A DNA stretch of 47,955 nucleotides from contig DATKWU010000018.1 in NCBI GenBank assembly GCA_035529375.1, positions 1 to 47,955 on the forward strand, given 5' to 3'. The notes under the pieces are model-generated. The model saw only the letters and a program-made list of their open reading frames with translations, was not told where the DNA came from and searched no databases. Both the position numbers and the translations under genes were made by a program. Origin of the DNA: Patescibacteria group bacterium (lineage in GTDB: Bacteria > Patescibacteriota > Microgenomatia > PFEM01 > JAHIFH01). Shown in pieces: positions 1-47,955 of this stretch. Position 1 is the stretch's first letter. Each line of letters opens with the position of its first letter.

Positions 1-1980
1 AAAAAATTAAGTAAATTAAACATTAAAACTTTTGAAGATCTTCTCTATCATTTTCCCTTTCGTTATGTTGATTATTCTTTGATCTCACCCATAGGTCGAA
101 TCCAAGCTGGAGAAATTGTCAGTATTCAAGGAAAAATTATCTCAATTAAAAACGAATATACCCGTCAGGGTAAAAAAATTCAAAAAGCGGTGGTGGCTGA
201 TGCCAGTGGCGAAATCCAAGCCGTTTGGTTTAACCAACCTTTTCTCGTCAAAATCATCATTCCAGGCCAAACAATTGGTTTATCAGGTAAAGCCGATTGG
301 TTCGGTCCCAATCTAGTTTTAGTTTCACCCGAATATGAAATTATCAAGGAAGGCTTAAGAGAAAAAAAAGAAACAGTCCATACTGGCAGATTGGTCCCCA
401 TTTATCATGAAACTTATAGTCTCTCTTCCAAATGGCTTCGCTCCCGGATAGCTCCGCTGATGAAAAAATTTGTTCCAGGTTTAAAAGAATTCTTACCTGT
501 CAAAATTAGCAAAAAATATAAGTTAGTTAAATTCAATCAGGCTCTGCAAAAAATTCATTTTCCGGCCAATCAAAAAGAGGCCCAAGAAGCAAGAAAGCGC
601 TTTGCTTTTGAAGAATTTTTTCTTCTTCAATTAGCCGCCTTGCAAAGAAAAAAGGCCTGGCAAAAATATCAACTAGCTTACAAATTCTATCTCGATCAAG
701 AAAAAATTCTTGAATTTACCAATAGTTTACCCTTTACCTTAACCCAGGCTCAAAAAAAGGCCTTTAGGGAAATCTTTACTGATCTTGAGAAGGATAAGCC
801 CATGAATCGCCTTCTTGAGGGTGATGTTGGCAGTGGTAAAACCGTGGTTGCCGCTGCCGCTATTTATCTTGCTTTTCTTAATAAAAACCAAGCCGCCCTG
901 ATGGCGCCAACTCAAATCCTTGCCAACCAACATTACCAAACTCTCAGTCAAATCCTTTCTCCTTTAGGCGTCAAAGTCGCCTTGCTGACGGCTTCCCAAA
1001 AGAAAACAGTAGGAAATTTTGATTGTCTTATCGGTACTCATGCCCTTATTTATCAAAGGGCTCAATTCAAGCAATTGGGTTTAGTTGTCATTGACGAACA
1101 GCACCGATTTGGTGTCGAACAAAGAGGTAAGTTGATTAAAAAAAACAAAGTACCCCACCTCCTAACCATGACCGCCACTCCCATTCCTCGAACCGTGGCT
1201 CTGACTCTTTACGGCGATTTAGATCTTTCTGTTTTAGACGAAATGCCTCCAGGCAGACAAAAAATTAAAACCTGGGTTGTCCCTCCCTATAAACGAGCTG
1301 CGGCCTACCAATGGCTCAGAGAGCAAATTAAGGATAAAGAAGATCAAGCCTTTATTGTCTGTCCTTTAATCGAAGAATCGGCTCATGAAACCATGCAATC
1401 AGTGAAAGCGGTCACCAGTGAAAAAGAAAGATTGGCCAAAGAAGTTTTTCCGGACCTGAGAATAGGCCTTCTCCATGGCCGACTCAAAAGTAAAGAAAAA
1501 GATAAAGTTTTTGAGAAATTTAGACAAGGAAAAATAGATATCCTTGTTTCCACGCCCGTGGTTGAAGTCGGAATTGACATTCCCACAGCCATAATTATGC
1601 TGGTTGAAGCCGCCGAGCGCTTTGGTTTGGCTCAACTTCACCAGTTAAGAGGTCGGGTGGGTCGGAGCGGTCAACAAGCTTACTGTCTCCTCTTCAGTGC
1701 AACGCCTAGTGAAAAATCTCTTAAAAGACTCAAAGCCTTAGAAAGAATTACAACCGGATCAGAGTTGGCCGAAATAGACCTAAAATTACGGGGACCAGGG
1801 GAAATCTATGGTACTCAACAACACGGTTTTTTTAATCTTCGCGTGGCCTCTTTTTCAGATCTAAAAATGATTAAAGAAACCCGCCAGGCAGCCGAAAAGA
1901 TTATTAAAGAAATCAAGTACTATCCCTCCTTGCAAGCCAGGCTCAAAAAAGATACAATTAAAGCCGTTGAACCAAATTAA
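1..1980 (+). CDS. recG: ATP-dependent DNA helicase RecG (5' end cut off by window)
   Basis: RecG unwinds and remodels stalled replication forks and Holliday junctions. The frame is open from base 1: codons upstream of the first possible start read LSKLNIKTFEDLLYHFPFRY, the typical RecG wedge-domain entry, so the gene begins left of the window and probably only a few dozen residues are missing. The 659 visible residues contain an OB-fold wedge domain, Walker A GDVGSGKT (about base 820), DEQH box (about 1090), TATPIPRT (about 1170) and the helicase C-terminal QLRGRVGR motif (about 1645), all in superfamily 2 order. It is followed after 15 nt by rpmF on the same strand, so it probably heads or belongs to the ribosome/RNA-processing cluster. 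All key helicase motifs are intact. Confidence 0.96.
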   Translation, partial: KKLSKLNIKTFEDLLYHFPFRYVDYSLISPIGRIQAGEIVSIQGKIISIKNEYTRQGKKIQKAVVADASGEIQAVWFNQPFLVKIIIPGQTIGLSGKADWFGPNLVLVSPEYEIIKEGLREKKETVHTGRLVPIYHETYSLSSKWLRSRIAPLMKKFVPGLKEFLPVKISKKYKLVKFNQALQKIHFPANQKEAQEARKRFAFEEFFLLQLAALQRKKAWQKYQLAYKFYLDQEKILEFTNSLPFTLTQAQKKAFREIFTDLEKDKPMNRLLEGDVGSGKTVVAAAAIYLAFLNKNQAALMAPTQILANQHYQTLSQILSPLGVKVALLTASQKKTVGNFDCLIGTHALIYQRAQFKQLGLVVIDEQHRFGVEQRGKLIKKNKVPHLLTMTATPIPRTVALTLYGDLDLSVLDEMPPGRQKIKTWVVPPYKRAAAYQWLREQIKDKEDQAFIVCPLIEESAHETMQSVKAVTSEKERLAKEVFPDLRIGLLHGRLKSKEKDKVFEKFRQGKIDILVSTPVVEVGIDIPTAIIMLVEAAERFGLAQLHQLRGRVGRSGQQAYCLLFSATPSEKSLKRLKALERITTGSELAEIDLKLRGPGEIYGTQQHGFFNLRVASFSDLKMIKETRQAAEKIIKEIKYYPSLQARLKKDTIKAVEPN

Positions 1981-1995
1981 AGAAAATAAATAAAC

Positions 1996-2199
1996 ATGGG
2001 AGCCTTACCAAAAAGAAGAATTTCAACCGCCAGAAAGGGGAAAAGAAGAGCGGCGATTAAATTAAAAAGGTCGCAACTCATTAATTGTCCTAACTGTAGT
2101 CAGCCAAAAAAACCTCATCAAGTTTGCCCGGCTTGTGGCTATTATAAGGGAAAAGAAGTGGTTAAACCTAAAGTTAAAAAAGGAAAGAAATCAACCTAG
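1996..2199 (+). CDS. rpmF: 50S ribosomal protein L32
   Basis: The 67-residue protein begins MGALPKRRISTARKGKRRA, the L32 signature, and carries a zinc ribbon of two CxxC pairs (CPNC and CPAC). It binds 23S rRNA in the large subunit. The lysine-rich tail after the ribbon is longer than in many L32 proteins. It lies 15 nt after recG and just before nusB, in a cluster of RNA and ribosome functions (L32, NusB, RNase III, S16, KhpA). Confidence 0.95.
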   Translation: MGALPKRRISTARKGKRRAAIKLKRSQLINCPNCSQPKKPHQVCPACGYYKGKEVVKPKVKKGKKST

Positions 2200-2209
2200 A
2201 GTAAAGGTT

Positions 2210-2614
2210 ATGAAAACGCCCTATGACCCCAGGCACATCAGAAGACAAAAAGCAATTAAAAACTTATTTCGTTGGAGTTTTCGATCTGATCAAAAGATTA
2301 AAAATGAATTGGCTAAGAAAATCCTTGTTAACAGCAAGAAGATTAACGAAATTATTGTTCAATCGGCCCCAGATTGGCCAATTGAACAAATTAATCGAGT
2401 TGATTTAGCCATTCTTCGATTAGCCATCTATGAGCTGGTAATTGTTAAAAAAGAGCCACCAAAAGTCATTATCGACGAAGCGGTTGAATTAGCCAAGCGT
2501 TATGGCAGCGAAAAAAGCTCTAGTTTTGTTAATGGGGTTTTGGGAACGGTTTTAAAAAAAGTCGAAAAAAAGGAAAAAGATAAAAAGACTGTTTCCCGGA
2601 AAAAATCAAAATGA
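2210..2614 (+). CDS. nusB: transcription antitermination factor NusB
   Basis: NusB is an all-helical RNA-binding protein that works with NusE/S10 on boxA RNA during rRNA antitermination. I choose the ATG at 2210 (134 aa, MKTPYDPRHIRRQKAIKNLF) rather than an earlier in-frame ATG at 2135, because the extra N-terminus would lie inside rpmF and looks non-homologous. The family motifs are the N-terminal helix with the RRxA-type pattern, DWPIEQINRVDLAILRLAIYEL in the middle, and the end motif PPKVIIDEAVELAKRYG...FVNGVLG. The stop overlaps the acpP start as ATGA, indicating translational coupling. Confidence 0.93.
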   Translation: MKTPYDPRHIRRQKAIKNLFRWSFRSDQKIKNELAKKILVNSKKINEIIVQSAPDWPIEQINRVDLAILRLAIYELVIVKKEPPKVIIDEAVELAKRYGSEKSSSFVNGVLGTVLKKVEKKEKDKKTVSRKKSK

Positions 2615-2847
2615 CCAAAGTTGAAGAAAAAATCATTAGTTTAATCTCGGAAAACCTAGGCGCCACTAAGGAAGAAATCACACCTAAATCAAGTCTTAGA
2701 AAAGATTTGGGTGCAGAAACTTTAATGATTTCTGATTTATTAGCCAAGATTCAGGAAACTTTTAATATCGACCTTGAAGAGATTGAGCCTGAAAAAGTCA
2801 AGTTTGTCGATCAATTGATTAATTTAGTGACTGCCGAAATCGAATGA
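2611..2847 (+). CDS. acpP: acyl carrier protein with Thr at the phosphopantetheine site
   Basis: The length (78 aa) and helical pattern match acyl carrier protein. The conserved segment normally reading DLGADSL is here DLGAETL, so the serine that receives 4'-phosphopantetheine is replaced by threonine and the preceding Asp by Glu. Acidic helix II residues follow (LLAKIQETFNIDLEEIE). ATGA overlaps on both sides couple it to nusB and rnc; acpP next to rnc is a common bacterial order. With the attachment residue changed, the protein may be unmodified and have a non-lipid role, or Thr may be modified weakly. The family call is firm, the activity is not. Confidence 0.82.
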   Translation: MTKVEEKIISLISENLGATKEEITPKSSLRKDLGAETLMISDLLAKIQETFNIDLEEIEPEKVKFVDQLINLVTAEIE

Positions 2848-3542
2848 AAAAAAATTTAGATATTCTTCAGCAAAATTTAGGAATAAAATTTAATCAGCCT
2901 CAATTACTGGCTCAGGCAATGGTCCACCGTTCTTATCTCAACGAAACAACCGGAGCTGATTTAGAATCCAACGAAAGACTGGAATTTTTAGGAGACGTCG
3001 TTCTTTCTTTTATTATTTCCAATTGGCTTTATCAGGAATTTCCCAATTATAAAGAGGGTCAGTTAACCAATCTTCGTTCTAATCTCGTCAGAACAACCAC
3101 CCTGGCAAAAATTGCTGATCAACTAAAAATTGGCCAAAACCTCCTGATGAGTCGAGGCGAAAAAAGCTCTGGGGGAGAAAAAAACCCTTCTCTCCTAGCT
3201 AATAGTCTCGAAGCGGTGATTGGGGCCATTTTTTTTGACCAGGGTCTTGCTAAAACAGAAGCCTTTGTCAAAAAGCAATTTAAATCATTTTTAGAAAAAA
3301 TTGTTGCCAAAGGAGAATTTAAAGACAGCAAAAGCCTCCTTCAGGAAAAACTCCAAGAAGAATTTAAAGAAACACCAATTTATAAGACCCTTAAAGAAGA
3401 AGGACCAGATCATGCTAAAATTTTTACGGTTGGTGTTTATAGTCAAGGTGATCTTTTAACTCAGGAAAAAGGAAAAAGCAAACAAGAGGCCGAAGAAAAA
3501 GCGGCCAAAGCTGCCCTTGAAAAAATAGAAGATAACCGTTAA
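2844..3542 (+). CDS. rnc: ribonuclease III
   Basis: Double-strand-specific endonuclease for rRNA precursors and structured mRNAs, 232 aa. The signature NERLEFLGDVVL (about residues 43-54) provides the catalytic Glu and Asp. The second acidic site, usually ADxxEA, reads ANSLEAVIGAIFFDQG, so the metal-binding Asp is Asn while the Glu is kept. A C-terminal double-stranded-RNA-binding domain covers about residues 155-230, with the terminal KSKQEAEEKAAKAAL helix. The start overlaps the acpP stop (ATGA). The Asp-to-Asn change is worth noting, but the overall family assignment is clear. Confidence 0.94.
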   Translation: MKKNLDILQQNLGIKFNQPQLLAQAMVHRSYLNETTGADLESNERLEFLGDVVLSFIISNWLYQEFPNYKEGQLTNLRSNLVRTTTLAKIADQLKIGQNLLMSRGEKSSGGEKNPSLLANSLEAVIGAIFFDQGLAKTEAFVKKQFKSFLEKIVAKGEFKDSKSLLQEKLQEEFKETPIYKTLKEEGPDHAKIFTVGVYSQGDLLTQEKGKSKQEAEEKAAKAALEKIEDNR

Positions 3543-3554
3543 AATTCTAGCATT

Positions 3555-3782
3555 ATGGTTAAAATTAGACTAACTCGAACCGGCAAAAGAAACGCTCCCT
3601 CTTACCGAATTGTGGTTATGGATTCCCGGACTAAGCGAAATGGACGGGTAATTGAAAATCTTGGTTTTTATGATCCCAAAACTAAACCCACTACCATTAA
3701 ATTCGATCGAAAAAGAGTTGATTATTGGCTTTCTCAAGGAGCCCAAATGACGGAAGTGGTCAAAAAACTATTAAAAAAATAG
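3555..3782 (+). CDS. rpsP: 30S ribosomal protein S16
   Basis: The 75-residue protein starts MVKIRLTRTGKRNAPSYRIV, the S16 signature, and contains the GRVIENLGFYDP motif. It is a small-subunit assembly protein. The gene lies 12 nt after rnc and 7 nt before khpA; an rpsP-khpA pair is a widespread arrangement. Confidence 0.96.
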   Translation: MVKIRLTRTGKRNAPSYRIVVMDSRTKRNGRVIENLGFYDPKTKPTTIKFDRKRVDYWLSQGAQMTEVVKKLLKK

Positions 3783-3789
3783 AGGATTC

Positions 3790-4026
3790 ATGAAACAACT
3801 CCTAGAATTCTTAATCAAGTCAATTGTTGAAAAGCCTCAAGCAGTTAAAATTAAAGAAGAAGAAAAAGAAAACTTCGCTGAATATTCGATCAAGGTTGAC
3901 CCTGAAGATATAAAAATTGTCATTGGTAAAAACGGTCAAACCATCCGCGCGATTCGCACCTTAGCCAAAACCAAAGCCATTAAACAAGGCAAAAAGATTA
4001 ATCTTAAATTAGAAGAAAATCAGTAA
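3790..4026 (+). CDS. khpA: KH-domain RNA-binding protein KhpA
   Basis: A 78-residue single type II KH domain with the nucleic-acid-binding GxxG loop as IGKNGQTIRAIRTL (about residues 46-59). Family members (KhpA/YlqC) bind RNA together with KhpB and influence cell division and ribosome maturation. Position right after rpsP is typical. A short GAGGA element precedes the ATG. The last 7 nt overlap the end of the convergent pilO gene, so there is no room for a terminator between the two transcription units. Confidence 0.9.
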   Translation: MKQLLEFLIKSIVEKPQAVKIKEEEKENFAEYSIKVDPEDIKIVIGKNGQTIRAIRTLAKTKAIKQGKKINLKLEENQ

Positions 4027-4748
4027 GTAAAGGGATTTTCCTTGCCGCTCGTTATTAAGGGTAGACTCGTTTGGCTCAAAACCGTCAGGTAGCCTTTAAT
4101 TTTCTGATAGACCTCTTCCTCTTCCGAACTGATGGGAATAATCGTCCGATCAGCTTTGCCGATAAATTCAGGTGAGGCAAGATAGTAAGTCTCCAATTCA
4201 AGCTTGCTTTCAAAAATATCTTCCTCTTGATTAAGACTGATTTGCCTAATCCGCATTAAGGGCGAGATTGACTCGACAGACTTAAAGAATTCATATAAAT
4301 CTCCACGATCACCACTAACACTTAAACTAATTGTCAACGAAGGAAAACTTTCTTTGTTCCCCTTGGTTTGAATTTTTCCCGACTCAGTTGATATCTCGCC
4401 GATTTGAACATCCAGACCATGAATCTCTAAATCATTTTCACTAGCTAAACTTCTTAAGCTAGCAAAGATGAGGGGTCCGTTTTTATCAATAGGCAAAACT
4501 TTGACTATCTGATTAGCTCTTGCCTCTAGCTCACTTCGATCATAGCCTTGTAAAATGGCCATCTTCTGCGATAATTGAGCTAATTCATCCTTTTGTTTAC
4601 CCAGTTCTCCTCTTACCTTTAAAATCTCACCAAGTTTTGGCTTGACTACCAAAACGCCTGACAAAACGATTAGAACAATGACAATCAGAGGGAAAAGAAA
4701 TTCCCGAAACTTGGACAAACCTGGTAATTTATTGATTCCTATCTTCAT
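4020..4748 (-). CDS. pilO: type IV pilus inner-membrane protein PilO
   Basis: The 242-aa protein has one N-terminal transmembrane helix (about residues 14-35, FLFPLIVIVLIVLSGVLVV), then a coiled coil (LKVRGELGKQKDELAQLSQK) and a periplasmic alpha/beta domain with LTISLSVSGDRGDLYEFFKS, typical of PilO. It forms the alignment complex with PilM and PilN that links the cytoplasmic motor to the pilus. It is the last gene of the pilMNO trio and of the whole pilus locus, 6 nt after pilN. No secretin or PilP gene follows, as expected for a cell without a classical outer membrane. Confidence 0.85.
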   Translation of the reverse strand: MKIGINKLPGLSKFREFLFPLIVIVLIVLSGVLVVKPKLGEILKVRGELGKQKDELAQLSQKMAILQGYDRSELEARANQIVKVLPIDKNGPLIFASLRSLASENDLEIHGLDVQIGEISTESGKIQTKGNKESFPSLTISLSVSGDRGDLYEFFKSVESISPLMRIRQISLNQEEDIFESKLELETYYLASPEFIGKADRTIIPISSEEEEVYQKIKGYLTVLSQTSLPLITSGKENPFTY

Positions 4749-4754
4749 TTTTAT

Positions 4755-5297
4755 TTAATCAACCAAAACTTCAAAATTAAAATTATAGATACCGTCTTCT
4801 TGTCGGCCAGCGGAAACCAGAGTACTGCTGGTGACGTCACCATCATCAACCGCTTCTTTTAAACTCTTTAAAAAAGACGACAAGGCTGGCGCATTATCGG
4901 CTAAGCCTGAAAAAATTATTTCTCCATTAGAATTCCACTTTACACTTTCCAAGGCGATTCCTTGAATCATTAAATCATCTAAGTAATTAAGCCAATGCTC
5001 AGGTTGGGGAGTCTCAGTTCCCACTAATCTGGATAAGACTGAAAGACGCTGCTTAACCAGAAACTGCAATGACTCCATTTCTTCTAGACTGACTAACTCC
5101 GCCTTTTTTACGGCAATCTTTTTAGTCACTACTTGGGATTCGCGAGTGATTACTAGTCCGTATGAGAAAACTACAGCTACCAACAAACAATAAAGGACAA
5201 TTAAAAAAATCGTGCCTATCTTCAAAAGGAAACTTTTTCTTTTTTCTGTGGGAGAAAGTTTATCTGCTTGGAGAAGATTAATTTCTTTTGCCGCCAT
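4755..5297 (-). CDS. pilN: type IV pilus protein PilN
   Basis: 180 aa. The short cytoplasmic N-terminus AAKEINLLQADKLSP carries the conserved INLL motif that docks into PilM. One transmembrane helix follows (about residues 25-50, IGTIFLIVLYCLLVAVVFSYG), then a coiled coil and a small ferredoxin-like periplasmic domain. It sits 3 nt after pilM and 6 nt before pilO, so all three are co-translated. The fold assignment relies on the INLL motif, topology and gene order. Confidence 0.86.
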   Translation of the reverse strand: MAAKEINLLQADKLSPTEKRKSFLLKIGTIFLIVLYCLLVAVVFSYGLVITRESQVVTKKIAVKKAELVSLEEMESLQFLVKQRLSVLSRLVGTETPQPEHWLNYLDDLMIQGIALESVKWNSNGEIIFSGLADNAPALSSFLKSLKEAVDDGDVTSSTLVSAGRQEDGIYNFNFEVLVD

Positions 5298-5300
5298 TAA

Positions 5301-6320
5301 TTAAACCTCTTTCATTGCTAAACCAATCGCGGTTGCATAAAGGAATGTTTGAACTTGACTAAGCTGTTTTCTCAAAGTTTCATCCATCTTAATCTGATTA
5401 AAAGCATCACCAACTTGAATCTCTAGGCTTAACTTTGAAGCCATAACACTGACTGCTTCCGGCAAGCCAGCCGTACCACCACTAAGGATAACCCGTTTGA
5501 TTGTTTTTTGGGTTTCGGAACGAAAATATTCAATTGTTTTCTCAATCTCGTTAACAATAACATCAAGAATTGGACCAATGGCCCCCTTAACTTTACCTTC
5601 TAACTTCTTCGGGTCAACACCATAAGCCTTTTTGTAAGCCTCTGCCTGACTCGGATCTAGTCCCAAGCTGGTAGCAATTGCTCTCGTCAAGGCTTCACCA
5701 CCAGTGCTGACGGAACGAGAAAAAACAACCAAGCCTTTTTCAACCACGGCCATGTCAGTCGCCTTAGCTCCTAAATCCACCACCAAAGCCGCTTCTCCTT
5801 CTGGCCCAACCAAACCCCTGGCCAGAGCAACAATTTCTGTCTCTAAACTGACCGGATTTAAACCAGCTGTCTTAAGAACCTTTAAAGTTTTTTCAACAAG
5901 TCTCGTTGGCGCCGCCACAATCAAAACTTGAATTTTCTCTTGATTATTAACATTAATTCGCCCCACTACTTGATGAGCTAAAGTCGCTTCCTCTAAAGGA
6001 ATGGGTACGTATTGCTCTGCCTCCCACTTAATGGCTGATTTTAACTCCTCTTCAGACAAGGGTGGTAAATTAATCGTCCGGGTAAAAACCTGATCTTGAG
6101 GAAGGGCTGTGTTCACGTTATTAGTGGAAATCTTAGCTTCGCTTTGAAGTTTTTTAATTGCCTCGGCTAGGGCGGTCAGATCAGTATCCGCCTCTGAAGC
6201 CAGTCCTTTTTGAGTTGAGGGACTTGAACCAAAAGCCACTAAACGATACTCCTTGCCGCTTTTAGCTAGCTGGACAACTTTAAGATTATAGGAACCAATA
6301 TCTAAACCAAAAAATTCCAT
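5301..6320 (-). CDS. pilM: type IV pilus assembly protein PilM (actin-like ATPase)
   Basis: 339 aa with the actin/FtsA fold: phosphate-1 motif FGLDIGSYNLKVVQL (residues 3-17), TFTRTINLPPLSEEEL segment, phosphate-2 VVDLGAKATDMAVV (about 190-203), and adenosine motif VILSGGTAGLPE (about 280-291). PilM binds ATP and the PilN tail on the cytoplasmic face and connects the ATPases to the inner-membrane complex. It is the first gene of the pilMNO trio, directly downstream of the minor-pilin run. The short gaps of 3-7 nt point to one operon. Confidence 0.93.
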   Translation of the reverse strand: MEFFGLDIGSYNLKVVQLAKSGKEYRLVAFGSSPSTQKGLASEADTDLTALAEAIKKLQSEAKISTNNVNTALPQDQVFTRTINLPPLSEEELKSAIKWEAEQYVPIPLEEATLAHQVVGRINVNNQEKIQVLIVAAPTRLVEKTLKVLKTAGLNPVSLETEIVALARGLVGPEGEAALVVDLGAKATDMAVVEKGLVVFSRSVSTGGEALTRAIATSLGLDPSQAEAYKKAYGVDPKKLEGKVKGAIGPILDVIVNEIEKTIEYFRSETQKTIKRVILSGGTAGLPEAVSVMASKLSLEIQVGDAFNQIKMDETLRKQLSQVQTFLYATAIGLAMKEV

Positions 6321-6327
6321 GGGCAGA

Positions 6328-7179
6328 TTATGATTTTATCAAATCCTCTTCGCTAAATAAGACGTAATCAAAAATGGCTGGCGGCGCTTCAAAGAGCTGA
6401 CATTGTTCTACCTTTCGGCTAATACCCGCGCCTACATCCGAGGCGGTTACTTGGTAGCATTGACCTTGAAGAGGCAAGTCGGCATCGCCTCTAATCGCTA
6501 AAGCTTGTTCTACATCATTATAAATGAGTTTTAGTCTCAAGGCATAACTGCCACTAGGGATACTTACTGTAGCTTTAAAGGGAAAAGTAAAAGTCTGGTC
6601 ATCAATAGTAAGCGATTCACCTGAACTAGCCAGCGTAAAATTGTTACTTGTCGTTCTGTTTGAATCAGGGTCAAAAGCAGATTTAGTCGTCTTAAACTCA
6701 CCATCATTATAAATAATGGTTGCTTCTAAAGCTGGAGTGGTAGGTTCATTAGCTACTTGATCTTCATTACCCCAGAAAATTTCGATTGTCCCGCCATCCT
6801 GGTAAAAACCTGAAGAGGGGTTAAGGTCACCAGTAGTTTCATCGTGATCAATTAACCAAATTGTCTGAGTTTTACCAGCATCAATCTCTTTAGGAAACCG
6901 AAAACTGTTTTTACCACTTCCACCTAAAGAAATTGTTTCAGCAGCAATCGTAAAGTCTTCTGCTGAAAAATCCGGTAAGTCCTGACCAGCTAAAAGGCTT
7001 TCTAAACCCGCTTCGGCTACTGAAAAAGCCCTGGCTGATTCTTCTTGCTCTTGAGAAAGACGAATATCAGTCACTGAACGGGAAACAACTGACAGACCAA
7101 TTGTCAAAGCTACGGCCATAATTAATAAAATTACTAATAAAGCTTGGCCTGAATTAGTTTTTTTCTTCATCTCTTCCAT
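6328..7179 (-). CDS. PilX-like pilus-associated protein
   Basis: 283 aa. The N-terminus SGQALLVILLIMAVALTIGLSVVSRS (about residues 10-35) resembles PilX-type proteins: a Gly before a hydrophobic helix but without the Glu at mature position 5, followed by an AFSVAEAGLESLL helix. The rest is a beta-rich extracytoplasmic domain with few cysteines. Family members are processed pilin-like proteins that prime or tip the pilus. It lies between the prepilin run and pilM. The assignment comes from the N-terminus and context; the C-terminal domain is not recognised. A second in-frame ATG three codons in has a better purine-rich upstream region. Confidence 0.7.
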   Translation of the reverse strand: MEEMKKKTNSGQALLVILLIMAVALTIGLSVVSRSVTDIRLSQEQEESARAFSVAEAGLESLLAGQDLPDFSAEDFTIAAETISLGGSGKNSFRFPKEIDAGKTQTIWLIDHDETTGDLNPSSGFYQDGGTIEIFWGNEDQVANEPTTPALEATIIYNDGEFKTTKSAFDPDSNRTTSNNFTLASSGESLTIDDQTFTFPFKATVSIPSGSYALRLKLIYNDVEQALAIRGDADLPLQGQCYQVTASDVGAGISRKVEQCQLFEAPPAIFDYVLFSEEDLIKS

Positions 7180-7211
7180 TCTAATGAGATAACTAGCTCT
7201 CTGTCAAATAA

Positions 7212-7718
7212 TTACTCGGGAATATTCCTCAAACTGATCGTTGTTTTAAAATCAATCACCGCTCCTTCTTCTGGATGACCCACACTGGCACCGCTTAAGA
7301 GAGTGAAACTAATCGCCACCACATCGGGATCAAGATCCCCATCTTCCCGACAATCAAAAGCACAACTGCTAAGTGTCAGTCCGCCACTAATTAATTCGCC
7401 TGAGTTTGAACTGATGGTACTGCTATCACAACTAAATTCAGTTGAACCACCATCAGGATTTTTAATTTTTATCCTGGTCATCCCTAACTCACATGTCTGT
7501 TCATTACTGTTTTCTTCAAGATAACGGGCGTTTCTAATCATTCTTTCCATCACCCCTAGGGCATAATCACCGTTTTGTTTAACTGCACTGACGGTTTTTG
7601 ATTTGGTTGAGCCCCTTAATAAACTAAAAAAGCTACCTGAACCAATAACCGCAATAATGCCAAAAAGACTAACCACCACCAAGATTTCAATTAAAGTAAA
7701 ACCCTTTTTCTTTACCAT
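7212..7718 (-). CDS. type IV prepilin-like protein (PilW/GspJ-like)
   Basis: 168 aa. The class III signal is MVKKKG|FTLIEILVVVSL with Gly(-1), Phe(+1) and Glu(+5), so it should be cut and N-methylated by the PilD encoded upstream. The mature domain has a helix KTVSAVKQNGDYALGVMERMIRNAR, typical of PilW/GspJ-type minor pilins, then a beta domain with a few cysteines. The start overlaps the end of the preceding gene by 7 nt, so it is coupled to it. Confidence 0.82.
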   Translation of the reverse strand: MVKKKGFTLIEILVVVSLFGIIAVIGSGSFFSLLRGSTKSKTVSAVKQNGDYALGVMERMIRNARYLEENSNEQTCELGMTRIKIKNPDGGSTEFSCDSSTISSNSGELISGGLTLSSCAFDCREDGDLDPDVVAISFTLLSGASVGHPEEGAVIDFKTTISLRNIPE

Positions 7719-8083
7719 CTGGTTAAATAAGTTTCTAAGTTTGACTTATGCGTCCCCTTAGCATCTACCCAGGTAACAGTCACAATGACCCTGACGCGAT
7801 CAACAACATTAGACTCACAAGTCACTGTTCTGGTAAAACCCTCAATCTCCTCGAATGACGGACAGCTACCAGCAAAAAAAGAATCAGGATCGCTATCTCT
7901 AAAGGCTCTGACTTCTTCAATTGCCTCTCGGGCGTATTGAGTAGCCAGAGATTGTTTGCTAGCAAAAGTCATATTTCGAACAGAAATGGTCGTCGCCGTA
8001 ACCAAAGCAAGAATCACCAAAACGGTCACGGCTATCGCCGCTAAAACCTCAATTAAAGACTGGCCTGATTCTTGTTTTTTCAT
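7712..8083 (-). CDS. type IV prepilin-like protein (PilV/GspI-like)
   Basis: 123 aa. The signal reads MKKQESG|QSLIEVLAAIAVT: Gly(-1) and Glu(+5) are kept but the usual Phe(+1) is Gln, as in PilV-type minor pilins. The helix continues with ATQYAREAIEEVRAFRDSD, a common PilV pattern. One cysteine pair lies in the C-terminal half (about residues 69 and 84). It starts one base after the stop of the upstream gene. A PilV/PilW/PilX-like succession matches a minor-pilin priming complex. Confidence 0.8.
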   Translation of the reverse strand: MKKQESGQSLIEVLAAIAVTVLVILALVTATTISVRNMTFASKQSLATQYAREAIEEVRAFRDSDPDSFFAGSCPSFEEIEGFTRTVTCESNVVDRVRVIVTVTWVDAKGTHKSNLETYLTRW

Positions 8084-8566
8084 TTATTCAGAGATTAAAT
8101 CAATCTTACCATCAGGATAAACTTCTAAATTCTTTGTTGTCCCATAACCTGATAAAGTAATGGTAGCGCCTGATTCTTCTTGAATATCCGTTCCACCAGT
8201 AATCGGTTTAAACAAAATACCATCTTCCGGACTTTCTGTGATTTTTACTCCTGATGACAACTGAGTATCGCTAATAAGTTTCAAATCCAGACCACCACCA
8301 CAACTTGAATAAAGAACGTAGTTACCCGGACTAAAGTCAACTAAAACACCATCAAAAACTCCTTCAGTACATTCTTTTTTACCTGACAAAGCCTTGCTTC
8401 GAGCATCAGTTAAATCAGTTTTCAATTCTAAAATTGCTTGTTCCAAGATTTGCTGACGATTAAACTTCATGTACTGAGCCAAACCAAGAGAGAACAAAAT
8501 GGCCATCACTGAAACAACTACCAAAATTTCAATGAGAGTAAAACCTGACTTTTTCTTTATCATCAA
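8084..8566 (-). CDS. type IV prepilin-like protein (PilE/GspH type), paralogue of next gene
   Basis: 160 aa. Class III signal KKSG|FTLIEILVVVSVMAI, then the helix LGLAQYMKFNRQQ and a GspH/FimT-like domain (LKTDLTDARSKALSGKKECTEGVFDGVLV). The same stretch with small changes occurs in the neighbouring gene at 8576-9421, and 29 nt of DNA are identical (8454-8482 and 9297-9325), so the two arose by tandem duplication. This copy ends right after the beta domain, without the Cys-rich extension of its partner. Confidence 0.84.
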   Translation of the reverse strand: MMIKKKSGFTLIEILVVVSVMAILFSLGLAQYMKFNRQQILEQAILELKTDLTDARSKALSGKKECTEGVFDGVLVDFSPGNYVLYSSCGGGLDLKLISDTQLSSGVKITESPEDGILFKPITGGTDIQEESGATITLSGYGTTKNLEVYPDGKIDLISE

Positions 8567-8575
8567 AAAAGATTA

Positions 8576-9421
8576 TCAGAACATTGATAGACAATAACAC
8601 ATCTCCGGTCCACCACAATTAGAATCATAATAAAGACACTGGCCCTCTTTTTCTGTAAAACATCTAAGAGCATCAAAACAATAACCGCCAGTAGGAACAT
8701 ATGGTCGACATTCACCCGAGTAACAATATCCGTCATAATTTCCGTAATCACAATCCTCATAGTTGTCAACATTCTCACGTTGACAACTACCAGCGACACA
8801 ACTATCGATGGTACATTCTTCTTCATCATCATTACAATCAAGACACAAAGCCCCTCCGGTGCCACATTCTTCAAGCGTTGTCCCTGCTTCACAAACAGAA
8901 CCAGACCAGCAACCAGAACAAGGAGTAGGGGAGGGCGAAACAATTTCTAATTTTCCAGCAGGAGTAACGAGCACCCCCGCCGTATTACCAGCTCCACCAC
9001 TACCAGCCACTAAAACAATTGTTTCATCTTCAGATAAATCAGTGCCACCGGTAAAACTTTTAAAAAGAATTTCATCAGGATAACTACCTAAACTAACCTG
9101 TTCTATCTTGTAAGTAGTAATCAAAATTAAAGCCGTTTTGTTGTTGCAGCTTGAATAGAGACTGTATTCTGCGTCCCCAAATCTGACTAAAATTCCATCA
9201 AAGACACCTTCACAATCTTTTTTACCAGAAAGAGCCATTTCTCGAGCATAAGCCAGATTGTTTTTAAGGCCTAAAACAGCCTGACCTAAAACCTGTTGAC
9301 GATTAAACTTCATGTACTGAGCCAAGCCAATCGAGAAGAGAATCGCTAAAATAGAAATCATAACTAAGAGCTCAACCAAAGTGAAACCAAAAACCGAAGA
9401 TTTTGAGCAGGCTCTCTTCAT
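8576..9421 (-). CDS. prepilin with long cysteine-rich C-terminal extension
   Basis: 281 aa in two parts. Residues 1-165 form a FimT/GspH-like pilin: signal MKRACSKSSVFG|FTLVELLVMIS, LGLAQYMKFNRQQ and a beta domain. After a SPSPTP linker, residues about 167-281 hold 18 cysteines in about 115 residues, mostly spaced 2-10 apart (motifs such as CSGC, CLDC and CYC). The cysteines suggest many disulfides, hence a stable extracellular knob; repeat-like units around CxxDxC patterns suggest an EGF-like or other disulfide-rich module, but I do not recognise a named family. It is probably a pilus-tip or surface-exposed minor pilin involved in adhesion; this role is inference. Downstream is its paralogue at 8084. 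Confidence 0.8.
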   Translation of the reverse strand: MKRACSKSSVFGFTLVELLVMISILAILFSIGLAQYMKFNRQQVLGQAVLGLKNNLAYAREMALSGKKDCEGVFDGILVRFGDAEYSLYSSCNNKTALILITTYKIEQVSLGSYPDEILFKSFTGGTDLSEDETIVLVAGSGGAGNTAGVLVTPAGKLEIVSPSPTPCSGCWSGSVCEAGTTLEECGTGGALCLDCNDDEEECTIDSCVAGSCQRENVDNYEDCDYGNYDGYCYSGECRPYVPTGGYCFDALRCFTEKEGQCLYYDSNCGGPEMCYCLSMF

Positions 9422-9424
9422 GTT

Positions 9425-9817
9425 CTAAGGGGGGCCTACTTTATAATTACATGCTGCACTTCCACATGAATCAGCAACACCACAAAGATCAGAGCCAGGA
9501 TTTTCTAAAGCGGTACATAATTCATAACTATTAGCGCTACCACTGTAATAGTAACTTCGGCCATCAATCGGATCTTCAGGCATCGGCGATAAATAATCAG
9601 AACAGTCTGAAGTCGGATCTGATCCTACTGGATAAGAACCAACATCATTCCGGCACATCTCTAAACCACTCCTAATCTGCTCCAGGTCAGACTTTCTTTT
9701 CCCATCCCGGGCTGATTGCCTGGCTCCCTGATAAGAAACCAAAGCCAAACCAGAGAGAACAGCGATAATCGTCACTGCCACTAAAAGTTCAATTAGAGTA
9801 AAGCCTTTTTTGTTCAT
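9425..9817 (-). CDS. type IV prepilin-like protein (GspG-type)
   Basis: 130 aa from the ATG at 9817, which overlaps the upstream stop as ATGA; an ATG two codons earlier is less likely. Signal MNKKG|FTLIELLVAVTIIA, then the GspG/PilA-like QGARQSARDGKRKSDLEQI helix and the ...SYPVGSDPT... region seen in many Patescibacteria pilins. The C-terminal part has several cysteines that could form disulfides. It belongs to a group of four adjacent genes (9425-11188) of the same architecture. Confidence 0.84.
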   Translation of the reverse strand: MNKKGFTLIELLVAVTIIAVLSGLALVSYQGARQSARDGKRKSDLEQIRSGLEMCRNDVGSYPVGSDPTSDCSDYLSPMPEDPIDGRSYYYSGSANSYELCTALENPGSDLCGVADSCGSAACNYKVGPP

Positions 9818-10254
9818 GGACATGTTGCAAACGTTGGTTCAGTGTCATCGTCAGTGGTGTCTGATTTGCCACTTGAACAAACATACCACCAGCCAGCTGT
9901 TTCCAAATCAGCATATAAAATATAAGCTGTTCCTTGTAAATCCGAGATGTAATAATATTTTTTTCCAGTAGTCGGGTCAGTAGGACAATCGGAAATAAAC
10001 TCATCCAAATCAGCCCCACTTCCACAAAAACCAGCCACATCATACTTGCTGGTATGAACAGGATAAAGACCATTATTACTAGCCGCATAATTTTCCAAAC
10101 CATTCCGATATTGGGATAAATCCGACCTTCTTTGGGTATCTCTGGTCTGTTTTTGGGCACCAGAATAACTGACAAAAGTCAGAGAAGCCAAAATACCAAT
10201 AATCGAGATAACGACCAATAATTCAATGAGAGTAAAACCTTTTTTCATTTTCAC
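9814..10254 (-). CDS. type IV prepilin-like protein (GspG-type) with strong ribosome binding site
   Basis: 146 aa. Signal MKMKKG|FTLIELLVVISIIG, helix SGAQKQTRDTQRRSDLSQYRNGLENY, then a short beta domain with the phrase DPTTGKKYYYISD found in CPR pilins. The start is preceded by AAGGAGGTG a few bases upstream, one of the two strongest Shine-Dalgarno sequences of the pilus locus, so this pilin may be made in large amounts. The 3' end overlaps the following gene (ATGA). Confidence 0.85.
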   Translation of the reverse strand: MKMKKGFTLIELLVVISIIGILASLTFVSYSGAQKQTRDTQRRSDLSQYRNGLENYAASNNGLYPVHTSKYDVAGFCGSGADLDEFISDCPTDPTTGKKYYYISDLQGTAYILYADLETAGWWYVCSSGKSDTTDDDTEPTFATCP

Positions 10255-10271
10255 CTCCTTTTCCTTAAAAG

Positions 10272-10748
10272 CTAATCAGCACAAACGACATACTGAGTTT
10301 CATCACAATCTTCTTCATTTTCGAAAATCCCACAATGAATCTGAGACTCGCAAATATCGCTATCAGATTTATTTTCTAGGTCCGCCCAAAGTAAAAAATC
10401 CTGTTCAGTCGCCTGGGCATAACTGTAACTAGCGTCAGGATCAGGATCTTCAGGTAAAGTCTTCATATAAACCATGTCGCCACAAGCAAATTGAGAACCC
10501 CAGTCAAAAGTCTTGCTTTCGGTCCCTTCACAAGCAACTATCTGATCACCACTTGCTTCTGGATATCCATCATAATCATTGTAATATAATCTCAAGGCCT
10601 TTTTGACTTGATCCAAATCAGACTTTCGCTGAACATCCCTAGCTCTAGCTCGAGCCGAATTGAAATTGACCATCACCAAAGCCGCTAAAACGCCAATAAT
10701 CGAAACGACGACTAATAATTCAATTAGAGTAAAACCTTTTTTATTCAT
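10272..10748 (-). CDS. type IV prepilin-like protein (GspG-type)
   Basis: 158 aa. Signal MNKKG|FTLIELLVVVSIIG, helix FNSARARARDVQRKSDLDQV, then LRLYYNDYDGYPEAS and LPEDPDPDASYSYAQ, a layout shared with the two neighbouring genes. Six cysteines lie in the C-terminal two-thirds. The ATG overlaps the stop of 10745-11188 as ATGA. Confidence 0.84.
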   Translation of the reverse strand: MNKKGFTLIELLVVVSIIGVLAALVMVNFNSARARARDVQRKSDLDQVKKALRLYYNDYDGYPEASGDQIVACEGTESKTFDWGSQFACGDMVYMKTLPEDPDPDASYSYAQATEQDFLLWADLENKSDSDICESQIHCGIFENEEDCDETQYVVCAD

Positions 10749-11188
10749 GGCGCTACATTAGCACTAGAAACACCATAATTACATTCCTCACCGCCACAAC
10801 TTGTTCCTGAATAAGAACCTGAATCGGGTATAGCTGCATCCTTCACATTTTCTAATCTAGCATAAATTCGGTAGGAAGTTCCATCCGCAGAATAATAAGC
10901 GTAATTACCAAATTTAGGATCTTTAGGAATCTCTTTCATATATAGAGTCTCATGCTCATCACTCCAAGAACCACCCCCACCAGGAAAATCTGCGGTTAAA
11001 GGATATCCGCCCTTATCATTGTAATAAGCTTCTAGAGCCCGTTGAATTTGACCCAAATCATGTTTGCGCTGAGCGTCTCGGCTTTTGATTTGGGAACTCC
11101 GAAAACTCGCCAAGCCAATCGTGGACAAAAAGCCCAAGATGGCGATGACAATCAAAAGTTCAATTAAGGTAAAACCTTTTTTGCTCAC
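10745..11188 (-). CDS. type IV prepilin-like protein (GspG-type), GTG start
   Basis: 147 aa starting with GTG: (M)SKKG|FTLIELLIVIAILG, helix RSSQIKSRDAQRKHDLGQIQRALEAYYND, KGGYPLTAD and MKEIPKDPKFGNYAYY. Two cysteines near the end (CGGEEC) could close a D-region loop as in other pilins. The GTG lies two nucleotides after the TAA of the upstream gene. Architecture is closest to the genes at 9814 and 10272. Confidence 0.84.
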   Translation of the reverse strand: MSKKGFTLIELLIVIAILGFLSTIGLASFRSSQIKSRDAQRKHDLGQIQRALEAYYNDKGGYPLTADFPGGGGSWSDEHETLYMKEIPKDPKFGNYAYYSADGTSYRIYARLENVKDAAIPDSGSYSGTSCGGEECNYGVSSANVAP

Positions 11189-11190
11189 TA

Positions 11191-12006
11191 TTAATCAGCC
11201 TTACAAGCTAAATCTAAAATACACTTATCATCTTCTGGTCCCGGACTATCTCCTTTGTCACAAAAATAGTAATAAGGACTATAAGTATCAGGACAACAAG
11301 ATCGACAAATTTCTTTCCAGCACCAAGGTGTTCCTTCTACTGTTTTACAGGTTGGTATTGCCTCTAAAGGTATTTCTGGGGGAAATTCACCAGGTGGCGG
11401 CTCTTCAGATGGTTCTTCTCCAGGAGGTGTTTCACCAGGTGGCGGTTCTTCTCCAGGAATATAGACCCAAAATTCGCCTGGCAAACGAGCTACTTCGGTG
11501 ACATTAGGACTACTTACCCAGTAATTATAATTGCAGCCTGGCCCGCAACCGCCACTGGGGCAGTCAACATTACTATCACAACCTACTTTAGCAATAATCG
11601 GATCATTTTCATTCTCTAGTTTGGTATAAATTTTATACCATTTATTGCAACCACTCCCTTCCTCAAAGGTATACATATAATTGTAGTAGACATTATTAAG
11701 GGGATCACAAGGAATTTCGGAAAGATAACCCTCAAAGAATTCACCCTGGGTTGGACCACAAACCACCATCCCTTCAGGATAGCAAACACTATCATTAGCG
11801 TAATCTTCAAGTAAATTCTGCCAAGTCGCTAAATCAGCTTTGCGCCGTGCGTCCCGGCCTTTCAGTAATTGAAGTCGATAAGCCCAAAGAGCGATTAATA
11901 AAAAAATAGCAATAATCGCCACCACAATCATAATCTCAATCAGAGTAAAACCCTTAACTGTCTTCTTTCTTCTTAAATTAAGAATTTTCCGAGATAAAGC
12001 TCCCAT
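11191..12006 (-). CDS. prepilin with Pro-rich linker and Cys-rich tail
   Basis: 271 aa from the ATG at 12006 (an ATG ten codons earlier lies deeper inside pilD). The leader is unusually long and basic (MGALSRKILNLRRKKTVKG|FTLIEIMIVVAI). A GspG-like domain follows with RRKADLATWQNLLEDYAND and several cysteines. After it comes a Pro/Glu/Gly linker built of PPGE-type repeats (about residues 175-205) and a final domain of about 60 residues with eight cysteines. The linker plus Cys-rich head resembles an adhesin carried on a pilin stalk; that is inference. The 5' end overlaps pilD by 34 nt. Confidence 0.78.
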   Translation of the reverse strand: MGALSRKILNLRRKKTVKGFTLIEIMIVVAIIAIFLLIALWAYRLQLLKGRDARRKADLATWQNLLEDYANDSVCYPEGMVVCGPTQGEFFEGYLSEIPCDPLNNVYYNYMYTFEEGSGCNKWYKIYTKLENENDPIIAKVGCDSNVDCPSGGCGPGCNYNYWVSSPNVTEVARLPGEFWVYIPGEEPPPGETPPGEEPSEEPPPGEFPPEIPLEAIPTCKTVEGTPWCWKEICRSCCPDTYSPYYYFCDKGDSPGPEDDKCILDLACKAD

Positions 12007-12734
12007 ATTTTTTGACCCCAAAACCAGCTCAACCAAGCCGTACTGGCTAAAAAGGGCCCAAAGGCAAGATGTTCCCCTAAGCGCTTTTTACCCACTAAAA
12101 TTAGTATGACACCAAAAACAGCCCCAGTCAAGAAAGCCAAAAATAACGCTACCAAAATCTGGGGAAAACCCAAAAAAAGACCTAAAAATCCAACTAATTT
12201 AACATCACCCATCCCCATACCTTTCCCCCGAGTCGCCACCGCCAGTAAAAGAAAAAATAAACTCGCTCCTAAACCACTCAAAATTGAGGTTAAATCATGG
12301 CTCACCAGAAAAGAATAAGAAAGAGCTAAAACAATGCCAAAATAAACAGCTTCATCAGGAATCGTCTGATAAAGAAAATCAGAAGCGGCAATGACAATCA
12401 AAGCATAAGAAACTAATAAAAGATAAAGAATATTAACCAAAGGCAAGGAAAAATAAAAGACAATTAAAAAAGTGACCAAACCAGTGGCTAGTTCAACCAA
12501 CGGATACTGCCAACTAATAGGGGAGTGGCAAGAACGACAACGACCTTTAAGAAGAAGAAAAGAAAGTAAAGGCAGATTATCTTGCCAAAGAATCTTTTTC
12601 TTACACTTAGGACAAAAAGAACGCCCCCGTAAAGGCGATAATTGATGATTCAGGCGATAAACAACGACGTTCAGAAAACTACCAAGACACAGTCCTAAAA
12701 GAAAAACGATTATTCCAACCACTAAACCTGCCAT
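11973..12734 (-). CDS. pilD: prepilin peptidase PilD (leader peptidase/N-methyltransferase)
   Basis: Integral membrane aspartyl protease that cleaves the class III signals of all the pilins here and methylates the new N-terminus. I start at the ATG at 12734 (MAGLVVGIIVFLLGLCLGSF, 253 aa) because a -10 box (12741-12746) lies just upstream; an in-frame ATG at 12773 would precede that promoter. The cytoplasmic zinc site has two CxxC pairs (CPKC and CRSC). The catalytic aspartates are in AASDFLYQTIPDE and in the GKGMGMGDVKL loop (GxGD). About seven hydrophobic segments follow the family pattern. Confidence 0.93.
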   Translation of the reverse strand: MAGLVVGIIVFLLGLCLGSFLNVVVYRLNHQLSPLRGRSFCPKCKKKILWQDNLPLLSFLLLKGRCRSCHSPISWQYPLVELATGLVTFLIVFYFSLPLVNILYLLLVSYALIVIAASDFLYQTIPDEAVYFGIVLALSYSFLVSHDLTSILSGLGASLFFLLLAVATRGKGMGMGDVKLVGFLGLFLGFPQILVALFLAFLTGAVFGVILILVGKKRLGEHLAFGPFLASTAWLSWFWGQKIWELYLGKFLI

Positions 12735-12737
12735 AAG

Positions 12738-12748
12738 TCCACTATAAC
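12738..12748 (-). promoter_or_regulatory. extended -10 promoter for pilD
   Basis: Reading the minus strand, TGTTATAGT forms an extended -10 element (TG-n-TATAGT, hexamer at 12741-12746). Only six bases (GGACTT) separate it from the pilD ATG at 12734, so transcription would begin at or next to the start codon. No convincing -35 is seen at 17 nt. Confidence 0.5.
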
Positions 12749-12801
12749 ACATACCTAAATATGTTTTAAACAACTCTCTTCCCTTTAATTTTTAAACCGG
12801 C

Positions 12802-13401
12802 TTATGGCAGGCATTGATAACAAGCCGTTGCCAAATTTGAACTTGCTGCGCCTTTACAATCAGCATCAGGACAAGCTTCAGTCTCTGGAAAATCAGGTGG
12901 TATAGTACCATAATCAGGATCGGCAACACAACGCTTATAAGCTTCCGTCCTAAAAGATGATGATTTAGGAATGAAACAAATATAAGTGCTATAGCCACCA
13001 CCCGTCATTTTGTAAATAGACAGTAAATTAGCACTCGCTGCTACGATTCTATTAACAAAAGTTAACTTTAGCTCTTCTGTTCCTGCAGCTGAAAGATTTT
13101 CCAACATCGGTTGTGCATCGGTGCCAATTCCTTGATCAATTGCTATTATTTGTGTGAAATCGACAAAATCGTTATCACTACTTGCATTTAACATCCAAGG
13201 ATAATAACCCTTAGAAGCATAATAACGATCAATCGCACTAATCAACTGCTCTGAATCTGATCGAGTACCGGTATCCCGACCTCGGTTGATTTGTTCAATC
13301 GGGTTAATGGCCGCCAAAACGGCTACAGCCAAAATACCCAAAACAGCAATAACAATTAACAACTCGATCATCGTAAAACCTCTAGGTAGATATTTTTTCA
13401 T
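12802..13401 (-). CDS. type IV pilin, probable major subunit
   Basis: 199 aa. Signal MKKYLPRG|FTMIELLIVIAVLGILA with Glu(+5), followed by the NPIEQINRGRDTGTRSDSEQL helix common in CPR pilins and a beta domain with a C-terminal cysteine cluster (CPDADCKG, CYQC). The start codon is preceded by AAAGGAGGTGAG, the best Shine-Dalgarno sequence in the locus, and an 11-bp hairpin (13452-13488) sits between this gene and pilC. Position right after pilB-pilT-pilC plus the strong translation signal suggest the major pilin, though this is inference. Confidence 0.83.
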   Translation of the reverse strand: MKKYLPRGFTMIELLIVIAVLGILAVAVLAAINPIEQINRGRDTGTRSDSEQLISAIDRYYASKGYYPWMLNASSDNDFVDFTQIIAIDQGIGTDAQPMLENLSAAGTEELKLTFVNRIVAASANLLSIYKMTGGGYSTYICFIPKSSSFRTEAYKRCVADPDYGTIPPDFPETEACPDADCKGAASSNLATACYQCLP

Positions 13402-13451
13402 CTTTTCTCACCTCCTTTCTTTTAAAAGATAATTAATAATGCTTAAACTTA

Positions 13452-13488
13452 ACAATCTTGCTGATTTAAAATTGAGAAGCAAGATTGT
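13452..13488. repeat. 11-bp perfect inverted repeat between pilC and pilin
   Basis: ACAATCTTGCT at 13452-13462 and its exact reverse complement at 13478-13488 enclose a 15-nt loop containing the pilC stop codon. No T-run follows on the minus strand, so it is not a classical terminator. It may act as an RNA-processing or stability hairpin that lets the downstream pilin mRNA outlast the pilBTC part. Confidence 0.6.
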
Positions 13489-14671
13489 AAATCGGCATGA
13501 TAACGGCAATAATCAAAAAGCCGACACCCACTCCTAATACAATCATGATAAGAGGCTCAATTGCGGCTGTCAATCCCTTAATTGCCATCTCGGCCTCTTG
13601 TTCGAAATAAGTAGAAACTTTTGTTAAAACCTCATCAATTTTGCCTGTCTCTTCACCCACAGCCACCATCTGAGATAAGATCGGGGGAAAGATTTCTTCT
13701 TGACTCAAAGCACTGGCCAAAGAAATTCCTTTTTCCACTTTTTCCGTTACTTTTTCTAATGAATGCTGATAAAGAGGGCTAGAAAAAGCCTTCATCGTAA
13801 TCTTTAGAGCATCAACAATTAAAACACCGGCTCCCACTAACAAGCTTAAAGTCCGGGTAAATTCAGTTAACATGGTTTCCTGTCTCAACTTGCCGATAAT
13901 CGGCAAACGAAAGGTAAGATTATCAATCATTCCTCTAAATTGAGGGTAACGATTAAGGATTCTCAAACCAAAAACAGAACCAGCCAAAAGAGCCAAAGCT
14001 AAATACCAAAATTTAGTAAAAAAAGTAGAGATGTTTAACAATATCTTGGTGGCGATTGGCAAATCAGCCTGAAATTCTTCATAGATCGTCATCATTCTTG
14101 GCAAGACAAAGATAATCATAATCATCCCAACACCACCCATAGCTAGAATAATAATCGCCGGATAGATCATCGCGTTTTTAATCTTACCCTGAAATTCTCT
14201 TTTCTTTTCTAAGTTATCAGCTAAACGCGCCAAAACCTTGTCCAAAGAGCCAACCGCCTCACCAGCGTTAATCAGGGCCACGTAAACCTGATCAAAAACC
14301 TGGGGATGTTTCCCCATGGCCTTAGCCAAAGTACCACCACTCTCTACTTCCCGCCTAATCTCCGCTACCACTTTAGCCATTGACGGCTTTGCCTGTTTCT
14401 CCAGAATGTCAAGAGCAACCGTTAATTGGAGTCCAGCGGTGGCCATTGTCGACAACTGACGGGTAAAATTCACTAAATCCGTGATGCTTATTCGACTAAA
14501 GAGAGGACCCGCTTGAGCGGTTAAACTTTTGCGAAAAGGAGCAATTGAAATAACGAGAAAGCCTTTTTCTTGAAGAATTTTGGCAGCCTGTCGTTCATCC
14601 CTCGCCTCAACAACGCCACTAACTTCTTTATCTTCTTTGTTTTTGGCCCGGTAATTAAACTTTTTCATCAA
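13466..14671 (-). CDS. pilC: type IV pilus platform protein PilC
   Basis: 401 aa inner-membrane platform protein that couples the ATPases to pilin insertion. It starts MMKKFNYRAKNKEDKEVSGVVEARDE, the PilC/GspF opening, and has two T2SSF domains (about residues 65-190 and 265-390) with motifs FTRQLSTMATAGLQL and FTRTLSLLVGAGVLI, plus about three transmembrane helices (near 165, 215 and 370). The start overlaps the pilT stop by 4 nt. Length is normal for the family. Confidence 0.95.
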   Translation of the reverse strand: MMKKFNYRAKNKEDKEVSGVVEARDERQAAKILQEKGFLVISIAPFRKSLTAQAGPLFSRISITDLVNFTRQLSTMATAGLQLTVALDILEKQAKPSMAKVVAEIRREVESGGTLAKAMGKHPQVFDQVYVALINAGEAVGSLDKVLARLADNLEKKREFQGKIKNAMIYPAIIILAMGGVGMIMIIFVLPRMMTIYEEFQADLPIATKILLNISTFFTKFWYLALALLAGSVFGLRILNRYPQFRGMIDNLTFRLPIIGKLRQETMLTEFTRTLSLLVGAGVLIVDALKITMKAFSSPLYQHSLEKVTEKVEKGISLASALSQEEIFPPILSQMVAVGEETGKIDEVLTKVSTYFEQEAEMAIKGLTAAIEPLIMIVLGVGVGFLIIAVIMPIYNLASQF

Positions 14672-15726
14672 CGTCCTTTGACCGATTTCATTAGCTCTTC
14701 TGGACGAAAGGCGTAATTCCTGGCAACATCAAGACTAATTTTGCCTTCTTTAACCAGCCTTGACAAATCCATTTCCAACACCTTCATCCCAACTTCGACT
14801 GAAGTCTGAATAATATTATCAATCATATGAGTTTTGCCTTCTCTAATCACGGTTCTGATAGCCGGTGTGGCCACTAGCACCTCGGTCGCCGGAATTCTGC
14901 CTCCTTCTAAAGAAGGCAGTAATCTTTGAGAAACGATCGCCTCAAGGGTCGCTGAAAGCTGCATCCTAACTTGTTCTTGTTGATGCTCGGGAAAAACATC
15001 AATGATTCGGTCAATTGATTGGGCGGCTGAATTAGTATGAAGAGTTGAGAAAACCAAATGACCGGTCTCGGCAATGGTCAAAGCCATACCCATCGTCTCT
15101 AAGTCTCTCATTTCGCCAATCATAACTACATTAGGATCTTCTCGTAAACAAGAACGCAAGGCGATTGACCAGGAATGAGTATCATCTCTCAATTCTCTTT
15201 GAGAAACAATCGACTTCTGATGTTTAAAAACATATTCAATCGGATCCTCAATCGTAATAATATGTTCACTCCGATTAAGATTAATCTCCTCAATAATCGA
15301 AGCTAAGGTGGTTGATTTACCATGACCCGTCGGGCCAACTACCAGGATAAAACCTTGCTTTAACTTGGTAAAAGCATGACAAATATCAGGAAGGTTAAGT
15401 TCATCGATGGTCGGAACTTCCATCGAAATAAGACGAAGAGCGGCGGCCAATTCACCTTTTTGATAGTAGGCATTAACTCGAAAACGACCCCGGTCACCAA
15501 AAGCAAAAGAAAAGTCTAGTTCTTTGTTAACTAATAAAATCTCCTTTTGTTCTTCGCTAACCAAACTGAAAATTAACTGCTCGGCCACTTCCTTACTTAA
15601 CGGTTCTAAGCCAGTAATCGGCGACAAAACACCATGAATCCTAAGCATCGGCGGCACCTTGGTAATCAGATGGAGATCCGAAGCTCCCTTATTAAACGTA
15701 ATTTCTAATAGCTTTTCAATTTCCAT
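14668..15726 (-). CDS. pilT: pilus retraction ATPase PilT
   Basis: 352 aa hexameric ATPase that depolymerises pili, giving twitching and DNA-uptake force. Motifs: Walker A GPTGHGKSTT (His replaces the usual Ser), Asp box ITIEDPIEYVF, Walker B PNVVMIGEMRDLETM, His box STLHTNSAAQSIDRIID. The N-terminal PAS-like domain (KGASDLHLITKVPPMLRIHG) is typical. It overlaps pilC by 4 nt and follows pilB by 7 nt. Presence of PilT indicates that these pili retract. Confidence 0.96.
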   Translation of the reverse strand: MEIEKLLEITFNKGASDLHLITKVPPMLRIHGVLSPITGLEPLSKEVAEQLIFSLVSEEQKEILLVNKELDFSFAFGDRGRFRVNAYYQKGELAAALRLISMEVPTIDELNLPDICHAFTKLKQGFILVVGPTGHGKSTTLASIIEEINLNRSEHIITIEDPIEYVFKHQKSIVSQRELRDDTHSWSIALRSCLREDPNVVMIGEMRDLETMGMALTIAETGHLVFSTLHTNSAAQSIDRIIDVFPEHQQEQVRMQLSATLEAIVSQRLLPSLEGGRIPATEVLVATPAIRTVIREGKTHMIDNIIQTSVEVGMKVLEMDLSRLVKEGKISLDVARNYAFRPEELMKSVKGR

Positions 15727-15733
15727 AAATAAT

Positions 15734-17485
15734 TTAATCCTCAGCGACCCTGAGAACCTCTTCTATCGTAGTAATTCCCTCTAAGACTTTCAAGTAGCCA
15801 TCTTGTTTCATGGTAATCATTTCTTCTTGAATAGCCTGTTTTTCAATATCCGAAGCTGAAGCCTTTTCCATCGTCAGTCTGCCAATTTTCTCAGTTACTG
15901 GCATCACCTCAAAAATCCCAACCCTACCTAGATAACCAGTATTATTACACTTAGGGCATTTTTTACCCCGATATAATTTAGGATTATCACCAGATTGATA
16001 AAGATTGCCTAGTATCGTTTTAAAATCAGCTATCACTTCGGCTGGCGCTGGATATTCTTCTTGACAATCAGGACAAATTTTCCTAACCACTCGCTGAGCT
16101 ACCACACAAGTCATGGCTGAAGCCAATAAAAATGGTTCAGCTCCCAGATCAATTAATCGAGGAATAGCACCAGCCGAATCATTAGTATGGAGAGTCGAAA
16201 AGACGAGATGACCAGTTAAGGCAGCTTGAACAGCCAAACCAGTTGTTTCTTTATCTCGAATCTCACCGACCATAATAATGTCCGGATCTTGACGAACAAA
16301 AGATCGCAAGCCATTAGCAAAAGTCAAACCAGCGGCGGGATTAACTTGAACCTGATTAACTCCTGGGATTTCATATTCAACCGGATCTTCTAAAGTAATG
16401 ATGTTAACCTTAGACGTATTGATTTTAGATATAGCGGAATAAAGAGTGGTGGTTTTGCCTGAACCAGTTGGACCACAAACAACAATAATTCCATGAGGTC
16501 GAAGAACGGCCTCTTGAAGACTTTTTAAAGCCATTCCCCTTAAACCTAATTCGGTTAAACTAAGAGCTCCACCGCTCTTTTTTAACAACCGCATGACAAT
16601 CTTTTCCCCATGAACCGTCGGTAAACAGGAAACTCGAAGATCAACTTCCTGACCATTGGCTTTAAAAGAAAAACGACCGTCCTGGGGTAAACGCTTCTCA
16701 TCAATCTTCATGCCACAAAGGATTTTAATTCGAGAAATTAAACCCTCATGAACGTTTTTTGGTAAAACTAGTTTTTCGTGCATAATACCGTCAATTCGAT
16801 ATCTAATTCTGGTTTTTTCTTCTTCTGGCTCAATGTGAATATCAGAAGCTCTGCCTTTGACCGCGAATTCCAAAAGAGTAGAAACAATCTTGGCAATTGG
16901 CGCTTCTCGAATAATTTCGCCTAATTTAGTCAAATCAACTGGGACGCTTTTAACCGGCGCACCTGTTTCCTTAAGAGCTGCTTTGACTTCAGTTGACAAA
17001 CTCTCCTTGTAATTAATGGCAATCGCCTTGTTAATTTCTTCAGACGTTGACATATAGGGCTTAACTTTGGCTTTTGATTTCCGGGCCACAAATTCAATGG
17101 CCTGAAGATCCATGGGGTCAGCCATGGCCAAGGAAAGCTGATTATTAACAGTATCGTAAGCAAAAGGCAAAACCGAATAACGCTCGGCGACGGCCCGGGG
17201 GAGCCTACCTAAGGCTTCTGGCGAAGCGGCCGTTTCATCTAAATTAACAAAGGGAATATTGCGAACTTGAGCTTCAGCTTTGGCAACTTGTTCTAAGGAA
17301 GCATAATTAGTTTCTAAAAGCAGCTCTTTAATCGCTTTGCCGGTATTAGCCTGTTCGATTTTTATTTTCTCTACTTGTTCTGAAGAAAGAATCTTTTGGC
17401 TAAGCAAAACATCTAAAAAACCAGAACCATCTTCTTCTTGAGGATCAGTTTGGACACTCTGTTGCTGTTGGGCAGGTTCAGCCAT
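15734..17485 (-). CDS. pilB: pilus extension ATPase PilB
   Basis: 583 aa assembly ATPase. N-terminal MshEN/T2SSE_N domain (about residues 20-160, with LPRAVAERYSVLPFAYD), then the catalytic domain with Walker A GPTGSGKTTT, IITLEDPVEYEIPGVNQVQV, Walker B DPDIIMVGEIRDKETT and the His box STLHTNDSAGAIPRL. The tetracysteine zinc site is CPDC...CPKC near residues 470-515. It is the first gene of the pilus locus and has its own promoter. Length is slightly above the family norm of about 560. Confidence 0.96.
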   Translation of the reverse strand: MAEPAQQQQSVQTDPQEEDGSGFLDVLLSQKILSSEQVEKIKIEQANTGKAIKELLLETNYASLEQVAKAEAQVRNIPFVNLDETAASPEALGRLPRAVAERYSVLPFAYDTVNNQLSLAMADPMDLQAIEFVARKSKAKVKPYMSTSEEINKAIAINYKESLSTEVKAALKETGAPVKSVPVDLTKLGEIIREAPIAKIVSTLLEFAVKGRASDIHIEPEEEKTRIRYRIDGIMHEKLVLPKNVHEGLISRIKILCGMKIDEKRLPQDGRFSFKANGQEVDLRVSCLPTVHGEKIVMRLLKKSGGALSLTELGLRGMALKSLQEAVLRPHGIIVVCGPTGSGKTTTLYSAISKINTSKVNIITLEDPVEYEIPGVNQVQVNPAAGLTFANGLRSFVRQDPDIIMVGEIRDKETTGLAVQAALTGHLVFSTLHTNDSAGAIPRLIDLGAEPFLLASAMTCVVAQRVVRKICPDCQEEYPAPAEVIADFKTILGNLYQSGDNPKLYRGKKCPKCNNTGYLGRVGIFEVMPVTEKIGRLTMEKASASDIEKQAIQEEMITMKQDGYLKVLEGITTIEEVLRVAED

Positions 17486-17491
17486 GCTTCT

Positions 17492-17521
17492 ATGTTATCT
17501 TGTTTTCTGCTAAAATGTCAA
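17492..17521 (-). promoter_or_regulatory. pilB (pilus operon) promoter
   Basis: On the minus strand TTGACA (17516-17521) is followed by an 18-nt spacer and TAACAT (17492-17497). The pilB ATG comes six bases later, predicting a leaderless mRNA. The -35 overlaps the -10 (TAAAAT, 17511-17516) of a weaker divergent promoter for the holB-like gene, so the two could compete. Confidence 0.6.
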
Positions 17522-17531
17522 ACTAACAAGC

Positions 17532-18260
17532 ATGTTTGTTTCTCAATTAATCGCGGGCGGGCTTTTGGAAGAAAGAATCAAAAAGGTTCAGCAATTGCTT
17601 CAGCCCCATTTCAACCAGCCAATTGATTTAGATAAACCCCCTTTTGACCTGTTGGTGATTAGACCAGTCGATTCGATTGGTATCGACGAAATAAGAAAAT
17701 TAAAAAGATTTCTTAGCCGCCGGCCTTATCAAGCCGAAATTAAAGCTGGTTTGATTACCGAAGCCGAGAAATTAACCTTACCAGCCCAAAATTCCCTTTT
17801 AAAAACTCTTGAAGAACCACCAGAAAATTCTTTGGTTATTCTTCTGGCTAGTCAGCCAGCTAATCTTTTGCCAACCATTATTTCGCGAGTGAAAATCACT
17901 CGTCTTCCCACTAAAAGTCAAATTAGTCTTTCTCCAGAAGAAATTAACCAATTGACGGAAACTTTAAAGCAAATCTTAAACCTTGAAATAGGGGAGAGGC
18001 TTAAGCTAAGTTTGACTTTAGTCAAGAATAAAGATCAAGCTCTCCAATTAACAGAAAATTTTCTTTTCCTTTGGCGCCAGATTTTAAGAGATAAGGCAGG
18101 TTTAAATCAAAAACAAACCAAATCTTTAAACCAGCTAAACTTAAAACAAATTGAAAAGGCCTTAAAAAACACAGAGCAAGTCAGAAAAATGCTGGTCGCC
18201 AATGTTAATTTTCACCTGGCAATTGAGAGTCTTTTTCTCTCTTATCCCCGTTTAAACTAA
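17532..18260 (+). CDS. holB: DNA polymerase III delta' subunit-like clamp-loader protein
   Basis: 242 aa. It resembles delta'/HolB: PVDSIGIDEIRKLKRFLSRRP (residues about 45-65), then the sensor region AEKLTLPAQNSLLKTLEEPPENSLVILLAS and the arginine-type motif TIISRVKITRLP. It is shorter than the usual 300-plus residues and lacks the N-terminal Walker A and zinc-finger segment, which is common in reduced delta' proteins. It would act in the clamp loader at the replication fork. It is divergent from pilB and precedes gyrB. Confidence 0.82.
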   Translation: MFVSQLIAGGLLEERIKKVQQLLQPHFNQPIDLDKPPFDLLVIRPVDSIGIDEIRKLKRFLSRRPYQAEIKAGLITEAEKLTLPAQNSLLKTLEEPPENSLVILLASQPANLLPTIISRVKITRLPTKSQISLSPEEINQLTETLKQILNLEIGERLKLSLTLVKNKDQALQLTENFLFLWRQILRDKAGLNQKQTKSLNQLNLKQIEKALKNTEQVRKMLVANVNFHLAIESLFLSYPRLN

Positions 18261-18284
18261 GGCTTAATTTTGTCCAAATTAGGT

Positions 18285-18313
18285 TTGCATCAACCTCTGA
18301 AAACTGATAAAAT
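18285..18313 (+). promoter_or_regulatory. gyrB promoter
   Basis: TTGCAT (18285-18290), 17-nt spacer, TAAAAT (18308-18313). The expected transcript start is near 18320, giving a leader of about 44 nt without a recognisable Shine-Dalgarno sequence before the ATG at 18364. Confidence 0.6.
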
Positions 18314-18324
18314 AGAGTTATTAA

Positions 18325-20310
<1,986 letters not shown>

Positions 20311-20346
20311 TATTTATAATTATTCAAATCATATTTAAGGAGAAAA

Positions 20347-20898
20347 ATGACTAATCAAAAACACAATCTTTTTCATCTCGTCTCAATTGGCGACAATCTG
20401 CCAAACGAAATAAACTGCCTGGTGGAAATCCCTAAAGGCGGGACTAATAAATATGAATATAACCATCACCACGGTTATTTTCACCTTGACCGGGTTCTTT
20501 ATGAAGCCGTCTATTATCCGGCTGAATACGGCATCATTCCTCAAACCTGGAATGACAAAGACAAGGATCCCCTTGACATCATGATTTTGTCAAGCTTTTC
20601 CACCTTTCCTGGTTGTGTGATTAAATGCCGCCCGATTGGCGTCATTCGAATCGAAGATACCGGTGAACAAGATGATAAAATCATCGCCGTTCCGGTCGAC
20701 GACCCTCGTTTCTCGCAAATCAAAGAGCTAAAAAATCTCCCATCTCACTCAAAAAAAGAAATTGAGAACTTCTGGGAGAATTATGCCGAACTCCAACCAG
20801 ATAAAAAAATCAAAATTGAGGGTTGGGGTGAAAGAAAAGCGGCTCGGGCTCTAATTAAACAAGCCGCGGCTAATTACCAAAAAAAATTCCCAATATAA
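20347..20898 (+). CDS. ppa: inorganic pyrophosphatase (family I)
   Basis: 183 aa soluble pyrophosphatase; hydrolyses PPi to phosphate and drives biosynthetic reactions. Signature: LDRVLYEAVYYPAEYGIIPQTW, then metal-binding DKDPLDIMIL (DxDPxD) and IAVPVDDPRF. The start is preceded by AAGGAGA. It sits between gyrB and gyrA, 20-37 nt from each, an unusual but plausible operon that joins supercoiling and nucleotide metabolism. Confidence 0.96.
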   Translation: MTNQKHNLFHLVSIGDNLPNEINCLVEIPKGGTNKYEYNHHHGYFHLDRVLYEAVYYPAEYGIIPQTWNDKDKDPLDIMILSSFSTFPGCVIKCRPIGVIRIEDTGEQDDKIIAVPVDDPRFSQIKELKNLPSHSKKEIENFWENYAELQPDKKIKIEGWGERKAARALIKQAAANYQKKFPI

Positions 20899-20918
20899 GA
20901 AACATTAAGAATTAAAAA

Positions 20919-23528
20919 ATGGCAAGCAAAATAGGTAAAGTTAAGCCGGTTGAAATAACGGATGAAATGCAGAAGTCCTATTTGGACTATGCCATGAGCG
21001 TTATTGTTTCCCGAGCTCTGCCTGATATCCGTGATGGTCTGAAACCGGTTCATCGTCGAATTCTCTTTGCTATGAGCGGCATGGGATTAAGCCATACCGC
21101 CAAACACACTAAGTCCGCTAAGATTGTCGGTGAAACCATGGGGAAATATCATCCCCATGGTGATATGGCTATCTATGATTCTTTGGTCCGTCTTGCCCAA
21201 GATTTCTCGATGCGTTATCCCTTAATTGACGGCCAAGGTAATTTCGGTTCAGTTGATGGTGATCCACCGGCAGCAATGCGTTATACCGAGGCGAGAATGA
21301 GTAAAATCAGCGTCGAAATGCTGACGGACATTGAAAAAAATACAGTTGATTATGTTGACAACTTTGACGGCTCTCTTCAAGAACCAGTTTTTCTCCCCGC
21401 TAAAGTTCCAAACCTTCTTTTAATGGGAGCTGATGGTATTGCCGTTGGCATGGCCACTAAAATCCCACCTCACAATCTTAACGAAGTAGTTAATGGTCTT
21501 TTATTTCTGATTGATAATGGCAAAGTTATCCTTCCAGAAAGCAAAAAAACAACCAAAGAAAAAGAGACATTTGAAATCAAGAAAATCCAATTAGAGGTAC
21601 TTGAAGAAATTAAAGAAAACAATAAAATTCCGGCTCTCCAAGCCAGTTTTGAATCAGAAGTTACCATCGAAGAGTTGATGAAAGACATCAAAGGACCTGA
21701 TTTTCCCACCGGTGCTCTGATTTTTGACAAGGACCAAATCCTCCAAGCTTATTCTACGGGCAAAGGTAAAATTTTAATGAGAGCCGAAGCCGAAATTGAA
21801 GAGACGAGGGGAGGCAAATTCCGAATTATTGTTAGCCAAATCCCTTTTCAGGTCAACAAAGCCCAGTTAGTCGTCAAAATCGCTCAATTAGTAAAAGATA
21901 AAAAGATTAAGGGCGTCAGTACTTTAAGAGATGAGTCTGATCGCCAAGGAATGAGAATTGTCATCGAGTTAAAAAAGAGCGCCAAACCAAAAGTCGTTCT
22001 CAACTCTCTTTATAAACACACCCCGATGCAAACCAGTTATCCTGTTAACATGGTTGCCCTGGTTGATGGTGTTCCCCAAACCCTAACCTTAAAACAGATC
22101 CTGACGGAATTTGTTAAACACCGTCAGCAAATTGCGACCCGGAGAAGTATTTTTGAATTAGAAGCTGCCAAGAACAGAGCCCACATTCTCGAAGGTCTAA
22201 AAATCGCTCTTGATAATCTCGATGCCGTCATTACCACCATCAAAAAATCAAGAACCGTTGAAAACGCCAGAACAAACTTAATGAAGAAATTCAAGCTTAC
22301 AGAAATTCAGGCCAACGCCATTTTGGAAATGCAACTCCGTCGCCTGGCTGCCCTGGAAAGGAAGAAGATTGAAGATGAATATAAGGAAATCGGTAAATTA
22401 ATTATTTATCTCACTGACGTCCTGACTCATCCTGAAAAAATTATTACCATTATTAAAAAAGAATTGAATGAAGTCAAACAAAAATATGGTGATCCCAGAA
22501 GAACAAAAATCTATCGTCAAGAGGTAGAAAGTTTTTCTGAAGAGGATCTGATTGCTAAAGAAAAATGTCTGATCACCGTTACCAAAACTGGCTACATTAA
22601 ACGCTTACCAGTAATCACTTACCGTTCCCAGAGACGCGGCGGTAAAGGCGTTACCGGCATGACTACTAAAGAAGCGGATGAAATCAGCTACTTCATGACC
22701 GGTGAAACCCATGACCAAGTTTTGTTTTTCACTAATAAAGGCAGAGTCTATGCTATTAGGGCTTGGGAAATTCCTGAAGGTTTAAGAACTGCCAAAGGCC
22801 AAGCCGTTATCAACCTGATTAACATTGAACAAGGCGAAGATGTCCAGTCCGTCCTCAACCTGCCTAGCGGCTCAACCAAAAACAAATATCGTTATCTGAT
22901 TATGGCGACTAAAAAAGGAACGGTGAAAAAGACTTCTCTAAGAAATTTCAAGAAGATCCGTTCCTCTGGTTTAATTGCCATTAAACTTAATCGAGGCGAT
23001 GAGCTTTGCTGGGTCAAACCAACCACCGGCAAAGATCAAGTTCTATTAGTTACCCGTAAAGGCAAATCAATTCGTTTCAATGAAGCCGATGCTCGCCCTA
23101 TGGGTAGAGACACGATTGGTGTTAGGGGAATCTTGCTTAAAGAGGATGACCAAGTAGTCGCTATGGAAGTCTTTCCCGCCAAAGCCAAAAAACCTAAAGA
23201 CCGGCGTTTAAAACATTTTCGAGATGTTTTGGTAGTTATGGAAAAGGGATTAGGCAAGCGCACCAATATTCGCTATCATCCTATTCAAAAACGAGGTGGG
23301 GTTGGTGTCAAGGCTGCCAATGTGACGGAAAAAACAGGTAAAATTGTCAGTTATCAATTAGTCACTCAAAAAGACAAACAAGTGATACTCTCCAGTAAAA
23401 GGGGTCAGGTCATCAAATTACCCTTAAAAAATATTCCTCAATTGGGCCGGAGTACCCAAGGAGTGATTCTGATGCGTTTTTCCAAACCCGGTGACTCGGT
23501 AGCAGCGATGACTTGTTTGAAAAAATAA
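20919..23528 (+). CDS. gyrA: DNA gyrase subunit A
   Basis: 869 aa breakage-reunion subunit. Active-site tyrosine in [10 protein letters not shown]; quinolone region [14 protein letters not shown], where the serine equivalent to E. coli position 83 is Met. Beta-pinwheel C-terminal domain starts about residue 535 and contains the GyrA box QRRGGKG, which marks gyrase rather than topoisomerase IV. A charged insertion with many Lys/Glu residues lies near 205-240. Full length for GyrA. No parC/parE appears here. Confidence 0.97.
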
Positions 23529-23579
23529 TTAATAATATAATAATTGATAATATAAAATAGTATATTAAGAAAAACAAAA

Positions 23580-24368
23580 ATGGATTTGAAAAAAAAATTC
23601 AACTGGAATGAATTTCTTAAAACTCCTTACGCCACGATTGTTGGTTCGGTTTTAGCCATTTTCTTAATTGCCTTTCTTTTTTTTCGTTTTGTTGGCCCAA
23701 TCCCAGTTTCAGTCACCCAAACCACGGTTGAGAAAACGGCCACTTTTGATGTTTCGGATGAAGGTAAAACAACCGCCATTCCGGATACCGCCACCGTCAA
23801 TTTAGGTATTGAAATTCAAAAAACCACTGTCCAGGAAGCCCAAAAAGAAGCCAATGAGAAAATAAACAGCATTACTAATGAATTAAAAAAGATTGGGGTT
23901 AAAGAAGAACTAATCAAAACCATCAACTATAATCTCTATCCCAACTATGATTATCAGTCTGGTCAAAGGATTATTGGCTACATCATTGACATTACCCTGG
24001 AAGTCAAGGTCAAGGATTTTGACAAAATCAACCAGGTGATTGACACCGCCACTCGTCTTGGTGCCAACCAAATCGGTCAACTAGATTTCACCATTGACGA
24101 CCAAAGATTAGAAGAATTAAAAATGGAAGCCAGAAAAGAAGCCATTGAAAAAGCTAAGAAAAAAGCCATTGAGATTGCCAGAGCTGGAGGATTGAAACTG
24201 GGTCGAATCGTAAACATCAGTGAGAACACAACCTCGCCTATTCTTCCCCTTTATAAAAGCGAAAGTATTGGTCTTGGCGGAACAGAAGAAGCGACAGTGC
24301 CTACCCAAATTCAACCAGGTGAATCAGAAATCTCAATCACTGTCACCTTGAGCTACGAGACTCTTTAA
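23580..24368 (+). CDS. SIMPL-domain (DUF541) membrane-anchored protein
   Basis: 262 aa. One N-terminal transmembrane helix (about residues 15-38, YATIVGSVLAIFLIAFLFF), then a SIMPL domain (about 50-260): VSDEGKTTAIPDTATVNLGIE, TTVQEAQKEANEKINSITNELKKIGV, TINYNLYPNYDYQSGQRIIGY and the ending ITVTLSYE. SIMPL proteins form extracytoplasmic oligomers of unclear role. It is last before the terminator at 24391 and probably co-transcribed with gyrA 51 nt upstream. Confidence 0.88.
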   Translation: MDLKKKFNWNEFLKTPYATIVGSVLAIFLIAFLFFRFVGPIPVSVTQTTVEKTATFDVSDEGKTTAIPDTATVNLGIEIQKTTVQEAQKEANEKINSITNELKKIGVKEELIKTINYNLYPNYDYQSGQRIIGYIIDITLEVKVKDFDKINQVIDTATRLGANQIGQLDFTIDDQRLEELKMEARKEAIEKAKKKAIEIARAGGLKLGRIVNISENTTSPILPLYKSESIGLGGTEEATVPTQIQPGESEISITVTLSYETL

Positions 24369-24390
24369 TTAAAAAATTTAAGAAACAATA

Positions 24391-24416
24391 AAAAAACTGC
24401 CCAAAAGGCAGTTTTT
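24391..24416 (+). terminator. intrinsic terminator after the gyr operon
   Basis: A 10-bp stem AAAAACTGCC (24392-24401) with GGCAGTTTTT (24407-24416) and loop CAAAA, with a T-run on either strand. It closes the gyrB-ppa-gyrA-SIMPL unit, and the next start codon (24418) follows the last T by one base. Confidence 0.8.
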
Positions 24417-24417
24417 C

Positions 24418-25179
24418 ATGACAAAAGAATCTAAATCAGAAGGGTCGGGGATTGGCAAAGAATTAGAACCAACTTCTCCCCACCTAGAATTTTACATTGC
24501 TGGCGATTTTGAACAAAGAGAGCAGATAAGAGAAATTATGGCGGAAATTGAAGGCATAGGTCACCGAATAATCTATGATTGGACGGATCATTTACCAATC
24601 CAGCCTTATGAAGAAAATAAAGAGCTAGCAACCAAATATGCTAAAGAAGATCATCAAGCTGCGGCTAATTGCGATGTCTTTGTTCTTTTTCCTGGTGAAA
24701 TTGGAGGCACAACCCGTTTTTCAGAATTAGGCATGGCCATTAACTCAAGAAAAGTTAAAAGAATTTTCGTGGTCGGTCCTGGCGAAAACCGCTCAGTCAG
24801 TTTTTTTGATCCAAAAGTAGAAAGACTTAAATCACCAGAAGAATTAATAGAAATCATTTCTTCAATGAAAATAGAAGAACCTCTTCTGACAGAGCGTCAA
24901 TTAGAAGTTTTAAAACTAGTTGCTCAAGGACTAACTAATAAAGAAATCGCTGATAAGTTAGGAATTAGCCTTTATACAGTCAAATCACATCTATATAGTG
25001 AAGAATCTCCTTGTGGTATTTGTGAGAGATTAGGAATTCAGGGTGTAGAAGCAAGAGGAAGAGACAGAACGAGAGTCGTAATCGAAGCCCTTAGAAGAAA
25101 GGTTATTAGTCTTGACGAAATAACTATCTCCCCTTACCATGAAACATTTCATGAACATTCCGTAGTTGACGATTGGTAA
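24418..25179 (+). CDS. nucleoside deoxyribosyltransferase-like domain fused to LuxR-type HTH
   Basis: 253 aa. Residues about 22-155 look like a nucleoside 2-deoxyribosyltransferase/SLOG-related Rossmann fold: LEFYIAGDFEQREQIREI, AKEDHQAAANCDVFVLFPG and GGTTRFSELGMAI, where the Glu matches the catalytic position of the family. Residues about 160-240 are a LuxR-type helix-turn-helix: LTERQLEVLKLVAQGLTNKEIADKLGISLYTVKSHL, followed by an insertion (YSEESPCG) before the last helix. It may be a regulator controlled by a nucleoside or nucleotide; that is inference. The start lies one base after a terminator T-run, with no other start upstream of the domain. The last 56 nt overlap the convergent xer gene. 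Confidence 0.75.
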   Translation: MTKESKSEGSGIGKELEPTSPHLEFYIAGDFEQREQIREIMAEIEGIGHRIIYDWTDHLPIQPYEENKELATKYAKEDHQAAANCDVFVLFPGEIGGTTRFSELGMAINSRKVKRIFVVGPGENRSVSFFDPKVERLKSPEELIEIISSMKIEEPLLTERQLEVLKLVAQGLTNKEIADKLGISLYTVKSHLYSEESPCGICERLGIQGVEARGRDRTRVVIEALRRKVISLDEITISPYHETFHEHSVVDDW

Positions 25180-26083
25180 CATGAGTATAGATTTGAGTCG
25201 TCTGGATGTTTTTATGACCCAACATTTCCTGAACCGCCCTAATATCCGCTCCAGCAATTAATAAATCAGTGGCAAACGAATGGCGAATGACATGAGGAGT
25301 GACTTTCACCGGTAATTTTGCCTTTCGAGAATATTTATCAACGATTCTTTGAACTGAACGCGCCGTTAATCTCATCTTCTCACCACTCTCCTCAACTTTC
25401 TGACTGCCTCCAAGTCTAATAAAAAGAGGCTTCCAACTATCTTCCCGATTATCAAGGTACTTTTTTAACCATTTAACCGCTCTTTCCGACAAAAAAACCA
25501 CCCGGGCCCGACCACCTTTGCCAATTACTCCAAATTCTCTGCGTTTTAAGTCAATCTGGTCCCGACTTAACTTGACTAATTCACTGACTCGCAGCCCGGT
25601 TGAGAACAAGGTCTCTAAAATGGCCTTGTCCCGTAAGCCAGTCTTCTTTGAAGGCAAAGGCTGGGCTAAAAAACGTTCAACTTGCTCGGTAGAAAGAAAC
25701 TTTAATGACCTCGACTCGATCTTAGGCAGATCAACTTTCTCTGGCGCTAGGGTTTGGTAGTCATTCTTAACCAGCCATCTTAAAAAAGATCGCAAAGCTA
25801 TCACATGATAGGCTTGAGTGCTACGTGAGAGGAGTTGACCATTGGGCGCGCTAAATCGGGCCAAATATACCCTATATTTTTTAATTTTTTCAAGGTCAAT
25901 GGAACTTGGTTTAGCCTTGAAATTATTCCGCTTAAACCAATTAGAAAAACGTCCTAGATAATGACGATAATTGCGAATCGTTAGGGGAGAGGACTGGCGT
26001 TCAATCTCTAAGTGTTCTAAAAAGTCTTCAATCAACCGATCAAGCTCTGTCCGAGAAGTTTTTTCTTTTGATTCATCAGTCAT
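25124..26083 (-). CDS. xerC: tyrosine recombinase XerC/XerD family
   Basis: 319 aa. N-terminal SAM-like DNA-binding domain (residues 15-105, FLEHLEIERQSSPLTIRNYRHYL) and catalytic domain with complete set: Arg in STGLRVSELVKL, Lys in GKGGRARVVFLS, HxxR in HVIRHSFATDLL, His in LGHKNIQTTQIYTHV with the nucleophile Tyr. It resolves chromosome dimers or acts as an integrase. The length and lack of nearby phage genes favour the housekeeping Xer. It follows the HAD gene by 10 nt and its 3' end overlaps the NDT/LuxR gene by 56 nt. Confidence 0.88.
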   Translation of the reverse strand: MTDESKEKTSRTELDRLIEDFLEHLEIERQSSPLTIRNYRHYLGRFSNWFKRNNFKAKPSSIDLEKIKKYRVYLARFSAPNGQLLSRSTQAYHVIALRSFLRWLVKNDYQTLAPEKVDLPKIESRSLKFLSTEQVERFLAQPLPSKKTGLRDKAILETLFSTGLRVSELVKLSRDQIDLKRREFGVIGKGGRARVVFLSERAVKWLKKYLDNREDSWKPLFIRLGGSQKVEESGEKMRLTARSVQRIVDKYSRKAKLPVKVTPHVIRHSFATDLLIAGADIRAVQEMLGHKNIQTTQIYTHVTNRQLRNVHEMFHGKGR

Positions 26084-26093
26084 TAATAATAAA

Positions 26094-26888
26094 TTACACT
26101 AAACGAGAAGACCTGTCAATATTGTGCGACATTGACTGATTTATGTGCGACATTAACTGATCTAAACTTTCACCCCGAGCCAAACAACGAACCACTTTAT
26201 AACAATTCCATAAGTTGTAAACCAGATTTTCTTGAGGAACTCCTTGATTATACTTGTAAAAAAGAATAAAAATTTTATTTTTAATATCAGCGGCTAAAGG
26301 ATGATCAAGAAGCAAACCCATATCATCAAAATGAGCGTTAAGTCCAGGAAAATCTTTATACTTACCGTTAGTAAAGCTTCCACTAGCCGCTCTTAATTTA
26401 AACTCTTCACCCGTCATTGTTTGCCAATAATATTCGTCACGAATCAAAAGATGACCACCATTAGCCCAATCACCTTTAACCCAGTTAATACCAGCTGTTT
26501 CTAATTGTCTTGCCGTTGTCTCTTCAAGGCCTGGAGGACGCGAAGTGACTATAAAGGGACGATGAAAACGATAAACGCCGTTAAGCATTTCAACTGCTCC
26601 TGGAATAACTGGCGATTTTTCGTAAACCCGATGTCTGTCAGGTGAAAAATAAAGTTCTTCATGGAAAGCAACAATTTCTTCCTCTGGAAGACCGATTTCT
26701 TCAAGAAAAGCCCGGATATACCAAAAATCCCTAATATCAGCTTTTTGAAAATTAGTGCCGTATCTTTGATTAAGAACTTCTAACGAAGGTTCGGCCAAGT
26801 CAAAAATAAAATCATCTAAATCAAAACCAACAGCCAAAGCAGTTGGTAATCTTTTTTCTTTTCCAGGAAAAATTTCTGAATAAGCCAT
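26094..26888 (-). CDS. HAD-superfamily 5'-nucleotidase-like phosphatase
   Basis: 264 aa. Motif I is AVGFDLDDFIFDLAEPSLEVLNQRYGTNF (DxDD with nucleophile Asp), motif II FIVTSRPPG, and a late Asp pair in NAHFDDMGLLLDH. These match the 5'(3')-deoxyribonucleotidase / HAD class. The cap-like segment DIRDFWYIRAFLEEIGLPEEEI agrees. Function is probably dephosphorylation of nucleotides, substrate unknown. The final ~20 residues contain a tandem peptide repeat (MSHINQS / MSHNIDR) encoded by DNA with a 21-bp periodic repeat, so the C-terminus may have been reshaped recently. It begins after a promoter at 26912-26940. Confidence 0.72.
   Translation of the reverse strand: MAYSEIFPGKEKRLPTALAVGFDLDDFIFDLAEPSLEVLNQRYGTNFQKADIRDFWYIRAFLEEIGLPEEEIVAFHEELYFSPDRHRVYEKSPVIPGAVEMLNGVYRFHRPFIVTSRPPGLEETTARQLETAGINWVKGDWANGGHLLIRDEYYWQTMTGEEFKLRAASGSFTNGKYKDFPGLNAHFDDMGLLLDHPLAADIKNKIFILFYKYNQGVPQENLVYNLWNCYKVVRCLARGESLDQLMSHINQSMSHNIDRSSRLV
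26123..26161. repeat. 21-bp-period tandem repeat
   Basis: Two copies of TGTGCGACATTNACTGAT at 26123-26140 and 26144-26161 differ in one base. A related core, TGTACGACATTA, occurs at 27293-27304 in the non-coding region. Such tandem copies resemble the multiple terminal repeats of some insertion sequences (for example the IS21 type), but no transposase is here. Confidence 0.6.
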
Positions 26889-26911
26889 AAAAATTGGACA
26901 GGAGAAAAACC

Positions 26912-26940
26912 ATTTAAACAGAAAAAAAGCTCTTTGTCAA
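26912..26940 (-). promoter_or_regulatory. promoter for the HAD gene and xerC
   Basis: Minus strand TTGACA (26935-26940), 17-nt spacer, TTAAAT (26912-26917). The start codon at 26888 is 23 nt further on. The HAD gene and xerC would share this transcript. Confidence 0.55.
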
Positions 26941-26990
26941 ACCTAATAAGCTCTTTAGAGGCTCTCTGAGGCCTTTTTTAAAAGGGGCTA

Positions 26991-27034
26991 ATCAACTTAA
27001 TCATTAAAAATAATTGGTTGATCAAAATGATTAA
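26991..27034. repeat. interlocked inverted repeats (pseudoknot or switch topology)
   Basis: ATCAAC (26991-26996) is complementary to GTTGAT (27017-27022), and TTAATCATT (26997-27005) to AATGATTAA (27026-27034). The order A1-B1-A2-B2 can form either stem or, as RNA, a pseudoknot. TTTTTC follows on the plus strand. Confidence 0.5.
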
Positions 27035-27760
27035 TTTTTCAGAATTTTTTTAAGAATTTTAATAATAAAAATAGACAGACATCCTATAGTAGGGGAGAGC
27101 CCTTATTTCCATAAGTTCGGGTTTTGTTGGGAAAGCTATTTTTAGAGATTTGACCAAAAAAACAGAGAAATATAAAAGAGAAATAGTGGCCATCGAAAAG
27201 AAACAGAAATAAAGATAACGAGAAGGGTTTTAAAAAACACCTTTTAAACCCTCCTCCAAAAGCTAGCGGCTATAACGTCGCAAAAGTATTATTGTACGAC
27301 ATTACGCATTGCCTAACTTCCTCAATTCTCTTCTAAAGCCTATGTCTTCTCTGGGGAGTATAAGAGAGGAACCTTGTTATCTAAACACCCTAGAGCCATG
27401 ATTACTTATCTTCTTCCTATCACGGGTCCTGTTTTAACCCTTTCCTAGTTATCCACAACCCTAACAGTCAACTATATCAAAACATATCAGGATTACTATC
27501 AATTTTTATGGAAATATCGCTCTTTTTTATACTTTTCAAGGCTAAAATAGCCTTTCTTTTAGAGAGACTCTTAAGAGAGAGGTAGGCCTACTCCGAGGCC
27601 TTTCATTAACGATCATTCCTAGAGAGGAGGTCCTGCCTAATTCTTCAGCATTAGCAGTCAAAGATTTTTCTTGCTGTTTTGTGAAAATTATAGGTCTTTA
27701 TTCGTGAAAAACTAACTGTTTATTATGGGATATTTCTCTCTTTGTTCAGCTCTTTTAGTC

Positions 27761-27790
27761 ACCCTACTCCCCTTTTTCTGTGTCTGTCAA
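27761..27790 (-). promoter_or_regulatory. possible promoter into the non-coding region
   Basis: Minus-strand TTGACA (27785-27790), then 18 nt and TAGGGT (27761-27766, matching the TAnnnT form). It points into the 933-nt region away from the gene at 27822 and lies just after a weak A/T hairpin followed by seven Ts (27791-27812). The -10 is weak, so the call is tentative. Confidence 0.35.
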
Positions 27791-27821
27791 AAAAATTTTG
27801 GAATTTTTTTAAATTCTTAAT

Positions 27822-28316
27822 TTATTTTTTCTTAGGAGATTCTCCTAAAGTAATCGATTCTTCTTGATTACCCATATCTTTAATACCAGCCACTACCCCA
27901 CCCAAATCTCTTGCTTTCTTAATCACAGGATCTTGATTTAAATCATTTAATTCTTCTTTTGTAGGTCTTCTAAATCCAGAAGCTATTCTTTCTTCAGGCA
28001 CTGCTTTTTCACCTCCATTCTTAACTTTAGAAGGGGAACGTTTTTGGGTTTTTGGACCCTTGATAATCCTCCCGTCTTCTCCATAAAAAACTCTTGGTTT
28101 TTTTCTTCCTGGAACTGTTGGCACCCATTCTCCTCCGGTTTTACCAAACCAAGAAGTGTGTTCTACATTTACCATTGTTGTCCAGGGTAACTGTTCTCCA
28201 CCTTCCTCAGCCAACCTTTTAGAGGCGCTAAAACTAAAATCTTCGTAAATCGCTGCTCTGCCTGGAACATTAATTCTTTTAACTAAATCTTCTCCTTTTT
28301 CCTGCCGTTCGCTCAT
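27822..28316 (-). CDS. hypothetical protein, hydrophilic, 164 aa
   Basis: No recognised family. The protein is hydrophilic, rich in Lys, Glu, Gly and Pro, without signal peptide or membrane segment, and probably partly disordered in its second half (GPKTQKRSPSKVKNGGEKAV). The first half has a compact-looking segment with LPWTTMVNVEHTSWFGKTGGEW. The start is well supported: GGGAGGT lies about 5 nt before the ATG, and the gene begins one base after the stop of the membrane-protein gene, so it is the third gene of the yebC operon. It is followed by the 933-nt non-coding stretch. Confidence 0.75.
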   Translation of the reverse strand: MSERQEKGEDLVKRINVPGRAAIYEDFSFSASKRLAEEGGEQLPWTTMVNVEHTSWFGKTGGEWVPTVPGRKKPRVFYGEDGRIIKGPKTQKRSPSKVKNGGEKAVPEERIASGFRRPTKEELNDLNQDPVIKKARDLGGVVAGIKDMGNQEESITLGESPKKK

Positions 28317-28317
28317 T

Positions 28318-29157
28318 CTAACCTCCCCATTGAGTGGTTAATATTATAACAGCCAAAACAACAATCCCAACAAGAAGATATTCATTAATCGTTTTTTTAA
28401 ACAAATGTTGGCTAAGATGATGCTGGGTCAAACCCAAAACGACATACATAATCGTAATCAAGGCCAAAGAACTGGCAGAGACCGTTACCGGCCAAAAAGA
28501 TAGGGCCAAGGCACCTTCAGCAATAATCAAAGATAGTGCCACCGAATAAAACCAAATTTGCTGGCTAATTTTTTCCTCAAGATTAATTGACCAAAGTCCT
28601 TGAATAATCAGAGGTAAACTGGCAATAAAAACTAAAACAAAGTTAAGCCAAAAAGAAAAACGAAAAGAAAGAATCGTATTATAAAGAAAGAAACCGGTTA
28701 AAAGGGTTAATAAAAAACCTACGGCGTGAGCGGCTCGAAGTAATTGGATGTTACGGATAGCGGCGACAGCAAAAATATTTTCGGTCAACAACAAAACGTA
28801 AAGGCCTAAACCGTAAAGAAAAGCGACTGGCAAACGAGTCAACCAAGAAGAAGGTAACAAGAAATAAAAAAGCCCGACACCACCAGTAAATAAAGTAGGT
28901 AAAATCAAAACCGTTAACCACTCAATTCCATTAAGCCCTTCTCTTAATGACCAAGCCGATAAAATATAAGTCAAGACCGTTAAACCAAAAATAGCTTGAT
29001 AGCGCCAAGAAATATTGGCAAACTGAATGGCCAGTAAACCAATTGAAAGCAAAAAAGCGCTAATAATGAATCTTTGTCTTTTAGAAATAAGAATTATAAA
29101 ATTTGGTCTTTTAAAATTCTGTATTTTCGAAATAGTAATTTTTTCAAACTTCATCAA
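28318..29157 (-). CDS. polytopic membrane protein, unknown function
   Basis: 279 aa with about eight hydrophobic segments (for example residues 30-50, 53-70, 80-102, 109-130, 140-160, 168-190, 205-225 and 257-275), short loops and a basic N-terminus. I do not recognise the family; no catalytic motif is visible. Its start overlaps the end of yebC by 14 nt and the next gene starts one base after its stop, so the three are translated as a unit. Possible roles in transport or envelope organisation cannot be told from sequence. Confidence 0.75.
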   Translation of the reverse strand: MMKFEKITISKIQNFKRPNFIILISKRQRFIISAFLLSIGLLAIQFANISWRYQAIFGLTVLTYILSAWSLREGLNGIEWLTVLILPTLFTGGVGLFYFLLPSSWLTRLPVAFLYGLGLYVLLLTENIFAVAAIRNIQLLRAAHAVGFLLTLLTGFFLYNTILSFRFSFWLNFVLVFIASLPLIIQGLWSINLEEKISQQIWFYSVALSLIIAEGALALSFWPVTVSASSLALITIMYVVLGLTQHHLSQHLFKKTINEYLLVGIVVLAVIILTTQWGG

Positions 29158-29890
29158 TTTGTTTTAAAACCTCTTCGGGAATATTAAAATTAGCAAAAAC
29201 TCGTTGAATATCATCATGTTCGTGAAGGCTGTTCATTAATTTAAGCACTTTATTGGCTTTAGCTGGATTAATAATCTTAATTTCATTTTTAGGCTGTTTA
29301 ACTAACTCAGCATTCAAAACCTTAAAATTGGCCTGACTTAACTGTTCTCTAATTTCAGCTAATTTACCTTGCTTGACATAAATCTCCAAAGCATCGCTCA
29401 CTTCTTCAACATCCTCGACTCCCAAATCAATAATTTTTAAAATTTGTTCATCAGTCTTACTCGACTTCTCGACCGTGATCAAACCCATTGATTTAAACTG
29501 ATAATCAACTGCTCCCGAACCACTCAAGCTCCCCCCTCCCCTCTCAAAAATGTTCTTAACATCAGCTGTTGTCCGGTTGCGATTATCAGTCGCTGCTTCA
29601 ACAATAATCGCCACTCCCTCTGGACCATAACCTTCATAAACCACCTCTTCAAGTTTACCCTCTCCTCTTCCTGTCACCTTGGCAATCGCTCTTTCAATAT
29701 TTTCTTTAGGCATATTTGCCTGTTTGGCTCTTTCCACTTCCAGCCTTAATTTAAAATTCTTTTCTGGGTCAGTTCCTTCACCTGCCGCCAGCGTAATCGC
29801 CTTAGCCAATTTAGAAAAAACCTTACCTCTTTTAATATCGGTGGCTTCTTTCTGATGTTTAATGGTCGACCATTTAGAGTGACCTGACAT
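29144..29890 (-). CDS. yebC: YebC/PmpR family translation/transcription regulator
   Basis: 248 aa from the ATG at 29890 (MSGHSKWSTIKHQKEATDIKRGKVF), the invariant family start; an upstream alternative start at 29938 lies before the promoter. Domain order is typical: N-terminal helix, NMPKENIERAIAK, YEGYGPEGVAIIVEAATDNRNRTTADVKNIF. Recent work links these proteins to resolving ribosome stalls at proline runs, alongside EF-P, in addition to older reports of DNA binding. A -10 TAAAAT (29899-29904) lies eight bases upstream of the start, so the mRNA is probably leaderless. Confidence 0.95.
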   Translation of the reverse strand: MSGHSKWSTIKHQKEATDIKRGKVFSKLAKAITLAAGEGTDPEKNFKLRLEVERAKQANMPKENIERAIAKVTGRGEGKLEEVVYEGYGPEGVAIIVEAATDNRNRTTADVKNIFERGGGSLSGSGAVDYQFKSMGLITVEKSSKTDEQILKIIDLGVEDVEEVSDALEIYVKQGKLAEIREQLSQANFKVLNAELVKQPKNEIKIINPAKANKVLKLMNSLHEHDDIQRVFANFNIPEEVLKQIDEV

Positions 29891-29898
29891 TAAGTCTA

Positions 29899-29904
29899 AT
29901 TTTA
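29899..29904 (-). promoter_or_regulatory. yebC -10 box
   Basis: TAAAAT on the minus strand, eight bases before the yebC ATG, with no clear -35 at 17 nt. It predicts a transcript starting at or within 2 nt of the start codon. Confidence 0.45.
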
Positions 29905-29931
29905 GCAAATTTAGGTTAAAAAAACACGGAC

Positions 29932-29959
29932 TTGACACTTAATCGTGATTTATTATATT
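29932..29959 (+). promoter_or_regulatory. promoter for the TPR gene
   Basis: TTGACA (29932-29937), 16-nt spacer and TATATT (29954-29959); an overlapping TATTAT is at 29951. The ATG at 29970 is ten bases after the -10, giving an untranslated leader of only about 3-4 nt. Confidence 0.55.
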
Positions 29960-29969
29960 GTCGAAACCA

Positions 29970-30668
29970 ATGATAAACAATAATCTGGAAAAACAAGCGA
30001 TTCAAGCAGCCAATAATGGCAATTGGCAAAAAGCAATTAAACTTAATCAAGAATTGATTAATGATAATCATAAAAACATCCCCGCCCTAAACCGTTTAGC
30101 AAGAGCTTATTGGGAATTAGGCAAAATTAACCAAGCCCAAAAAACCTATCGTCAAGTTCTCACTCATGACCCATACAATCCAATTGCTAGCAAAAACCTT
30201 CAGCGTTTAGGTAAAAAAAACAAAAAATCACAACAGAAAAAAACCTATTTAAGCGGTAATCTCTTTATCGAAGAGCCAGGCAAAACAAAGACAATCAAAT
30301 TAATCCGTTTAGCCTCAAGTCAAGTTCTTTCTGATCTAAGTAATGGCCAAAATGTGAAATTAGTCCCCAAAAAACGAGCCATCAGTGTGACTAATGAAGA
30401 AAATGTTTATCTAGGAACGGTCCCCGATGACCTCTCTATTCGCTTAATCAAACTCATCAAAGGTGGTAATCGTTATCAAGTTTCAGTTAAAGCAGTTGAC
30501 CGTTATCATTTAGAAATCTTTGTCCGAGAAGTTTTTAGAAGTAGCCGTTTTCATAATTTACCCTCTTTCTCGCCCTCTGGCAGTAATTATCTCTCTTACC
30601 TTCCCCTTAAAACTATTTATCAGGATGGTCCCGAAACTACACCTACGGGTGAAGAAGAAGAACCTTAA
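29970..30668 (+). CDS. TPR-repeat protein with C-terminal beta domain
   Basis: 232 aa from the ATG at 29970; an earlier in-frame TTG at 29958 overlaps the -10 box. Residues about 5-70 form two TPR helical hairpins (NNGNWQKAIKLNQELINDN and YWELGKINQAQKTYRQVLTHDPYNP). Residues about 95-215 are beta-rich with LGTVPDDLSIRLIKLIKGGNRYQV, which has a HIRAN-like look, though I am not sure. The tail is acidic (TPTGEEEEP). No signal peptide. Probably a cytoplasmic protein-interaction factor. The 3' end overlaps the convergent gene by 4 nt. Confidence 0.75.
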   Translation: MINNNLEKQAIQAANNGNWQKAIKLNQELINDNHKNIPALNRLARAYWELGKINQAQKTYRQVLTHDPYNPIASKNLQRLGKKNKKSQQKKTYLSGNLFIEEPGKTKTIKLIRLASSQVLSDLSNGQNVKLVPKKRAISVTNEENVYLGTVPDDLSIRLIKLIKGGNRYQVSVKAVDRYHLEIFVREVFRSSRFHNLPSFSPSGSNYLSYLPLKTIYQDGPETTPTGEEEEP

Positions 30669-31636
30669 CTTTCCTCGTTCTGACCTAAAATAATAAGAAT
30701 ATCCCAACGTGAATCTTCACCTAAGTTAGATTGAATTTGACAGTCAAAAATCTTGGCTAATTTTTGACTGGTATAAGACTTTTTGACTGCCGAGGTGGTT
30801 TTAATCTGACAACCCTCTACCTTTTCTGGCCAATCACCTACTTCGATAAGTCGGCCGCCAATATTGGTAATTAACCTGGCTCTTTTAGTGGCCAAACCGG
30901 TTTCGCCACTGGCGTTCATCATCGCAATTGCTAAACCTTCTTCACGTAAACGATAATCAGTAAAAAGATTATTGACCACCCGACTAATCCGTTGATTATC
31001 GATTCTCTGTGCCTCTTGACCATCTGGTAAGATAAAATCCTCGGCGACTGTCGTTTCACCTAAATCAATCATTTCAATTTTGTGACTCCTGGTTCGGGCA
31101 ACCATTAACCAGAGTCGAAATAAATCCCAACGACTGAGGTTAGTCAAAGACTTGTCCTTCAAAGTCAAACCAATCAAACGAGAGAAAAAACTCTTAATCC
31201 CGGCTGACATCTGCCAGTTCTCCCTAACATCTAACCAACCATCTATTGGCATGCCAAAATAAAGTTCGATACTGTCAGCCAATAATTCTATTCCTTTACC
31301 TTCAAGTTCACCTAAAGGATAAATTTTTTCGATTCGATAGGGACCATACTCCCCGGCCGCTTCAATATAGGTACCATCAGGAATTGTCAGGAAGCTCATT
31401 GTTTGGGATCCCGGATCAAAAGAAGCAATAGCGACTGGCTGAATATTTAAAACCAAATTCAGTCTATTATCCCCATCCCAGACCGAGTTCCTAAAAAGAT
31501 TCAAAATTCGCCAACCAAAACCGACAAAAAGAATCAAGGAGATAAAAACCAGAATATAAATAATTACTTTCCTTGACTGATTCTCTTTCCTTTGTTTTTG
31601 CTCACGTTCCCAGCGAGGTTCTTTTTTCTTTTTCAT
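30665..31636 (-). CDS. LytR/CpsA/Psr-like protein with LytR C-terminal domain
   Basis: 323 aa. Basic cytoplasmic N-terminus, one transmembrane helix (about residues 24-45), then an LCP-like region (LNLVLNIQPVAIASFDPGSQ, TIPDGTYIEAAGEYGPYRIEK, GIELLADSIELYFGMPIDGW) and a LytR_C domain (about 230-318) with AMMNASGETGLATKRARLI. LCP proteins transfer polymers to peptidoglycan; here the arginines typical of catalytic LCP proteins are not obvious, so enzymatic activity is uncertain. It overlaps the antiporter stop as ATGA. Confidence 0.72.
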   Translation of the reverse strand: MKKKKEPRWEREQKQRKENQSRKVIIYILVFISLILFVGFGWRILNLFRNSVWDGDNRLNLVLNIQPVAIASFDPGSQTMSFLTIPDGTYIEAAGEYGPYRIEKIYPLGELEGKGIELLADSIELYFGMPIDGWLDVRENWQMSAGIKSFFSRLIGLTLKDKSLTNLSRWDLFRLWLMVARTRSHKIEMIDLGETTVAEDFILPDGQEAQRIDNQRISRVVNNLFTDYRLREEGLAIAMMNASGETGLATKRARLITNIGGRLIEVGDWPEKVEGCQIKTTSAVKKSYTSQKLAKIFDCQIQSNLGEDSRWDILIILGQNEES

Positions 31637-33354
31637 TCGACACCGTGTTCAATTTTAATTCTTTTAATTTTTTTAGCAATTTCCTCTTTATCAATCCCGA
31701 AAAAATGTAAGGATCGGTGAATAATTGATAGCGCCGCTTCAAACTCAGGTTGAATAATTGAAGCCACGCCTAGGGCCTTTAAGCGCGACTGGTCACTAGC
31801 GTGATGAATCCGAGAAATAATCTTAATTTTGGAATTAAGGTTTTGACAATTGGTGACCACCATTTCTTGGGTGATCTCATCGGGAATCGCCAGAATCACC
31901 ACCTTGGCTTTATCTACTTGAGCGTAATCAAGAACATCAATATCAGCCGGATCACCATAAAGGGCAGGAATCCCTTCCTTCTTTAGGACGTTAATTACCT
32001 GATGATCATAATCAATAACAATAAAAGGTATTCCTAGCATTCTTAAAGCTCGGGCAATCCAGCTGCCAACCCGGCCATGGCCACAGATAACCACATGATT
32101 TTCCAAAGCTAATCCGGCGGCCAGGGGTCGCGAAGAATCATAGCGGGTAAATAAATATTGATAAAGTTTAGGAAAATGTTTTTGGCTAATTTTTCTTAAG
32201 CGAAGATAAAATTTAGGGGCAAGGAAAATCAAACCTGGGGTTAACAAAAGAGTTAAGGTAGTCACTGACAAAATCAGGGAATAGAGGTAACTGTCAATCA
32301 AACCTCGATTCAAACCCAAAGAGGCCAAAATAAAAGCAAACTCGCCTACCTGAACCAAACCAAAACTCACCAAAATACCTGTCCGGGCATGATAGCCAAG
32401 ATAAAAAGTGAGAATCAAAATAATTAAAAATTTAAAGAAGATAATTCCCAAAGACAAGCCTAGAATTGGCAGTAAATTGACTAATAAAAACTTAGGGGTT
32501 AAAAACATTCCCAAAGAAACAAAGAAAAGAATGGCAAAAATATCTCTTAAAGGCCGAATTTGACTAAAAATAGCGTGGCGTTCGCTTGTCTCGGAAATAA
32601 TAATCCCAGCCAGAAAAGCCCCCAAAGCAATGGACAAACCTAAAGCGGCGCTAGCTAAAGCCAGAAACAAACAAATGGCGACTACCGCCAAAAGTAATAA
32701 CTCCCTTGATTTAAGATCCGCAATCTTGCCAATAACAAAGGGTAAGACATTTTTTCCTAAAAGAATGGTAACTATTAAAAAACCAATCGCCTTAATAACT
32801 GAAAGAACAAACTCGCCCCAGCCACCATTACCGACGCCGGCTATCGCCGGTAAAATAACGACCATCGGTAAAACGGCTAAATCCTGAATCAAAAGCCAGC
32901 CTAACATGATTTCTCCATGAAGGGTGTCTAGCTCACCCCTTTCGGAAAGGATTTTGACGACCACGGCTGTTGAGGAAAGAGAAAAGGCAGCCGCCATAAA
33001 CAAAGAAGAGTAAAAATCAAAGCCAAAAAGAGGTAAAACCAAAACTCCTAGAAAAATGACGCCTAAAATTTCCAGAATGCCGCCCCAGAGAACAATATCC
33101 CGAACCCGATAGAGCCGCTTCAAAGAAAGTTCTAAACCAATCGTAAACATCAGAAAAGCCACACCGATTTCCGCCAAGCCCGAAAGAATCTGGCCTGCCT
33201 GAAGATAGTTAATCATCCAAGAACCAAGGAGAATCCCAGCCAATAAGTAACCAATAATCGTTGATTGCTTAAGTTTCTTCGCTAAAAAACCGCCCAAAAA
33301 GGCTAAACCACAAACAATGGCAACGGTCCAAACTAAAGAAAGATTAACCATCAA
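31633..33354 (-). CDS. Kef-type cation:proton antiporter with TrkA-N domain
   Basis: 573 aa. N-terminal CPA2 transporter of about 12 membrane helices (residues 5-385) with GYLLAGILLGSW, FLMFTIGLELSLKRL, SLSSTAVVVKIL and ALGAFLAGIIIS. The C-terminal RCK/TrkA-N domain (about 415-540) has the NAD-binding HVVICGHGRVGSWIARAL and acidic IDYDHQ. It would exchange K+ or Na+ for protons under nucleotide control. Gene spacing shows coupling to the LCP-like gene downstream. Confidence 0.93.
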   Translation of the reverse strand: MMVNLSLVWTVAIVCGLAFLGGFLAKKLKQSTIIGYLLAGILLGSWMINYLQAGQILSGLAEIGVAFLMFTIGLELSLKRLYRVRDIVLWGGILEILGVIFLGVLVLPLFGFDFYSSLFMAAAFSLSSTAVVVKILSERGELDTLHGEIMLGWLLIQDLAVLPMVVILPAIAGVGNGGWGEFVLSVIKAIGFLIVTILLGKNVLPFVIGKIADLKSRELLLLAVVAICLFLALASAALGLSIALGAFLAGIIISETSERHAIFSQIRPLRDIFAILFFVSLGMFLTPKFLLVNLLPILGLSLGIIFFKFLIILILTFYLGYHARTGILVSFGLVQVGEFAFILASLGLNRGLIDSYLYSLILSVTTLTLLLTPGLIFLAPKFYLRLRKISQKHFPKLYQYLFTRYDSSRPLAAGLALENHVVICGHGRVGSWIARALRMLGIPFIVIDYDHQVINVLKKEGIPALYGDPADIDVLDYAQVDKAKVVILAIPDEITQEMVVTNCQNLNSKIKIISRIHHASDQSRLKALGVASIIQPEFEAALSIIHRSLHFFGIDKEEIAKKIKRIKIEHGVE

Positions 33355-33398
33355 TATAATAATAGTCTAAAAGGAAAAAGAAAGAGAGTAAAGTCTTG

Positions 33399-34100
33399 TT
33401 ACTTATTATTCAAGCTATTCAAAACTCTTTTTAAATCTTTTGGAAGTGGACTGTTAAACCCAATTTTCCTTCCAGTATCTGGATGAATAAAATTTAAATA
33501 GGAAGCATGAAGAAATTGGCGAGGACACCACTGACGGTCTTTCCTGGCAATTTTCCGCCCCGCATATTTTTCATCAGCGACAACCGGATGACCTAAATGT
33601 TTCAAGTGGACTCGAATCTGGTGGGTTCGACCAGTCTTGGGAAACAATTCTAGTAAACTGTAATCAGAATAATATTTTTTCACTTTGTAACCTGTCTTGG
33701 CTGGCCTCCCTCCCAAAAAAACCCCAAATTTTTGACGATTATAAGGACTGCGAGAGATTGGGACTTCAATTACACCCTCTTTTGGTTCAATCTTTCCATG
33801 AACTAAGGCAAGATAACACTTCTCTACTTTTCTTTCTTTAAATTGTTTTTGAAGATTTTCAAAGGCTTTTGGTGTTTTGGCAATTAAAAGCAAACCACTA
33901 GTTTCTTTGTCTAAACGATGGACAATCCCAGCCCGATCACCGACTCCCCTCCCCTTAATTTTTAAATAATCACCAACCCAATCTTGAATTGTCTTTTCTT
34001 TAGTTGTTTCGGCTCGATTAACGACCATCCCGGCTGGTTTATCGATCACAAGAATAACTTTGTCTTCAAAAATAATCTTGGGGCTTAAAGAAGTTGTCAC
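33399..34100 (-). CDS. rluD: RluA-family pseudouridine synthase
   Basis: 233 aa from a GTG at 34100, which has AAGGA a few bases upstream and overlaps the stop of the preceding gene; an ATG at 34124 is possible. Catalytic motif GIVHRLDKETSGLLLIAKT contains the conserved Asp. Other family motifs: DKPAGMVVN, LFPKTGRTHQIRVHLKHLGHPVVADEKY. The N-terminal S4 domain found in RluD is missing, so the rRNA or tRNA site modified cannot be decided; the symbol is approximate. Confidence 0.88.
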   Translation of the reverse strand: MTTSLSPKIIFEDKVILVIDKPAGMVVNRAETTKEKTIQDWVGDYLKIKGRGVGDRAGIVHRLDKETSGLLLIAKTPKAFENLQKQFKERKVEKCYLALVHGKIEPKEGVIEVPISRSPYNRQKFGVFLGGRPAKTGYKVKKYYSDYSLLELFPKTGRTHQIRVHLKHLGHPVVADEKYAGRKIARKDRQWCPRQFLHASYLNFIHPDTGRKIGFNSPLPKDLKRVLNSLNNK

Positions 34101-34513
34101 TACTTTCCTTTTTTCTTTTCGCAATCAACACAGACTGTTGTTTCAGGCATAATCATCAAGCGATCAGTGTCAATCATCTTACCACACTTCTCACAAATAC
34201 CATATTTGCCAATTTTAATCCGACTTAAGGCCTTCCTAATCTGAATTAATTTGCGATCAACTTGATCTCTTATGGCCTTCGCTCGCTCATGACCAGATTG
34301 TTCCTCAGCATCAGCATCGGGAGCCGCGTTATCAGAAAGACGACGGTTATCTTGAAAAGGATCAGCTTCACTTATTTCTTTTTTCCTTTTCTGAAGTCTT
34401 TTTTCTTCTCGACTAAGAAAGCTTCTGACTGGCTCTAAAACCTTAGCAGGAAAAGTAATTACTTGTTTGACCTGTTGAGCCACTCTAATTTTTCTTTTCT
34501 TTGGTTTCGCCAA
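34100..34513 (-). CDS. TraR/DksA-type zinc-finger protein
   Basis: 137 aa beginning with TTG; GGAGGACAT directly upstream supports this start. A basic N-terminus is followed by a charged helical region (ERAKAIRDQVDRKLIQIRKALSRI) and a C4 zinc finger CEKC-x17-CVDC with GKYGICEKCGKMI. The family binds the RNA polymerase secondary channel or acts as a regulator; here the coiled coil is short and the DksA-tip acidic residues are not obvious. It overlaps the lgt-like gene by 29 nt and the pseudouridine synthase by 1 nt. Confidence 0.85.
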   Translation of the reverse strand: MAKPKKRKIRVAQQVKQVITFPAKVLEPVRSFLSREEKRLQKRKKEISEADPFQDNRRLSDNAAPDADAEEQSGHERAKAIRDQVDRKLIQIRKALSRIKIGKYGICEKCGKMIDTDRLMIMPETTVCVDCEKKKGK

Positions 34514-35267
34514 ATGTCCTCCTTCCAGAACGAATATAAATTATAACAGCGGTTAAGATTGTTAAAATTAAACTCAAGCCAATCTCAAGCCACTGCCAGT
34601 ATAACAAACCTTCACGCCAAAAAGCAACCAAAAAATTAACTAACATCATCATAAAAATAAACAAAAGAGCTACCAAACCATAAGCCTTGCTTTTGTACCA
34701 TTCCCAGGTTCGCCAATGTCTCTCAATCCTCATCAAGAAAAGCCAAAGAACTGAAAAAGCAACGGCCACCACCAAAGGCAGGGGTTGCCTCTTTACTAAA
34801 CTACCAACAATATAAATACCCCAAGGCATGGTGGTTGGCTTGCCAAACCCAGAACCATCAAAAAAAGCCCCAACCTGAACCAAGATAAAAAAAGGCATTA
34901 AACCGTAAACAAACTCATCCAAAACCTGCCAAAAATTTAAACTCTCTTTCCGGCTAAACCAAAAAACAGTCAAAAGGATTCCTCCCGCTCCTCCCCAAAA
35001 AGACAAGCCTGGATATTTATTGATTAAAAGCCAATTGCCAGGTTCAAAACCTAAAAGAGAAATGTTTTGAATGACAAAAAAGATTCTAGAAAAGATAAGG
35101 CCAGAAAGAGAGGCTAAAAGAATCAAATCAATAATTTCCTCCTCATCGATCCCCAAATCTCTTAATCTTCGCCAAATCAAAAAACTTGACAAGAAGAAAC
35201 CAATTGCTAAAAATAAGGCAAAAGTATAAAAATTGATTGGACCGATAGAAAAAAGTAAAGGTAACAT
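34485..35267 (-). CDS. Lgt-like membrane protein lacking catalytic residues
   Basis: 260 aa with about seven transmembrane segments and the overall layout of prolipoprotein diacylglyceryl transferase (GPINFYTFALFLAIGFF, GLIFSRIFFVIQN, GLSFWGGAGGILL). The family's HGG becomes WGG, so the catalytic His is Trp, and the GRxGNFxN signature with essential Arg and Asn is replaced by GAFFDGSGFGKPTT. The SQLYE motif is also absent. It is thus probably a relative of Lgt with another role, or an inactive copy. First gene of a four-gene minus-strand group. Confidence 0.72.
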   Translation of the reverse strand: MLPLLFSIGPINFYTFALFLAIGFFLSSFLIWRRLRDLGIDEEEIIDLILLASLSGLIFSRIFFVIQNISLLGFEPGNWLLINKYPGLSFWGGAGGILLTVFWFSRKESLNFWQVLDEFVYGLMPFFILVQVGAFFDGSGFGKPTTMPWGIYIVGSLVKRQPLPLVVAVAFSVLWLFLMRIERHWRTWEWYKSKAYGLVALLFIFMMMLVNFLVAFWREGLLYWQWLEIGLSLILTILTAVIIYIRSGRRTFGETKEKKN

Positions 35268-35273
35268 TTTATT

Positions 35274-35315
35274 TTGACAATGATTATTATAGATATTATA
35301 CTAAATTGACGTCAA
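35274..35315. promoter_or_regulatory. overlapping divergent promoters with TTGACGTCAA palindrome
   Basis: Plus strand: TTGACA (35274-35279), 17 nt, TATACT (35297-35302), for the gene at 35316. Minus strand: TTGACG (35310-35315), 18 nt, TATAAT (35286-35291), for the lgt-like gene. The two elements interleave so both cannot be bound at once. The perfect palindrome TTGACGTCAA (35306-35315) covers the minus -35 and ends at the plus start codon; it could be an operator. Confidence 0.6.
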
Positions 35316-35765
35316 ATGTTATCAACTACCCATTCACTGGCATCGGCTCTAATCGTCAGTCGAATTCCTTCTCCCTTCATCAGTTTTCCTCTCGTGATTA
35401 TCGCTCATTATATTATGGATGTCATTCCTCATTGGGATACCGGCAGTGGTTTAACTCACGGAACCAAAACCAAAAAGAAAGCCATCATTGATACCCTGAT
35501 TGACTTAGCCGTAGCCGCTATGGCTGTCTTCCTTATTTTCCAACTAGGAGAAAAGTTTTCAATTAAACTCTGGTCAGGCGTCATCTTAGGATTTTCGCCT
35601 GACTTAATTGAAGCCCCAGCCTTATTCCTAGATTATCGTCCTTTCCCGATTAAGCAACTAGAAGAATTCCATAATTCGTTCCACCGAAGACTAAAATTTC
35701 CTTACGGCTTAATTCCTCAATTATTCCTAATCGCGATTATTCTCTTAATCGTTTACTTCACTTAA
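35316..35765 (+). CDS. small membrane protein related to YdjM/metal-dependent hydrolase family
   Basis: 149 aa. Begins MLSTTHSLASALIVSRI; His and Asp residues at THSLAS, HYIMDVIPHWDTG and FHNSFHRRLKFPYG recall the YdjM/DUF457 membrane-bound metal-dependent hydrolases, which keep such residues in hydrophobic surroundings. Three or four transmembrane stretches. Substrate unknown; family call is moderate. The start is 13 nt after a consensus -10. The 3' end overlaps efp by 8 nt. Confidence 0.7.
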   Translation: MLSTTHSLASALIVSRIPSPFISFPLVIIAHYIMDVIPHWDTGSGLTHGTKTKKKAIIDTLIDLAVAAMAVFLIFQLGEKFSIKLWSGVILGFSPDLIEAPALFLDYRPFPIKQLEEFHNSFHRRLKFPYGLIPQLFLIAIILLIVYFT

Positions 35766-36318
35766 CCCTTTTAATATAAGTACCTGACCGGGTATCAACC
35801 TTAATCTTATCTCCCTTTTTAATAAATAAAGGAACTTGAATAATTAAACTATTGACTAAAGTCACTGGCTTGGTCGAAGCGGTGGTGGTATCACCCTTAA
35901 CTCCAGGAGGGGCACTAATCACTTCTAAAACAATGGAATTGGGCAATTCAACTGACAAAGGCTTGTCTTCATAAAAAATGGTTTTAACCTTACCCTCTTC
36001 AGCCAAATACTTCACTCTCTCTCCTAGAACTGATTTGTCGAGAGAAAATTGTTCAAAGTTCTGAGGATCCATGAAATAAAGATTGTTGCCATCCTGATAA
36101 AGAAACTCAAGAGTTTTAACCAAGGTTTCAATTGGCTCAACCTTAGCCCCGGAAATAAAGGTCTTTTCCGTAATCGCCCCTGTCCTTAAATTCCGGGCTT
36201 TAACTTTAATATTGGCGTTCCCCCGGCCTAGCTTAGTGTGTTTGTACTGGAGAACCTGGAAAGGAACCCCATCGAGTTTAAAAGTAGTTCCTGATCTTAA
36301 ATCATTAACAGAAATCAT
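35758..36318 (-). CDS. efp: elongation factor P
   Basis: 186 aa from the ATG at 36318 (MISVNDLRSGTTFKLDGVPF); the frame stays open upstream only because it reads through the tRNA-Leu gene. Three beta domains; the loop that is modified in many species reads HTKLGRGNAN, with Arg at the position of E. coli Lys34 and Leu in place of the usual Pro. The end RSGTYIKRV is typical. EF-P helps ribosomes through proline runs. The start codon is three bases after the 3' end of tRNA-Leu, so there is no Shine-Dalgarno outside the tRNA. Confidence 0.95.
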   Translation of the reverse strand: MISVNDLRSGTTFKLDGVPFQVLQYKHTKLGRGNANIKVKARNLRTGAITEKTFISGAKVEPIETLVKTLEFLYQDGNNLYFMDPQNFEQFSLDKSVLGERVKYLAEEGKVKTIFYEDKPLSVELPNSIVLEVISAPPGVKGDTTTASTKPVTLVNSLIIQVPLFIKKGDKIKVDTRSGTYIKRVK

Positions 36319-36321
36319 AAG

Positions 36322-36407
36322 TGCCGAGGGCGGGAGTCGAACCCGCACGGTGCTTTCACACCACTGGTTTTTGAAACCAGACTGTCTACCAATTCCAGCA
36401 CCTCGGC
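36322..36407 (-). tRNA. tRNA-Leu (anticodon CAA)
   Basis: An 86-nt class II tRNA. Acceptor GCCGAGG pairs with CCTCGGC, with discriminator A at 36322. The anticodon loop TTCAAAA is set in stem CTGGT/ACCAG and gives CAA, reading UUG. There is a long variable arm (about TGGTGTGAAAGCACC), and the T loop is GGTTCGACTCC. CCA is not encoded. The next three bases lead into the efp ATG. Confidence 0.95.
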
Positions 36408-36416
36408 GCAATTACT

Positions 36417-36445
36417 ATTTTATCAAAATAGGGATTAAATTTGAA
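36417..36445 (-). promoter_or_regulatory. tRNA-Leu/efp promoter
   Basis: Minus strand TTCAAA (36440-36445), 17 nt, TAAAAT (36417-36422), nine bases before the first tRNA base. It would drive a tRNA-Leu-efp transcript. Confidence 0.5.
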
Positions 36446-36446
36446 G

Positions 36447-36782
36447 CTATCTCTTTCTCTCGGCTAATTTCTTTTCTAGTAAGTTCTTGTTTACCCTAAA
36501 AGTCCAAACTAAATATTGATCATCGCCACATCTCAATAACAAAGTCTCGCCTTCATCATTGATAACCTCCGCTTTCATTGATACTCTTAAACCCTTCTCA
36601 CAAACCTCATCTGCTCCCTGCTCCTCAATCGTCAAGTGTTCTTTTGGGACTCAAGGAAGAGCTGGCTCGCCAAGACCCACTACTACTACTGGAACCAAAA
36701 CATTACCAAACCTCAAAGAATTTAAAGAAGTAACCTCACAAGGGATTTCTAAAGATTGACCTCTTTCTCTAGGATTACCCAT
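36447..36782 (-). pseudogene. small gene interrupted by an in-frame TGA
   Basis: A 110-residue reading frame, unrecognised, has a clear Shine-Dalgarno (AGAGGTGA) before the ATG at 36782 and runs 43 codons (MGNPRERGQSLEIPCEV...) to a TGA at 36651-36653, then continues in the same frame for 67 codons (VPKEHLTIEEQ...GDDQYLVWTFRVNKNLLEKK) to a TAG. The two halves share composition and there is no SD for the second half, whose only start is a TTG at 36635. The TGA could come from CGA (Arg) by one transition. Alternatives are readthrough or two separate peptides. It lies 30 nt after dnaB, before tRNA-Leu. Confidence 0.55.
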
Positions 36783-36812
36783 AATTATCACCTCTTTTCT
36801 GAATTAAATTAA

Positions 36813-38135
36813 CTATTCCTCTTCTCTCTTAGTTTCCATCCCATAGAACCTGATTCTTTCACCTCGGAAACGAAGTTTCATTCGACGTAAAGGCCCATTA
36901 CGATGTTTGGCGACTTCCAATTCAATACTCTCGACATCTTCATCATCTTCCCGCCAAATAAACATCACCACATCCGCATCCTGCTCAATGGCGCCCGATT
37001 CTCTCAAATCAGCTAATTGCGGCCGTGGACTACCTCGTTGTTCAACCGCTCTTGATAACTGAGAAACTGCTAAAACCGGTACTTTTAATTCCCTAGCCAA
37101 ATTTTTTAAACCTTGAGAAATTTCCGAAACTTCTTGGACTCGGCTCTCCCGCCGACTCGAACTCCTCATTAACTGAAGATAATCAACAACAATTAATTCC
37201 AAACCATGTTCGGCCATCAATCGCCTCGCCTTAGTTCTCATCTCCAAAACCGATAAAGCTGGCGTGTCATCAATATAAAGGGGGGCTTCAGCCAAAACTC
37301 CCATCGCCTCTGATAATTTTGTAAAATCTTCTTCATCTAAGCGTCCTGTTTTCATTCGCCAAGCATCAATATCCGCCTGAACTACCAAAGCCCGATCAAC
37401 CAATTCTTCACTACTCATCTCTAAAGAGAAAAAACCGATTGTTAACTTCTCTTTAACGCTAACATTCTGGGCAATATTTAAAGCCAAAGCGGTTTTACCA
37501 ATGCCTGGCCTGGCAGCCAGAATAATCAAGTTAGAAGGCTGTAAACCAGCCAAAGTGTTATCAATATCTTTAAAACCAGTTGGCACCCCTCTCAAACCCC
37601 CAGCTCTTTTATGAAGCTCATCCAAACGATCAAAAGATTCAGCCAAGGCTTCCTTAATCGGTTGGAAAACTTGACGCAGATGTTTTTGGGACAAGGCAAA
37701 AATTAACTGTTCGGCTGTATCCAAAACAGCCGTCGCTTCTTGGCCCTCATCAAAAGCTGATTCTGTCACCTTTGAAGCGGCGGAGATTAATTCTCTTTTA
37801 GTGAAATCATCTTTAACCATCCGTCCATATTGTTCAATGTGGGCGGCGGTTGGCACGGCATTAACCAAACTAGTCAGGTAAGCTGAACCACCTATTTTTT
37901 CCAAATTCTTATCTTTTTTTAAACGTTCTTTAAGAGTGACAATGTCAATTGGCTCTCTCAACTCATATAAGTGAAGAACTGCTTCGTAAATCAAGCCATT
38001 AGCTTTTTTGTAAAAATGTTCGGGGCGCAAAAACTCAGCCACTGTGACAATCGCATCTTTATCAATCAAAATAGAGCCTAAAATACAGGCTTCAGCTTCT
38101 TCACTGTGAGGTGGAATACGGATCTCTTCAGCCAT
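36813..38135 (-). CDS. dnaB: replicative DNA helicase DnaB
   Basis: 440 aa hexameric 5'-3' helicase of the replication fork. N-terminal domain with IPPHSEEAEACILGSILID (residues 6-24), then RecA-like domain with Walker A ARPGIGKTALALNIA, Walker B LIVVDYLQLM and the family motifs SQLSRAVEQR, DLRESGAIEQDADVVMF. No intein. Length is normal. It follows the MBL gene by 16 nt. Confidence 0.97.
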   Translation of the reverse strand: MAEEIRIPPHSEEAEACILGSILIDKDAIVTVAEFLRPEHFYKKANGLIYEAVLHLYELREPIDIVTLKERLKKDKNLEKIGGSAYLTSLVNAVPTAAHIEQYGRMVKDDFTKRELISAASKVTESAFDEGQEATAVLDTAEQLIFALSQKHLRQVFQPIKEALAESFDRLDELHKRAGGLRGVPTGFKDIDNTLAGLQPSNLIILAARPGIGKTALALNIAQNVSVKEKLTIGFFSLEMSSEELVDRALVVQADIDAWRMKTGRLDEEDFTKLSEAMGVLAEAPLYIDDTPALSVLEMRTKARRLMAEHGLELIVVDYLQLMRSSSRRESRVQEVSEISQGLKNLARELKVPVLAVSQLSRAVEQRGSPRPQLADLRESGAIEQDADVVMFIWREDDEDVESIELEVAKHRNGPLRRMKLRFRGERIRFYGMETKREEE

Positions 38136-38151
38136 AATAACTAATAGTCGT

Positions 38152-38814
38152 TTAAGATTTTCTCTTTAAAACCACTATTTCTCTTTCTGGAAGCAGTTTA
38201 TCTTTAGAAACAATTAATCTGTCCTTAGTTTTGTTTCCCTCTTCACCAATCGCTTTAAGAAAGTCGTTAACCGTAATCTTAACACCAAAATCTTTTTTCA
38301 TCCCTGGTGCAAGATAGTGCATCGGAATAATAATCTGGGGCTCGATTTGACTAATAACCTCAATCGCTTCATTATCATCGATAGTGAAAGTCCCACCAAC
38401 CGGAATAAACAAAATATCAACGCCATTAAGTTGTTCTAATTGGGCTTCATTTAATTTCTGGCCCAAATCACCTAGATGGGCTAAACGTAAACCATCAAGA
38501 CTAATTAAATAAATTGTATTCTCGCCTCTTTTTCTTCCACTAGACTTGTTATGATAACTGGCAATACCAAAGATAGACACATCACCAACCTCGTATTCTC
38601 CTGGCCCATCAACAATAAAAGGATCTTCTCTTTTAGTCGTTCCCTTAATCGCCGTGATATTATTATGATCATGATGCTGATGGGAAACAGTAATAATATC
38701 TGCGGTCACTCGAGGTATTTTAAAACCAACCTCATCTCCATAGGGATCAGTGACAACAATGTTCTTTTTACCTTTAATCCGGAAGGATGAATGACCCAGA
38801 TAAGTAATTTCCAT
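38152..38814 (-). CDS. metallo-beta-lactamase-fold hydrolase
   Basis: 220 aa from the ATG at 38814 (MEITYLGHSSFRI); an earlier GTG at 38832 lies inside the promoter. Metal motif SHQHHDHNN (HxHxDH), downstream GDLGQ and HYLAPG provide further ligands. UlaG/UPF0173-like members hydrolyse phosphodiesters, lactones or similar bonds; substrate unknown. The -10 TAGATT ends eight bases before the start. Upstream of dnaB in the same direction. Confidence 0.85.
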   Translation of the reverse strand: MEITYLGHSSFRIKGKKNIVVTDPYGDEVGFKIPRVTADIITVSHQHHDHNNITAIKGTTKREDPFIVDGPGEYEVGDVSIFGIASYHNKSSGRKRGENTIYLISLDGLRLAHLGDLGQKLNEAQLEQLNGVDILFIPVGGTFTIDDNEAIEVISQIEPQIIIPMHYLAPGMKKDFGVKITVNDFLKAIGEEGNKTKDRLIVSKDKLLPEREIVVLKRKS

Positions 38815-38822
38815 CAAGAAAA

Positions 38823-38873
38823 AATCTAACACAAAACTAGTGCCTTGACAAGGGGATAATTTTGGTCTATAGT
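38823..38873. promoter_or_regulatory. divergent promoters sharing a palindromic -35
   Basis: The palindrome CCTTGACAAGG carries both -35 boxes: plus TTGACA (38845-38850) with 17 nt to TATAGT (38868-38873), minus TTGTCA (38846-38851) with 17 nt to TAGATT (38823-38828). The boxes overlap by five bases, so the MBL gene and the gene at 38894 should be in competition for polymerase. Confidence 0.65.
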
Positions 38874-38893
38874 CACTTTATCTGCCACTTTAA

Positions 38894-39322
38894 ATGAGAA
38901 AAGAAGTCCTCATTGCAATTATTATCGGTTTTGGTTTGGGTTTAATTATTACCTTTGGCATCTGGACGGCAAACAAAGCCCTTAAAGAAACGGCACCAAC
39001 AACAACCGCACCAGCTGAAGAAGAAGTTGAAATTAAACCAACGCCAACTCCAACTCTAGAGTTAACCATTATTTCTCCTAAAAATAATACTATCAGTGAC
39101 CAGGAGTTAATTGAAGTTTCTGGACAAACAATTCCTCAAGCCATTGTCGCTATCACTTATCCTGAAGGAGAAAAATTACTAGAAGCTGATGAAGATGGTA
39201 GTTTTTCCACCGAAATTTCTCTTAGTGGTGGTGATAATCAAATTAAAATCTCTGCTTTTAATGATGAAGGTGACGAGGCGACTGAAAGTTTAACTGTCGT
39301 CTATTCAACCGCGGAAATATAA
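38894..39322 (+). CDS. membrane-anchored protein with Ig-like domain
   Basis: 142 aa. N-terminal transmembrane helix (residues 5-26, LIAIIIGFGLGLIITFGIW), a Thr/Pro/Glu-rich linker (TAPTTTAPAEEEVEIKPTPTPT), then a beta-sandwich of about 80 residues (LTIISPKNNTISDQELIEVSG, KISAFNDEGDEATESLTVVY) like bacterial Ig-like folds that follow 'P..N...' patterns. Probably an extracytoplasmic surface or scaffold protein. Driven by the shared-palindrome promoter. No catalytic residues seen. Confidence 0.75.
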   Translation: MRKEVLIAIIIGFGLGLIITFGIWTANKALKETAPTTTAPAEEEVEIKPTPTPTLELTIISPKNNTISDQELIEVSGQTIPQAIVAITYPEGEKLLEADEDGSFSTEISLSGGDNQIKISAFNDEGDEATESLTVVYSTAEI

Positions 39323-39340
39323 AGTATATAATAAAATATA

Positions 39341-40024
39341 ATGAAAAAACCCATTTTACTTTTATCAATCTTTCTATCTTTTAGTCTTTTTTCAGTTGGG
39401 GCTTTGGCTCAAGAAGATGAAGATGCTCTTTCTTCCCCAATTCCCTCACCTGATGATGAAAGAATCAAAGAACAAGTTCAAGAAAGAATTGAAAATGTTC
39501 TTCAAGCGGCTGATGAAGAGAAAAAAGGCGCTTTGGTTGGTACTTTAAAATCAATCGCCAATTCAACCCTAACCATAGAAATAGAATCAGGTGACGCCCA
39601 AGTTAAAATCGATGATGAAACTGTTATCATTAATCCAGATAGAGACGAAATCGAATTAGAAGATCTCTCAGTCGGTAGTAAAATAATTGCCCTGGGTTAC
39701 ACTGAAAGTCAAACAACTCTTAATAGCAAAAGAATTATTGTTATCGAAGAATTCCAAACACCAGAAACCGAAGTCGTTTTCGGTGTGGTTACCGATATCT
39801 CTCAAGAAGAAAAAGTTCTGACCATCAAACATCCTAAAAATGAAAATATTTATATGATTGAAATTGGCAGTCAGACAACAATCACTAAGAAAATTGATGA
39901 AGAAATCGAAAAAATTAGCTTCAGCGATATCGAAGAAGATGACCGTTTGGTAGTGGTGGGTATCCCTGGAGAAAATGGCGAAAAGATGGTTACGGCTGAT
40001 TTGATTCGGGTTGTCACCAATTAA
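39341..40024 (+). CDS. secreted protein with repeated beta domains (DUF5666-like)
   Basis: 227 aa. Signal peptide MKKPILLLSIFLSFSLFSV with likely cleavage after ALA (residue about 23). The mature part has a helical segment (DDERIKEQVQERIENVLQ) and two similar OB-like beta units (about 60-135 and 145-225): GTLKSIANSTLTIEIESG and VFGVVTDISQEEKVLTIKHPKN, like DUF5666 repeats. Function unknown; likely an envelope protein. It follows the Ig-like gene by 18 nt, so a shared transcript is likely. Confidence 0.75.
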   Translation: MKKPILLLSIFLSFSLFSVGALAQEDEDALSSPIPSPDDERIKEQVQERIENVLQAADEEKKGALVGTLKSIANSTLTIEIESGDAQVKIDDETVIINPDRDEIELEDLSVGSKIIALGYTESQTTLNSKRIIVIEEFQTPETEVVFGVVTDISQEEKVLTIKHPKNENIYMIEIGSQTTITKKIDEEIEKISFSDIEEDDRLVVVGIPGENGEKMVTADLIRVVTN

Positions 40025-40062
40025 ACTCCTTCAGAAACCTCAACCCCCGAAGAAAAATAAAC

Positions 40063-40091
40063 TTGACAAATAAATCCCTAAATAATAAAAT
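40063..40091 (+). promoter_or_regulatory. consensus promoter of the histidine attenuator/tRNA-His transcript
   Basis: TTGACA (40063-40068), exactly 17 nt, then TAAAAT (40086-40091). The expected start is about 40098-40101, at or just before the ATG at 40101 that opens the leader peptide. Confidence 0.8.
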
Positions 40092-40100
40092 ATGTCCGAG

Positions 40101-40145
40101 ATGACATCTTTATCTCTTCACCATCATTGCCAAAACCGCGAATAA
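40101..40145 (+). CDS. histidine leader peptide (HHH)
   Basis: A 14-codon ORF reading MTSLSLHHHCQNRE and ending in TAA, with consecutive CAC CAT CAT codons. An in-frame ATG three codons earlier (40092) lies directly after the -10 and is probably not transcribed. No Shine-Dalgarno is present, in line with a leaderless message starting near 40101. Its likely role is to sense His-tRNA charging by ribosome position; the peptide itself need not be functional. Confidence 0.75.
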   Translation: MTSLSLHHHCQNRE

Positions 40146-40212
40146 TCGTTGGTTGGTTTTGTAATGGAAGAGAAAAGATGATTTAATTAATTAAAGTAAA
40201 GAAAAATAAACG

Positions 40213-40236
40213 AAACCAGCTAACGGCTGGTTTTTT
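40213..40236 (+). terminator. attenuator terminator abutting tRNA-His
   Basis: AAACCAGC (40213-40220) pairs with GCTGGTTT (40226-40233) around a TAACG loop, with a six-T run at 40231-40236. The tRNA begins at the next base, so any functioning terminator here must be conditional for the tRNA to be made from the upstream promoter. Confidence 0.8.
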
Positions 40237-40309
40237 GGTGGCTGTAGCTCAAGGGTAGAGCGACTGTTTGTGGAACAGTAGGTTGCGGGTTCGAATCCCG
40301 TCAGTCACC
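40237..40309 (+). tRNA. tRNA-His (anticodon GTG)
   Basis: 73 nt. Acceptor GTGGCTG (40238-40244) pairs with CAGTCAC (40302-40308) with one G-U; the extra G(-1) at 40237 faces C73 at 40309, the histidine identity pair. Anticodon loop TTGTGGA gives GTG, T loop GGTTCGAATCC. CCA is not encoded. It follows the attenuator terminator directly and precedes hisS by 42 nt. Confidence 0.96.
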
Positions 40310-40313
40310 CAAA

Positions 40314-40342
40314 TTGTCAGTCATTATTAAAAATGTTATGAT
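40314..40342 (+). promoter_or_regulatory. secondary hisS promoter
   Basis: TTGTCA (40314-40319), 17 nt, TATGAT (40337-40342), nine bases before the hisS ATG at 40352. It would give a nearly leaderless hisS mRNA independent of the attenuated transcript. Confidence 0.6.
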
Positions 40343-40351
40343 CAAATAAAG

Positions 40352-41602
40352 ATGGCTAAAAATAAAACTCAAACCTTAAAAGGCTTTCGGGATTTTTTAC
40401 CGAAAGAGATGGTTATTCGCCAAAAAGTCATTGACACCCTAAGAGAGGTGTTTGAGTCTTATGGTTACGAACCTCTGGAAACACCCTCATTAGAATATGC
40501 GGAAACCCTTCTAGGCAAATATGGCGAAGAAGCCGATAAACTTATTTATACCTTTAAAGACCAAGGCAAACGTGATATTGGCCTTATTTATGATTTAACT
40601 GTCCCCGCTTCAAAAATCCTGGCTCTCTACTCTCAAGAAATTGGTCTGCCTTTTAAACGCTATCAAATCCAAAGGATTTGGCGGGCCGAAAAGCCTCAAA
40701 AAGGCAGATACCGCGAAGTCCTTCAGTGTGATATTGACTCCTTTGGTCTGACTTCTCCCCTAGCCGACGCCGAGATTATTGCCATTATTTATAAATGTCT
40801 AAAAAAACTAAATTTCAAAAAATTTATTATCAAAATTAACAGTCGCCAGGTTCTCTTAAAATTGATGTCAGACTTAAAGATAAAAACAGAGAGTAGACAA
40901 TTATCCCTCTTAAGAACGATTGATAAATTAGAAAAAATAGGGATAATTAAAACCAAAAAAGAACTTAAAGAAAAAGGTCTTTCCGATCAAGAATCAGAAA
41001 AACTTCTTGCTTTGATTAAATCAGCTAAACCGGATAAAAACCTTCAGCAACTCTTTGATTATCTAAAACAACTAAAAGTTGATGAAAAATTTTATCAATT
41101 TGATCCCACTCTGGTGAGAGGACTTGATTATTATACTGGTCCTGTTTTTGAAACTATTGTTGAAGAACCAAAAATAGGCTCAATTACTGGTGGTGGTCGC
41201 TATGACAAACTTATTTCTAATCTTGGTGGACCTGACATTCCTGCCACCGGCACCACCATTGGTCTGGATCGTATCTGTGATGTCATTAAAGAAAAAAACC
41301 TTATGCCTGAACTTACTTCTACATCTACCAAAGTCCTGGTAACCGTCTTTAATTCTGAATCATTAAAGAATTCAACTGAATTAGCCAATAAATTAAGACA
41401 GGCCAAGATTAAAACCGAACTCTATCTTGATCCGGAAACAAAACTAGATAAGCAGCTTAAATACGCTGATAGAAAAGGCATCCCTTATGTGATTATTCTT
41501 GGTCCCGAAGAAATCAAGAAAAAAATATTCACCCTTCGGGATATGAAAGCTAAATCTCAAGAAGAAGTAAATTTGAAACAGCTTCTAGATAAATTAAGCT
41601 AA
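40352..41602 (+). CDS. hisS: histidyl-tRNA synthetase
   Basis: 416 aa class II synthetase that charges tRNA-His. Motif 1 region (LKGFRDFLPKEMVIRQKVIDTLREVFESYGYEP), motif 2 with RPEKPQKGRYREFxQ-type sequence RAEKPQKGRYREVLQCDID, His motif LVRGLDYYTGPVFE and motif 3 TTIGLDRICDVI, then an anticodon-binding domain (about residues 325-415). The short upstream gap to tRNA-His places both behind the His attenuator, with a second promoter just before the gene. Confidence 0.96.
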   Translation: MAKNKTQTLKGFRDFLPKEMVIRQKVIDTLREVFESYGYEPLETPSLEYAETLLGKYGEEADKLIYTFKDQGKRDIGLIYDLTVPASKILALYSQEIGLPFKRYQIQRIWRAEKPQKGRYREVLQCDIDSFGLTSPLADAEIIAIIYKCLKKLNFKKFIIKINSRQVLLKLMSDLKIKTESRQLSLLRTIDKLEKIGIIKTKKELKEKGLSDQESEKLLALIKSAKPDKNLQQLFDYLKQLKVDEKFYQFDPTLVRGLDYYTGPVFETIVEEPKIGSITGGGRYDKLISNLGGPDIPATGTTIGLDRICDVIKEKNLMPELTSTSTKVLVTVFNSESLKNSTELANKLRQAKIKTELYLDPETKLDKQLKYADRKGIPYVIILGPEEIKKKIFTLRDMKAKSQEEVNLKQLLDKLS

Positions 41603-41605
41603 ATT

Positions 41606-41614
41606 TGTTAAAAT
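41606..41614 (+). promoter_or_regulatory. extended -10 for rpmE
   Basis: TGTTAAAAT (TG-n-TAAAAT, hexamer 41609-41614) ends six bases before the rpmE ATG, again predicting a leaderless mRNA. No strong -35 is seen. Confidence 0.45.
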
Positions 41615-41620
41615 TCCCTT

Positions 41621-41911
41621 ATGAAATCAAATCATCCTAAATGGTATCCAGAGGCAAAAGTGACTTGTACCTGCGGTCACACTTTTACGACCGGCTCAAC
41701 CAAACCGGAAATTCGGGTGGAAATTTGTTCAGCTTGTCATCCCTTTTTTACGGGTGAAATGAGATATATTGATACTCAAGGACGAGTCGAAAAATTTCAA
41801 GCTAAACAAAAAGCCGCCCAAACTCAAGATTGGAAGAAGAAAAAGAAGACCCAAGAAGAAAAAGAGGAACGCCCCAAAACCCTAAAAGAAATGCTCCAAA
41901 AGAAAGGCTAA
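41621..41911 (+). CDS. rpmE: 50S ribosomal protein L31
   Basis: 96 aa. [45 protein letters not shown] is the L31 pattern, with zinc ligands CxC and CxxC, i.e. the zinc-containing form. The lysine/glutamate-rich tail of about 40 residues is longer than in the average L31. prfA follows after 6 nt, an order seen in many bacteria. Confidence 0.94.
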
Positions 41912-41917
41912 ATTCTG

Positions 41918-42610
41918 ATGAATCAAGATATTGCCATCATTGAAATTCGCGGTGCCGCTGGTGGTAATGAGGCTAAAATTTGGGCTGATGACCTTTTACG
42001 GATGTATCTTCGCTTTGCCGAAAAACAAAACTGGCAAATTAAAACTCTAGGTCAACGAGTTTTAAGAATAAAAGGGAAAAATGCTTACGAACTCTTGAAA
42101 AAAGAGGCTGGTGTTCATCGAGTCCAAAGAATCCCAACAACAGAAAGACACGGCCGAATCCATACTTCAACCGCCACTGTGGCTATTTTGCCAGAAATTA
42201 GCGAAAACCAGATCAAAATTAATCCCCAAGATTTAGGCTGGCAATTTTACCGTGCTTCAACCCAAGGTGGCCAGAATGTCCAAAAAGTCTCCTCGGCAGT
42301 AAGATTGATCCACAAACCTTCAGGGATTGTGGTTACCTGCGAGCAAGAAAGATTTCAAGAACAAAATCGAAAAATTGCCCTGGATCTTTTAAGAGCCAGG
42401 CTTTGGGAAAAAGAACAGGCCAAGAAACAAAACCAATTAGGTGATTTGAGGAGAGAAGCGATTGGTCGAGGCGAACGTTCTGAAAAGATAAGAACCTACA
42501 ATTTCCCCCAGAATCGAGTCACCGATCATCGCTTGAAAAAAGGCTTTCATAATCTCGAAGCCATCCTTGATGGAGATCTGAGAAAAATTATTGGTGGTTT
42601 TAAAAAGTAA
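41918..42610 (+). CDS. prfA: peptide chain release factor 1, lacking N-terminal domain
   Basis: 230 aa against about 350-360 in the family. It starts at domain 2: MNQDIAIIEIRGAAGGNEAKIWADDLLRMY corresponds to E. coli RF1 after about residue 110. The stop-codon tripeptide region reads RIPTTERHGRIHTS (PxT, the RF1 class, UAA/UAG), and the GGQ catalytic loop is RASTQGGQNVQKVSSAV. The C-terminal RVTDHRLKKGFHNLEAILDG is present. Domain 1, which contacts the stalk and RF3, is missing, and only 6 nt separate the gene from rpmE, so no N-terminal piece lies upstream. It is probably functional but reduced. Confidence 0.88.
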   Translation: MNQDIAIIEIRGAAGGNEAKIWADDLLRMYLRFAEKQNWQIKTLGQRVLRIKGKNAYELLKKEAGVHRVQRIPTTERHGRIHTSTATVAILPEISENQIKINPQDLGWQFYRASTQGGQNVQKVSSAVRLIHKPSGIVVTCEQERFQEQNRKIALDLLRARLWEKEQAKKQNQLGDLRREAIGRGERSEKIRTYNFPQNRVTDHRLKKGFHNLEAILDGDLRKIIGGFKK

Positions 42611-42616
42611 AGACTC

Positions 42617-43810
42617 TTATTGATTAGATTCTTCCAAGGTAACCTTTAAATCACTCTCTTCTCTATTCCGCCAAATCTTTAGATTAACTTGATCACCAAT
42701 CTTTTTCGAATTAATTAATTTGGCCAAACCTCCTTCTTCTTCTCTGACTGGTTGACCATCAAAATCAGTAATAATGTCTCCAGTTTCAATCCCGGCTTTA
42801 GCGGCGGCTGAATCAGCCACCACTTCAACTACATAGGCACCTTGAGGAACTTCATTCATCAAAGCCAAATCCTGATCAATCATCTGATAACGAACTCCTA
42901 GAAAAGGACGAGCAAACTGACCAGTTTGGTTAAAATTGTCAATCGCTTCTTTAATAACATTAATCGGAATAGCAAAACCAATGTTTTCACCAGCCCCAAC
43001 CGCCACATTGATGCCAATCACTTGGCCAGCGGAGTTCAAAAGTGGCCCTCCAGAATTGCCAGGATTAATGGCAGCATCAGTTTGGATAACGTTATCTAGT
43101 TGCTCAACATAGCCTTCATAAGGCGAACCGGCCGTGATTCCTCTACCCAAACCAGAAACAACTCCAGTGGTCACCGTATGGCGAAATTCACCCAGAGCCG
43201 TCCCAATGGCAACCACAAATTGACCGACCTTTAACTGATCCGAATCACCCATTTCTATTGGCGTCAAACCCTTGGCTTCAATTTTCAAAATCGCCAAATC
43301 ATTAACCGGATCCCGGTAAATTTTCTGAACATTATAAGCTTGGTCATTATTAGTGATTACTTTGTATTCTGCTTGTAAATTACTGACCACATGTTTGTTG
43401 GTCACAATTAACCCTTCTTGAGAGATAATAAAGCCACTACCAATATCTTGTTCAACTTTTTTTGGTTCGCCTTGGTTCTGGGGTAAAGTAAAACCAAAGG
43501 GTGTCAGTTCAACCCCAAAAGGACTGATAAGACTTTCTTCAATGGCTATCCGCACGGTCACCACCGAAGGGCTGACTTTTTCAGCTACATCAATGACGAC
43601 TGATTCTTCAGTCAAAATCCGCTGGCGGGTAATCAAGGGTCCTAATTGTCCTGCTTCTCGAGGAAAGAAACGATCAAGAATTTTGTAACCAAAAAGGCGG
43701 TCAGAAATCGCCCCACCTAAAACTGAAGCAACAATAATAATGGCAATGGCTAAGCCGATCAGGATTTTTCTAATCGACCAAGAGTTCAATTGCTTTTTGG
43801 AGTTGTTCAT
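42617..43810 (-). CDS. htrA: HtrA/DegP-type serine protease
   Basis: 397 aa from the ATG at 43810 (MNNSKKQLNSWSIRKILIGL); an upstream ATG at 43831 is deeper in ctpA. Transmembrane anchor about residues 17-38, trypsin-like domain with His (VTNKHVV), Asp (VNDLAILKI) and Ser (NPGNSGGPLLN), and one PDZ domain (about 295-390) ending KLINSKKIGDQVNLKIW. It would degrade or refold misfolded proteins outside the membrane. It overlaps ctpA by 41 nt. Confidence 0.94.
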   Translation of the reverse strand: MNNSKKQLNSWSIRKILIGLAIAIIIVASVLGGAISDRLFGYKILDRFFPREAGQLGPLITRQRILTEESVVIDVAEKVSPSVVTVRIAIEESLISPFGVELTPFGFTLPQNQGEPKKVEQDIGSGFIISQEGLIVTNKHVVSNLQAEYKVITNNDQAYNVQKIYRDPVNDLAILKIEAKGLTPIEMGDSDQLKVGQFVVAIGTALGEFRHTVTTGVVSGLGRGITAGSPYEGYVEQLDNVIQTDAAINPGNSGGPLLNSAGQVIGINVAVGAGENIGFAIPINVIKEAIDNFNQTGQFARPFLGVRYQMIDQDLALMNEVPQGAYVVEVVADSAAAKAGIETGDIITDFDGQPVREEEGGLAKLINSKKIGDQVNLKIWRNREESDLKVTLEESNQ

Positions 43811-45005
43811 CAATTTCGGTCTCCGGATCATCTGCTAGCTGATTATTGGGAGTAATTCCTTGTTTGTCAATAGATTTACCTGAAGGTAAAAGCCACCGGG
43901 CGGTGGTGATATGTAAACCCGAGCCTCCGGGCAAATCTTCGGCTTCCTGGATGGTGCCCTTGCCAAAGGTTTTCTCACCCACCACTTGAGCCCGATTAGA
44001 TTCTTGAAGAGCCCCAGCCACAATCTCTGAAGCCGAAGCGCTCCCCTGATTAACCAAAACCGCTAAAGGCTGATTTAAAAGTCTACCGGCGCGATTAACT
44101 GAATAAGTCTCTTGATGACCACTAGCCGCTTCTTGTAAAACCACCACCCCGGACTTAAGAAACTCTGAAGTAATAAAAACCGAACCGCTTAAATAACCAC
44201 CCGGATTGTTGCGCAGATCAAGAATAATTCCCTTAACATCAGGTTTTTCTAAAATATTACCAACCGCCTGATCCCACTCTTCATTGGTCCGATCACCAAA
44301 TCTCATTAATTTCAAATGAGCCAGCAAACAAGATCCTTTAGGTAGGCAACCACCATCAACAAATTCTATTTCAATACTGGGAACAACAATTGTCTCCCGG
44401 ACAATCGAAACTTCATAAGGCTCCATCTCTCCTTGATGAATGAGGGTCAATCTGATTTTTGTTCCTTCAGGTCCTCTAATAAGATTGACCGCTTCAGGCA
44501 AACTCATATCAATTGTCTCTTTGTCGTCAATCTTAAGAATCAAATCGCCGGCTTTCACTCCCGCCTTTTCCGCTGGCATCCCAGCTAAAGGCGCAATCAC
44601 CGCCAATTGTTCATCAAGATAGCCAAGCTGAATACCAACCCCCTCAAAAGTCCCATTCAGACTTCCTTTAGCTTCTTTATTTTCATCTGGAGAAAGAAAA
44701 ACCGTGTAAGGATCGTCTAAAGAATTAACCATGCCCCTGATCGCTCCGTAAATCATCGCCTGAGGCTGAAGGACGTTTTTATCTAAATAAGAAGCAAAGA
44801 CTCGATCCCAAGCCGTCCAGAATAAAGAGAAATCAAGACTTTTATCAACCGGTCCGGTTCGATCAATGCTAATTCGCCTTGGCCCACCGAAGTTGATTGT
44901 TAATCCTTGGCCGCCTAATCGATAACCTATTCCCCCCGCCAAAAGAACCAAAGCAATGATAAAAATAATTAATCTAATTTGTTTTAAATTTAGTCTTAAT
45001 CTCAT
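43770..45005 (-). CDS. ctpA: S41-family C-terminal processing peptidase
   Basis: 411 aa. N-terminal membrane anchor (residues 11-31), PDZ domain (about 105-185) with GTFEGVGIQLGYLD, and S41 catalytic core with LRNNPGGYLSGSVFI, nucleophile Ser in NQGSASASEIVAGALQE and Lys in GEKTFGKGTIQE. Related to CtpA/Prc, which trim the C-termini of envelope proteins. Adjacent htrA indicates an envelope protein quality-control pair. It begins 4 nt after the preceding gene. Confidence 0.94.
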   Translation of the reverse strand: MRLRLNLKQIRLIIFIIALVLLAGGIGYRLGGQGLTINFGGPRRISIDRTGPVDKSLDFSLFWTAWDRVFASYLDKNVLQPQAMIYGAIRGMVNSLDDPYTVFLSPDENKEAKGSLNGTFEGVGIQLGYLDEQLAVIAPLAGMPAEKAGVKAGDLILKIDDKETIDMSLPEAVNLIRGPEGTKIRLTLIHQGEMEPYEVSIVRETIVVPSIEIEFVDGGCLPKGSCLLAHLKLMRFGDRTNEEWDQAVGNILEKPDVKGIILDLRNNPGGYLSGSVFITSEFLKSGVVVLQEAASGHQETYSVNRAGRLLNQPLAVLVNQGSASASEIVAGALQESNRAQVVGEKTFGKGTIQEAEDLPGGSGLHITTARWLLPSGKSIDKQGITPNNQLADDPETEIDEQLQKAIELLVD

Positions 45006-45009
45006 TTTA

Positions 45010-45813
45010 TTATTTAGGAATTAAAACTCGCTTTTGCTGACCATCAATTAAAATCATCTTACCATTAATGCCTTTTAATTCTTTCCAAATTTCCTCATTA
45101 ATTTTATCGTTTTCTCCTAAAATTACTATTGGCAAAACATCATCTTCTTCTTCAATTTCCTTAATTAAAGATTTTTCAACAAAACCGCCAACAATAAAGC
45201 CAGCTAGACCTAAACTGGTGCCCTTGTACCATAAGCCTTTTGGCAATTTTCCTTGAAAAGCCATAATCTGTTGTCGACAGGAGGTGTCAAGAGAAAATAA
45301 ATCATAATCCTCATCATCAATCACCATTGAATAGCCAGTCGCTTTGCCACCCTTTCCCCAGGTTCCCTTGATCTCTAAAGCCGCAAAAGACAAACCCACC
45401 GAATCTGGGGAAAGAGCACTGATCCTACTGTCAAAAGGGGCTTTCAGTTTTTCTTCAACCATCTCTTTTTTTATCCTCAAAACCCCGTCCTCAGTCAAAG
45501 AATCTAAAATCCCATCTAAAGGTGCCATAAATTTTTCACCCTTACCTAATAAGCTCTGTTTTTGGGCAACTAATTCTCCCTGTTTGACCTCTTCTCCCAG
45601 TTTTTTTACCAAACACTTCATTGTTTTTTCTGGCGAGACGCTAATTAATTTATGGAGATGATAGCTCTTGGTCTGAAAAGAAGCTTTTCTTTCAGCGATT
45701 TGCTGTCCTTCTTTAACTTTTTGGTCTTTAGAAACTTTTAAATCAACCCCAGAAAGAAGAGGTAAAGTGACGGAAGCAGTAACTTTTTCTAGACTAACTT
45801 TTGGGGCAGTCAT
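45010..45813 (-). CDS. hypothetical protein with barrel-sandwich (lipoyl-like) hybrid regions
   Basis: 267 aa. No signal peptide. The middle part has repeats recalling biotinyl/lipoyl-like barrel-sandwich folds: PLLSGVDLKVSKDQKVKEGQQIA, LVKKLGEEVKQGELVAQKQ and DGVLRIKKEMVEEKLKAPFD, i.e. Gly-turn-Val/Lys patterns. The C-terminal half (about 170-267, WYKGTSLGLAGFIVGGFVEK and KMILIDGQQKRVLIPK) is of unknown fold. I cannot name a family. Gene order rpsR - this gene - ctpA - htrA suggests a role at the ribosome-to-envelope boundary, which is speculation. Confidence 0.7.
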   Translation of the reverse strand: MTAPKVSLEKVTASVTLPLLSGVDLKVSKDQKVKEGQQIAERKASFQTKSYHLHKLISVSPEKTMKCLVKKLGEEVKQGELVAQKQSLLGKGEKFMAPLDGILDSLTEDGVLRIKKEMVEEKLKAPFDSRISALSPDSVGLSFAALEIKGTWGKGGKATGYSMVIDDEDYDLFSLDTSCRQQIMAFQGKLPKGLWYKGTSLGLAGFIVGGFVEKSLIKEIEEEDDVLPIVILGENDKINEEIWKELKGINGKMILIDGQQKRVLIPK

Positions 45814-45817
45814 TTCT

Positions 45818-46048
45818 TTAAGGCTGAGTCGTAAAAGGAATTAAACCTAAATACCTCGCTCTCTTAATCGCTTGGGCTAAACGACGCTGGTGTTTAGCAC
45901 AAACACCAGAACGAATTCGAGGAATAATTCTACCTCGATCATCTATAAAATTCTTTAGAATTTCGATCTCTTTATAATCAGGCTTTTCATCTGATTCGCA
46001 AAAAGAACATTTTAAGCCCCTAACGGGACGTTTTAATCTTGGTCTCAT
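45818..46048 (-). CDS. rpsR: 30S ribosomal protein S18
   Basis: 76 aa. Conserved IPRIRSGVCAKHQRRLAQAIKRARYLGLIPF; an N-terminal CSFC and the CAKH motif can hold zinc, the C+ form. The gene follows ssb by 32 nt in the rpsF-ssb-rpsR cluster. rplI (L9), the usual next gene, is absent, in agreement with known loss of L9 in several CPR groups. Confidence 0.95.
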   Translation of the reverse strand: MRPRLKRPVRGLKCSFCESDEKPDYKEIEILKNFIDDRGRIIPRIRSGVCAKHQRRLAQAIKRARYLGLIPFTTQP

Positions 46049-46080
46049 AAGATTTTAAGAGTTCTATTAATTATTAATAA

Positions 46081-46635
46081 TTAGAAAGGTATGTCTTCGG
46101 CTTTGACCTCTTCTTCTTTTTTCTTTTCATCAGCCTTTTTGGTTTTTGGCTGATCAGTGGCTGACTTGGTTGCCTTTGAGATCGGTTCTTTTTTCTCAGC
46201 CTTAGCTGGACCAGCTTCTTCCTCAGAAGAAACTTCCTCTTTCATTTCGACTGGTTCTTCAGGCACCGCCTCTTCTATTGCTCCCCCGTCAGGCACCTGC
46301 CTGGAATCAAGAATCAGCATCTCGTCAATAACAATCTCGGTTGTCTGACGAGGATTGCCATCTTGAGCCGTCCATTGCCTGGTTTTTAATCGGCCTTCAA
46401 CATAGATCTTTCTGCCTTTAAATAAAAGCTGAGAACAAATCTCAGCCAGTTTGTTCCAGGCAACAATCCGGTGGAACTCAGTATCTTCTTTTTGATCACC
46501 GGCCTCGGTCACCCAAGAACGATTAGTCGCCAACCCTAAGGTACAAACGGCTGTCCCTTGAGGGGTGTACCGCAATTCGGGATCCCGAGTTAAATTACCA
46601 ATTAACTGAACTTTATTGAGCGATCTAGCTGCCAT
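46081..46635 (-). CDS. ssb: single-stranded DNA-binding protein
   Basis: 184 aa. OB fold in residues 1-105 with SLNKVQLIGNLTRDPELRYTPQG, WNKLAEICSQLLFKGRKIYVEGRL and the aromatic DNA contacts (Trp/Phe). A disordered acidic/Lys-rich linker (about 115-178) leads to the tail DIPF, the protein-interaction tip. The linker contains VEMKEEVSSEEEAG. It is between rpsF and rpsR, as in most bacteria. Confidence 0.96.
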   Translation of the reverse strand: MAARSLNKVQLIGNLTRDPELRYTPQGTAVCTLGLATNRSWVTEAGDQKEDTEFHRIVAWNKLAEICSQLLFKGRKIYVEGRLKTRQWTAQDGNPRQTTEIVIDEMLILDSRQVPDGGAIEEAVPEEPVEMKEEVSSEEEAGPAKAEKKEPISKATKSATDQPKTKKADEKKKEEEVKAEDIPF

Positions 46636-46651
46636 ATTCCTCCTTTAGCGC

Positions 46652-46936
46652 TCATTCCTTTTTGACTAGTAAGTAACGAATAATCTTGTCTTTCAATATT
46701 AATTGATCCCTAATCTTTTTAAGAATACCTGAAGGCAAACCTATTTCCAATAAAAAATAATACCCCAGGGTTTTTTTCTTAATGGGGTATGCCAATTCCA
46801 TCTGCCCCCACTCACTTTTTTTCTTAACCTTACCTTTTGCGTCTTCAACAATCTTTTGGGCTTGATTGACTTGTTTTTTTCGATCAGCTCCAGATAAACC
46901 TGGATCTATCACTAAAACTAACTCGTAATCACGCAT
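46652..46936 (-). CDS. rpsF: 30S ribosomal protein S6
   Basis: 94 aa. MRDYELVLVIDPGLSGADRKKQV and ELAYPIKKKTLGYYFLLEI are S6 signatures. An AAGGAT element precedes the ATG. First gene of rpsF-ssb-rpsR. The promoter lies at 46962-46990. Confidence 0.95.
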   Translation of the reverse strand: MRDYELVLVIDPGLSGADRKKQVNQAQKIVEDAKGKVKKKSEWGQMELAYPIKKKTLGYYFLLEIGLPSGILKKIRDQLILKDKIIRYLLVKKE

Positions 46937-46961
46937 AACTTTTTATCCTTAATTCCCCAAG

Positions 46962-46990
46962 ATTTTACCATAAATTCTTTCTTCTCACAA
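46962..46990 (-). promoter_or_regulatory. rpsF-ssb-rpsR promoter
   Basis: Minus strand TTGTGA (46985-46990), 17 nt, TAAAAT (46962-46967). The start at 46936 leaves a leader of about 18-20 nt that carries AAGGAT, so unlike several other promoters here this one gives a normal leader. Confidence 0.55.
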
Positions 46991-46993
46991 CCA

Positions 46994-47800
46994 CTAAACA
47001 TTAAATTTAAATTCAATTACATCGCCATCCTTAACCAAATAATCCCTGCCCTCTAATCTCACTTTACCCTTGCTTTTAGCCCCTAACCAGCTACTAGCCG
47101 CTATCAAATCAGCAAAACCAACCACTTCGGCCTTGATAAAACCCTTAGCCATATCAGTATGAACCTTCTCGGCCGCCACAAAAGCAGTCAAACCTTTTTT
47201 CAAAGACCAGGCGGTTACCTCCTTATTCCCTTTAACAGTATAAAAGGTAATTAGATCTAGAAGTTCATAGGTTTTTTTAATCAACTCATTAACCCCCTTA
47301 CCTGTTTTGGCATTAATCACCAAATCATTACCATTATCACTGTCAAAATCATCAACATTAATCACATAAAGAGTCGGTTTTTTGATTTCCCCTAATTCCA
47401 ATTCCAAATCAATTATCTCTTTATCTCTCTGAGGATCAATTGAACCATAATAATGAGAAACAGAGTCATCTTTAAAAGCCCGAATAATATGAACGACAGC
47501 ATCCACTTCTCTAATTTTAGCCAAAAATTGATTACCCAAACCTTCACCCTGATGAGCATTCTTAACCAAACCAGCAATATCAATAAACTTGACCACCGCC
47601 GGAATCACCTTTTCAGGTTTGATAATAAGAGCTAATTTAGCTAATCTTTCATCAGGTACTTCTACCACTCCAATATTAGGTTCAATGGTAGTAAAAGGAT
47701 AAGAAGCCACATTAGCCACCTGCTTTTTAAGAAGAGTATTAAAAAGAGTCGATTTACCACTATTAGGAAGACCGACGATACCGACTTGGAGTGATGACAT
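46994..47800 (-). CDS. ychF: YchF/OLA1-type P-loop ATPase without coiled-coil domain
   Basis: 268 aa against about 363 in typical YchF. P loop GIVGLPNSGKSTLFN, switch FTTIEPNIGVVEVPD, DIAGLVKNAHQGEGLGNQFL, and VVHIIRAF are typical; GTPase motif NKxD is replaced by NVDD as expected for this ATPase family. The helical coiled-coil between the P-loop core halves is missing: LELELGEIKKPTLYVINV joins directly. A TGS-like C-terminal domain (about 190-268) is kept with LVKDGDVIEFKFNV. Family function is ribosome-associated regulation of translation and stress. Confidence 0.92.
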   Translation of the reverse strand: MSSLQVGIVGLPNSGKSTLFNTLLKKQVANVASYPFTTIEPNIGVVEVPDERLAKLALIIKPEKVIPAVVKFIDIAGLVKNAHQGEGLGNQFLAKIREVDAVVHIIRAFKDDSVSHYYGSIDPQRDKEIIDLELELGEIKKPTLYVINVDDFDSDNGNDLVINAKTGKGVNELIKKTYELLDLITFYTVKGNKEVTAWSLKKGLTAFVAAEKVHTDMAKGFIKAEVVGFADLIAASSWLGAKSKGKVRLEGRDYLVKDGDVIEFKFNV

Positions 47801-47809
47801 AATGGGGCT

Positions 47810-47818
47810 ATTGTATCA
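47810..47818 (-). promoter_or_regulatory. extended -10 for ychF
   Basis: TGATACAAT on the minus strand (TG-n-TACAAT; hexamer at 47810-47815) ends nine bases before the ychF ATG (47800). It overlaps the stop codon of the preceding gene. Confidence 0.5.
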
Positions 47819-47955
47819 CTTCTTTCTCGCCAATATAAAAAACGCTCCATGAATATAAAGCTCTAAGTGTAGCCAGCTTCCTGGCTCTGGCTGTTGCCCA
47901 TCACCATAAAGCTCGTTATAGCTTGGTGATTCTTCAACATGCTCTATTGTAAATC
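47816..47955 (-). CDS. unknown protein, C-terminal end only (window edge)
   Basis: An open frame enters from the right edge and runs 45 codons to a TGA at 47816-47818 (visible part starts FTIEHVEESPSYNELYGDGQ, ends HGAFFILARKK). Chance alone could give 45 open codons, but the composition (varied, with Trp, His and Pro) looks protein-like and the stop lies right before the ychF promoter. No family recognised from so short a piece. It reads in the same direction as ychF. Confidence 0.4.
   Translation of the reverse strand, partial: FTIEHVEESPSYNELYGDGQQPEPGSWLHLELYIHGAFFILARKK

Follow-up and report, generated by a model that had tools for sequence, protein, structure and literature searches.

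Can transcription of a bacterial tRNA gene be governed by the charging of its own product? The expression of tRNA genes in bacteria is usually attributed to growth rate and to the strength of their promoters, and not to how well each individual tRNA is charged. The question is raised by a tRNA-His gene in the window, the 47,955-nucleotide stretch of DNA analysed here, which comes from a very small Patescibacteria genome (G000) of 843 kb that is 95% complete. The region 5' of this gene is very probably an attenuator of transcription that works through a ribosome, in the manner of the trp, his and phe leaders, with tRNA-His as its first target; the regulation is inferred, without transcript data for this uncultivated lineage. 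The elements occur in the order promoter, leader ORF, mutually exclusive pairings, intrinsic terminator, tRNA-His and hisS, as follows.

40063 to 40091, + strand: promoter P1, TTGACA (40063-40068) and TAAAAT (40086-40091) separated by 17 nt, 11/12 matches
40101 to 40145, + strand: leader ORF MTSLSLHHHCQNRE, 14 codons, ATG at 40101, TAA stop codon ending at 40145
40125 to 40137, + strand: strand 1 of the 1:2 hairpin, pairing with 40155-40166
40148 to 40161, + strand: strand 2, the 5' strand of the antiterminator, dG -18.2 kcal/mol, p=0.003
40211 to 40224, + strand: strand 3, common to antiterminator and terminator
40212 to 40236, + strand: intrinsic terminator, stem 40212-40221/40225-40234, T-run 40231-40236
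40238 to 40310, + strand: tRNA-His (GTG), beginning one base past the T-run
40314 to 40342, + strand: putative promoter P2 for hisS, TTGTCA, 17 nt, TATGAT
40352 to 41602, + strand: hisS, histidyl-tRNA synthetase, 416 aa (PF13393, E=1.7e-43; PF03129, E=1.2e-17)

The consensus promoter, the 14-codon peptide with three consecutive His codons (CAC CAT CAT, 40119-40127), the intrinsic terminator before tRNA-His and the placing of hisS after it had all been proposed in the initial annotation and were recovered here. From the position of P1, the RNA is expected to start near 40098; an in-frame ATG at 40092 precedes this start. The leader ORF is probably translated from a leaderless or nearly leaderless RNA, translation itself being inferred. 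Base 40237, just 5' of tRNA-His, is a G usable as G-1, and CCA is not encoded by the gene.

Strand 1 overlaps the last codon of the His run and those that follow. Its pairing with 40155-40166 was confirmed as previously described and extends further, to 40105-40180. Strand 2 begins 3 nt past the stop codon; a ribosome paused at that codon would mask it. The antiterminator had been drawn as a 10-bp helix (40152-40161 with 40211-40220). Its mutual exclusion with the terminator held, but the helix was too short: 14 contiguous pairs, three of them G-U, join 40148-40161 to 40211-40224. None of 300 dinucleotide shuffles gave a better duplex, so that the p value is the lowest obtainable with this number. 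The RNA fold of the whole leader had a z-score of -5.39 against shuffles. A combined promoter and terminator scan did not report the + strand terminator, apparently since the stem takes up some of the T-run; it was found by a separate terminator search. The same scan gave no promoter-like site on the + strand between the terminator and tRNA-His, so a tRNA transcript from here needs terminator read-through.

The effect of ribosome position was modelled in silico by constrained folding of the full-length leader, in which a 5' stretch was masked to stand for a ribosome of assumed footprint. Placing the ribosome on the first His codon or on the third gave about 15 expected pairs of the 2:3 helix and 0-0.1 terminator pairs. 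Placing it at the stop codon gave 0.1-0.2 antiterminator pairs and 9.6 terminator pairs. Without a ribosome, the long 1:2 hairpin and an intact terminator were predicted. Subject to the assumed footprints, these three states are those of the classical trp/his attenuator, and they bear out the two-state fold that had been anticipated, with the antiterminator when stalled at His and the terminator at the stop codon or without a ribosome.

The proposed sequence of events is as follows. RNA polymerase would start near 40098 and a ribosome would load onto the leader ORF at the 5' end or very close to it. When His-tRNA-His is ample, the ribosome would reach the stop codon at 40143 and cover strand 2; strand 3 would then pair with strand 4, and transcription would end just before tRNA-His. 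At low levels of charged tRNA-His, it would stall on CAC CAT CAT, breaking 1:2 and leaving strand 2 free; 2:3 would form, the terminator would be blocked and tRNA-His would be made. Read-through would continue into hisS, on top of transcription from its own probable promoter. Without translation, 1:2 would form and the terminator would fire. The parts, their order, their conservation and their mutually exclusive pairings rest on sequence and comparison; that the ORF is translated, that ribosomes stall on it, that polymerase reads through, that the tRNA is processed and that the system responds to histidine charging are inferences. The criteria for an attenuator are met in that there is a promoter with an ORF of cognate codons, a terminator ahead of the first gene, an antiterminator better than chance, a structure selected by ribosome position (in silico), targets for the same amino acid (tRNA-His and hisS) and conservation in relatives.

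For the comparison, no genome of the family or genus of G000 was included; three belonged to the same order (G001-G003). A His-rich leader ORF upstream of tRNA-His was found in 18 relatives of the same class, all of one family (f30). Slash-joined numbers below denote one locus fetched twice, and L038 and L193, which were weak or distant matches, were excluded from the count.

L146/L242: MASKTTGRLFHHRAC
L148/L224: MTNKSKLSHHHRPV
L150: MRQTSTNHHHHA
L152/L229: MIFAKVISNHHHTSK
L222: MNTLMSTHHHHHQ
L226/L296: MKLSISFHHHAN
L230: MNTAMENQIHHTSK
L232: MIQANVISKHHHTTN
L236: MINLSSKSTHHHAD
L238: MNTAMENSIHHTSK
L239: MISAIVISKHHHTTN
L243: MNTAVVILNHHHTTN
L244: MNSVIVILNHHHTTK
L245: MYTAIVISNHHHTSK (no terminator by the rule applied here)
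L248: MIQQTRLQRHHHAN
L249: MSNKTLCLNHHHANL
L250: MIQNLAQHHHTF
L293: MILANNIHHNHARV

By that rule, every listed leader except L245 was accompanied by a terminator. The His run was kept in relatives while the choice of CAC or CAT varied. A -10 element resembling TAAAAT or TATAAT sat 6-9 nt before the leader ATG in nearly all cases (9 nt in the window), so the leader ORF begins at or near the RNA 5' end; this would be attenuation on leaderless messages. In most leaders the antiterminator strand started about -2 to +3 nt from the stop codon. The complementarity test gave p<=0.05 in 22 of 31 rows, some of which were duplicate loci or close relatives. Within f30 the core TTGGCGG/CCGCCA was nearly invariant in a MAFFT alignment of 20 leaders, which was too uniform for a formal covariation test; changed pairs were seen only between lineages. 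The conservation foreseen for related genomes was borne out, without formal covariation, for the antiterminator, the terminator and the His runs, whose codons change synonymously. The gap between terminator and tRNA ranged from 8 nt to more than 200 nt in f30, so another promoter could intervene in some of these genomes.

A scan blind to His, in which regions were selected only on a -10 element, an ATG ORF and a terminator, found HH in 17/17 qualifying regions upstream of tRNA-His and in 12 of the 15 upstream of hisS (some duplicate fetches and close relatives were included). The same scan of 27 regions upstream of other tRNAs of G000 gave no qualifying ORF. Attenuator-like signals can arise by chance, and the gene at 39341-40024 stops only 38 nt ahead of P1; the terminator could in principle belong to that upstream gene, with the tRNA merely next in line and the His-rich ORF without meaning. 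This is very hard to reconcile with the antiterminator p value and fold z-score given above, with the conservation of all parts in relatives, or with the lack of any promoter left for tRNA-His past the terminator, and on the genomes compared it is contradicted by conservation. Recurrence of the layout in about 18 related genomes identifies a conserved control circuit, not a chance pattern, its regulation being inferred.

Many f30 genomes have a homologue of the 39341-40024 gene upstream of tRNA-His/hisS, and G002 and G003 have one upstream of hisS; none of the three same-order genomes has a leader before hisS. As judged from gene order, the window and f30 have this neighbourhood in common; the nearest relatives compared either lost the leader-tRNA module or never received it. 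The protein encoded at 39341-40024 has a signal-peptide-like N-terminus and no Pfam match.

Whether the attenuator serves the tRNA or the synthetase was considered next to the evidence for separate control of hisS. P2 has a TG preceding its second hexamer and lies 9 nt from the hisS ATG, and several f30 genomes have TGTTAAAAT-like elements at the matching position. hisS thus probably has its own promoter downstream of tRNA-His, which makes the tRNA the main target of the attenuator; the earlier proposal of control over both genes stands for the tRNA and is weakened for hisS. It could still be held that the leader serves hisS and that tRNA-His is a passive passenger of the operon. Control of aminoacyl-tRNA synthetases by leaders is already known, and in many relatives a His leader and terminator lie directly before hisS with no tRNA between (L008, L013, L036, L044, L047, L157, L181, L210). 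About ten f30 genomes, however, have another His leader (..HHTHTVVTNRRGVVLA and similar), with a terminator of its own, in the interval from tRNA-His to hisS, from which it follows that the first leader serves the tRNA, and in the window the terminator adjoins tRNA-His with the probable hisS promoter beyond the gene. The passenger explanation is accordingly considered unlikely. The second leaders failed the complementarity test, which covered only the region from just before the stop codon; a candidate antiterminator strand inside the ORF (CGGGGTG codons) was identified by eye only.

At L160, L229, L236 and L239 the CCA end of tRNA-His is encoded and overlaps the ATG that starts the second leader (..CACCCCATGA..), so that tRNA 3' processing would cut at this ATG. 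Small uncharacterised ORFs lie between the second His leader and hisS at L144 (MSQYYEIKRIVGYSYLDG...), L159 and L160. The ORFs of L060, L067 and L071 that end in ...VAHWLHHG... (records labelled Deltaproteobacteria, Patescibacteria and Peregrinibacteria) resemble His leaders but were left out, as they appear, on sequence judgement only, to be C-termini of TrpR-like regulators; these TrpR-type-regulator-like ORFs (..STATVTRVAHWLHHG..) are immediately 5' of hisS, with a terminator between.

The closed autoregulatory loop originally suggested requires a qualification. The tRNA does lie behind a gauge of its own charging, but the loop is not exclusive in G000: a second tRNA-His, beside tRNA-Arg (G000:C3:21286-21357), has neither leader nor terminator, which makes the attenuated gene an extra copy. 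The attenuated tRNA-His in G000 may therefore not set the total tRNA-His level. Genome searches suggest that most f30 genomes have one tRNA-His, the regulated copy.

About 28 other tRNAs of G000 were inspected upstream for the same design, which was found at one, tRNA-Phe on G000:C2 (L298:425-3721; L283). Here the order is rplT, Phe leader ORF MQVPTITQTAFFKFFFT, terminator, tRNA-Phe, pheS and pheT. The complementary strand of the leader forms a duplex of -18.3 kcal/mol, and the terminator (CTCCCCGAAAGGGGAG-TTTTT) lies about 10 nt before tRNA-Phe. The locus matched the Rfam Phe_leader family (RF01859) with E=7e-4, below the curated cut-off. Phe-rich leaders with terminators also precede pheS in several relatives, e.g. 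L309, L310, L313, L315 and L327, and tRNA-Phe is absent from these loci.

A further possibility was a tRNA-binding T-box or other riboswitch in place of a translated leader. T-box-like elements do precede tRNA-His in other members of the class and in other bacteria: at L037 (E=4e-16, then hisS), L114 (E=2.9e-7) and L116 (E=1e-3), both followed by a hisG-like ORF, and L121 (E=0.04), all scoring below the Rfam curated cut-off. The T-box reading of the window was rejected, since no match to RF00230 was obtained there even with a permissive search; the His-run ORF is also kept in relatives with synonymous codons. So little room is left for a riboswitch that the translated leader is retained as the explanation of the window.

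Loci L022, L025, L114, L116, L120, L121, L122, L156, L186 and L205 have a T-box-like element that includes a short hairpin, GGAGUCACGAUCC, in most cases upstream of tRNA-His or hisS. The hairpin is near the expected RNA 5' end and contains CAC, a possible His specifier. Where present, the antiterminator motif is UGGGACCGCG; L025, L156 and L186 are without it and run into a terminator before hisS. As its scored members fall below the Rfam cut-off, this element may be an uncatalogued compact variant.

Taken across the class, it is likely, though less firmly supported than the attenuator of the window, that placing tRNA genes behind attenuators of their own charging is a recurrent strategy, by means of codon-matched leader peptides whose RNAs are nearly leaderless (for His, in about 18 relatives and in G000; for Phe, in G000) or T-box-like elements (His). 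In f30 the apparently sole tRNA-His would be attenuated, which would close the loop fully, and hisS would have a second His attenuator. Transcription of a tRNA gene would thus be coupled to a measure of how well that tRNA is charged, the regulation being inferred. Lineages of one class have two unrelated sensors, leader peptide and T-box-like, at the same place, and lineages with very small genomes would still keep fine amino-acid-specific control. The natural feedback loop is open to testing in reporter strains, and searches for attenuators should take in tRNA genes as targets.

Several known systems resemble the window. The enterobacterial his operon attenuator (hisL; RF00514) likewise has a short ORF with a His run, mutually exclusive antiterminator and terminator, and transcription controlled by charged tRNA-His. 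It targets biosynthesis genes, whereas the window targets tRNA-His and hisS from a leader ORF at or near the RNA 5' end; against the window, His_leader RF00514 scored 16.4 bits (E=2.1), short of the curated cut-off of 49 bits. In the E. coli pheM-pheST attenuator (RF01859), the leader peptide codons match the amino acid of the downstream synthetase, as in the window and at the Phe locus of G000, where, unlike in pheM-pheST, the cognate tRNA gene stands between terminator and synthetase. A leader-peptide attenuator with a cognate tRNA gene as its first target was not found in the open-licence literature searched. His leader peptides have been predicted in bacilli upstream of hisZ and a hisS paralogue, with exchange of T-box and leader at hisS (Naville and Gautheret 2010, PMC2965389). 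These resemble the window in placing a leader peptide before a hisS-family gene and in the exchange with a T-box at the same gene; they belong to a different phylum, and in the section on these leaders no tRNA gene is described in the operon (PMC2965389). Within the open-licence literature searched, the novelty suggested for the window survives for the tRNA target and not for His leaders at hisS-family genes. The T-box (RF00230) also reads tRNA charging and controls aminoacyl-tRNA synthetases, and in other lineages a T-box-like element occupies the place of the window leader before tRNA-His; unlike the window leader, it needs no ribosome and binds uncharged tRNA itself. In the window the mechanism is of a known kind and the target is unusual; the arrangement is conserved throughout f30 and shared with the lineage of the window.
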